Below, in pieces: positions 1 to 40,092 of a stretch of DNA of 40,092 nucleotides (position 1 is the stretch's first letter; every line of letters begins with the position of its first letter). The translations under genes were made by a program, and so were the position numbers. The notes below the pieces were generated by a model. That model worked only from the letters and a program-made list of their open reading frames with translations. It was not told the DNA's origin and did no database searches. The DNA is from Arthrobacter sp. GTDB lineage: Bacteria > Actinomycetota > Actinomycetes > Actinomycetales > Micrococcaceae. Location: assembly GCF_031179385.1 (NCBI RefSeq), contig NZ_JAPSHV010000013.1, positions 1 through 40,092 on the forward strand, in the 5' to 3' direction.

Positions 1-389
1 TCGACCAGGCCGGCACCTGGTGGTGGCTTGCAGCCAGCGCTCCCCACTCCGGCACGCCGCTGGATCTGATGCACACCGCTGGTACGGCAGCGGCCGTCGT
101 CGGGCTCTGCCTCGTGGTGACACGTCGGCTGCCCTGGCTGCTGCTGCCGCTGTCGGCTCCCGGTGCAATGACGCTGACCCTTTACTCCCTGCACATCTGG
201 GTAATGAGTATCGTCGACCAGCAGGAGGTTCCCCTGGACCCTGCGCCGGTCTACTGGGCCCAGGTGACCGTCTTCGTTGCCCTTGGGCTGCTGGTGCGGA
301 AACTAGGCGCGCGCGGGCCGCTGGAATTTGTAGCGGCCGGCGCAAGCGACGCGGCCCGCTCGCCGAGCAGGGCACGAAGGGCCGGCTAG
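1..389 (+). CDS. C-terminal end of a DUF418/DUF1624-like multi-pass membrane protein (5' end outside window)
   Basis: The open frame enters from the left edge, with codons in phase from base 3, and ends at TAG 387-389. The visible part has a Trp-rich stretch followed by HSGTP, then hydrophobic segments including GAMTLTLYSLHIWVMS. This pattern is typical of the last membrane helices of DUF418 or heparan-glucosaminide acetyltransferase-like (DUF1624) proteins of actinobacteria. The tail is Ala/Arg-rich and cytoplasmic-looking. The substrate cannot be told. The gene converges on the next one, and their stop codons overlap in the tetranucleotide CTAG at 386-389, so no terminator lies between them. 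The family call rests on recognition of the C-terminal segment alone. Confidence 0.6.
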   Translation, partial: DQAGTWWWLAASAPHSGTPLDLMHTAGTAAAVVGLCLVVTRRLPWLLLPLSAPGAMTLTLYSLHIWVMSIVDQQEVPLDPAPVYWAQVTVFVALGLLVRKLGARGPLEFVAAGASDAARSPSRARRAG

Positions 390-862
390 TCCGCTTCCCC
401 GCGGAAAAGCTTCGCTGCGTGACGCATTGAGCGGCGTGCGCGCGTGCGGTCGCCGGCGGCGTCGTAGGCGCATGAGAGCCGGAACCAGGAACGCCAGTCG
501 CCCGGATTGGCTTCGGCTTCCGCCTGGTACGCGGGGAACTGCGCATCGGCTGCCTCCCGCACGATGCGGCCCGCAGGCGTGCGTGGCAGGTCATCCACCG
601 GCAAACCGCCCTCCGAGTCGAGTGTGGACGCCATCCGCTCGGTCTGGGCGCCGAACGAGAGTTCCCGAACCAGGGCCCATGCGCCGATCATCGGAAGGAG
701 GAGGTAGGCCACACCAAGCGCCTTGGCGACGGGATCCGGATCGGTCAGCAGGATCACGCTTCGCTGCAGTGCGACTATGAGCCAGAAAGCAAGGAGAACA
801 GTGACGAAGACCACGCCTATTTTGACGCGATGTTTCTTCAGAAAGTCCACAGTCTGCATCAC
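386..862 (-). CDS. Small membrane protein with a TPR-like cytoplasmic tail, unknown function
   Basis: A 158-residue protein with two N-terminal hydrophobic helices (about residues 13-35 and 46-66). A soluble tail follows, ending in a single tetratricopeptide-like unit (NPGDWRSWFRLSCAYDAAGD, then RARRSMRHAAKLF). The start can be GTG at 862, whose GTGA overlaps the dapB stop, or ATG at 859 directly after it. Either way the gene is translationally coupled to dapB and lies in its operon. I do not recognise a named family. The coupling suggests a widely kept passenger of dapB rather than a lysine-pathway enzyme; that is inference. Confidence 0.75.
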   Translation of the reverse strand: MMQTVDFLKKHRVKIGVVFVTVLLAFWLIVALQRSVILLTDPDPVAKALGVAYLLLPMIGAWALVRELSFGAQTERMASTLDSEGGLPVDDLPRTPAGRIVREAADAQFPAYQAEAEANPGDWRSWFRLSCAYDAAGDRTRARRSMRHAAKLFRGEAD

Positions 863-1617
863 GCCTGCAGGTCCAGGTAACCGTCCAGGCCCACGGTGAG
901 GCCAGGACGCGAACTCACCTCGCGGACCCCGAGCAGCACGCCCGGCATGAAGGACTCGCGGTGGAACGAGTCGTGGCGGATGGTCAGCTGCTCGCCGACG
1001 CCCCCGAAGAGGACCTCCTGGTGCGCTACGAGACCCCGCAAGCGCACGGAGTGAACACGGACGCCGTCGACGTCACAGCCGCGGGCACCGTCGCGTGCCG
1101 TTCGGGTGGCATCCGGGCTCGCGGCGAGCCCGGCCTCGCGACGCGCGTCGGCAATGAGAGCCGCCGTCCGCTCCGCCGTGCCTGACGGTGCATCCACTTT
1201 GTCCGGGTGGTGGAGTTCGATGAGCTCAACCGATTCGAAGTACCGCGCCGCCCGGGCGGCGAAGGCCGTTGCGAGCACCGAGCCGAGGGCGAAGTTGGGC
1301 GCGATCAGCACACCGACGTGGCGGTTCCGGTCCAGCAATCCCTCGAGACGACCGATTCGTTCCTCGTCCCAGCCGGTGGTCCCGACGACGGCGTGAATGC
1401 CGTGCTCGACGGCGAACGCCACGTTGTGTTCGGTGCTCTCCGGCACCGTGAGGTCCACAATCACCTGCGCGCCAGCTGTCACAATGTCCTCGAGTGAATC
1501 TGTCCTGCCAAGGGCAGCGACTAGTCGGAGGTCAGCAGCAGCATCGATAGCCTTGACGGCCTCGGTACCCATGCGGCCGGAGGCGCCAAGAACGGCAACG
1601 GAAGTCGGTTGAGTCAT
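859..1617 (-). CDS. dapB: 4-hydroxy-tetrahydrodipicolinate reductase
   Basis: A 252-residue cytoplasmic enzyme of the diaminopimelate/lysine pathway. It reduces the DapA product with NAD(P)H and so feeds cell-wall cross-link and lysine synthesis. Seen directly: the N-terminal nucleotide-binding motif GASGRMG, a central ELHHPDKVDAPSGTA segment carrying the catalytic His and Lys, and a normal family length. The ATG at 1617 has no Shine-Dalgarno sequence (AGCCCC precedes it). A TANNNT hexamer, TAGGCT at 1625-1630 on the minus strand, lies exactly 7 bases upstream, which suggests leaderless transcription. A nested hairpin separates the gene from moaE. In many actinobacteria dapB directly follows the M16 peptidase gene; here the molybdenum genes lie between them. 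Confidence 0.95.
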   Translation of the reverse strand: MTQPTSVAVLGASGRMGTEAVKAIDAAADLRLVAALGRTDSLEDIVTAGAQVIVDLTVPESTEHNVAFAVEHGIHAVVGTTGWDEERIGRLEGLLDRNRHVGVLIAPNFALGSVLATAFAARAARYFESVELIELHHPDKVDAPSGTAERTAALIADARREAGLAASPDATRTARDGARGCDVDGVRVHSVRLRGLVAHQEVLFGGVGEQLTIRHDSFHRESFMPGVLLGVREVSSRPGLTVGLDGYLDLQA

Positions 1618-1624
1618 GGGGCTA

Positions 1625-1630
1625 AGCCTA
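1625..1630 (-). promoter_or_regulatory. Candidate -10 element for leaderless dapB
   Basis: TAGGCT on the minus strand, followed by 7 bases and then the dapB ATG. This fits the TANNNT spacing of actinobacterial leaderless promoters. No good -35 hexamer was found. Confidence 0.35.
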
Positions 1631-1677
1631 CTGGCCGAGGGTCTCGCGCCGAGCGCCAGCGAGACGTGGGAGGCCAG
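1631..1677 (-). other. Nested hairpin between moaE and dapB
   Basis: Outer arms CTGGCC (1631-1636) and GGCCAG (1672-1677) enclose inner arms GTCTCGC (1641-1647) and GCGAGAC (1659-1665), with an 11-base loop. It lies in the 78-base gap after the moaE stop. There is no U-rich tail, so it may be a weak or factor-dependent terminator that insulates dapB. Confidence 0.45.
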
Positions 1678-1695
1678 CAGGCGCTACTGGTCCGG

Positions 1696-2127
1696 TCAGC
1701 CCTCGACGCCGACCCATTCGACCGAGCCGTCCGCGAAGAACTGCTCCTTCCAGATGGGGGCGCGGGCCTTGACGGTGTCGACGAGCTCAGTACACGCTGC
1801 AAATGCTTCGCCGCGGTGGCCCGAGGCCACGGCTGCGACCAGGGCCGGATCCCCAATCGCCAACGGGCCGGTGCGGTGCGCCACCCAGATCCGGATGCCT
1901 TTGTACTTTTCGGCGATTTCCGCGGCGATCTCGGCGATCACGTTTCCCGCGGAAGGGTGGGCGCTGTAGCCCAGGCGGTCAACCTGCCGGCCGCCGTCGT
2001 GGTTGCGCACCACTCCCCCGAAGCCCACCACCGCTCCGCAGTCAGCGGAACCTACGACGCTGAGGGCAAGATTCAGGTCGAGGGGCTCGGCGGAAACGCC
2101 GGCGTACAGGACAGTGCTAGTGCTCAT
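1696..2127 (-). CDS. moaE: Molybdopterin synthase catalytic subunit MoaE
   Basis: A 143-residue large subunit of molybdopterin synthase. With MoaD it transfers two sulfurs to cyclic pyranopterin monophosphate to make the dithiolene of molybdopterin. The family signature is clear: FGGVVRNHDGG near the N-terminus, then HRTGPLAIGD, HRGEAFAAC and the Lys-containing VKARAPIWKEQFFADG near the end. The ATG at 2127 matches the usual family N-terminus and overlaps the end of mog by 11 bases. An upstream in-frame extension to 2256 is rejected because it would read through mog. Its partner moaD is on the opposite strand at 5592. Confidence 0.95.
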   Translation of the reverse strand: MSTSTVLYAGVSAEPLDLNLALSVVGSADCGAVVGFGGVVRNHDGGRQVDRLGYSAHPSAGNVIAEIAAEIAEKYKGIRIWVAHRTGPLAIGDPALVAAVASGHRGEAFAACTELVDTVKARAPIWKEQFFADGSVEWVGVEG

Positions 2128-2599
2128 GGCTTCCCTCAAGTTGCTCGCAGATGTGGTCAAGAACGGGGTCCAGTACGTCCAGGCCGTCCTGGACTGCCCC
2201 CGGCGATCCCGGGAGATTGATGACGAAGGTGGAGCCGGACACTCCGGCAAATCCACGGCTCAATGCGGCCATGGGAGTCTTTGCGGCTCCTGCCCGACGG
2301 ACCGCCTCCATGATTCCCGGCAACGAACGGGTGAGGAAGGGTTCGGTGAGCTCAGGGGTGACGTCGTCGGCGCTCAGGCCAGTGCCTCCGCTGGTGATGA
2401 GCACGGACGGTGCGCCGCCAAGGCAGAGGGCGAGGGCCTCGCGCACTGCATCGCCGTCAGGAACCACTTCCGCACGCTGCACGGCGTAGCCCTTTCCCAC
2501 CAGCCAGCGCTGGATCAGGGGCGCGCATTCGTCCTCGTACACGCCTGCCGCGGCACGCGTCGACGCGATGATCAGCGCGGCTGTCCTGGGGGAACTCAT
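2117..2599 (-). CDS. mog: MogA/MoaB-family molybdopterin adenylyltransferase
   Basis: A 160-residue protein of the MoCF-binding fold. It adenylates molybdopterin before metal insertion by MoeA. Visible motifs are [15 protein letters not shown], the conserved substrate-binding loop, and [11 protein letters not shown] towards the end. It overlaps moaC by 4 bases and moaE by 11, so it sits in the moeA-moaC-mog-moaE operon. Mog and MoaB proteins cannot be separated safely from sequence alone. As the only stand-alone member here, it is probably the functional adenylyltransferase. Confidence 0.9.
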
Positions 2600-3075
2600 G
2601 CGATCCAGTCCCCGCTCTTTCCGCCCGATTTCGCCAGGACCCGAATGTCCGTGACGACGGCGTGCTTGTCCACGGCCTTGATCATGTCGTAGAGCGTCAG
2701 GGCGGCAACGGACGCCGCAGTCAATGCCTCCATCTCAACGCCGGTCACAGCGGTGGTCTTCACCGTTGCCGTCACGACGACCGCGTCGCCGTCCGGGGCG
2801 AAGTCCAGGGTCACCTTGCTCAACGGCAACGGGTGGCACAGCGGTATCAGCGTCGAGGTCTGCTTGGCCGCCATGATTCCCGCTATGCGGGCCACCGCGA
2901 GGGCGTCTCCCTTGGGAAGGTCGCCGTCCACGATCAGCGCGATGACTTCCGGGGTTGTCCGCAGGACGCTCTGAGCGGTTGCCTCACGCGCGGTAACCGC
3001 CTTCGCCGATACGTCGACCATGTGTGCTGAGCCGTCGTCGCGCACATGGGTCAGCCGGGCTTGGGGTTCGGTCAT
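2596..3075 (-). CDS. moaC: Cyclic pyranopterin monophosphate synthase MoaC
   Basis: A 159-residue enzyme acting after MoaA. It converts 3',8-cyclo-dihydro-GTP to cyclic pyranopterin monophosphate. Characteristic segments are [34 protein letters not shown] with the active-site His, and [20 protein letters not shown] followed by the catalytic Lys in MIKAVDK. Family length is normal. The ATG at 3075 overlaps the moeA stop by 4 bases, and the stop overlaps the mog start by 4. Confidence 0.97.
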
Positions 3076-4382
3076 GTCAGCGCCTCTCGGTTGGGATTAC
3101 TGGGATGAAGTGGTTGCACGCCGCCGCGGAGCTCGCTGAGCAGCCATACGGCAACCGGTGTGCCCGCCTCCACAGTGCCCGTTCCGACGGGCAGGTGCAC
3201 AAGCGCGTTCGATCCGGCAAGGGCGTGCAGGAGGTGGGAACCTGGCCCGCCAAGCAGCGTAACGTCTCCGATCCCCTCCCCCTGGCCGGTTCGGTCTGTG
3301 TAGAGCCCCCGGCGGACCTGGTGCTTATTTTCCGGCGAACGGACGTCCTCGGTGAGCCGTGCCGGCAGGCAGACCCGGTTACCCGGTATCCCGGTAACTG
3401 TGCTGAGCGCGGGCCGGAGGAACATTTCGAAGGAGACCAGCGCGCTCACCGGGTTGCCTGGGAACCCGAGGAAGGGCACTCCGTTGATGGTACCGATGGC
3501 CTGCGGCCCGCCGGGCTGCATGGACACCGACAGGAACTCGACGCTGCTGTCTGCCAGCGCCTGCTTGACCACTTCATAGGCACCCTGGCTGATGCCGCCG
3601 GTACTCAGGATGAGATTGACCGGCCGGCCGATGGACTGCAGTGCCTCCCTCAGCTTCTCCGGATTGTCAGCCACGATGCTGTGGAGCTGTACTTCCGCGC
3701 CCGCCTCTTCAAGTGCCGTCGTCAGCAGTGTGGTGTTGGCGTCGAAAATCCGGCCGGGGGCAAGCGCGGTGCCGGGTTCCTGGACTTCGTCGCCCGTGCT
3801 GAGGAGCAACACGAGGAATCGTGGTCGCACGGACACCGTTGCCAGGCCGCAGGCCGCCACCAGACCGAGCTGCGCGGGCCCCAGCAGGGTCCCCGCCTCC
3901 AGGGCGATACTTCCAGCCGCAACATCGCTGCCTGCGCGCCGGATGAAGGAGCCCTCCTCGACGGCGGGCAACTCCACCGTGAGCTCGGAGTTCCGATACT
4001 GAGTGGTGGTGGGGAACAGGGAGGGCACCGCCCGCTCGATCGGTACGACGGCGGCTGCCCCCTCCGGGAGCATGGCTCCCGTCATGATGGGTGCGGCAGA
4101 ACCAGGCAGAAGTACATCGGGTTTGGCACCGGCAGGCACCGGGGGCGCGACCGAGAACCGCCGGGCCTCGGAGCCATCGAGGTCAGCGTGGTGGACCGCG
4201 TAGCCGTCCATCTGCGAGTTGTCGAAGGGAGGCAGGCTCACGGGGGCGCGCAGGTCCTCAGCGAGCACCCGTCCCCGCGCCGCCCTGAGGGGCAGCATTT
4301 CGGCCGTCCGGTCGGCGAAGGCGCTGCTGTACCTCAGCAGTCCGAGTACGGCCTGCTGATGTTCCTCGACTGTTCGTGTCAT
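3072..4382 (-). CDS. moeA: Molybdopterin molybdotransferase MoeA
   Basis: A 436-residue enzyme that inserts molybdate into adenylated molybdopterin. Motifs in order: [10 protein letters not shown] and [11 protein letters not shown] in the N-terminal part, [19 protein letters not shown], the MoCF domain with STGDEV and STGGIS, then QPGGPQAIG and [11 protein letters not shown], and a C-terminal beta domain. I place the start at ATG 4382, with GGGG six bases upstream, rather than TTG 4400, which has no ribosome site. It is the first gene of its operon and diverges from moaA across a 149-base control region containing a perfect palindrome. Confidence 0.95.
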
Positions 4383-4420
4383 TGTGCCCCGTTGTATCAA
4401 GCCGCGCGGACATTACGTGG

Positions 4421-4440
4421 TGTGCATGCGATGATGCACA
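4421..4440. promoter_or_regulatory. Perfect palindrome between moeA and moaA, candidate operator
   Basis: Half-sites TGTGCAT (4421-4427) and ATGCACA (4434-4440) are separated by GCGATG. Size and symmetry suit a dimeric transcription factor acting on both divergent molybdenum operons. It does not resemble the Escherichia coli ModE site. A second small palindrome, CCCAG-N5-CTGGG, follows at 4442-4456. The regulator is unknown. Confidence 0.5.
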
Positions 4441-4519
4441 TCCCAGCCTAGCTGGGGCGCGTCCCGCGAAGCTCCCCGAGCCTTGGGATAAATAAATGGA
4501 GGGCCTGAGACAAAGGGCG

Positions 4520-4525
4520 TAATGT
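4520..4525 (+). promoter_or_regulatory. Candidate -10 element for moaA
   Basis: TAATGT lies 6 bases before the moaA ATG. The nearest Shine-Dalgarno-like run, AAAGGG at 4512-4517, is too far away (14 bases), so leaderless expression is plausible. Confidence 0.3.
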
Positions 4526-4531
4526 CGGACT

Positions 4532-5608
4532 ATGGCAATCCCACTTGGCAGCCCTACCGTGCGCGCGAATATGCCTGCGCCCGATGCCGGGCTGGTTGAT
4601 TCCTACGGGCGCAGGGCCACAGACATGCGCTTATCCCTCACCGACAAGTGCAATCTTCGCTGCACCTACTGCATGCCGGCCGAGGGTCTGGAATGGCTGC
4701 AGAAGGACCAGGTGCTCTCCCGCGAGGAAATTGTCCGGCTGGTCGCCATAGGAGTGAACATATTGGGCATCCGCGAACTTCGCCTGACGGGCGGTGAGCC
4801 GCTGGTGCGGGCGGACCTGATCGACATCATCGCCGATATCCGCGCCCAGCACCCTGACCTACCGGTATCGCTGACGACCAACGGCCTGGGCCTGGACAAG
4901 AAAGCTCAACGCCTCAAGGACGCCGGCCTGACCCGGATCAACGTTTCCATGGATTCGCTGCACCCGGACACCTTCGCCCAGCTGACCCGCCGGCCTTTCC
5001 TCGACCGGGTTCTGCGCGGTATCGAGGCGGCTGCCGCCGTCGGTCTCGGGCTGGTCAAAATCAACGCCGTACTCATGCGCGGAATCAACGACCACGAGGC
5101 GCCGGACCTGCTGGAGTGGGCTGTCTTACGTGGATTCGAACTGCGTTTCATCGAGCAGATGCCCCTCGACGCCGATCACGGATGGACCCGTGACGGGATG
5201 ATCACCGCTTCCGAGATCCGAGAACGTCTCACCGAACGGTTCGTGCTCACGCCCGACCCGCGGAACCGCGACGGTGCCCCCGCCGAACGGTGGGAGGTGC
5301 GCAGGCCGGAAGCGCCCGACGTCGTTATCGGCACCGTGGGAATCATCGCCTCCGTGACGGAGCCCTTCTGTGCAGATTGCAGGCGCACGCGCGTCACGGC
5401 CGAGGGCAAGATCATGAGCTGCCTGTTCTCCCGCGAAGAAACAGATTTGCGGGACCTGCTGCGCTCGGGCGCCGACGACGACGCCATCGCCCGGCGTTGG
5501 CAGGAAGCAATGTGGGCCAAGCCCAAGGCGCACGGCATGGACCATACCGGCCTTGGGGCTGCCGACTTCGTGCAGCCCGACCGCTCCATGAGTGCGATTG
5601 GCGGCTGA
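4532..5608 (+). CDS. moaA: GTP 3',8-cyclase MoaA (radical SAM)
   Basis: A 358-residue radical SAM enzyme that starts molybdenum cofactor synthesis by rearranging GTP. The SAM cluster cysteines are C40, C44 and C47 in CNLRCTYCMP, followed by RLTGGEPLVR. The second, GTP-binding iron-sulfur cluster is C280, C283 and C297 in FCADCRRTR...MSCLF. The C-terminus ends in the conserved Gly-Gly (SAIGG), which is needed for activity in the family. All key residues are intact. moaD begins inside its last 17 bases. The first ATG gives the usual short MoaA leader; an internal ATG at 4571 is possible but less likely. Confidence 0.97.
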   Translation: MAIPLGSPTVRANMPAPDAGLVDSYGRRATDMRLSLTDKCNLRCTYCMPAEGLEWLQKDQVLSREEIVRLVAIGVNILGIRELRLTGGEPLVRADLIDIIADIRAQHPDLPVSLTTNGLGLDKKAQRLKDAGLTRINVSMDSLHPDTFAQLTRRPFLDRVLRGIEAAAAVGLGLVKINAVLMRGINDHEAPDLLEWAVLRGFELRFIEQMPLDADHGWTRDGMITASEIRERLTERFVLTPDPRNRDGAPAERWEVRRPEAPDVVIGTVGIIASVTEPFCADCRRTRVTAEGKIMSCLFSREETDLRDLLRSGADDDAIARRWQEAMWAKPKAHGMDHTGLGAADFVQPDRSMSAIGG

Positions 5609-5861
5609 ATTGCTGGTTCGATACTTCGGCGCGGCCCAGGCGGCCGCCGGCGTCCCTGAAGAACGCCTCGATCTGGACGGCGTGGCGCTTTCGGAGGTGC
5701 TGGGCGAGATCCGCAGCCTCCACCCCGACGGCGATCCGTCCATGGCAAAGGTTCTGGAACGAAGCAGCTTCCTGCTCAACGAGGTTGCGCTGCGCGACCA
5801 TACCGCACCACTGGGACGCGGCGACGTTCTCGATGTCCTGCCGCCGTTCGCCGGGGGCTAG
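5592..5861 (+). CDS. moaD: Molybdopterin synthase sulfur-carrier subunit MoaD
   Basis: An 89-residue ubiquitin-like ThiS/MoaD protein. It carries the thiocarboxylate sulfur for molybdopterin synthase and ends in the required Gly-Gly (VLDVLPPFAGG). It starts at GTG 5592, overlapping moaA by 17 bases, so the two are translationally coupled. No MoeB/MoeZ-type activating enzyme is in the window and must be encoded elsewhere. The DNA for its last residues forms one arm of a 15-bp inverted repeat. Confidence 0.93.
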   Translation: MRLAAELLVRYFGAAQAAAGVPEERLDLDGVALSEVLGEIRSLHPDGDPSMAKVLERSSFLLNEVALRDHTAPLGRGDVLDVLPPFAGG

Positions 5862-5875
5862 GCGGCAGGACATCG
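5831..5875. terminator. 15-bp inverted repeat at the end of moaD, candidate bidirectional terminator
   Basis: CGATGTCCTGCCGCC (5831-5845) and GGCGGCAGGACATCG (5861-5875) are perfectly complementary with a 15-base loop that holds the moaD stop codon. It lies between convergent moaD and the M16 peptidase gene. No strong U tract follows in either direction. A smaller hairpin (GGCCTG/CAGGCC, 5878-5893) spans the stop of the peptidase gene. Confidence 0.5.
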
Positions 5876-5884
5876 CCGGCCTGG

Positions 5885-7252
5885 CTACAGGCCCAGCTCC
5901 GCCTCGCTGTCGAACGGTCCAACGACCGTGATAGTCCGGGGTGCATCAGCGAGCTGCCGTGCGAGCGCCTGCACCTGATCCGCAGTCACAGCCCGGACGC
6001 GCTCCAGCGTAAGGTCAAGCCCGAGGAACTCGCCGCTGACCAGCTCCGCGCGGCCCAGTCGGGTCATCCGCGAACCGCTGTCTTCGAGGGAAAGCACCAT
6101 GCCGCCGGAGAGCTGACCGACCGCACGCCTGAGTTCCTCGTCGCTGACGCCCTCCGATGCCAGCCGCTCGAGCTCCGCGCTGAGCAGGCCGATAACCTGG
6201 CCCGTCTTCGCCGGGCTACACCCGGCATACATGGCGAAATAACCTGCGTCGGCGTACGACGCCGAGAAAGAGTAGGTCGAGTAGGCGAGCCCACGCTTCT
6301 CCCGGATCTCCTGGAAGAGACGGGAGGACATGCCCCCGCCGAGCACCGCGTTGAGGACGCTCATCACGAAGCGCCGATCGTCCGTGGCCGTCAGTGCCGG
6401 ACAGCCCACCAGGACATTCGCCTGCTCCACTGCGCGCCGGATCACGTGCACTCCACCGCTGTCCTTGAGCACGGTAGGCTCCGGCGCACGCCTGGGAACG
6501 GGGGCGGCGTCTGCTGCAAGCGTCCACCCCGCCCGTTCAAGCGCCTGCACGACGAGTGAGCATACGACGTCGTGATCCAGTCCTCCGGCCGCCGTCACCA
6601 CCAGTTCCTCCGGACGGTAGTAGCGGCGGTAGTGGTCAAGGACGGAGTCGCGCGAGATGGCCTTGATAGCGTCAGGGGTCCCGCCGATGGGGCGCCCAAG
6701 CGGGTGTGCGCCCAGGACGGCTTCGACAAATTTTTCGTGCGCGACGTCGGACGGGTCGTCGCTGTCCATCGCGATCTCTTCCAGGATGACGTGGCGCTCC
6801 TGCTCCAGTTCCTCCGGATCGATGACGGCCGATGTCACCATGTCCGCGATGACATCTATCGCCATCGGGAGGTCGGAATCGAGAACCCTCGCGTAGTAGC
6901 AGGTATTTTCCTTGGCGGTCGCAGCGTTCGATTCTCCCCCGACCTCATCAAAGGCGGCGGCGATATCAAGCGCGGTCCGCCGTTGTGTTCCCTTGAACAG
7001 CAGGTGCTCGAGGAAGTGCGTGGAACCATGCTCTCCGTCGGCTTCGTCGCGGGAACCGACGCCCACCCAGAAACCGATGCTCGCCGACCGCTGCCCGGGC
7101 ATTGCCTCGGTCAGTACACGGACACCACCGGGCAGCACAGAGCGGCGGACCACCGCTCCCCCCTGTGCTCCCGCAACGAGCATGGAAGAGTGCTCGGAAC
7201 CGCCCGTCACCAATGGAAGTAGGACGGGTGAGCCCTGGCCTGTTTCAGTCAT
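5885..7252 (-). CDS. M16-family zinc metallopeptidase (processing-protease-like)
   Basis: A 455-residue single-chain M16B peptidase. The inverted zinc motif HFLEH is at residues 79-83, with the third ligand Glu near 159 in RHVILEEIAMD, the expected 76-residue spacing. A second, non-catalytic half follows with a conserved RGLAYSTYSF-type segment. Members with this position next to pnp are common in Gram-positive bacteria, usually called insulinase-like or mitochondrial-processing-peptidase-like; the physiological substrate is generally unknown. A strong GAGGAGAA ribosome site precedes ATG 7252. A long hairpin separates it from pnp, so expression may come partly from pnp read-through. Confidence 0.92.
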   Translation of the reverse strand: MTETGQGSPVLLPLVTGGSEHSSMLVAGAQGGAVVRRSVLPGGVRVLTEAMPGQRSASIGFWVGVGSRDEADGEHGSTHFLEHLLFKGTQRRTALDIAAAFDEVGGESNAATAKENTCYYARVLDSDLPMAIDVIADMVTSAVIDPEELEQERHVILEEIAMDSDDPSDVAHEKFVEAVLGAHPLGRPIGGTPDAIKAISRDSVLDHYRRYYRPEELVVTAAGGLDHDVVCSLVVQALERAGWTLAADAAPVPRRAPEPTVLKDSGGVHVIRRAVEQANVLVGCPALTATDDRRFVMSVLNAVLGGGMSSRLFQEIREKRGLAYSTYSFSASYADAGYFAMYAGCSPAKTGQVIGLLSAELERLASEGVSDEELRRAVGQLSGGMVLSLEDSGSRMTRLGRAELVSGEFLGLDLTLERVRAVTADQVQALARQLADAPRTITVVGPFDSEAELGL

Positions 7253-7271
7253 AACTTCTCCTCAACGCCAG

Positions 7272-7305
7272 CGGCTCCGCGGCGAATCAGTTCGCCGCGG
7301 AGCCG
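7272..7305 (-). terminator. 15-bp perfect hairpin between pnp and the M16 peptidase gene
   Basis: Arms CGGCTCCGCGGCGAA (7272-7286) and TTCGCCGCGGAGCCG (7291-7305) enclose a TCAG loop. It sits 26 bases after the pnp stop and just upstream of the peptidase ribosome site. The minus-strand tail is not U-rich, so it may stabilise the pnp message or partly attenuate, rather than terminate fully. Confidence 0.55.
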
Positions 7306-7331
7306 TTGGTTTGTGCTTGTCAGCGTGTCCG

Positions 7332-9602
7332 CTAGTTGTCGTCGCCCTCGGCGGCATCCTGTGCGTGAGCACCCGGAGCGTCGTCAGCAGCGGCTTCGCC
7401 GGCTTCCTCCGCCACTACGGGCGAGAGAGAGAGCTTGCCGCGGTCGTCGATCTTGGTGATCTCGACCTGGACCTTCTGGCCCACGGAGACGACGTCGTCG
7501 ACGTTGTCCACGCGCTTGCCGCCGGCGAGCTTGCGCAGCTCTGAGATGTGCAGCAGCCCGTCCTTGCCCGGCGTCAGTGAAACGAACGCACCGAAGGTGG
7601 TGGTCTTCACAACCGTGCCCAGGTAACGCTCACCGATCTCGGGAACCTGCGGGTTCGCGATAGCGTTCACCGCAGCGCGGGCAGCTTCGGCCGAGGAACC
7701 GTCAGTGGCGCCGATCAACACGGTGCCGTCGTCCTCGATCGAGATGTCGGCTCCGGTGTCTTCCTGGATCTGGTTGATCATCTTGCCCTTGGGGCCGATG
7801 ACCTCACCGATCTTGTCGACCGGGATCTTCACGGAGATGATGCGCGGAGCGAACTCGGAGAGCTCATCCGGGGTGTCGATCGCAGCCTCAAGAACTCCGA
7901 GGATGTGCAGACGTGCCTCCCGGGCCTGCTTCAGTGCTGCCGCGAGCACAGAAGCCGGGATGCCGTCGAGCTTCGTGTCGAGCTGGATCGCCGTGACGAA
8001 CTCGGAAGTACCAGCGACCTTGAAGTCCATGTCACCGAAAGCGTCTTCGGCGCCGAGGATGTCGGTCAGGGCCGCGTAACGGGTCTGGCCGTCCACTTCA
8101 TCGGACACGAGGCCCATTGCGATGCCCGCAACCGGAGCCTTCAGGGGCACACCGGCGTTGAGCAGCGACAGCGTCGAAGCGCAGACGGAGCCCATCGAAG
8201 TGGAACCATTGGAGCCGAGGGCCTCGGAGACCTGGCGGATGGCGTACGGGAACTCCTCGCGGCTGGGCAGAACCGGGACGAGAGCACGCTCCGCCAGCGC
8301 ACCGTGACCGATTTCGCGGCGCTTCGGCGATCCCACGCGACCGGTTTCACCGGTGGAGTAGGGCGGGAAGTTGTAGTTGTGCATGTAGCGCTTGCGCGTC
8401 ACCGGAGACAGCGAGTCGATCTGCTGTTCCATCTTGAGCATGTTCAGCGTAGTGACGCCCATAATCTGGGTCTCGCCACGTTCGAAGATGGCCGATCCAT
8501 GAACGCGCGGAAGGACCTCCACCTCGGCGGTGAGCTTGCGGATGTCGCTCAGCCCACGGCCGTCGATACGGACCTGGTCACGCAGGATGCGCTGACGCAC
8601 AACCTTCTTGGTGACCGAGTTGAAGGCTCCGGCGATTTCCTTCTCGCGGCCCTCGAACTGGCCGGAGAGCGACTCGATGACCTCGGCGCGGTAGGCGTTG
8701 GCTGCGTCCTCTCGCTCCTGCTTGTCGGCGATCGTGAAGATCTCAGCCAGGCGTGAACCGGCAGCACCCTCAACGGCAGCGAAAACGTCGTCCTGGTAAT
8801 CCTTGAACACGGGGAACTCAACCGTGGGCTTGGCAGCGCGGCCGGCGAGGTCCGACTGGGCTTCGCACAGTGCGCGGATGAAGGGCTTTGCAGCCTCAAG
8901 GCCGTCGGCGACGACCTCTTCGGTAGGTGCCGTCGCACCGTTGTCCTTGATGAGGGACCAGGAGTTGTCGGTGGCCTCAGCCTCGACCATCATGATCGCT
9001 ACATCGTCACCGACCACCCGGCCGGCAACAACCATGTCGAACACGGAGTTCTCGAGCTCGGAGTGCTTCGGGAACGCGATCCACTGGTCCTCGCCGGAGC
9101 CGTCGGAGACGAGCGCAACGCGAACGCCGCCGATCGGACCGGAGAACGGAAGACCGGAGAGCTGCGTGGACATGGAAGCGGCGTTGATAGCGACGACGTC
9201 GTAACGGACATCAGGATTGATGGCGAGCACGGTGACGACGATCTGAACCTCGTTGCGCAGACCCTTCACGAAGGCCGGACGCAGCGGGCGGTCCATCAGG
9301 CGGCATGCGAGGATCGCCTCGGTGGACGGGCGGCCCTCACGGCGGAAGAACGAGCCCGGGATGCGGCCGGCAGCGTACATACGCTCTTCGACGTCCACGG
9401 TGAGCGGGAAGAAGTCGAAACCTTCGCGCGGGGACTTTCCTGCAGTGGTGGCGGAAAGGAGCGCGGTGTCCTCGTCGATGTAGACCATTGCGGCACCGGC
9501 GGCCTGCTGGGCGAGACGCCCGGTTTCGAAGCGAACTGTGCGCTGGCCGAAGCGACCGTTGTCGATAACGGCTTCGGCGAACTGGATTTCGGGACCCTCC
9601 AT
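7332..9602 (-). CDS. pnp: Polyribonucleotide nucleotidyltransferase (PNPase)
   Basis: A 756-residue phosphorolytic 3'-5' exoribonuclease that also adds 3' tails; the trimer is part of RNA decay. Domains in order: first RNase PH domain, an alpha-helical linker, second RNase PH domain, a KH domain near residues 595-650 ([19 protein letters not shown]) and an S1 domain near 655-725 ([13 protein letters not shown] ... [10 protein letters not shown]). The tail is acidic and Ala-rich. ATG 9602 is preceded by GGAGGTGA. That ribosome site is partly covered by a 7-bp hairpin, consistent with the autocontrol known for pnp in other bacteria. It lies downstream of rpsO, beyond three hairpins. Confidence 0.97.
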
Positions 9603-9611
9603 AGAGAGTCA

Positions 9612-9635
9612 CCTCCGTTTCTGTGGTGACGGAGG
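9612..9635 (-). promoter_or_regulatory. Hairpin covering the pnp Shine-Dalgarno sequence
   Basis: On the minus strand CCTCCGT pairs with ACGGAGG, the second arm containing the pnp ribosome site, with a 10-base loop. An alternative pairing, GTCACC with GGTGAC, overlaps it. Mutually exclusive pairings suggest a translational switch; function is inferred. Confidence 0.45.
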
Positions 9636-9802
9636 CAGGCGGCGTCTTGCTGGTCAACGCCGTTAGGACGGGTTGTGGCACCCGGTCTTCGATCGAGGTC
9701 CACGGGAACTGCCATCACACGGATGGTGCCCGGAGACCACTACCGAGGACCGCGAATGCCTGCGTGTCCGCCTGGCTCCTGGTATGGACTTTTTACTTCC
9801 AA

Positions 9803-9820
9803 CGCACTCCTGGGAGTGCG
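9803..9820 (-). other. Hairpin C of three in the rpsO-pnp spacer
   Basis: CGCACTC and GAGTGCG with a 4-base loop, a perfect 7-bp stem. On the minus strand it is followed by TTGGAAGTAAAAAGTCC. Confidence 0.45.
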
Positions 9821-9824
9821 GTTC

Positions 9825-9848
9825 CTTTGCGGCATATCTGCCGCAAAG
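9825..9848 (-). other. Hairpin B of three in the rpsO-pnp spacer
   Basis: CTTTGCGGC and GCCGCAAAG with a 6-base loop, a perfect 9-bp stem. It lies 6 bases beyond the rpsO terminator-like hairpin. Confidence 0.5.
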
Positions 9849-9854
9849 ATTGAA

Positions 9855-9884
9855 GGCGGCTCCTTCCCGAAGGAAGGGGCCGCC
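9855..9884 (-). terminator. Terminator-like hairpin (A) after rpsO
   Basis: A 13-bp stem with one G-U pair and a 4-base loop, starting 11 bases after the rpsO stop. The minus-strand tail is TTCAATCTTTG. It is the best intrinsic-terminator candidate for rpsO; read-through would be needed to reach pnp from the rpsO promoter. Confidence 0.6.
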
Positions 9885-9895
9885 TCACAGTCTAA

Positions 9896-10165
9896 CTAGC
9901 GGCGCAGGCCGAGGCGCTCAATGAGCGTACGGTAGCGCGTGATGTCGGTGTCGCGCAGGTAGTCCAGCAGACGACGACGGCGACCAACCAGCAGAAGCAG
10001 GCCACGACGCGTGTGGTGGTCGTGCTTGTGCTTCTTCAGGTGTTCGGTCAGGTCAAGAATTCGGCGGGAAAGCATTGCAATCTGCACCTCAGGCGAACCG
10101 GTGTCGCCCTCGGAGGTTGCGTATTCCTTGATGATTTCCTGCTTCAGAGCGGCGTCAAGTGCCAC
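9896..10165 (-). CDS. rpsO: 30S ribosomal protein S15
   Basis: An 89-residue S15 protein of normal length, which binds 16S rRNA early in assembly of the 30S platform. The conserved helices are clear ([49 protein letters not shown]). The GTG start at 10165 has AGGAG eight bases upstream. The gene is followed by a terminator-like hairpin and then pnp, the order known from many bacteria. Confidence 0.98.
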
Positions 10166-10281
10166 AAATAACTCCTATGAGTTGTACCGTGAACAAAGTA
10201 GATGCCGGTTCCCCTCGCAGATCGAGCGGAGCTCCGGCGGTGGTCCAGCAACCACGGACTGCAGCAGGACCTCGGTCAACT

Positions 10282-11274
10282 TTACCCGTAGGTACGCTGT
10301 TCTGTCGAAAGCACGCTACGGGTCTGGTCCACGTCCAAGCGCATCTGGTCGATCAGTGCTTCGGGCCCGCGGTAGGTCACCATACCCCGCAGCCGACGTA
10401 CGAACTCCACGATCACCGTCTGCCCATACAGGTCAAATACGTCGATCTCTTCCTTCGGCCGATCGATCACGTGCGCCTCGACCTGCCTGGACACGCCTTC
10501 GAACGTGGGATTGGATCCGACGGAGATCGCTGCGGGCCAGCGCACCTGGCTGCTGTCGATGAGCCAGCCGGCGTAGATTCCATCAGCGGGAATGAACCCG
10601 GTGGAGTCGGAGGACAGGTTTGCGGTGGGAAATCCCAGGGCCCTCCCCCGGGCGGCTCCGTGCACGACAACGCCGCGCATGCGATGGGGCCGGCCCAGGA
10701 TACGGGCCGCCGTCGTGACGTCCCCGGCAACCAGCGCTTCACGCACCCAGGTTGAGGAGCAGCGCCGCTGGCCTCCAGCCGTCGTCGTACTCTGCAGGCT
10801 TGATCCGAAGTCGTCGATGACGACCACGTCGAAGCCGAGCTGGGCGCCCAGCTCCTGCATCGTCGAGAGGTCGCCCGAGTTGCCGCGGCCAAAGCGCACG
10901 TCATGGCCGATGACCACGGCCTTCGCCCGCAAACCGTCGACGAGGACCGACCGGACGAACTCCTCCGGCGTCAACGCGGCCAACTCGAGGGTGTAATGCA
11001 TCATCAGCACCCCGTCGATGCCTGTGTCGGCAAGGGTTTCCACTCGGTCCTGCAGGCCCATGATCAGTTCGGGCGCGCTCTCCGGCCGATGAACCTGGGC
11101 GGGATGAGGCTCGAATGAAATGACGACGGCGGCTGCATTTCGTTCGTGGGCGGCAGCCACCAGTTGCTGAAGCACGCTTTGGTGGCCGCGATGGACACCG
11201 TCGAAGTTCCCGATGGTGACGACTGCGGGACCGAAACCCTCCGGCACATCGGCCAGGTCTCTCCAGTAGAACAC
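10282..11274 (-). CDS. ribF: Bifunctional riboflavin kinase / FAD synthetase
   Basis: A 330-residue enzyme that makes FMN from riboflavin and FAD from FMN. The N-terminal nucleotidyltransferase domain has IGNFDGVHRGHQSVL (about 22-36), and ISFEPHP is seen later. The C-terminal riboflavin kinase domain has GRALGFPTANLSS near residue 210. The GTG start at 11274 is preceded by AAGGGAG; ATG at 11278 is in the wrong frame. A minus-strand TACTGT at 11301-11306 could be its -10. No FMN riboswitch was recognised. It normally follows truB directly; here four genes intervene. Confidence 0.95.
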   Translation of the reverse strand: MFYWRDLADVPEGFGPAVVTIGNFDGVHRGHQSVLQQLVAAAHERNAAAVVISFEPHPAQVHRPESAPELIMGLQDRVETLADTGIDGVLMMHYTLELAALTPEEFVRSVLVDGLRAKAVVIGHDVRFGRGNSGDLSTMQELGAQLGFDVVVIDDFGSSLQSTTTAGGQRRCSSTWVREALVAGDVTTAARILGRPHRMRGVVVHGAARGRALGFPTANLSSDSTGFIPADGIYAGWLIDSSQVRWPAAISVGSNPTFEGVSRQVEAHVIDRPKEEIDVFDLYGQTVIVEFVRRLRGMVTYRGPEALIDQMRLDVDQTRSVLSTEQRTYG

Positions 11275-11295
11275 GCATCTCCCTTGGGGTTGGGC

Positions 11296-11327
11296 GGGTA
11301 ACAGTACCCTTCGTCGTTCCTTATTAT
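11296..11327. promoter_or_regulatory. Shared control region of ribF and the adhesin gene
   Basis: GGGTA-ACAG-TACCC (11296-11309) is a perfect small palindrome. A plus-strand promoter candidate is GTAACA (11298-11303), 18 bases, TATTAT (11322-11327). The minus-strand TACTGT at 11301-11306 may serve ribF. If right, the adhesin message has a leader of roughly 190 bases, in which GCACAGCGACG occurs twice (11383-11393 and 11448-11458). Confidence 0.35.
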
Positions 11328-11525
11328 GGCCGATCCATGAACGCAGTCAGGACGGAGACTTCCCGGGCCAATCTCTTTTCCTGCACAGCGACGCCGGTTG
11401 AGGCAGTTTGTGCACATGGAAGCCGGAGGGCCGCCTCTCGGAGAACGGCACAGCGACGATTGATACCTGTTGGCCGCACCCACAAGGGAGGAACGCGGCC
11501 CCCACTCACCTCAGGAGGATCTTCC

Positions 11526-13424
11526 GTGTCATTTTCCCTGTTCCTATCCCGGCGCCGAGGGGCAATGCGGACGGCCGGAGTGTGCCTCTTCCTGGTCACC
11601 CTCTTGTGTCTGCCTCAGGTGCCATCGTCCCAGGCCGCGCCGGTGGGAGGAGGATGGACGCGAGCGGCCGGTGTGCACGCGGCCGAACACTTTGTGGGCC
11701 AGTACAAGAACTCCCGAGGCCTGGCCGCGTACTGCACTGATTTCGAGCGGCTCTCCCCGGAAAATGCCGGAGGATACGAGGACGGACATTCGGGCGGCTT
11801 CATCCGTAGTGACGGGAGTGCATTGAATCCGACAGAGAACGCGGCGTTGTCCTACCTGCTGCACCGGTGGGGTGACACCGCGGACAATGCCACCGCGGCG
11901 TCCGTGCAGCTGGCCGTCTGGGCGCTTACCTCCCCCGGAATGGCGTGGGATTCATCCGGGATGGACGCCATCCTGAGGGCAGAGCGACTGCCCGATGGGG
12001 TGGTGGCGGAGGCACGCTCCATGACCAAGGTCGCATTCAGCGAAGCGGGCCCCTATGAGGTTGACATCAGACTGGAGGCCGCGGGAGCTGAGGGAACAAT
12101 GACCGCGTCCGTCTCCGTTCTTGGTGCAGACGGCACATCGGCAGCCGGTCTGGCTGCCGGTGCAGAGCTGAGTGGACCGTTTGCCTTGGCTGAGGAGAGG
12201 GGCGCCACCTGGACCACTGCTGATGAGCCCCACCGGCTCACCCTGAAGCGGACAGGACTAGGCGGAGGCTCACTCACGGTTTCAGTTCCCCGGACACCGG
12301 CGGCGGGAGTGCAGTGGCTCCTGCCATCCCGCGACGGAGTCCAGAGACTGCTTGCTGCAGCAGTTGTTGAACCGCGTGATTCAGCCGCAGCAATCGCCGA
12401 CCTCCCGGCTTTCCAACCGACGGTGGTCACCCGCGCATCCGCTGCGCGAACAGGCGTGGGCACCACCGTTCATGATGTCCTGACAGTGGGAACCTCTCCC
12501 GCTGCAGGAGGTCCTGGTGGAACGGCACCGTGGCTGTCATTGCCCGGAGACGGAACCCCGGTGTCTGTGGAGGTCGTATCAACGCTGTGGGGACCCCTGC
12601 CGTCTCGTCCTGTCCCTCAGGAATCAGTGCCTTCCGACACCCCCATGGTGGGCGCCGTTACCACCCGCGTGAACGGTCCGGGGAGGTACGACACCCCCGG
12701 GCTGGTTGTCCCCTCGCCGGGATGGTACGTCTGGACTGAGTCGATCAGCCCCGAAAGCACCCTTCCTGCTGAGGCCTCCCGTTATGTGCTCGCTTGGCAG
12801 GGGAAATACGGCATCACAGATGAGACGACCTTCGTACCGTGGACACCAGACATCACCACTGAACTGTCGACACACGACTCACTTGTCGGTGAACGGGTTA
12901 CCGACACAGTGATCGGGTCAGGCTTTGGGCAACCCTCAATCGAAACCGGTGCGGTTGTGACCCTGTCAATGTACGGCCCGCTCCCGGAGCGGCCCTCACT
13001 CACTGCTGACGTGCCCGCCGACGCTCCGCTGCACTCGAAAGTCGAGGTCCCGGCCCTGAACGGCAGCCAATCCAGTGAATCCTTCGCGGCCTTCACCGCT
13101 CCCGGGTGCTACACAGTCGTCGCCTCCTACGCGGGCGACGACCACACCAACGCTTTCACCTCCGCTTTCGGTGAGCCCTCGGAAACGGTGTGTGTGGGGG
13201 AAGATGAGCCGGCACAACCACCCACACCCGATGCCACCGTAGCGCCGGCACTTCCTGCTTCAGACGAGGTCGGGCAGGCTCCCGCCCGGGCGGAACTCGC
13301 ACAGACAGGCATTCCTGCGAAGGTTGCCTCCGGAGCCGCACTTGTCATGCTCGGAGTCGGGCTTGCGTGCCTACACGCCGGCAATCGATCGCGACGTACT
13401 GCCGGCGAATCCGCACACCGCTAG
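11526..13424 (+). CDS. Thioester-domain surface adhesin with LAQTG sortase signal
   Basis: A 632-residue secreted protein. A signal peptide (residues 1 to about 37, SSQAA cleavage region) is followed by a domain with YC at 69-70 and VQLAVW at 127-132. This Cys/Gln pairing is the hallmark of thioester domains of Gram-positive adhesins, in which C70 and Q128 would form an internal thioester that can bond covalently to a host or surface ligand. Two related beta-rich repeats follow (about 300-435 and 436-557), sharing WGPLPSRP/YGPLPERP and PGWYVW/PGCYTV segments. The end has LAQTG (591-595), a hydrophobic helix and an Arg-rich tail, the layout for class E sortases. GTG 11526 is chosen because AGGAGG lies 7 bases upstream and the signal peptide starts there; the in-frame ATG at 11337 has a non-secretory N-terminus. 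Confidence 0.8.
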   Translation: MSFSLFLSRRRGAMRTAGVCLFLVTLLCLPQVPSSQAAPVGGGWTRAAGVHAAEHFVGQYKNSRGLAAYCTDFERLSPENAGGYEDGHSGGFIRSDGSALNPTENAALSYLLHRWGDTADNATAASVQLAVWALTSPGMAWDSSGMDAILRAERLPDGVVAEARSMTKVAFSEAGPYEVDIRLEAAGAEGTMTASVSVLGADGTSAAGLAAGAELSGPFALAEERGATWTTADEPHRLTLKRTGLGGGSLTVSVPRTPAAGVQWLLPSRDGVQRLLAAAVVEPRDSAAAIADLPAFQPTVVTRASAARTGVGTTVHDVLTVGTSPAAGGPGGTAPWLSLPGDGTPVSVEVVSTLWGPLPSRPVPQESVPSDTPMVGAVTTRVNGPGRYDTPGLVVPSPGWYVWTESISPESTLPAEASRYVLAWQGKYGITDETTFVPWTPDITTELSTHDSLVGERVTDTVIGSGFGQPSIETGAVVTLSMYGPLPERPSLTADVPADAPLHSKVEVPALNGSQSSESFAAFTAPGCYTVVASYAGDDHTNAFTSAFGEPSETVCVGEDEPAQPPTPDATVAPALPASDEVGQAPARAELAQTGIPAKVASGAALVMLGVGLACLHAGNRSRRTAGESAHR

Positions 13425-14032
13425 GGGCGGGCGGCATACTCCCGCCGCAGCTCGGTCGTCTTGGCGATGTACCGGTGCCAGACAAGCAGAGCAGCCGGGA
13501 AGGCGAGCTCGAGAACCATGAGAATGATCAGGAGGAAGTGCGGGGTCCCGGAGAACGCCCACGAAAGAACCCGGCCAATACCGCCGATGAACACCATGAG
13601 GCAGACCAGCCAGAGCATATTCGCCCATTGGAACTTGATCGCGATCGTCACGAAGGCGGCGCCCACGCCGATCATCATCGCGGCGAAGAATCGGAACTGG
13701 TTCTCCAGAGTCGGGTTCACGGGACCGTCTCCCGTCTCCGGTAGCCCTGCTGAACCGGTAATCAGGTAGTACGCTCCGAAGCCGGCAATGAGAAGCCCCA
13801 CGAGCACCACCACGGTGCGGAACACGCTCCAGTCGTGACTGGTCTTGGTTGTCTTCCCAGCGTCCTTCTTGGAAGTTTTTGAAGGGGCCTTTCCCGACGA
13901 GGACTGGCCGGAGGCGGGTTGACGGGAAGCGTCGGACGTGCCCGCAGAACCATGTGAGGGGTTCGCGGAGTCCTGTCCGGCGTTCATGGAAGAACTGCGA
14001 CGATCCGTGTTGTCAGGGGTGTTGCTGTTCAT
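13421..14032 (-). CDS. DUF4345-type integral membrane protein
   Basis: A 203-residue protein with a Ser/Lys/Thr-rich disordered N-terminus (about 1-68), then four hydrophobic helices. The segment QFRFFAAMMIGVGAAFVTIAI is typical of DUF4345 membrane proteins; function is unknown. The start at ATG 14032 has GAGGGAA upstream. It is last in a run of three small membrane-protein genes behind truB. Its stop overlaps that of the convergent adhesin gene in CTAG (13421-13424). Confidence 0.75.
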   Translation of the reverse strand: MNSNTPDNTDRRSSSMNAGQDSANPSHGSAGTSDASRQPASGQSSSGKAPSKTSKKDAGKTTKTSHDWSVFRTVVVLVGLLIAGFGAYYLITGSAGLPETGDGPVNPTLENQFRFFAAMMIGVGAAFVTIAIKFQWANMLWLVCLMVFIGGIGRVLSWAFSGTPHFLLIILMVLELAFPAALLVWHRYIAKTTELRREYAARP

Positions 14033-14101
14033 GATGTTCCCTCTGTGCTCGATGATCCGCCAGGGCCGGGCCCTCTCAGCTCATCCTCTCACTCCCGGCG
14101 C

Positions 14102-14599
14102 TCACGTGCGTCGGTTCGCGGCCGTTACGGCACGGTGTCGGTAGAGCCACCACAGGCCAAGCACCGGCAGGATCAGCGGAACAAAGCCGTATCCCCGGCC
14201 GTACACCGACCAGACCGTGTCGGCGGGAAAGAGGACCGGATCGACAACGCTCAGGGTCCCCACAGTCAGGACCCCGATCAGCTCGAGGGACACCGCAGCG
14301 AGGGAATACCTGTACCAGCGCACCCCCGACCGGCTCAGGGAGACGGTAGCGAAGACATACACGAGGGCGGCCACCGCGGTCAGCACATAGGCCAGCGGAG
14401 CCTCGTCGAATTTCGTCGCGAGCTGGAACGCCGCGCGCGCGGTGGCCGCCAGCGCAAAAACACCGTACACGGCAATGAGGAGGCGGCCCGGGCCCCTGCT
14501 CAGGGTGCCTGCGGAAGCGCCCGGTTCCTGGGTTCCACCGGCAACACCTGCGCCATCGGAGGTGTGAGCCGCCTCCCCCGTTGCATCGTGCCTGTTCAT
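14102..14599 (-). CDS. Small integral membrane protein, unknown function
   Basis: A 165-residue protein with a polar N-terminus of about 40 residues and four predicted hydrophobic helices (LIAVYGVFALAATARAAFQL, YVLTAVAALVYVFATVSL, YSLAAVSLELIGVLTVGTL, VPLILPVLGLWWLYR). I do not recognise a named family beyond conserved actinobacterial membrane proteins. ATG 14599 overlaps the stop of the upstream gene as ATGA, so translation is coupled. The longer frame to 14689 would overlap that gene needlessly. Confidence 0.75.
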   Translation of the reverse strand: MNRHDATGEAAHTSDGAGVAGGTQEPGASAGTLSRGPGRLLIAVYGVFALAATARAAFQLATKFDEAPLAYVLTAVAALVYVFATVSLSRSGVRWYRYSLAAVSLELIGVLTVGTLSVVDPVLFPADTVWSVYGRGYGFVPLILPVLGLWWLYRHRAVTAANRRT

Positions 14600-14970
14600 G
14601 CCGGCACTGCTCCGTCCCATATCTGCTCCATCCGGTACAGCATCACGAAAATGGTCACTCCTACCGCGCCTAATACCAGGTTGCTCCATTGTGAACGCTC
14701 AAGGATTGCCCACCAGAACGCGCCCACCGGGATCATCAACGCGGTCAGCAAATAGCCCCAGAACTCCCATACCTCGCCCGTAACGGGTTCCCCGCCGGCC
14801 TGCCGGAAAATCCCCGCCACCAGGTACACGAGGAGGAACAGCTCCACGGCTGCCACTGCAAGGATGGTCACGTCATTGGGAGGCTGCCTGATCACGGCCG
14901 CACCGATGCAAATGAGAGTCGAGAGAAGGCACACCACCGTGCCGGCGATGAAAAAACCGTCGACCACCAT
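14596..14970 (-). CDS. Four-helix membrane protein coupled to truB, unknown function
   Basis: A 124-residue protein with four hydrophobic segments. The central loop GGEPVTGEVWEFWGYLL looks conserved, and an acidic/Trp motif (RSQWSNL) precedes the last helix. It begins at the truB stop (TGATG, 14968-14972) and overlaps the next gene by 4 bases. truB and the two membrane genes that follow are therefore tightly coupled, with the DUF4345 gene after a 69-base gap. Function unknown. Confidence 0.78.
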   Translation of the reverse strand: MVVDGFFIAGTVVCLLSTLICIGAAVIRQPPNDVTILAVAAVELFLLVYLVAGIFRQAGGEPVTGEVWEFWGYLLTALMIPVGAFWWAILERSQWSNLVLGAVGVTIFVMLYRMEQIWDGAVPA

Positions 14971-15899
14971 CAGGCGCCCGCCTCGCCGGGTGCGAAGACC
15001 AGGGCAGGTTTGGCCTCCAGGCCCCGGTTCTCGAGGAGGGCGATCAACGCGCCGCCCGGGGCAAAAGCGGCAACCGGACGGTCAGTGTGGTCCGCTGAGG
15101 GCGCTGGGGTGTCGGCGCTGGCACCAATCCTGCGGCCATGGGAAAGATCCTGAGCCTCTGAATCACTCAGCTCACGAACGGGAAAGAGTGCGCGGGCGGC
15201 TTCATCGATGCCGAGCAGCCGAAAATCCTGTGCCAATTCTTCGAGGGTTGATGCCTGGTCGAGACTGTACGGTCCCACCTCTGTCCGGCGCAGCGCCGTG
15301 AGGTGCCCGCCGACCCCAAGAGCGGCCCCGAGATCCCGCGCCAAGGCGCGGATGTAGGTTCCGGAACTGCACCGCACCGTTACATCGAGGTCTTGTACGA
15401 CTCCGCCCTGCAGCCGGCGGATCTCCGAAATATCGAAACTGTGAACCGTCACCGGCCGAGGCTGCAGAACCACGTCCTCCCCGGAGCGAACGCGGTTGTA
15501 GGCACGCTCACCATTCACCTTGATCGCGCTGACGCTGCTGGGAACCTGGCTGATCGAACCGGTGAGTGCGGCAACCGCCGTCCGAATAGCCTCCGATGGA
15601 ACCACTTCAGCCGAGACCTCCGACGTCACTTCGCCCTCGGCATCGTCGGTGATGGTGGACTGCCCCAGGCGGATCGTGGCTGTGTAGGTCTTGGAGGTGC
15701 CCACAATGTACGTCAGCAGGCGCGTCGCGCGGTTCACTCCAACCACGAGGACCCCTGTGGCCATGGGGTCGAGGGTACCCGCGTGCCCCACCTTCCGGGT
15801 TCCCGCCAACCGCCGCATCCTGCCGACGACATCATGGCTGGTCCAGCCCTGCGGCTTGTCCACTATCACTAGTCCTGAGTGGACCTGCCCGGAATTCAC
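14970..15899 (-). CDS. truB: tRNA pseudouridine-55 synthase
   Basis: A 309-residue enzyme that makes pseudouridine 55 in the T-loop of tRNAs. The catalytic Asp is in HAGTLDPMATGVLVVG; GLVIVDKPQGWTSHDVV opens the domain, and SSGTYIRALARDLG lies further on. A PUA-like C-terminal part completes it. I choose GTG 15899 over an upstream start at 15938: TATACT (15907-15912, minus strand) lies exactly 7 bases before this GTG, giving a leaderless promoter, and homologues begin close to the conserved VDKP segment. It is cut off from rbfA by an opposite-strand aminotransferase gene and so needs its own promoter. Confidence 0.93.
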   Translation of the reverse strand: MNSGQVHSGLVIVDKPQGWTSHDVVGRMRRLAGTRKVGHAGTLDPMATGVLVVGVNRATRLLTYIVGTSKTYTATIRLGQSTITDDAEGEVTSEVSAEVVPSEAIRTAVAALTGSISQVPSSVSAIKVNGERAYNRVRSGEDVVLQPRPVTVHSFDISEIRRLQGGVVQDLDVTVRCSSGTYIRALARDLGAALGVGGHLTALRRTEVGPYSLDQASTLEELAQDFRLLGIDEAARALFPVRELSDSEAQDLSHGRRIGASADTPAPSADHTDRPVAAFAPGGALIALLENRGLEAKPALVFAPGEAGA

Positions 15900-15906
15900 G
15901 CCTTCC

Positions 15907-15948
15907 AGTATAGGTCTCGGCGCCTTCCCGCCCGTCACTCGCTACGAT
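15907..15948. promoter_or_regulatory. Back-to-back -10 elements for truB and the aminotransferase gene
   Basis: Minus-strand TATACT (15907-15912) lies 7 bases before the truB GTG. Plus-strand TACGAT (15943-15948) lies 6 bases before the aminotransferase ATG. Both fit leaderless spacing. The two starts are only 55 bases apart, so the two -35 regions would overlap. No consensus -35 was found. Confidence 0.4.
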
Positions 15949-15954
15949 GCCCGT

Positions 15955-17106
15955 ATGCCGTCCATCGCCAAGCACGTCGAGAACCTTCCCTCCAACCAGA
16001 TTCGGGAGATCACCCAGGCCGCGTGGGCGACGCCCAACGCCGTCGTACTCAGCATCGGCGAGCCGGGGTTTCCCGTTCCCCGCCACATCCTCGACGCTGG
16101 AATCGCCGCGCTGGACAGGGACGACACGAATTACACACCGAATGAGGGCCTCGCTGTGCTGCGTCAGGGTTTCGCGGCACGCTTCGGAACAGTGAACGGT
16201 GTGGATGTCGACCCGTCACGGGTCTACGTGACTGCCGGTGCGCAACAGGGCCTGCACCTGGCCATGAGCATGCTGCTTGAGCCTGGGGACGAAGTCCTCA
16301 TTCCCAACCCGGGCTACCCGACCTTCATCATGACTGCCCAGCTGGTGCACGCTCGCGCTGTCGACTACCCCCTCCGCCCGGACAACGGGTTCCAGCCGAA
16401 GATCAGCGACCTGGAGCAGCTGGTGAACCCGAGAACCCGGCTTCTCGTGCTGAATTCCCCCTCGAATCCGCTCGGCGCCGTCTTCAGCGAGGACCTCACC
16501 AGGGAGCTCGTGGAGTTCGCTGAACGCCACGACCTGTGGATTCTCTCGGATGAATGCTACGAAGCGTTCACCTACGGCGTTCCGCACGTGAGCCCTGCAC
16601 GCTTCGAGGGAACGCCGCGGCGTGTGCTGACCTCACTCACCCTGTCAAAGACGTTCGGGCTGACGGGACTGAGGATAGGAGCGCTGATTCTGCCGGACGG
16701 GCTGGGGCAACAGTTCAACGCGGTGATGGAATCCATCGTCTCCTGTGTCGGAGCGTCGCCCCAGTATGCGGCGATCGCTGCCTTGACCGGACCCACCGAC
16801 TACATTGAAACGGCGGCCGCTCACTACCGTTCCAACCGGGACGCGGCGACGTCGGTGCTTCGTTCACTCGGGATTCCCTACCTTGAGGCGCAAGGAGCGT
16901 TCTACCTGTGGGCCGACATGTCCCACGCGACCGGGGGCGATGTGCGCTCCTGGGTCCGGACCTTCCTCGCGGAGCAGAGCGTCGCGGTCGCTCCGGGAAC
17001 TGCCTTCGGTTCCAACGGAGAGGGGTGGATCCGCATCGCGCTCTGTACAGACAAGGAAAGCCTGCTCACCGGAGTGAGCAGGCTTCCTGGGCGCAAACAG
17101 GACTAA
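15955..17106 (+). CDS. PLP-dependent class I/II aminotransferase
   Basis: A 383-residue fold-type I aminotransferase of the aspartate-aminotransferase superfamily. Visible are SIGEPGFPVP near the N-terminus, NYTPNEGL, TAGAQQGL, NPGYPTF, NSPSNPLG with the pyridine-contacting Asn, SDECYEAF with the Asp that pairs with the cofactor nitrogen, and the Schiff-base Lys 232 in SLTLSKTFGLTGLRIG. The amino-acid substrate cannot be told. ATG 15955 is the first start giving the usual N-terminus. The gene lies on the opposite strand between rbfA and truB, which are usually adjacent. Its last codons encode a terminator hairpin, and its stop overlaps that of rbfA. Confidence 0.9.
   Translation: MPSIAKHVENLPSNQIREITQAAWATPNAVVLSIGEPGFPVPRHILDAGIAALDRDDTNYTPNEGLAVLRQGFAARFGTVNGVDVDPSRVYVTAGAQQGLHLAMSMLLEPGDEVLIPNPGYPTFIMTAQLVHARAVDYPLRPDNGFQPKISDLEQLVNPRTRLLVLNSPSNPLGAVFSEDLTRELVEFAERHDLWILSDECYEAFTYGVPHVSPARFEGTPRRVLTSLTLSKTFGLTGLRIGALILPDGLGQQFNAVMESIVSCVGASPQYAAIAALTGPTDYIETAAAHYRSNRDAATSVLRSLGIPYLEAQGAFYLWADMSHATGGDVRSWVRTFLAEQSVAVAPGTAFGSNGEGWIRIALCTDKESLLTGVSRLPGRKQD
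17058..17085. terminator. Bidirectional terminator inside the aminotransferase 3' end
   Basis: AAGCCTGCTCAC (17058-17069), loop CGGA, GTGAGCAGGCTT (17074-17085): a perfect 12-bp stem. On the minus strand it is followed by TCCTTGTCTG and lies just past the rbfA stop, a good intrinsic terminator for the infB-rbfA operon. The same DNA is coding for the opposite gene (KESLLTGVSR). Confidence 0.7.
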
Positions 17107-17552
17107 CGCGACTCGTCGTCCCGGTCGTCTTCCTCACCGGGCTTGCGGTACGGATCAGCATCGCCGGCAAAAGCGGCCTTCCGAGCGAGTTCCGCAACTT
17201 CCGCGTCCCGTTCCTTCGCGGTGCGCAGCAGATCTTCGAGATGGCTTGCGTTGACCGGGATCTCGTCCGGAACAAACTCGAGCGTGGGGGTCAAACGGGC
17301 CGTGATGTTCCTGCCCACCTCAGAGCGGAGCACACCCTTCGCTGATTCCAGCGCCTTGTGCACTGCGGCCTGTTCCTCTGACTCGCCGAACACCGTGTAG
17401 TAGATGGTGGCGTGCTGCAGGTCGTTGGTGACCCTGGCGTCAGTGACGGTGACCGCTTCAAGCCGGGGGTCCTTGACCCGACGGCGGAGGGCTTCGGCGA
17501 CAATGACCTTGATGCGCTGCGCCAACCGTGCGGCGCGTGCGGCGTCTGCCAT
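17103..17552 (-). CDS. rbfA: 30S ribosome-binding factor A
   Basis: A 149-residue KH-type protein that binds the immature 30S subunit and helps 16S rRNA 5'-end maturation. Family features include RLAQRIKVIVAEALRRRVKDPRL, VTVTDARVTNDLQHATIYYTVFG and the TARLTPTLEFVPDEI region near the end. A charged tail of about 35 residues follows, as usual in actinobacteria. ATG 17552 has AAGGAGAAG upstream. It follows infB after two hairpins and ends at a terminator, closing the rimP-nusA-ylxR-infB-rbfA cluster. Confidence 0.95.
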   Translation of the reverse strand: MADAARAARLAQRIKVIVAEALRRRVKDPRLEAVTVTDARVTNDLQHATIYYTVFGESEEQAAVHKALESAKGVLRSEVGRNITARLTPTLEFVPDEIPVNASHLEDLLRTAKERDAEVAELARKAAFAGDADPYRKPGEEDDRDDESR

Positions 17553-17588
17553 GACTTCTCCTTACTTCCTCCCCTCAGGGAGCGACAA

Positions 17589-17616
17589 CGACGACGGCGG
17601 CAATGGCCCGTCGTCG
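17589..17616 (-). other. Second hairpin in the infB-rbfA spacer
   Basis: CGACGACGG (17589-17597) and CCGTCGTCG (17608-17616) form a perfect 9-bp stem with a 10-base loop, ending about 36 bases before rbfA. With the neighbouring palindrome it could reduce rbfA expression relative to infB. Confidence 0.45.
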
Positions 17617-17630
17617 GAATGGGGCAGGAA

Positions 17631-17658
17631 GCGGGGCCGCTGCATGCAGCGGCCCCGC
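17631..17658 (-). terminator. 28-bp perfect palindrome just after infB
   Basis: GCGGGGCCGCTGCA (17631-17644) is followed directly by its reverse complement (17645-17658). As RNA it makes a 12-bp GC-rich stem with a CATG loop, 12 bases after the infB stop, with tail TTCCTGCCCC. It is probably a partial terminator or mRNA end stabiliser. Confidence 0.55.
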
Positions 17659-17670
17659 CTGAGATGAACC

Positions 17671-20610
17671 CTAGACCCGAGGCTTCTCGCGCATCTCGTA
17701 GGTCTCCACGATGTCGCCTTCCTTGACGTCGTTGAAGGAGCCCAGACCGATACCACATTCGAAGTCCGTCCGGACCTCGGTGGCATCGTCCTTGAAACGG
17801 CGCAGCGACTCGACGGTGAGGTTGTCGCCAACCACGACCCCGTCACGGATGAGACGTGCCTTCGAATTCCTGCGAATTACACCGGAACGAACGATCGAGC
17901 CTGCAATGTTGCCGAACTTGGAGGACCGGAAGACTTCCCGGATCTCGGCAGTGCCGAGTTGCGCTTCCTCGTACTCCGGCTTGAGCATGCCCTTGAGCGC
18001 CAGCTCGATGTCATCAATTGCTGCGTAGATGACCGAGTAGAAGCGCAGGTCCACGCCTTCGCGGTCGGCAAGCTCGGCCACACGCTCAGCGGGCCGAACG
18101 TTGAAGCCGATGATGATCGCGTTGTCGACAGTTGCCAGGTTGACGTCGTTCTGCGTGATGGCACCCACGCCGCGGTGGATGACGCGCAGGGCGACTCCTT
18201 CGCCGACGTCGATCTTGAGCAGCGAGTCCTCGAGGGCTTCGACCGCACCCGAAACGTCACCCTTGAGGATGAGGTTGAGGGTGTCAACCTTGCCCTCGGC
18301 GACGGCCTGGTCGAAGTCTTCCAGGCTGACGCGCTTGCGGCGCTTGGCCAGCGCCGCGTTGCGGTCTGCTGCCTCACGCTTCTCAGCGATCTGACGGGCG
18401 GTGCGCTCATCCGACGTAACCAGGAAGGTGTCGCCTGCACGGGGCACTGTGGACAGACCCAGTACCTGTACCGGACGGGACGGACCCGCCTCCGAGACGT
18501 TTTCGCCGTCCTCGTTGAACATCGCACGGACACGTCCGTGAGCGATACCCGCGACGATGGTGTCGCCGACCGTCAGCGTTCCCGACTGGACCAGCACGGT
18601 CGCTACTGCGCCGCGGCCCTTGTCGAGGTTCGCTTCGATGGCAATTCCGCGGGCGTCCTTGTTCGGGTTGGCTCGCATGTCGAGCGCCGCGTCCGCCGTG
18701 AGCAGTACCGCTTCGAGCAGTTCGTCGATTCCCTCGCCCCGCAGCGCGGAGACGTGCACGAACATGGTGTCGCCGCCGTACTCTTCCGGAACCAGACCGT
18801 ATTCAGTGAGCTGACCCTTGACCTTGTCCGGGTTAGCCCCTTCCTTGTCGATCTTGTTCACTGCAACGACGATCGGAACGCCGGCCGCCTGGGCGTGGTT
18901 GAGCGCTTCAACGGTCTGAGGCATGACGCCGTCATCCGCAGCCACAACCAGCACGGCGATATCGGTCACCTTTGCACCACGGGCACGCATGGCGGTGAAC
19001 GCCTCGTGACCCGGAGTATCGATGAAGGTGATCGCGCGGTTGTCGCCCTCGTGCTCGTGGTCGATCTGGTACGCGCCGATGTGCTGGGTAATGCCGCCGT
19101 GCTCGCCTGCCACGACGTTCGACTTGCGGATCGCATCCAGCAGTCGGGTCTTACCGTGGTCGACGTGGCCCATGACCGTTACCACCGGCGGACGTGCTTC
19201 AAGCTGCGCGTCACCTTCAGCGTCAAGCTCTGCATCCAGGTCGATGTCGAAGTTCTCGAGCAGCTCACGCTCCTCGTCCTCCGGGGACACAACCTGGATC
19301 TTGTAGCCGAGCTCGTCACCGAGAACCTCGAACGTTGCTTCATCCAGCGACTGGGTTGCCGTAGCCATCTCACCGAGGTGGAAGAGCACGGTCACCAGAG
19401 CTGCGGGGTTCGCATCGATCTTCTCGGCGAAGTCAGTGATCGACGAACCGCGGCGCAACCGTACAACAGTGCCGCCGTCGCCGCGGGGAACGCTGACGCC
19501 GCCCAGCGACGGGGCTGACATCTGCTCGAGCTCTTGCCGCTTCGCCCGCTTCGACTTGCGCTGCTTGCCGCGACCGGCACCACCCTTACCGAAGGCACCG
19601 GCAGTACCGCCGCGTCCGCGGCCGCCCTTGCCGAAACCGCCGCCGACCGGCGCTCCGCCGCCGCCACCGGCTCCAGCACCGGCACCAGGGGCTCCACCGG
19701 GACCACGACGAGGTCCGGCACCGGCAGCTCCACCGCGACCGGGAGCCGCGGGGCGCTCGGTACGGTTCGGCATCATGCCGGGAGTCGGCCGGGCTCCGCC
19801 GGCACCACCGGGACGCGGTGCACCGGGGCGGGGTGCTCCCGGACGCGGTGCTCCCGGACGGGGACCGCCCGCACCGGCGGCGGGACGCGGACCGCCCGCT
19901 CCGGCAGCCGGACGGGGTGGTCGCTCGTCATCGCGGCGCCCTCCTGGACGCGGCATGCCCTGCGATGTTGCAAAGGGGTTGTTGCCCGGACGGGGGCCGC
20001 CGGCACGATCGCCGTCACCACGCCCGGATCGGGGCATGCCCTGGGACGTTGCGAAGGGGTTGTTGCCGGGGCGGGGACCGCCTGCACGATCACCACCGGG
20101 GCGAGCTGCTCCGGGGCGTGCCGACGTCGGCCGTGCGGCTGCAGGCTTCGGGCCAGGCTTACGGTCAGTTCCGGAATCGCTGGTGGAACCGGATTCGGGG
20201 GCTGCCGGAGCCTCTGGAGCCGGCTTCGCAGCAGCAGGTGCCTTGAACGCCGGGGCTGCAGGTGCCTGCTCGCGGGGTGCCTCGGGCGCCGGAGTTGCCG
20301 ATGCCGCCGGTGCTGCGGGCTTCTCGGAAACCGGTGCCGGGGCGGGCGCCGGAGCCGGAGCAGCCGGAGCCGGTCGCGGGGACGCTGCTGCCTTGGGCGC
20401 GGGCTGGGGAGCTCGCGCCGGTGTTGATGCGGGCGCCTTGGCGGCTGCCGGCGCATCGGGGAAAGCACCGCGAAGTTTCTTCACGACGGGGGCTTCGATG
20501 GTTGAGGATGCCGACCGGACGAATTCGCCCAGTTCCTGCAGCTTTGCTACTGCATCCTTTGAGGTAATGCCGAGCTCTTTTGCAAGCTCGTGTACGCGGA
20601 CCTTGGCCAC
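17671..20610 (-). CDS. infB: Translation initiation factor IF-2
   Basis: A 979-residue GTPase that brings initiator fMet-tRNA to the 30S subunit and promotes subunit joining. The N-terminal domain ([26 protein letters not shown]) precedes about 300 residues rich in Ala, Pro, Gly and Arg with internal repeats. A basic segment ([13 protein letters not shown]) comes next, then the G domain: GHVDHGKT near residue 480, [13 protein letters not shown]. The remaining IF-2 domains are complete. The long low-complexity N-terminus is usual in actinobacteria. The start is GTG 20610 with AAGGAGAA upstream and a 6-bp hairpin directly before it. The spacer to ylxR is filled by a chain of micro-ORFs. Confidence 0.97.
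19790..20110 (-). repeat. Tandem repeats in the IF-2 low-complexity N-terminal region
   Basis: Two copies of an 81-base unit (19952 and 20033 onwards) encode [18 protein letters not shown] twice. The adjacent stretch encodes repeated [14 protein letters not shown] units (about 19800-19910). Such repeats probably vary in copy number between strains. Confidence 0.75.
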
Positions 20611-20620
20611 ATTTCTCCTT

Positions 20621-20636
20621 CTCGGTCCGCACCGAG
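20621..20636 (-). promoter_or_regulatory. Hairpin directly before the infB ribosome site
   Basis: CTCGGT (20621-20626), loop CCGC, ACCGAG (20631-20636): a perfect 6-bp stem that abuts the AAGGAG ribosome site at 20615-20620. It could affect access of 30S subunits to infB. Confidence 0.4.
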
Positions 20637-20651
20637 TAAGGAGCGAACCGT

Positions 20652-20723
20652 CTAATTCCTACTGCAGACCCCAACCGCCGAAGCAGTTGACGCGCCGATT
20701 GCAGAGCTCAACAGATTGTTCAT
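20652..20723 (-). CDS. Leader micro-ORF E (23 residues) before infB
   Basis: ATG 20723 to TAG 20652-20654. Its ATGA start overlaps the stop of micro-ORF D. The peptide starts [10 protein letters not shown] and ends GVCSRN, with AGT AGG AAT just before the stop. It is the last link of the chain and ends 41 bases before the infB GTG. No Shine-Dalgarno of its own is seen, so translation would depend on reinitiation. Confidence 0.4.
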
Positions 20724-20737
20724 CGTTGGGCACTCAT
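20720..20737 (-). CDS. Leader micro-ORF D (5 residues, MSAQR)
   Basis: ATG AGT GCC CAA CGA TGA. It overlaps the stop of micro-ORF C by ATGA and the start of E by ATGA. It is one copy of a degenerate 14-base repeat. Confidence 0.35.
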   Translation of the reverse strand: MSAQR

Positions 20738-20751
20738 GGCTGGGTACTCAT
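20734..20751 (-). CDS. Leader micro-ORF C (5 residues, MSTQP)
   Basis: ATG AGT ACC CAG CCA TGA. It overlaps both neighbours as ATGA. It is near-identical in DNA to micro-ORF D, so the pair looks like a tandem duplication of a 14-base unit. Confidence 0.35.
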   Translation of the reverse strand: MSTQP

Positions 20752-20762
20752 CGGGTTTCCAT
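20748..20762 (-). CDS. Leader micro-ORF B (4 residues, METR)
   Basis: ATG GAA ACC CGA TGA. It starts on the last base of the stop of micro-ORF A (TGATG) and ends overlapping micro-ORF C (ATGA). Confidence 0.35.
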   Translation of the reverse strand: METR

Positions 20763-20815
20763 CAGTTTTCTGACCCGCTTTCAGGGAGGACGGTGTTCAT
20801 ACAGGACAGCCCCAT
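20762..20815 (-). CDS. Leader micro-ORF A (17 residues) starting at the ylxR stop
   Basis: ATG 20815 overlaps the ylxR stop as TGATG. The peptide begins MGLSCMNTVL and ends SGSEN at TGA 20762-20764. An internal in-frame ATG is at 20800. It is the first link of the relay from ylxR towards infB. Confidence 0.4.
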   Translation of the reverse strand: MGLSCMNTVLPESGSEN

Positions 20816-21093
20816 CAGGAGTTGCCCTGGAGTGTGTGCAGCCAATGTTCCACGCTCTGCGTATCCACCGGGCCCCGAAAGGCGCGGTTGAACGCTTTGC
20901 GTTTGAGCGCGAGCTCCACACAGGACGGCCGGGGGTGCAACCAGGCACCCCTGCCCTCCAGCCGACGGCGAAGATCCACCTCAGCGACGCTGACGCCGCC
21001 ACGGTTAACCGCTGACCATCGAACCAGAGAGACTTGGTCGTCACGGCCCCGGCAACCGATGCAGGTTCGTACCGGCTGGTGGCGTAACGACAT
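20815..21093 (-). CDS. ylxR: YlxR/RnpM-family RNA-binding protein (DUF448)
   Basis: A 92-residue small basic protein of the YlxR fold, with the signature RTCIGCRGRDDQVSLVRW near the N-terminus and KRKAFNRAFRG further on. In Bacillus and relatives such proteins modulate RNase P (RnpM). The usual genomic place between nusA and infB holds here. I choose ATG 21093, which has GGATAGGG upstream, over ATG 21117, which has no ribosome site. A TAGAAT hexamer (21105-21110, minus strand) could be a local -10. The stop is shared with the first leader micro-ORF of infB. Confidence 0.92.
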   Translation of the reverse strand: MSLRHQPVRTCIGCRGRDDQVSLVRWSAVNRGGVSVAEVDLRRRLEGRGAWLHPRPSCVELALKRKAFNRAFRGPVDTQSVEHWLHTLQGNS

Positions 21094-21104
21094 AAGCCCT
21101 ATCC

Positions 21105-21110
21105 ATTCTA
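21105..21110 (-). promoter_or_regulatory. Candidate -10 element upstream of ylxR
   Basis: TAGAAT on the minus strand, 11 bases before the ylxR ATG. It matches the -10 consensus at five of six positions, but no -35 was found. It could give ylxR-infB a promoter separate from rimP-nusA. Confidence 0.3.
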
Positions 21111-21168
21111 GCGCCATGGACGTCGATATGACGCATTGGCAAATTGTCGAGGAAAGTTCCCCGCTGCC

Positions 21169-22140
21169 TCAGGCTCCGGCGGCGTCCGACGCAATGTCGA
21201 TGCGCCATCCGGTCAGCTTCGCTGCAAGCCGCGCGTTCTGGCCTTCCTTGCCGATAGCGAGAGACAACTGGTAGTCAGGCACGACGACACGTGCGCTGCG
21301 GGTTTTCTCATCCGTGATGGTCACTGACGAAACGCGCGACGGTGACAGTGAGCTGGCGATGAAGGTCGCCGGATCATCGCTGTAGTCGACGATGTCGATC
21401 TTTTCGTCGTTGAGCTCATTCATCACCGCGCGAACGCGGGAGCCCATCTCGCCGATGCAGGCACCCTTCGCATTGACGCCCGGAACATGGGCTTTCACCG
21501 CGATCTTGGTGCGGTGGCCGGCTTCCCGCGCCAGCGCCACAATCTCCACGCTCTTGTCCGCGATCTCGGGAACCTCGAGTTCGAAGAGTTTCCGCACGAG
21601 GTTCGGGTGCGACCGCGACAGCGTGATTGACGGACCCTTCATTCCGCGGTGCACGTCGATCACATACGCACGCAGACGGGTTCCGTGGAGGTACTTCTCG
21701 CCGGGGACCTGCTCCGGCGGCGGCAGCAGCGCTTCCACCGATCCAAGATTCACCTGGATCATGTGCGGGTTGTTGCCCTGCTGGATCAGGCCGGCTACCA
21801 GCTCGCCCTCCTTGCCACGGAACTCACCCAGGATGTTGTCGTCCTCGGCGTCGCGCAACCGCTGAAGGATGATCTGACGCGCGGTGCTCGCCGCGATCCG
21901 CCCGAAACCGGTGGGCGTGTCATCGTACTCACCCACTGCTACGCCGTCGTCGTCGACTTCCGTCGCCCAGATGGTGACGTGGCCGGTCCGACGGTCCAGC
22001 TCCGCCCGGGCAATATCCTGTGCACCGGTGGTCTTGTGATACGCAACCAGCAACGCCTGCTCGATCGTTGGGATCAACAGGTCAAGGGGAATTTCACGCT
22101 CGCGTTCAAGTAGCCGCAGAGCGCTCATATCTATGTCCAT
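21169..22140 (-). CDS. nusA: Transcription termination/antitermination factor NusA
   Basis: A 323-residue RNA-polymerase-binding factor that controls pausing, termination and rRNA antitermination. The N-terminal domain ([20 protein letters not shown]) precedes an S1 domain (near 110-190) and two KH domains ([26 protein letters not shown] and [26 protein letters not shown]). The acidic C-terminal repeats of enterobacterial NusA are absent, which is normal for actinobacteria. ATG 22140 is preceded by GAGGAGG. It follows rimP by 30 bases. Confidence 0.97.
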
Positions 22141-22170
22141 TGGGGGCCTCCTCAGCAACCAGCGGTGTAA

Positions 22171-22788
22171 TCAGTCATTGTCGCCGCCGGATTCCTCGGC
22201 ATCAGCGTGGGTGAACTCAACCTGAACGGTACCCTTGCGGATTTGGTCGTAGGGAATCTCCCGGTCTTCACCGAATTTGGGCTTGGTGCCCTTCTTGACG
22301 GTCAAGAGCGGTGTGAGGGAAATCGACTGCTCCTCAGCGGCGATCAACCGCCCCTCAAGTACTTCACCGTCTACCAGCTTTACGTCCACCAGCCGGCCGA
22401 CGTTCCGTCGCCAGTGTCGCGGCTCTGTGAGCGGCCGGGAAACACCCGGCGATGAAACCTCCAGATTGTAGGGACGTCCGTCGTCGCCGGGATCGTTGTC
22501 GAGGGCATTCGAGACGCTCTGCGAAACTTCGGAAATGGTGTCGAGGCTCACTCCCTCAGCGCCGTCGTCCGGTAGGTCGACAACTACGTGCAGTGTCCGG
22601 TGGCTTCCGGCGATGCGGACCTCGACGTCTTCGAGGATCAACTTGTGCTGCTCCACGGTGGGCCGCAGAAAATCCCTCAGCCGCTGGGCTTCAGCTGCGG
22701 CGTTGAGGTGTGCGGGAGTCTCACTACGGCCGTATGCCGGAGCCTTTTGCCTTTCGGCAGTGGTCTGCTTGCCGGACCTAACAGCCAT
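22171..22788 (-). CDS. rimP: Ribosome maturation factor RimP
   Basis: A 205-residue factor needed for 30S maturation. The N-terminal domain contains LEDVEVRIAGSHRTLHVVVD, and VSSPGVSRPLTEPRHWRRN begins the conserved centre. The C-terminal SH3-like domain carries KLVDGEVLEGRLIAAEE. N- and C-terminal extensions are polar and acidic. GGGAGG precedes ATG 22788. It heads the nusA-infB cluster and diverges from a plus-strand gene. Confidence 0.95.
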   Translation of the reverse strand: MAVRSGKQTTAERQKAPAYGRSETPAHLNAAAEAQRLRDFLRPTVEQHKLILEDVEVRIAGSHRTLHVVVDLPDDGAEGVSLDTISEVSQSVSNALDNDPGDDGRPYNLEVSSPGVSRPLTEPRHWRRNVGRLVDVKLVDGEVLEGRLIAAEEQSISLTPLLTVKKGTKPKFGEDREIPYDQIRKGTVQVEFTHADAEESGGDND

Positions 22789-22821
22789 TGCCGCCTCCCG
22801 CTCGATGATCTTGTAGCTACT

Positions 22822-22851
22822 ACCCTAACGACTTTATGACAGGTCGGTGAA
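22822..22851 (-). promoter_or_regulatory. Candidate promoter of the rimP-nusA cluster
   Basis: Minus-strand TTCACC (22846-22851), an 18-base spacer and TAGGGT (22822-22827), 33 bases before the rimP start. Match to consensus is moderate. Confidence 0.3.
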
Positions 22852-22893
22852 TGGCACACCACACGGGTCTCTCGCATGGCATGATGATCGGTT

Positions 22894-23988
22894 GTGACGC
22901 AATCGAATGACCGTTCCGCCACCACCGGCAGCGGCTTCGGTGGAGCAGTTCGGCGTGTCCTGCGGACGGTCGTGCTGATGCTTGTTCTCCTGCTCGTCGC
23001 GTCAATCGGTTTGGTCATCGGCAAGGGTTCTCCGGACCGCGTACCGAGCGCAGAGGAAGTCGCCCTTAGCGGCGCCTCCACCGCGGCCAACGGCCTGGCA
23101 TCCACCGCCACCGCCCTGGAGCGGACAGTACCTGTGACCAACGGCTCGGACTATGCCGAGCTTGCGGAGATGTTCGGGATACATGCCCTCGCGCTCCGGC
23201 CCGCCGGCGCGACGGAATCGCCCTCCCCCTCCGTCTCCCCCGTCGTAAGTTCGACGCCGTCGCCTTCCACCGCGACAACGACGCCGGCACCCTCCCCTGC
23301 TGACCTGCTGGCCGAGCTGACAGCCTCCTATACCGAGAGCTTCGAAGCTGCCGCCACAGTGGAACCGGGCCCTTCCCGCGTCCTGGCGTCGGCGGCAACT
23401 GCGCAATGGCTCCAGAGCCGGGAGCTTGCCGGGCGCCTCGACGCCGCCGTTCCCGGGATTCCGGTGCCCGAAGTGCGCCATGACGACCTCACTGAACCGG
23501 CGTGCCCGCTGGAAACCACTACGTTGGAGGAGCCGGAGCCCGGCCTGGATGGTGCACGGACGGCGGTGCTGGCGGAACAGCGTGCCTCCTATGCGTATGA
23601 GGTGATCGCCGCCCGTGCCGACGATCCCGCACCTTTCCTTCGGCGGATGGCGCAGCACGAGAGCGCAGCCGCCCTGGGTGCCGCCGTACTGGCGCAGCAC
23701 TGCGTCGCCGAGCCGCTCCCGGCAGCCGCCTACGCCCTCGACGACAGCTTCCAGTCGGCGCCCGACGACGCGCTGCGGGAGCTTGAGAGCGGGTTGACAG
23801 TTACCTACGCCGACCTCGTCGGAGTCAGCGCACCGGGACCTGTGCGTGAGTGGGCGCTGCGCCAACTCGTTGAAACGGCCCAGCACCTCGCCGAGTCCGT
23901 GGAAGGAACGTCGCCCAAGGACGCCCCGGGAATACTGCCCGGGATCGACCCGGTCGAGTATCCACGCTTGCCGGAGCCTGCCAGCTAG
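22894..23988 (+). CDS. DUF4439 ferritin-like domain protein, membrane-anchored
   Basis: A 364-residue protein. An N-terminal hydrophobic segment (about residues 25-44, VVLMLVLLLVASIGLVIG) is likely an uncleaved anchor. A Ser/Pro/Thr-rich linker sits near 108-135, and the C-terminal half resembles the DUF4439 four-helix ferritin-like fold (ARTAVLAEQRASYAYEVIAARADD). Whether it binds metal is not clear from sequence. GTG 22894 lacks a Shine-Dalgarno site. It is followed after 9 bases by a kinase gene, and diverges from rimP. Function unknown. Confidence 0.75.
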   Translation: MTQSNDRSATTGSGFGGAVRRVLRTVVLMLVLLLVASIGLVIGKGSPDRVPSAEEVALSGASTAANGLASTATALERTVPVTNGSDYAELAEMFGIHALALRPAGATESPSPSVSPVVSSTPSPSTATTTPAPSPADLLAELTASYTESFEAAATVEPGPSRVLASAATAQWLQSRELAGRLDAAVPGIPVPEVRHDDLTEPACPLETTTLEEPEPGLDGARTAVLAEQRASYAYEVIAARADDPAPFLRRMAQHESAAALGAAVLAQHCVAEPLPAAAYALDDSFQSAPDDALRELESGLTVTYADLVGVSAPGPVREWALRQLVETAQHLAESVEGTSPKDAPGILPGIDPVEYPRLPEPAS

Positions 23989-23997
23989 TCTTGACGG

Positions 23998-25002
23998 GTG
24001 GACGCACTCAACATCGAGCTCCCGCGCACCTTGGTGCGCAGGGTCCTGAGCCTGCCAAGCGGCAGGGCGTGGCTGGAGTGCTGGGCCGGCATCGCCGAGC
24101 GTTACCTGGACCAATGGGATCTGGTTCTCGAGCTGGAACCGGAGGCTGCACCGTGGACAGGACACTGCGCCGTCGTGCTTCCCGTTGCCTGTGCCGACGG
24201 GCGTCCCGCCGTCCTCAAGATCACAGCCCCGCACGCGGAGGCCGCAGCCGAGCCTGAGGCTCTGGCGTTGTGGGACGGCCGCGGAGCCGTTGAACTGCTC
24301 GACAGTGCCGGCGACGATTTCGTGCTGCTTCTTGAGCGGCTCGACGGCGATTCATCTCTTGCGGAGCTGCCCCTGAACGAGACCACAGAGATTTGGGGAT
24401 CGATCATGCGCCGGCTTTCCATCAGGCCTGGCGGTTCCACAGGACCGGACCCGAGATGGTTGTCCATCCCCTCCGTCGCCGATCAGGCTGAGCAGTGGAC
24501 GGACACGTTGCCGCTCGAGTGGGAGATGCTTGGGCGGCCGTTCGACCGCTGGCTGCTGGAGTACGCCCTTGAGGTGTGCCAGGTGCATGGGGCGGTGGGC
24601 CGGCGCCGGGACCACGACGTGCTTGTTCACTCCGATCTGCACTACCTGAACATCCTGCCGGTACCCGAGCGGCCCCGTCAGTTCCTCGCGATCGATCCCA
24701 AGCCGGTGTTGGGAGATGCAGAGTTCGCTGTAGCCCCGATGCTGTGGAATCGGATCAGCGACCTGTCGGAATCTGACCCGGCGGCGCACCTGCGCGACCG
24801 GTGCACCGACCTTGCACTCGCCGCGGGTCTGGATGCCATGCTGGCCAGAGACTGGTCGGTGGTCCGGGAAGTGGAGAACGCGCTGGGCTACCTCCGCGAG
24901 GGGAAAGCCGACGACGCCGACCGCTCGCTGTGGGTCGCGAGCAATCTTCTGCGCAAGCCGCTGGGGCACCTGCCGCCGGCTGGCCGCCTTGCCGCCCCGT
25001 AA
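23998..25002 (+). CDS. APH(6)/hydroxyurea-phosphotransferase-family kinase
   Basis: A 334-residue protein of the aminoglycoside 6-phosphotransferase (StrB-like) family. It has the catalytic loop HSDLHYLNIL and the downstream metal-binding segment AIDPKPVLGDAEFAVAPMLWNR, both intact. ADGRPAVLKI supplies the ATP-site Lys. Members phosphorylate streptomycin or hydroxyurea, but many chromosomal actinobacterial ones have no shown resistance role. Nothing mobile surrounds it, so I would not call it acquired resistance. GTG 23998 has no ribosome site; TAGTCT (23986-23991), overlapping the stop of the previous gene, lies 6 bases upstream. Confidence 0.85.
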   Translation: MDALNIELPRTLVRRVLSLPSGRAWLECWAGIAERYLDQWDLVLELEPEAAPWTGHCAVVLPVACADGRPAVLKITAPHAEAAAEPEALALWDGRGAVELLDSAGDDFVLLLERLDGDSSLAELPLNETTEIWGSIMRRLSIRPGGSTGPDPRWLSIPSVADQAEQWTDTLPLEWEMLGRPFDRWLLEYALEVCQVHGAVGRRRDHDVLVHSDLHYLNILPVPERPRQFLAIDPKPVLGDAEFAVAPMLWNRISDLSESDPAAHLRDRCTDLALAAGLDAMLARDWSVVREVENALGYLREGKADDADRSLWVASNLLRKPLGHLPPAGRLAAP

Positions 25003-25009
25003 CCGTCAC

Positions 25010-25804
25010 TCAGCGAATGTTCTCGACCCACACGTCATAGCCGAGCTTCAGGATGAGGGCTCCGACGACCACCAGGAACACCGCTCGGATGAAGGTACTG
25101 CCCTGGGTGATCGCCATCCGGGAACCGACATAGCCGCCAACCATATTAGCCAGGCCCAGGATCAGGCCGACGCCCCACAGCAAGGAGCCGTTGGGCAGGA
25201 AGAAGACCAACGCACCGAAGTTGGTGGCCATGTTCACGATCTTTGCCTTCGCGCTGGCGCCCAGGAAGCTGTATCCGAGCAGGGTGACCATTGCGATGAT
25301 CAGGAATGAACCTGTACCCGGTCCGATCAGACCGTCATAGAAGCCGATGACCAGCCCGATCGCGCCGGCCGTCCCGTAGTGCCGGTGACCGGTGTGCCTC
25401 AGCTTGGTGAGGGTGCCGACGGTCGGACGGAATGCGGTGAAGATGGCCACCGCCACCAGCGCAACGATGATGATGGGCTTGAACACCGACGCCGGAAGCG
25501 ACGCCGCGAGGACAGCACCGCCGAAACTGCCGATGAGCGCGATGACCGCCATCGGCACCGCGGTCCGAAGATCCGGTCTCGCGCGCCGGAAGAAGGTGAC
25601 GGCGCTCGTCGTCGTGCCGAAGATGGAACCCATCTTGTTCGTGGCCAAAGCCTGCACGGGGGTAATGCCCGGCACCATCAGCAGTGCGGGCAGCTGAATC
25701 AGCCCTCCGCCGCCCACCACGGCATCAACCCAACCGGCGGCGAAGCCCGCCACCACGACGAGCACGATTGTAGCCAGCTGGATTTCTTCCAGCCCGGACA
25801 TCAC
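25010..25804 (-). CDS. TauE/SafE-family sulfite/anion permease (TSUP)
   Basis: A 264-residue membrane protein with about eight helices in two related halves. The first half has GFAAGWVDAVVGGGGLIQLPALL and ATNKMGSIFGT, the second FYDGLIGPGTGSFL and KIVNMATNFGAL, which are TSUP hallmarks. Substrates in the family are sulfur-containing organic acids or sulfite; the exact one is unknown. The start is GTG 25804, with GAGG eight bases upstream, or ATG 25801. It lies 10 bases after proS, possibly co-transcribed, and converges on the kinase gene with a 7-base gap. Confidence 0.88.
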   Translation of the reverse strand: MMSGLEEIQLATIVLVVVAGFAAGWVDAVVGGGGLIQLPALLMVPGITPVQALATNKMGSIFGTTTSAVTFFRRARPDLRTAVPMAVIALIGSFGGAVLAASLPASVFKPIIIVALVAVAIFTAFRPTVGTLTKLRHTGHRHYGTAGAIGLVIGFYDGLIGPGTGSFLIIAMVTLLGYSFLGASAKAKIVNMATNFGALVFFLPNGSLLWGVGLILGLANMVGGYVGSRMAITQGSTFIRAVFLVVVGALILKLGYDVWVENIR

Positions 25805-25814
25805 CGTGAGCGCC

Positions 25815-27614
25815 TCAGGCGCGGGCGAGCGTCAGCAGATGCTCGACGACGTCTGCCACAGCTACATTCCCGCTCTCACCTGTTCGGCGGTCCTTGACCT
25901 CCACCTGGCCCTCAGCCAGCCCACGGCCGACGACGACGATGGTCGGAATACCGATCAATTCGGCATCGCCGAACTTCACGCCCGGAGATACCTTCTGCCG
26001 GTCGTCGTACAGAACGCTCAGGCCCCTGGCCTCCAGTTCGGCTGCCAGTTCCTCGGCGGCAGCGAAGATCTCAGAGCCCTTGCCCGTCGCGACGAGGTGG
26101 ATATCTGCCGGTGCCACGTTGCGCGGCCAGATGATGCCCTTGTCATCGCGGTTGGATTCCACCAGTGCTGCCACCGCACGCGTGACGCCGACGCCGTAGG
26201 AGCCCATGGTGACCGTTGTCAGCTTGCCGTTCTGGTCAAGGACCTTCAGGTGGAGCGCCTCAGCGTACTTCCGTCCGAGCTGGAAGATGTGTCCCATCTC
26301 GATTCCACGCTGTGCGCGGAGCGGACCGGAGCCATCCGGGGCTTCGTCACCTTCACGCACTTCAACTGATTCGATCACGCCGTCCCACGTGAAGTCACGG
26401 CCGGCAATGAGGCCGAAGACGTGCTTTCCCTGGACGTTTGCCCCGGTGACCCACGCGGTGCCGGAGACGACCCGCGGGTCGACCAGGAAGGGAAGGCCGG
26501 TAGCGCTCTTCGAGCCCAGCACCGCTGAATCGGGGCTGAGGCCCGGACCGATGTAACCCTTCACCAGCCCCGGGTGCTTTTTCAGGTCCTCGTCGGTGGC
26601 TGCCTCAACGGCAACCTCACCGCCGACAGACAGGTGGACGGCGATGTTGGCCTCAATACGCTTCAGGTCGACGTTCCGGTCGCCCGGGACTCCAACAACC
26701 ACGAGCTCGCGCTCACCCGTGGGCAGAACTGCCGCGAGCACGACGTTCTTGAGGGTGTCAGCAGCAGTCCACGGGCGGTCCTCACGCGGCAGGACTGAGT
26801 TGGAGTGGTCGACCAGCGTCTCGATGGTCGGGGTATCAGGCGTGTCCCGTACCTCGGCGGCGGGCGCATCGGCGTAGTCAAGCTCGGCCGGCACCACCGT
26901 GGTGACGGCTTCGACGTTCGCCGCGTATCCGCCGTCGGACACCACGAAGGTGTCCTCTCCGATGTCGGAAGGATGCAGGAACTCCTCGCTGCGGGAGCCT
27001 CCCATCGCTCCGGCGGTGGCGGCTACCGGGATCACCTCAAGCCCGAGCCGGGCGAAGATCCGCAGGTAGGCCTCACGGTGCAGCTCGTAGCTGCGCTCGA
27101 GACCGGCGTCGTCGACATCGAAGGAGTAGGAGTCCTTCATGATGAATTCGCGTCCGCGGAGGAGCCCTGCCCGCGGCCGGGCCTCATCGCGGTATTTGGT
27201 CTGGATCTGGTAGAGGCTGAGCGGCAGGTCCTTGTAGGAGTTGTACAGGTCCTTGACGAGCAACGTGAACATTTCCTCGTGGGTGGGCGCCAGGAGATAG
27301 TCCGCATCCTTGCGGTCCTTCAGGCGGAAGATGCCCTCGCCGTACTCGGTCCAGCGGTTGGTGGCCTCGTAAGGCTCCTTGGGCAGCAGCGCAGGAAAGT
27401 GAACCTCCTGAGCGCCGATGGAATCCATCTCCTCGCGGATGATCGTCTCCACCCTGGCGAGGACTTTCAGTCCGAGCGGCAGCCAGCTGTAGATGCCCGG
27501 AGCGGCACGGCGGATGTAACCGGCGCGCAGCAGCAAGCGGTGGCTCGCCACCTCAGCTTCGGCGGGATCTTCGCGCAGCGTGCGCAGGAAAAGAGTGGAG
27601 AGTCGAAGGACCAC
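25815..27614 (-). CDS. proS: Prolyl-tRNA synthetase
   Basis: A 599-residue class II synthetase of the bacterial type with an inserted editing domain between motifs 2 and 3 (about residues 225-390). Motif 1 region [17 protein letters not shown], motif 2 [27 protein letters not shown] and motif 3 [16 protein letters not shown] are all present, as is a C-terminal anticodon-binding domain. I choose GTG 27614 because homologues start just before [12 protein letters not shown]. The GTG at 27638 would add eight basic residues without a better ribosome site. Confidence 0.95.
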
Positions 27615-27725
27615 GCTTGGAATCCGTTTCTTTGGCACTTTCTGCCGCGGATGAAGGGAGTACGGCGGCAGTAAACAACACCTACCAATCTAACCGGTCC
27701 GGCGGACTGTAAATGACACCGCAGT

Positions 27726-28502
27726 TCAGCGGAGCCGCAGCTCCGCCACGACCAGGTCAGTCAGCTTCTCCGCCCGGGCGACGTCGGCTTCGGGATCCGT
27801 TGAGCTCCCCACGAGCACGTCCACCACTGTGCTGCCCACCGCGGCCCTGACCGTGATTGACTGCTGGATGGTCCCGGGCACCTGGGCGGTGGTGCGCAGG
27901 GCCAGGGTTTCGTCTGCCGCGGTATTCGCTGAGATCTGCTCCACGGTCGTACGGACGGACTGGTTGGAGATGTCCATGGTGAACTCGGAGCAGGGACCCA
28001 ACTGCTTCCGGCTCGCCTGCACCTGTGCACGCGCCGCCTCTGCCGACGCGAAACTCGACAGGCTGACGGTGTCGGGCTGCAGGGATGACTCCCCCGCAAA
28101 GGTCATCGCACCGCGGCTGGCCCCTTCCGACACGTCGGGACTGGATTCGATGTAGGCGTGGCACTCCTCGGGAGTCACCGTGATGCCCGCGACCTGTTGA
28201 GCGGCTTCCTTCTCGCGGGTGCGGATTTCTGCGTCCGGAATTACCTGGGCATTCAGGGATTCCGCCTCGTCCACAGCAGTGAGCACCGCAACCAGCTCCG
28301 CCGGGTCCAGCTGGGAACCGTCGCCGTCTTGCGGCGCGCCGCCGGGAACGGGATCCGGCTGGCCCGTACCGGGCTCAGCGGAGGATGCGGTGTTCGTGGG
28401 CGTCGATGATGCCGCCGGCTCTTCTTCGACCGGCGCGCCGGTGCAGGCGGCCAGCGCGAGGACAACGGCGAGTGCGACGCCGATGCGATGCGCGCTGGTC
28501 AT
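27726..28502 (-). CDS. Secreted lipoprotein, possibly PknH-sensor-like
   Basis: A 258-residue protein. The signal peptide ends in the lipobox LAAC with the lipidated Cys at residue 20. A Pro/Ser/Thr-rich linker (about 21-65) precedes a globular domain with two cysteines (ECHAYIES and GPCSEF) that could form a disulfide. Overall size, Cys placement and the final DPEADVARAEKLTDLVVAEL helix resemble the PknH-like extracellular sensor domains of actinobacteria, but this is tentative. ATG 28502 has AAAGG upstream. It may follow the GNAT gene in one transcript. Confidence 0.7.
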   Translation of the reverse strand: MTSAHRIGVALAVVLALAACTGAPVEEEPAASSTPTNTASSAEPGTGQPDPVPGGAPQDGDGSQLDPAELVAVLTAVDEAESLNAQVIPDAEIRTREKEAAQQVAGITVTPEECHAYIESSPDVSEGASRGAMTFAGESSLQPDTVSLSSFASAEAARAQVQASRKQLGPCSEFTMDISNQSVRTTVEQISANTAADETLALRTTAQVPGTIQQSITVRAAVGSTVVDVLVGSSTDPEADVARAEKLTDLVVAELRLR

Positions 28503-28546
28503 GACAAGCCTTTCGCGGCGGGACTGGAGAGGAACGGATTCGGAGA

Positions 28547-29440
28547 TCAGAAGAGGACGGTAGCGAAGAGACCTGACTGCCTGAATCCGACCGTCCTGTA
28601 CAGCGCCAGTGCCCGGGAGTTGAAGTTGTTTACGTACAGGCTGGCGACCGGCGCCAGTTTGAGCGCCTCGTTCACGACGGCGGACATATAGCCTGCGCTA
28701 AGTCCCTGTCCGCGATACACCGGGTTGACCCAGACGCCCTGGATCTGCGCTGTGCTGGCCGACACCGTCCCCAACTCTGCCTTGAAAATCACCTGGCCGT
28801 CGTCGTCAAAATCCACCAGCGAGTGGCGCCTGCGAATAAGGCTGGCCACCCGCCGCCGGTAGTGTTCCTCGCCTCCGATGTACGGGGAGTATCCCACTTC
28901 CTCTTCGAACATGGCCGCGCAGGCGGGAAGGATTCTCTCCAGCTCCTCACTTCGCGTGTGGCGGAGCGTCGGCGTCGGGCGAACGGGCGAGGGCTCGCTG
29001 ATCTCGAGCAGCGGCTGCTCGGCACGAACGTCGAACGGGTCGGGGCTGTAGGGACTGAAGGTGGACCAGATGCCCATCACGCTCTCCGCCGGACCGAAGA
29101 TGGAGGAAAACCGCCGTCCGCTTTCGCCGAGCAGCGTGCCCAGTGCCGCGGCGTCATCACCTGCCATCCCGATGGGGACCAGGTTGACTCCTGTCCAGCA
29201 GGCGGAAAGCATCCGGGAGCCGCGGAACGCCCCGATCACTTCCCCGCCGGACGACGACGGCGCGGCCGTGCCGGACGCCTCGAGGTGCGCGGCCATGAAA
29301 ACGTTGGCCGTGCTGTCCGAGTTCACCAACTCCCAGAGAGGTGGGGTGTCCCTCCCCGTGAGAGTCCGAAAGGCTACTCCACTCGGGGACTGTCTACCGG
29401 ACGGTAACCACGGGGCCACCCGAGCCAGCAGTTTCGCCAT
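28547..29440 (-). CDS. GNAT-family N-acetyltransferase (DUF4081-type)
   Basis: A protein of about 297 residues. The C-terminal acetyl-CoA-binding motif [22 protein letters not shown] precedes [19 protein letters not shown]. The N-terminal half ([18 protein letters not shown] ... NVFMAAHLE) matches the actinobacterial DUF4081 extension. The orthologous place next to ispG is kept in Mycobacterium tuberculosis (Rv2867c beside gcpE). The acceptor is unknown. The start is uncertain: ATG 29440 overlaps the ispG 3' end by 47 bases; ATG 29464 and GTG 29419 are alternatives. Confidence 0.8.
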
Positions 29441-30560
29441 CGGCTTCGCCCATCTCTTCGGCAATCCTCATTGCTTCTTCAATGAGTGTCTCAACAATCT
29501 GGTCCTCAGGAACAGTCTTGATGACTTCTCCCTTGACGAAGATCTGGCCCTTGCCGTTTCCGGAAGCCACACCGAGGTCGGCTTCGCGTGCCTCACCCGG
29601 ACCGTTGACCACACAACCCATCACGGCAACTCGAAGGGGAATCTCCATACCCTCGAGACCGGCAGTCACCTGGTCGGCGAGGGTGTACACATCCACCTGG
29701 GCTCGGCCGCAGGAGGGACAGGACACAATTTCCAGCTTGCGCGGACGCAGGTTCAGCGACTGGAGGATCTGGTTTCCGACCTTGATTTCCTCAACGGGGG
29801 GTGCCGACAGGGAGACCCGGATGGTGTCACCGATTCCCTTGGAGAGCAACGCGCCGAAGGCTGTAGCGGACTTGATGGTGCCTTGGAACGCAGGCCCGGC
29901 TTCGGTGACCCCGAGGTGCAGCGGCCAGTCGCCCCGCTCAGCCAGCAGTTCGTAGGCCCTCACCATCACAACAGGGTCGTTGTGCTTGACCGAAATCTTG
30001 AAATCGTGGAAGTCGTGTTCCTCGAACAACGATGCTTCCCAGACAGCGGACTCGACGAGCGCCTCGGGGGTCGCCTTGCCGTACTTTTCCATCAACCGGG
30101 GGTCGAGCGAACCGGCGTTGACGCCGATGCGGATGGACGTGCCTGCAGCTTTGGCGGCGGCCGCGATTTCCTTCACCTGGTCGTCGAACTTCCGGATGTT
30201 TCCCGGGTTCACACGGACCGCGGCGCAGCCGGCGTCGATCGCGGCGAAGACGTACTTCGGCTGGAAGTGGATGTCAGCGATCACGGGGATCTGCGACTTC
30301 CTCGCGATGATGGGCAACGCTTCGGCATCGTCGGCAGACGGGCACGCCACGCGGACGATGTCGCAGCCCGACGCCGTCAGTTCAGCGATCTGCTGGAGCG
30401 TCGCGTTGATGTCGGTAGTGGGAGTAGTGGTCATCGACTGGACGCTGATCGGTGAGTCCGATCCAACGCCTACAGACCCCACCTTGATCTGGCGGGTTTT
30501 GCGCCGAGGCGCCAGGGTGGGCGGCGGAGCGGCGGGCATTCCGAGGTTGACCGAGGTCAA
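29394..30560 (-). CDS. ispG: 4-hydroxy-3-methylbut-2-enyl-diphosphate synthase
   Basis: A 388-residue iron-sulfur enzyme, the penultimate step of the MEP isoprenoid pathway. A TIM-barrel domain opens with [20 protein letters not shown]. The 4Fe-4S ligands are in CPSCGR (near 280) and [18 protein letters not shown]. The likely start is TTG 30560, which has GGAGG five bases upstream; the in-frame ATG at 30539 is less well placed. It shares a strand and neighbourhood with dxr, two non-pathway genes and a protease, as in other actinobacteria, but three extra genes separate it from the protease here. Confidence 0.95.
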
Positions 30561-30623
30561 AGCATCCTCCAGGGATAGGTAAGGCTTGGTGGGGAGGGAC
30601 GGATCCTGGGTGCGGCAGGCCGG

Positions 30624-30920
30624 CTACCGGTCCGCGTGCTCCGAGAGAACTCCGATGACGGGGTTCCACTGTGTTGTCTTGACCGCGGAGATGACGCCCG
30701 CGGTTGCGAAAGGATCCTGCTTCAGGAGGTCGCTCAGCTCAGCTTCGCTGCCTGCAACGAAGAGCAGCAGCGCCCCTGCGTTGTCTGCGAAGGGGCCGGA
30801 TGCCAGGACGTTTCCCTTGCTGACCAGCTGGTTCAGCCATTCGCGGTGCGCGGGGCGATGCTCATCCCGGCTGGCTGCGGATTCGGCACCATACACGTAC
30901 TCGACTGCAAAAACACTCAT
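30624..30920 (-). CDS. YciI-family protein
   Basis: A 98-residue ferredoxin-like small protein with the YciI signature: the Asp-His-type DEHRPAHREWLNQL and LASGPFADNAGALLLF. Family members are cofactor-free putative enzymes of mostly unknown reaction. GGAG precedes ATG 30920, and TAGGGT (30927-30932) lies 6 bases upstream, so a local leaderless start is also possible. It is 17 bases after a small membrane-protein gene and may belong to its operon. Confidence 0.88.
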   Translation of the reverse strand: MSVFAVEYVYGAESAASRDEHRPAHREWLNQLVSKGNVLASGPFADNAGALLLFVAGSEAELSDLLKQDPFATAGVISAVKTTQWNPVIGVLSEHADR

Positions 30921-30937
30921 GTCTCCACCCTACGTGA

Positions 30938-31372
30938 TCAGAGGAGATAGACCGCTGTGAGGCCCGCGACAGCGCACGCCCACAGCAGGGATGTCAGCGT
31001 CCCGATGATGAAACGTTCGGCGGCTGCAGGGGTTTCTTTGAGCTCCGCATAGCGCCCGAGACCTTTGATTGCCACGACGTAGGCGATAGCCACCGGCTCA
31101 TTGAGGAGGATCGCCAGCGCAACACCGGTCCGTTCGAGGATGCCGATCACGAGTCCACCGCGAAGAACCCCCGGGGTGTCCGGAGCCGACTCGTGGAGAG
31201 CAACCTCGGCTTCCGGCGTCGACTCTACGTCCGTTGCGGAAACGTCCGGTCCGGGGACGGACTGGTTCTGCTGCTCATCCACGGCCCGCGCGAGGCGCAG
31301 GACGGCCAGCGTGATGGGTGAGCCCAGCAAGCCGGCAGCGAGCAGCGCCAGAAATCCCCACAAAATCTCCAT
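30938..31372 (-). CDS. Membrane protein similar to the C-terminal half of DUF3307 proteins
   Basis: A 144-residue protein. The N-terminal helix (MEILWGFLALLAAGLLGSP) is followed by a charged linker of about 50 residues. Then come GGLVIGILERTGVALAILLNEPVAIAYVVAIKGLGRYAELK and the final helix with FIIGTLTSLLWACAVAG. The IG-LER ... IKGLGRYAELK ... IIGTLTS pattern resembles the end of the DUF3307 membrane proteins that accompany SatD genes in Gram-positive bacteria. The start ATG overlaps the SatD-like stop as TAATG, so the two are coupled. Function unknown. Confidence 0.7.
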   Translation of the reverse strand: MEILWGFLALLAAGLLGSPITLAVLRLARAVDEQQNQSVPGPDVSATDVESTPEAEVALHESAPDTPGVLRGGLVIGILERTGVALAILLNEPVAIAYVVAIKGLGRYAELKETPAAAERFIIGTLTSLLWACAVAGLTAVYLL

Positions 31373-31992
31373 TATTTTCTTCCCCCATCCGCGGCCGGGT
31401 GAACATTCTCCTCCGCCAGCTGCAACAATACTGCGGCAGCGGGACGAGCCGCCCATTCCTCGATCCATGCTGAGCGGGAGACCGCCTTGCTCACTGCCTG
31501 GGGGCTGATGTCCAGTGCCCGGGCGACCGCCGACTGGCTTCCCCTCTGCTGGGGCTCAAGAAGGTCCAGGATGCGCCACTCCGCTTCGGACCGGTTCATG
31601 ACGAATCGCCCGATGAGCGACAGCACACCTTCAGCTTCGGCGGCGCCGTGGCGGCCTTCCACCGCGAGCGGGGCGCGGTCCGCCGTCTTCTTGGCGCGTT
31701 CGACGGCGGCCCTCGCCGCGACGAAGGCGCTTCCGCGCCCCTCCCGCGGGCTTGCCGGTAAGGGAAGTTCCACGGTGCCGATGCCTATTCCCACGTACCA
31801 TCCGCCGTCGCGCACGCACCGAAGGGTCGCTTCGACGACCGCCTCGGCTGATCCCAGGACACCCTGGATCTCATCGCCGACTGAGCGTTCGAAGGACACC
31901 TCCGAGGGCACGTCTTCGAGACAAGCCAGCAGGTCCGGGACCCGGTCCCCTGTGTGGGTACTGTCGCGTTGGTCGATCGTCAGGACGTACAT
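31372..31992 (-). CDS. SatD-like protein with C-terminal helix-turn-helix
   Basis: A 206-residue protein. The N-terminus (YVLTIDQRDSTHTGDRVPDLL) and the VSFERSVGDEIQGVL segment match the SatD family first described from the Streptococcus mutans acid-tolerance operon. The C-terminal part has a helix-turn-helix (SQSAVARALDISPQAVSKAVSRSAWIEEWAARP). The nearby palindrome and repeated half-sites suggest it controls itself. It is translationally coupled to the DUF3307-like membrane protein, the same partnership as in other bacteria. It sits between the site-2 protease and ispG, where many actinobacteria have nothing. Confidence 0.75.
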   Translation of the reverse strand: MYVLTIDQRDSTHTGDRVPDLLACLEDVPSEVSFERSVGDEIQGVLGSAEAVVEATLRCVRDGGWYVGIGIGTVELPLPASPREGRGSAFVAARAAVERAKKTADRAPLAVEGRHGAAEAEGVLSLIGRFVMNRSEAEWRILDLLEPQQRGSQSAVARALDISPQAVSKAVSRSAWIEEWAARPAAAVLLQLAEENVHPAADGGRK

Positions 31993-31994
31993 CG

Positions 31995-32059
31995 TTCAAC
32001 CATAGAAGGTTGGATTACCTAATTCAACCTAAAGAGGGTGAAATGTGAAATTCAACCTA
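31995..32059. promoter_or_regulatory. Operator/promoter of the SatD-like operon with repeated AGGTTGAA half-sites
   Basis: A near-perfect 24-bp palindrome at 32007-32030 has arms AGGTTG and CAACCT; only two base-pair positions in each half break symmetry. The 11-mer AATTCAACCTA occurs at 32021-32031 and again at 32049-32059, and a partial copy TTCAACCA is at 31995-32002. On the minus strand the two full copies overlap a possible -35 TTGAAT and, 18 bases on, a -10 TAGGTT. The distal copy includes the protease stop codon. Confidence 0.6.
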
Positions 32060-33406
32060 GCCGAAGAGATCCACCGGCTTGACGATGTCTGCGTAGATCA
32101 AGAGGGCGCCCATGCCCATCAGCAGGACTGCGACGGCATACGTGACGGGCAGGAGCTTTGCCATATCAAACGGGCCCGGGTCCGGCCGTTTGAACAGTCG
32201 GGCAATACTCCGGCGCAGACCTTCCCACAGAGCTCCGGCGACATGGCCGCCGTCGAGCGGCAGGAGCGGGATCAGGTTGAACACGAACAGCGCAAGGTTC
32301 ACGCCTCCCACCAGACCCACGAGCGTCGCCGCCCGGGCTTCGAAAGGAATTTCCTCCATGGCGGACACCTCGCCTGCAATACGGCCCACACCCACTACGC
32401 TGATGGGGCCCTCCGGATCGCGCGGCGCGTCAGAGAATGCGGCTTCAGCCACCTGAGCCACCCGCTGCGGCAGATTCAGTACGACCCCGGTCACCCGGAC
32501 CAGGCTATCCCCCACCGCGGGCATGACCTCCGACGCCGGCTGCGGCACCAGTTCCTGCTGGGAGCCGACGCCGATGAAACCGACCTCCTGCATGACCGGT
32601 GTGCCGTCCGCGTTCAGGAGTGCCCTCCCATCGATGTCCGGAACGGGTCGTTCGGTCAGCAGGGGCTCGATCGTCGAACTGAAGGTCTCGCCGTCCCGGA
32701 CATAGGTGATGGGTACCTCCCGGCCGGCAGCGTCGCGGATCCAGGAAGAAAGTTCCATCCAGCCGGTCACCTCGCGTCCGTCGAAGGTGACAATGCGGTC
32801 GCCCGGCTTCAGGCCCGCCTCAAACGCGGGCGCGGCCGGGTCTGCGGGTCCGCAGTCGGTCTGTCCGGTTTCCTGCTGCTGGTCGGCGGGCACAACGCAT
32901 TGGTAGACCTCGGAAACTGTGGTGGTGGGCTGCGCGGACCCGAATCCCATGATGAGGATGGCGAACATGACAATGCCGATCAGCAGGTTCATCACCGGCC
33001 CACCGAGCATGATCACAATGCGCTTCCAGATGGGCAGCTTGTAGAAGACACGGTTTTCATCGCCCGGACGAAGCTGCTCAGCGGCCGCCTGGCGGGCGTC
33101 GGCCGCCAGTTGCTGGAACATTCCGGTGCTGGACTGACGGACCGCTGCACCGCCGTCGACCGTTTTCGCGGGTGGGAACATGCCGATCATGGAGACGTAG
33201 CCGCCCAGTGGGAGGGCCTTCACGCCGTACTCCGTCTCGCCCCTGCGACGCGAGAAGATTGTGGGACCAAACCCGATCATGTACTGCGTAACGCGCACCC
33301 GAAAAAGCTTCGCGGGAACCAAGTGGCCCACTTCGTGCAGCGCGATGGACGCTGCAATGCCGACAGCCACGAACAGCACGCCGGCTATGAACAGCACAAT
33401 GGTCAC
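32057..33406 (-). CDS. rip1: Site-2 membrane metalloprotease (Rip1/RseP family, M50)
   Basis: A 449-residue intramembrane zinc protease that performs regulated cleavage of membrane proteins such as anti-sigma factors. The zinc site HEVGH is at residues 24-28 in the first helix. A PDZ domain (AGLKPGDRIVTFDGREVTGW) lies in the middle, and the third ligand motif NLIPLLPLDGGH is near residue 380 in a later helix. GTG 33406 has AAGGA upstream. It follows dxr by 28 bases, the same pairing as Mycobacterium tuberculosis Rv2870c-Rv2869c. Confidence 0.93.
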   Translation of the reverse strand: MTIVLFIAGVLFVAVGIAASIALHEVGHLVPAKLFRVRVTQYMIGFGPTIFSRRRGETEYGVKALPLGGYVSMIGMFPPAKTVDGGAAVRQSSTGMFQQLAADARQAAAEQLRPGDENRVFYKLPIWKRIVIMLGGPVMNLLIGIVMFAILIMGFGSAQPTTTVSEVYQCVVPADQQQETGQTDCGPADPAAPAFEAGLKPGDRIVTFDGREVTGWMELSSWIRDAAGREVPITYVRDGETFSSTIEPLLTERPVPDIDGRALLNADGTPVMQEVGFIGVGSQQELVPQPASEVMPAVGDSLVRVTGVVLNLPQRVAQVAEAAFSDAPRDPEGPISVVGVGRIAGEVSAMEEIPFEARAATLVGLVGGVNLALFVFNLIPLLPLDGGHVAGALWEGLRRSIARLFKRPDPGPFDMAKLLPVTYAVAVLLMGMGALLIYADIVKPVDLFG

Positions 33407-33434
33407 TCGTCAGATCCTTCTTGGTGGTTGCATT

Positions 33435-34640
33435 TCAATCCTGGAAGCCACAACGAATCCGCGCGCTGCGCCGTGCCCACGCCTCGGCGTCGAGTACGGA
33501 CTCAAGGGTGACGTCGGAGTCGCTCGTGTGGCTTTCGACGACGGCGCGTACCGTATCCACGATGTCCGTGAAGCCGATCCGTCCGGCATGGAATGCCGTT
33601 ACTGCCTCTTCGTTGGCGGCATTGTAGACCGCCATATGGGTCCCGCCGAGGGCCGAGGCGTCCTTCGCCAGTGCGACGGCCGGGAACGCTTCCTCATCCA
33701 GCGGTTCGAACGTCCACGAGGTTGCTTTCGTCCAGTCGCAGCCCGCGGCCGCTCCGCTCACCCGGTTCGGCCAGCCGATGCCAAGGGCGATGGGCAACCG
33801 CATATCCGGCGGGGAGGCCTGGGCGAGAGTAGACCCGTCGATGAATTCGACCATCGAATGGACCACCGACTGGGGATGGACGACGACGTCAATACGGTCG
33901 AGGGGTACGTCGAACAGCAGGTGCGCTTCGATGACTTCGAGAGCCTTGTTGACCATCGTCGCCGAGTTGGTGGTCACCATGAGTCCCATGTCCCACGTGG
34001 GGTGCGCAAGAGCTTCCGCCGGGGTGACCGAGGACATTTGCGCACGTGACCGGCCGCGGAATGGGCCTCCGGAGGCGGTGAGGACAAGCCGTTGCACTTC
34101 GTCGGCGGTGCCGGACCGCAGTGCCTGCGCGATCGCAGAGTGCTCGGAGTCGACCGGCACGATCTGCCCAGGGCGGGACGCGTCCCGGACCAGCTGCCCA
34201 CCGGCAATGAGTGACTCCTTGTTGGCCAGTGCCAGCAGGTGGCCTTGCCTCAGGGCTGCGAGGGTGGGTGCGAGTCCGATCGACCCGGTGATGGCATTGA
34301 GGACGACGTCGGCCTCCGGCCAGGCGGCAAGATGCGTTGAGGCATCGGGGCCGGCGAAGATCTCCGGCCGGTACGACGGCTTGCCGGAAGCGCGGGCGGC
34401 GTCGTCGATGGCGGTCTTGAGTTCTTCAGCGGAGGCGACTGCAGCCGCCACCACGGGGGCTTCGGTTTCCACGGCCTGTGCGGCCAGCAGCAACAGGTTC
34501 GATCCGCCGGCTGACAACCCGGCAACCGTGAAAAGCTCCGGTGACTGCGCGATGACATCGAGTGCCTGGGTGCCGATTGAGCCGGTGGATCCAAGAATGA
34601 CGACGCGGCGCGGACCAGGCTGGGCTCGTGGGTACTCCAT
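33435..34640 (-). CDS. dxr: 1-deoxy-D-xylulose 5-phosphate reductoisomerase
   Basis: A 401-residue enzyme, the committed step of the MEP isoprenoid pathway, using NADPH and a divalent metal. Visible: [18 protein letters not shown] (cofactor loop), [30 protein letters not shown] with metal-binding Asp and Glu, [10 protein letters not shown], and NAANEEAV with further metal ligands. ATG 34640 is directly preceded by GGAGGA. A 16-residue upstream extension reading into an intergenic inverted repeat is rejected. It is likely first in a dxr-rip1 transcript. Confidence 0.96.
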
Positions 34641-34670
34641 TCCTCCAGTATCGCGTACCCCTCCCGATGT

Positions 34671-34732
34671 GTTGACTTGGCAGGACACGTCCCTTTTGGC
34701 TCGCTCTTCGGGGTGTGTCCTGCCAACTCAAC
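34671..34732. repeat. Long intergenic inverted repeat between the CitE-like gene and dxr
   Basis: Arms GTTGACTTGGCAGGACAC (34671-34688) and GTGTCCTGCCAACTCAAC (34715-34732) form an 18-bp stem with one mismatch and a 26-base loop. It starts 8 bases after the CitE-like stop. No U-rich tail follows on the minus strand, so it looks more like a REP/MITE-type element or structured RNA end than a simple terminator. Only one copy is in this window. Confidence 0.6.
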
Positions 34733-34740
34733 GCGGAAGG

Positions 34741-35553
34741 TCAGGTGCGCTGTGCCCGCCGCAGGGTCTGCTCGGCGTGGCGAAGGATGGGCCCGTCGAC
34801 CATCTTTCCCCGGAAGGTGAACACTCCGCCGTGGCGCTGCGCCTCGGCCAGCACGTCGCGAGCGAACTGCTCTTCCTCCGCCGAGGGACGGTACGCATCC
34901 CGAATGATCTGCACCTGACTGGGGTGGATGCACGCCTTCATACCGAATCCGGAGGCCACAGCGTCGCGTGCTTCCTCGGCAAGTCCGTCGACGTCCGGAA
35001 TGTTGACGTAGACCGCGTCGACGGCCTGCTTGCCCGCTGCTGCAGCCGCCAGGAGCACAGTGGAGCGGGCGTGTCTGGCAATGTCGCGGTAGCCGCCGTC
35101 GTCCTTGCGGCTGGCGGTGCCGCCGAGCGAAGCCACCAGGTCCTCCGCTCCCCACATGAGGGCGACGACGTTGGGCTCCTCAGCCAGCTCGCTCGCTTTG
35201 AGCACGCCGCGTGCCGTCTCACACAGCGCAACGACGTGGAACCCGTTCAGCGCCCACAGGTCCTCGCCGCCTTCGGCTTTGGCCAACATGATCGTCCGGT
35301 ACGCCGTCTCCCGGAGTGCCTGGAGGTCCAGTGCGAACTCGTGGCTCTGAGCGGGGTTGACTCGCACGATGGTCTTCGCCGGATCGAGCGGATGCGAAAT
35401 CAACGCTTCGCGGGCCGCAGCCTTGCGGTCGGGAGCTACTGCGTCCTCCAGATCGAGGATGACTGCGTCAGCCCGTTCCGCCGCCTTGCTGTACCGCTCA
35501 GGCCGGTCACCGGGACAGAAGAGCAGGGCCGGGCCCATCGTGAAGTCAGTCAT
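34741..35553 (-). CDS. CitE-like beta-hydroxyacyl-CoA lyase (HpcH/HpaI family)
   Basis: A 270-residue TIM-barrel CoA-ester lyase. [35 protein letters not shown] is the family opening with the conserved Arg and metal-binding region, and [17 protein letters not shown] and [16 protein letters not shown] carry further active-site acids. The nearest characterised relative by context is Rv2498c of Mycobacterium tuberculosis, which cleaves citramalyl-CoA and HMG-CoA-type substrates. It overlaps the MaoC gene by 8 bases and ends the operon. The substrate assignment is by gene order, not by residue analysis. Confidence 0.85.
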
Positions 35554-36073
35554 GGACGCCGTGTCCCTCTCCGTGCCCCTCTCCGCGCGCAGCTGAGGAC
35601 CACATCAACACGGTCCGGGTGGCCAGGGCCACTACCTCGCCGTGCTGATTGCGTCCGGTGTGCTTCATGGTCACCAGTCCCTGCCCCGGACGGGACTTCG
35701 ACGGACGCTTCTCCGTGATCTCGGTCTCCGTATACAGGGTGTCACCGTGGAACAGCGGTTTGGGAAACGAGACATCCGTCAGGCCCAACTGCGCCACGAT
35801 TGTGCCCTGTGTCAGCTGGGCAACTGACTGCCCGACGACGGTGGCAAGGGTCAGCATCGAATTCACCAACCGCTGGCCGAACGGTTGCTCAGCGCTCCAT
35901 GCCGCATCGAGGTGCAGCGCCTGGGTATTCATGGTCATGGTGGTGAACAGGACGTTGTCCGCCTCCGTGAGCGTCCTGCCCGGGCGGTGTGCATACACCA
36001 CTCCGGTGTGCAGTTCGTCGTAGTAGAGCCCACGCTGCACGACGGATCGTGGTGCAGGACTCTCACTCGTCAT
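35546..36073 (-). CDS. MaoC-family acyl-CoA hydratase
   Basis: A 175-residue hotdog-fold protein related to the itaconyl-CoA/methylglutaconyl-CoA hydratase Rv2499c by position. Signature elements are the N-terminal [27 protein letters not shown], with the expected Asp/His region, then [18 protein letters not shown] and [20 protein letters not shown] 36073 overlaps the end of scoB by 11 bases. The frame extends upstream to 36124, but that would only read into scoB. It is predicted to hydrate the unsaturated acyl-CoA made by the upstream carboxylase. Confidence 0.85.
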
Positions 36074-36719
36074 CGAGGTCGACCTCCACCGGCGCACCCG
36101 TAGCCGCCAGTACCTCATCGACACTCACTCCCGGAGCCGTCTCGCGGAGGACCAGCGTGCCGCCGTCGCGCTCGTGGTCGACATCGATCACCGCAAGGTC
36201 CGTGATGATGCGGTCCACACAGCCCTTGCCCGTCAGCGGAAGCGAGCAGCGCTGGACGATTTTGGGGTTCCCGTTGCGGTCGACGTGCTCCATCATGACG
36301 ATCAGGCGCTTGGCTCCGAATACCAGGTCCATGGCGCCGCCCATGCCCTTGACCATCTTTCCCGGGATCATCCAGTTGGCCAGGTCGCCGTTGGCAGCAA
36401 CCTCCATGGCACCCAGGACTGCGAGGTCGACGTGGCCGCCGCGCACCATCCCGAACGAGGACGCGGAGTCGAAGAAGGCCGAGCCCTTGTTGACGGTGAC
36501 GGTCTCCTTTCCTGCGTTGATCAGGTCCGGATCCAGCTGGTCCTCTGTGGGGTAAGGCCCGACGCCGAGAATCCCGTTCTCGGAGTGAAGCACCACTTCC
36601 ACTCCGGCGGGGATGTAGTTGGGGATCAGGGTGGGCATACCGATGCCCAAGTTGACGTACTGCCCGTTCTCCAGTTCCTGCGCCACCCGGGCGGCGAGTT
36701 CATTCCGTGTCAGCGCCAT
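36063..36719 (-). CDS. scoB: 3-oxoacid CoA-transferase subunit B
   Basis: A 218-residue catalytic subunit of a succinyl-CoA:3-ketoacid CoA-transferase. The catalytic Glu is in [14 protein letters not shown], and [15 protein letters not shown] and [14 protein letters not shown] are also typical. ATG 36719 is served by AAGGAG lying within the end of scoA; a TTG at 36725 is less likely. It probably moves CoA between succinate and acetoacetate released by leucine breakdown. Confidence 0.93.
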
Positions 36720-36721
36720 GA

Positions 36722-37522
36722 TCAAAGCTCCTTCGCCTGGCTGGAGGTTTCCGTGGGGGCGGACGACGCAGCGTCGAGGGACACTGTCCGCTTCTCGATC
36801 CGCTTTTCAATGTTCGGTGTGTGGACTACCCGCTGCACGAAGATACCCGGCGTGTGAATGTGTTCCGGATCCAGTTCACCCGGCTCCACCAGTTCCTCCA
36901 CCTCGGCGATGGTGATCCTGCCTGCCTGCGCACACAGCGGGTTGAAGTTCATGGCAGTTGCGTGGAAGACGAGATTGCCGTGACGGTCGCCCTTCCAGGC
37001 GTGCACCAGCGCGAAGTCGGGATTTACTGACTCCTCCAGCACGTAGTCCTGTCCGCCGAATTCCCGCACTTCCTTGGGTGCTGACGCAATGGCGATGTTG
37101 CCGGCGTCGTCATACTTCTGCGGCAGGCCGCCTTCGCTCACCTGTGTGCCCACGCCGGCCGTCGTATAGAAGGCGGGGATGCCCGCCCCGCCGGCGCGCA
37201 GCTTCTCCGCAAGCGTTCCCTGGGGGGTCAGGACCACCTCGAGTTCGCCGGCAAGGTACTGCCGGGCGAACTCCTTGTTCTCGCCGACGTAGGAGCTGAT
37301 GGTGCGCCGGAGACGATGGTCATCAAGCAGTTTGCCGAGGCCCCAGCCGTCCACTCCGCAGTTGTTGCTGATGGTCTCAAGCTCCTTGGTCCCCTGTTCA
37401 TGCAGCGCGTCAATCAGCGCTACCGGAATCCCACAGAGTCCGAACCCGCCAACGGCCAGGGACGCTCCATCCGGAATGTCCGCTACGGCCTCGGCTGCTG
37501 AGGCGACGACTTTGTCTATCAC
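36722..37522 (-). CDS. scoA: 3-oxoacid CoA-transferase subunit A
   Basis: A 266-residue partner of ScoB. The glycine-rich [17 protein letters not shown] and [15 protein letters not shown] are family hallmarks, and [18 protein letters not shown] lies in the middle. GTG 37522 has GGGAGAA upstream. The stop is 2 bases from the scoB ATG, and the scoB ribosome site is inside the scoA end, so subunit amounts should be coupled. Confidence 0.93.
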
Positions 37523-37564
37523 TGCTTCTCCCTTACAAATCGATCAGCTCGGTGAGCTGGGTGG

Positions 37565-38725
37565 TCAGAGTCCGAGCTCGCGGGCGATGAGCATCAGCTG
37601 CACCTCGGTGGTTCCTTCTCCGACCTCAAGGATCTTCGAGTCACGATAGTGGCGGGACACCGTGAACTCATTGATGAACCCGTATCCGCCGAAAATCTGC
37701 GTGGCGTCACGGGCGTTATCCATCGCTGCCTCGCCTGCGACCAGCTTAGCGATGGACGCCTGCGTCTTGAACGGCTTGCCTGCCAGCATCCGGGCAGCGG
37801 CGTCGTAATAGGCGAGGCGCGCGGTATGGGCCCTCGCCTGCATCCGCGCAATCTTGAACTGGATGGACTGGTAGGCACCGATATTGCTGCCGAAGGCCTG
37901 GCGTTCCTTGGCGTACCGGATTGACTCCTCGACGCAGCCCTGGGCGGCACCGGTAGCGAGGGCAGCGATTGCGATGCGGCCCTCGTCGAGAATCTGGAGG
38001 AAGTTCGCGTAACCGCGGCCGCGGGTGCCGAGGAGGTTCGCTTCCGGGACGCGGACGTCCTTCAGGGTCAGTGGGTGCGTATCTGATGCGTTCCAGCCGA
38101 CCTTGTTGTATGCCTTTTCGGCGGTGAATCCTGGCGTATCGGTCGGCACGAGAAGGGTGGAAATTTCCTTCTTCACCGTGCCGTCGTCGCGCGTGGAGGT
38201 ATCGGTGACTGCTGTCACGGTCACCAGACGGGTGATGTCGGTGCCCGAGTTGGTGATGAACTCCTTGGTGCCGTTGATCACCCACTCGCCGTCAATCAGT
38301 TTCGCGTTGGTCTTGGTTCCGGAGGCATCCGAGCCGGCCTCCGACTCGGTCAGGCCGAAACCGGCGAGCGCTTCACCGCTCGTCAGCATGGGCAGCCACT
38401 GCTGCTTCTGCTCTTCGGTCCCGAAGCGGTACACCGGCATCGCTCCAAGCGACACGCCTGCCTCGAGCGTGATGGCCACGGACTGGTCCACCCGCGCCAG
38501 CTGCTCAAGCGCGAGGCACAGGGCGAAGTAGTCGCCGTCCATGCCGCCGTACTGTTCGGGGAACGGGAGGCCGAAGAGTCCCAGTTCTCCCATCTGGGCG
38601 ATCACCTTGTATGGGAAGCTGTGCTCTTCGTCGTGTTTGGCGGAGACCGGCGCTACGACCTGGTCTGCGAACTCCCGGACGGTATCAACAAGGTCCTGGT
38701 ATTCCTCGCTCAGTTCAAAGTTCAT
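37565..38725 (-). CDS. Acyl-CoA dehydrogenase, probably isovaleryl-CoA (FadE19-like)
   Basis: A 386-residue FAD enzyme. Substrate and FAD segments FGLTESEAGSDASGTKTNAKL and the C-terminal IFGGYGFINEFTVSRHYRDSKI, then EGTTEVQLML, are present, and length is normal. Placed after a methylcrotonyl-type carboxylase gene and before scoA-scoB, as in the Rv2498c-Rv2504c region where fadE19 occurs. It therefore most likely oxidises isovaleryl-CoA or another branched short acyl-CoA; that is inference from context. ATG 38725 overlaps the carboxylase stop by 4 bases. Confidence 0.88.
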   Translation of the reverse strand: MNFELSEEYQDLVDTVREFADQVVAPVSAKHDEEHSFPYKVIAQMGELGLFGLPFPEQYGGMDGDYFALCLALEQLARVDQSVAITLEAGVSLGAMPVYRFGTEEQKQQWLPMLTSGEALAGFGLTESEAGSDASGTKTNAKLIDGEWVINGTKEFITNSGTDITRLVTVTAVTDTSTRDDGTVKKEISTLLVPTDTPGFTAEKAYNKVGWNASDTHPLTLKDVRVPEANLLGTRGRGYANFLQILDEGRIAIAALATGAAQGCVEESIRYAKERQAFGSNIGAYQSIQFKIARMQARAHTARLAYYDAAARMLAGKPFKTQASIAKLVAGEAAMDNARDATQIFGGYGFINEFTVSRHYRDSKILEVGEGTTEVQLMLIARELGL

Positions 38726-40092
38726 GACTGGGGATCTTCCTGTTCTGGAGGGACGGGACCGGCGGCAGGATCTTCTGCGTCGCCGGACGGTACGGGGTGA
38801 ATGCGGGCAACAACCTGATTCGCCGACACGAGGTCGCCCGGGCTGAGGGAGATGGCGACCGTTCCGGTAACGGCGGCGGTGAGCTGGTGCTCCATCTTCA
38901 TCGCTTCGACCGTGACAAGGACCTGGCCCTCCGTCACGGGATCGCCGTCGGTGACATTCACGGTGATGACCGTTCCCGGCATCGGCGAGCGCACCTCGGG
39001 GTCGGCCGCGCCCTCAGACCGCGAGACGGCTGCCAACTGCGCCTGCAGGACTTCCTCGCGTGTCAGCAGGCGAACGGGCTGGGACCAGCCGGCGTCGGTC
39101 AACCAGAGCGTTGACCCGGCCCGAACCAGGCGCGTGTCCAGCGTGACGCCGTCGACCACGGCGCGGGGAGCTTCACCGCTCGCGGGGGCGGGCAGTCGGG
39201 ACACCTCGAAACGACTTCCGCCCACAGTGACGAGGCTTCGCTCGCCATCCCGTGTGATCGGGACGGTCTGCGGTGCTGAGCCTGCCACCTGGAGCTGGAC
39301 CGGAGTAGGGGCGTGGACCCCTCCGAGCCGCCAGCCGTCGCCGGTGTGCCAGGGAGAGCCGGCACGACGGCGCGCGCCTCGGGTCACGCTTTCTTCAGCG
39401 AGTACGACGGCGGCCGCAGCCAACTCAGCACCGGCCGCCGTCCGGAAGGAGAGCCCTGGAAGCTTCCGCTCGATCAGGGTGGTGTCGAGTCTGCCGGCGC
39501 GGACGTCGTCGTCGTTGATGAGCAACCGCAGGTACTCGATGTTGGTGCGCAGTCCCGCGACCCTTGTCTGTGCAAGGGCACGGTCGAGGCGGTCAAGTGC
39601 CTGCGCGCGGGAATCAGCCCACGCGATGACCTTTGAGAGCATCGGATCGTAGGTCGGTGAGATCTCCAGCCCCGGCAGCAGGGCGCTGTCCACACGGATG
39701 CCTTCGCCGTGCGGTTCTGCGAGGTCGACGACGGTGCCCGCCGACGGAAGGAATCCGGCTTCCGCATCCTCCGCATACACGCGCGCCTCCACGGCGTGGC
39801 CGGTGAGCACGACGTCGTCCTGCGCGAGCGTGAGCTTCTCATCCGCCGCGATGCGCACCTGCCACTCGACCAGGTCCACACCAGTGACCATTTCGGTGAC
39901 GGGATGTTCCACCTGCAGCCTCGTGTTCATCTCCATGAAGAAGAACTCGTCGGGTGCGTCGTCGGACACGAGGAACTCCACGGTGCCGGCACCCACATAG
40001 TCGACACTGCGGGCCGCGTTGCAGGCCGCTTCACCGATGCGGACGCGCGTTGCCTCGTCAAGCAGAGGTGAGGGTGCTTCCTCGATGACCTT
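38722..40092 (-). CDS. Biotin-dependent acyl-CoA carboxylase alpha subunit (AccA1-like), 5' part outside window
   Basis: The C-terminal 456 codons of a biotin carboxylase plus biotin carrier protein. Visible are the end of the ATP-grasp catalytic domain (FFFMEMNTRLQVEHPVTEMVTG), the biotin-carboxylase C-terminal domain, a linker domain and the carrier domain with the biotinylated Lys in VEAMKMEHQL. The N-terminal part lies beyond base 40092. By gene order it is the alpha subunit of 3-methylcrotonyl-CoA carboxylase in leucine catabolism; the beta subunit is not in the window. The tail ends in a short Pro/Glu-rich extension. Confidence 0.92.
   Translation of the reverse strand, partial: KVIEEAPSPLLDEATRVRIGEAACNAARSVDYVGAGTVEFLVSDDAPDEFFFMEMNTRLQVEHPVTEMVTGVDLVEWQVRIAADEKLTLAQDDVVLTGHAVEARVYAEDAEAGFLPSAGTVVDLAEPHGEGIRVDSALLPGLEISPTYDPMLSKVIAWADSRAQALDRLDRALAQTRVAGLRTNIEYLRLLINDDDVRAGRLDTTLIERKLPGLSFRTAAGAELAAAAVVLAEESVTRGARRRAGSPWHTGDGWRLGGVHAPTPVQLQVAGSAPQTVPITRDGERSLVTVGGSRFEVSRLPAPASGEAPRAVVDGVTLDTRLVRAGSTLWLTDAGWSQPVRLLTREEVLQAQLAAVSRSEGAADPEVRSPMPGTVITVNVTDGDPVTEGQVLVTVEAMKMEHQLTAAVTGTVAISLSPGDLVSANQVVARIHPVPSGDAEDPAAGPVPPEQEDPQS

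Follow-up and report, generated by a model that had tools for sequence, protein, structure and literature searches.

What function could five minute reading frames have when they fill the space between ylxR and infB, the gene for initiation factor IF2, and when each of them overlaps the next at its stop and start codons? The question arises from an Arthrobacter contig, of which a stretch of 40,092 nucleotides (nt), here called the window, was analyzed; all features described below lie on its minus strand. The original prediction, that five overlapping micro-ORFs join the two genes and that the last one ends 41 nt before the infB start codon, was confirmed letter by letter. The ylxR gene (20815..21117; 100 codons counted from the first ATG) terminates in a TGA at 20817-20815 that overlaps the ATG of micro-ORF 0 at 20815. 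This 17-codon frame (20762..20815), which encodes MGLSCMNTVLPESGSEN, is followed by micro-ORF 1 (20748..20762; METR), micro-ORF 2 (20734..20751; MSTQP), micro-ORF 3 (20720..20737; MSAQR), and micro-ORF 4 (20652..20723; 23 codons, stop codon TAG), and the five junctions from ylxR to micro-ORF 4 read, in order, TGATG, TGATG, ATGA, ATGA, and ATGA. The TAG at 20652 is separated by 41 nt from the GTG at 20610 with which infB (17671..20610) begins, and the infB Shine-Dalgarno site, AAGGAG, occupies 20615..20620. A Shine-Dalgarno-like site, GAAAGCGGGT, is located at 20773..20782, 10 nt 5' of the ATG of micro-ORF 1. The predicted 14-nt step that keeps the overlaps was also present, with starts at 20751, 20737, and 20723; Tandem Repeats Finder returned no row for it.

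The chain had been considered hard to ascribe to chance, and this was borne out. With chains counted anywhere within 260 nt, none of 5,000 dinucleotide shuffles of the window spacer contained an ATG-only chain of five, and when GTG starts were allowed, nine of 5,000 gave at least five ORFs. Among 2,213 flanking control windows, a chain of four occurred in one and a chain of five in none. A chance origin of the chain was rejected by the spacer shuffles, by the flanking windows, and by a comparison of 207 loci. A pattern search of the same genome for three ATGA motifs spaced by 14 nt gave two matches, the present locus and one other (L317, contig C53), and a second spaced ATGA-triple pattern gave no match in that genome.

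The start of infB was located in 36 of 38 genomes sampled from the genus, 391 of 395 from the family, 142 of 149 from the order, 107 of 118 from the class, and 86 of 119 from the phylum, samples that overlap one another. The class includes Streptomyces and Arthrobacter. A total of 207 loci were read as sequence, comprising 36 from the genus, 41 from elsewhere in the family, 81 from elsewhere in the order, and 49 from elsewhere in the class; one locus (L001) was left out as a duplicate of another (L005). A chain, defined as at least three overlapping micro-ORFs with the last stop 25 to 70 nt before infB, preceded infB at 193 of the 207 loci, compared with 164 of 4,140 shuffles. By sample, the chain was present at 36/36 loci of the genus, 33/41 of the family, 75/81 of the order, and 49/49 of the class, and by family, 43 of 44 had it in at least one member and 42 had it in every member. 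The strict chain was missing at 14 loci; a relaxed rule restored at least three ORFs to seven of these and not to the other seven. Five of the six loci of family f4 have a two-ORF version and one has none; the latter (L112), from a genome of 0.8 Mb, lacks the relay, and its five relatives retain two ORFs. Several genera of the window's family have, in place of the last overlap, a stop that precedes the next ATG by 2 nt. Among the best 80 of 523 named loci, 69 had the chain, and 10 of the 11 failures, which belonged to Arthrobacter, Pseudarthrobacter, Paenarthrobacter, and Sinomonas, had a stop at this 2-nt distance from the following ATG, so that the relay at those 10 loci is loosened and not lost.

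The relay takes the form METR-MSTQR-MSAQR-(about 23 codons) in the window's genus, MGTR-MSTQR-MST.. in other families of the order, MSTR-MSTR-MSTPMK in Streptomyces, MSTR-MKSQK-MTRLQVHE in Micromonospora, and MSQP-(GTG)KLNQ-MNARQ in Amycolatopsis. No chain of three was found at 21 loci from other classes, where the position of several infB starts is accurate only to a few codons. A covariance model of the leader (R1) was built from an alignment of 31 loci (A3), to which some of the matched genomes had contributed sequences, and it had a single match in each of 109 of the 118 class genomes; the nine unmatched genomes also lacked a detectable infB start. For 12 of the 109, match and infB positions were found by eye to overlap as expected. 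In the phylum sample, the model matched 11 of 119 genomes, namely, ten members of the class and one marginal case (G682; E = 8.6e-4); the class and phylum searches were run with stricter filters. As judged from these comparisons, this is a leader of infB that is kept across the class as three or four micro-ORFs, with its overlaps, frame steps, and last-stop position persisting while bases and peptides change. Alignment of spacers from relatives thus gave the persistence of start-stop overlaps that had been anticipated, with the exception of the last overlap in several genera of the same family and of f4, reduced to two or no ORFs.

The overlap between ylxR and the first ORF is present in the window as predicted, but it lies outside the conserved element: the TGATG form occurs at only 4 of 36 genus loci, including the window, and one locus (L021) has an ATGA junction with ylxR instead. 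On this comparison, the conserved element is the other four micro-ORFs, 1 to 4, and micro-ORF 0 is not part of it. The copy number of the 14-nt unit varies among close relatives, with three versus four micro-ORFs in L039 and L044 and an extra unit in L122, L123, and L137; the relay seems to expand and contract by tandem units. In family f15 (L142 and L143), there are more overlapping small ORFs with GGCGGGT-like sites upstream of the relay, which suggests a duplicated entry region.

The reading frame is kept along the relay. Of the ATGA-to-ATGA spacings of up to 40 nt, 327 of 362 were equal to 2 modulo 3, compared with 11 of 126 in flanking DNA. Most spacings were 11 or 14 nt; among others of up to 20 nt, the frame was kept in 18 of 22, and among those above 20 nt, where the motifs are not necessarily chain neighbors, in 12 of 43. 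The last two junctions of the 193 chains comprised 379 NTGA overlaps and seven 1-nt overlaps among 386, a count that is not independent of the definition of the chains by these overlaps, at which 14 of the 207 loci fail. GTG replaces ATG as a start in families 6, 19, and 22; GTG starts in families 1 and 31 stand beside or before an in-frame ATG and were not scored as swaps. The codon of the last stop was TAG in 25 families, TAA in 29, and TGA in 14. The peptides drift, with 22 peptides of ORF 1 among 32 distinct sequences and 49 of ORF 2 among 78. A conserved peptide encoded by micro-ORF 4 was unsupported, since the three codon positions of the 23-codon form in the family were about equally variable (entropies of 0.91, 0.91, and 1.02).

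Duplex energies with the anti-Shine-Dalgarno sequence, computed with what we take to be the rRNA tail, distinguished the first conserved micro-ORF from the others. Its energy was -8.2 kcal/mol in the window, with a median of -8.1 kcal/mol (n=189), and values of -5 kcal/mol or lower were reached by 84% of 189 first starts, 10% of 249 middle starts, and 3% of 189 last starts, compared with 25% of 751 random sites; the median for infB was -9.7 kcal/mol. The five loci of f38 have ACG in place of the first ATG, and their frame is opened by an in-frame GTG that has a Shine-Dalgarno site. The stop-start overlaps of 4 nt (NTGA) or 1 nt are those of reinitiation-coupled ORFs, as are the downstream starts without a Shine-Dalgarno site of their own, a feature that is typical of such ORFs and not obligatory. 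A Shine-Dalgarno site at the first conserved start only is expected if the later starts use termination-reinitiation, and the patterns suit a single entry site followed by termination-reinitiation. The predicted termination-reinitiation cascade would fit the overlaps and the single Shine-Dalgarno entry, but its first ORF falls outside the conserved element. From sequence patterns of this kind, we consider it highly probable that the relay is translated in a coupled manner. By eye, the start of micro-ORF 4 lies in the loop of a further hairpin in the window (20704-20735) and in f1 loci (such as GAGTGCGCAACG/CGTTGCGCTC in L003), a hairpin that would be opened by ribosomes translating the preceding ORF.

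The single hairpin that had been predicted to abut the infB ribosome site proved to be a set of competing hairpins. Arm 1 (CGGTTCGC; 20643..20650) begins one base past the last stop and pairs with arm 2 (GCGGACCG; 20623..20630), directly 5' of the infB Shine-Dalgarno site, to form hairpin A, in which the infB site is free. Hairpin B (CTCCTT-A-CTCGGT / ACCGAG-AAGGAG; 20615..20643) joins the Shine-Dalgarno site to the loop of A, excludes hairpin A, and is found mainly in the window's order. Hairpin C consists of arm 2 and arm 3 (GGTCCGC; 20596..20602), the latter running from the last base of infB codon 3 through codon 5, and holds the Shine-Dalgarno site and start codon within its loop. The distance from the last stop to infB had a median of family medians of 43 nt (quartiles, 42 and 45; range, 36 to 56.5). 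Stems of at least 5 pairs starting within 14 nt after the last stop were found in 143 of 152 distinct segments, and 131 of these 143 begin 0 to 4 nt past the stop; some such stem occurred in 1,955 of 2,860 shuffles, of which only 3.3% attained the observed median score. As in attenuators, a leader ORF is placed such that its ribosome would cover one arm, a feature that is weak on its own, and the structures are mutually exclusive, one of them closing the downstream site (A versus B or C, which share arm 2 with A or overlap it); their covariation scores exceeded those of shuffles, and other measures were mixed.

Covariation was compared with 500 shuffles in each case, which do not remove the relatedness among sequences. 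In alignment A2 (40 sequences hand-picked from 75 distinct segments), it was 0.353 for hairpin A (0.216 when shuffled) and 0.228 for hairpin B (0.133 when shuffled), with 0/500 shuffles as high for either. In alignment A3 (31 loci hand-picked from 45 class and order loci, all 45 of which were later aligned and counted whole), hairpin A had values of 0.199 versus 0.162 for the 31 (17/500 as high) and 0.213 versus 0.175 for the 45 (8/500), and hairpin C had values of 0.230 and 0.217, respectively, each versus 0.145 (0/500). Pairs changed on both sides showed no excess over shuffles for A in the 40 sequences or for C. In an alignment-free comparison of each segment's own partner with the partners of other families, A paired more strongly with its own partner in 50 of the 65 segments from the order but in only 26 of the 41 from the class, B was stronger in 44 of 65 order segments and in 14 of 41 outside the order, where B is absent, and C was stronger with its own infB in 118 of 156 segments and, outside the order, in 39 of 44.

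The third arm is also visible in codon choice. Val4 of infB is GTC in 145 of 150 sequences, compared with 329 of 560 for Val further on, and Arg5 is CGC or CGG in 145 of 150, compared with 79 of 150 further on; counted by family, GTC was more frequent at Val4 than further on in 28 of 34 families and less frequent in 3, and CGC/CGG was more frequent at Arg5 in 19 of 31 and less frequent in 1. The third base of Arg5 and its partner in arm 2 were C-G in 19 families, C-C in 3, G-C in 7, and G-G in 1 (Fisher p, 4e-4), in a test that left out families with other bases (e.g., five with T-G). These counts show that arm 2 and the synonymous codons of arm 3 covary. Outside f1, the order had C alone at 34 loci, both hairpins at 14, B alone at 26, and neither at 7 (p = 1.4e-5), and B tends to occur there where C is absent. 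In f1, B and C usually accompany each other (51 loci with both, 15 with C alone, 5 with B alone, and 6 with neither). By the cutoffs of this analysis, 17 of 207 loci had neither B nor C; the helix thresholds were set by the analyst, and one count of hairpin B demanded 3 nt of GGAG and so undercounted f1.

Predicted folds place the closed state on average 5 to 7 kcal/mol below the open one, and under a strict criterion, the infB site was nearly always closed at equilibrium, with arm 1 masked or not. Masking of arm 1 made strict opening lower in 8 of 43 families and higher in none, with tiny effects, and it made Shine-Dalgarno accessibility lower and higher, respectively, in 20 and 3 of 39 in f1, 16 and 17 of 69 in the order, and 6 and 9 of 45 in the class. 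Since accessibility shifts both ways and the closed fold dominates, the sign of control is not fixed by folding.

We propose that the leader subjects IF2 synthesis to feedback from reinitiation, a step that depends on IF2. A ribosome would enter at micro-ORF 1 or from ylxR and pass along the relay by termination-reinitiation, and because every handover would use fMet-tRNA and IF2, arrival at the last stop would drop steeply at low IF2 activity. A ribosome with a stop codon in its A site covers roughly the next nine nucleotides, and a ribosome on the last stop would thus mask arm 1, whereupon arm 2 would pair with arm 3 or hairpin B would take the infB site, giving the closed state. With few ribosomes arriving, the pairing of arm 1 with arm 2 would form first during transcription and leave the infB site open. 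The feedback would be negative, plentiful IF2 closing infB and scarce IF2 leaving it open. Control of infB by the leader is likely, and the chances are even that IF2 or initiation activity is the signal; the negative sign is the least certain step, to which we give somewhat less than an even chance. As a whole, the feedback reading is moderately favored. The earlier suggestion that IF2 output could respond to reinitiation is plausible because reinitiation in Escherichia coli depends on IF2, perhaps more than de novo initiation does (PMC2268962).

Two other readings share the relay with this feedback, and the confidence assigned to the three therefore overlaps. In the first, the cascade would deliver ribosomes to infB, the translation of which would follow the flux through ylxR and the micro-ORFs: pairing of arm 2 with arm 3, or hairpin B, would shut the infB site unless ribosomes arrive, and those leaving the last stop would slide over about 42 nt, unwinding the structure on the way, and reinitiate at infB. 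The greater stability of the closed state and the nearly fixed distance of the last stop from infB (median, 43 nt) are consistent with such delivery, as are the 84 of 193 chains in which ylxR, with its frame identified by motif, terminates at the stop of a micro-ORF, the 32 of 193 in which the ylxR stop overlaps the first start, and the ppe2 leader, in which uORF translation is required for the downstream ORF (PMC11260477). However, the Shine-Dalgarno site of infB is itself strong (median, -9.7 kcal/mol), the gap of about 42 nt contains a conserved hairpin, unlike the tight overlaps inside the relay, and the conserved pairing of arms 1 and 2, which frees the infB site, would be left unexplained. 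We consider delivery of ribosomes to infB unlikely, though a serious competitor.

In the second, ribosomes stalled on the micro-ORFs by inhibitors of initiation or termination, or by slow decoding before a stop, would shift the pairing of the arms, and infB would be induced by antibiotics or starvation and not by the level of IF2. An actinobacterial uORF attenuator is used by whiB7/wblC (PMC10727445, PMC7157823), and a WhiB7 ChIP peak lies upstream of infB in Mycobacterium abscessus (PMC10727445), but the micro-peptides vary between lineages, which argues against peptide- or codon-specific stalling; a stress sensor is improbable. A reading of the stops as a three-frame catcher or insulator, which would end ribosomes overrunning ylxR and keep the infB site clear, with the starts secondary, is more doubtful still: the last three stops of 193 of 193 chains occupy all three frames (automatically so for NTGA overlaps) and the position of the ylxR stop varies among loci, yet stops alone would suffice, the starts and the first Shine-Dalgarno site are retained, as are GTG-for-ATG swaps, and ylxR ends upstream of the chain in 68 of 193. 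Least credible is an untranslated conserved RNA or DNA element in which the ATG and TGA triplets are incidental to repeats, for although the family conserves the block at the nucleotide level, CGGGU/ACCCG complementarity can be seen by eye around the first start, and only 12 of 43 ATGA spacings above 20 nt keep the frame, the short frame steps, start and stop synonyms, and Shine-Dalgarno pattern are specific to translation, and no Rfam family matched.

Among known systems, the translational attenuators of ermC and cat are those in which a ribosome, by its position on the leader ORF, determines access to the downstream Shine-Dalgarno site, through peptide- and drug-specific stalling on a single leader ORF; the infB leader would follow the same ribosome-position logic but is a relay of micro-ORFs with drifting peptides. 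In infC (IF3; AUU start) and prfB (RF2; frameshift), the factor's own reaction sets its level, and in the infB leader, the factor would be IF2 and the reaction serial reinitiation. The nearest experimental precedent is the uORF junction in the B12 riboswitch leader of Mycobacterium tuberculosis ppe2, where an AUGA overlap works by termination-reinitiation and the downstream ORF has no Shine-Dalgarno motif; it has one junction compared with two to four in the infB leader, and ppe2 is controlled via a B12 aptamer, without a three-arm switch on a translation-factor gene (PMC11260477). The whiB7/wblC leaders are likewise actinobacterial and have ribosomes that choose between RNA hairpins, but they combine one uORF with a transcription terminator (PMC10727445, PMC7157823), whereas a search of 20500-21400 of the window revealed no terminator-like site, which sets the infB leader apart from transcription attenuators. 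The rimP-leader of rimP-nusA-infB operons, a cis-element of the same operon, has its terminator in front of rimP, and the present leader lies directly before infB (PMC2965389).

A known Rfam element was ruled out, the Rfam 15 covariance models giving no match up to E = 1 in 20000-22900 of the window. No sigma-70 promoter was found in 20500-21400; in M. abscessus, the WhiB7 peak directly upstream of infB hints at a separate infB promoter in some lineages (PMC10727445). No published description of such an infB leader was found in the open-access literature, screened by title and start of abstract, a body that leaves most subscription papers outside. Ribosome profiling of M. tuberculosis revealed 48 ORFs consisting of only a start and a stop codon, and the main text of that study makes no mention of infB (PMC9094748), nor do the accessible sections of a review of translational coupling (PMC12548453).

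The element stands before infB in nearly every sampled genome of the class, and its frames of 4 to 6 codons, below the size that ordinary gene finders report, may persist class-wide for the act of translation and not for their peptides. No study of IF2 set against ribosome supply in the class was found in the open-access literature, and the leader could provide a natural read-out of reinitiation efficiency. That it is an old self-gauge of IF2, in which serial reinitiation counts the activity of IF2 and fMet-tRNA and the three-arm switch reads out the count, is a tentative reading. If true, this self-gauge would be the IF2 counterpart of the autoregulation circuits of IF3 and RF2, with its third arm residing in the synonymous codon choice of infB in almost all of the class members sampled.
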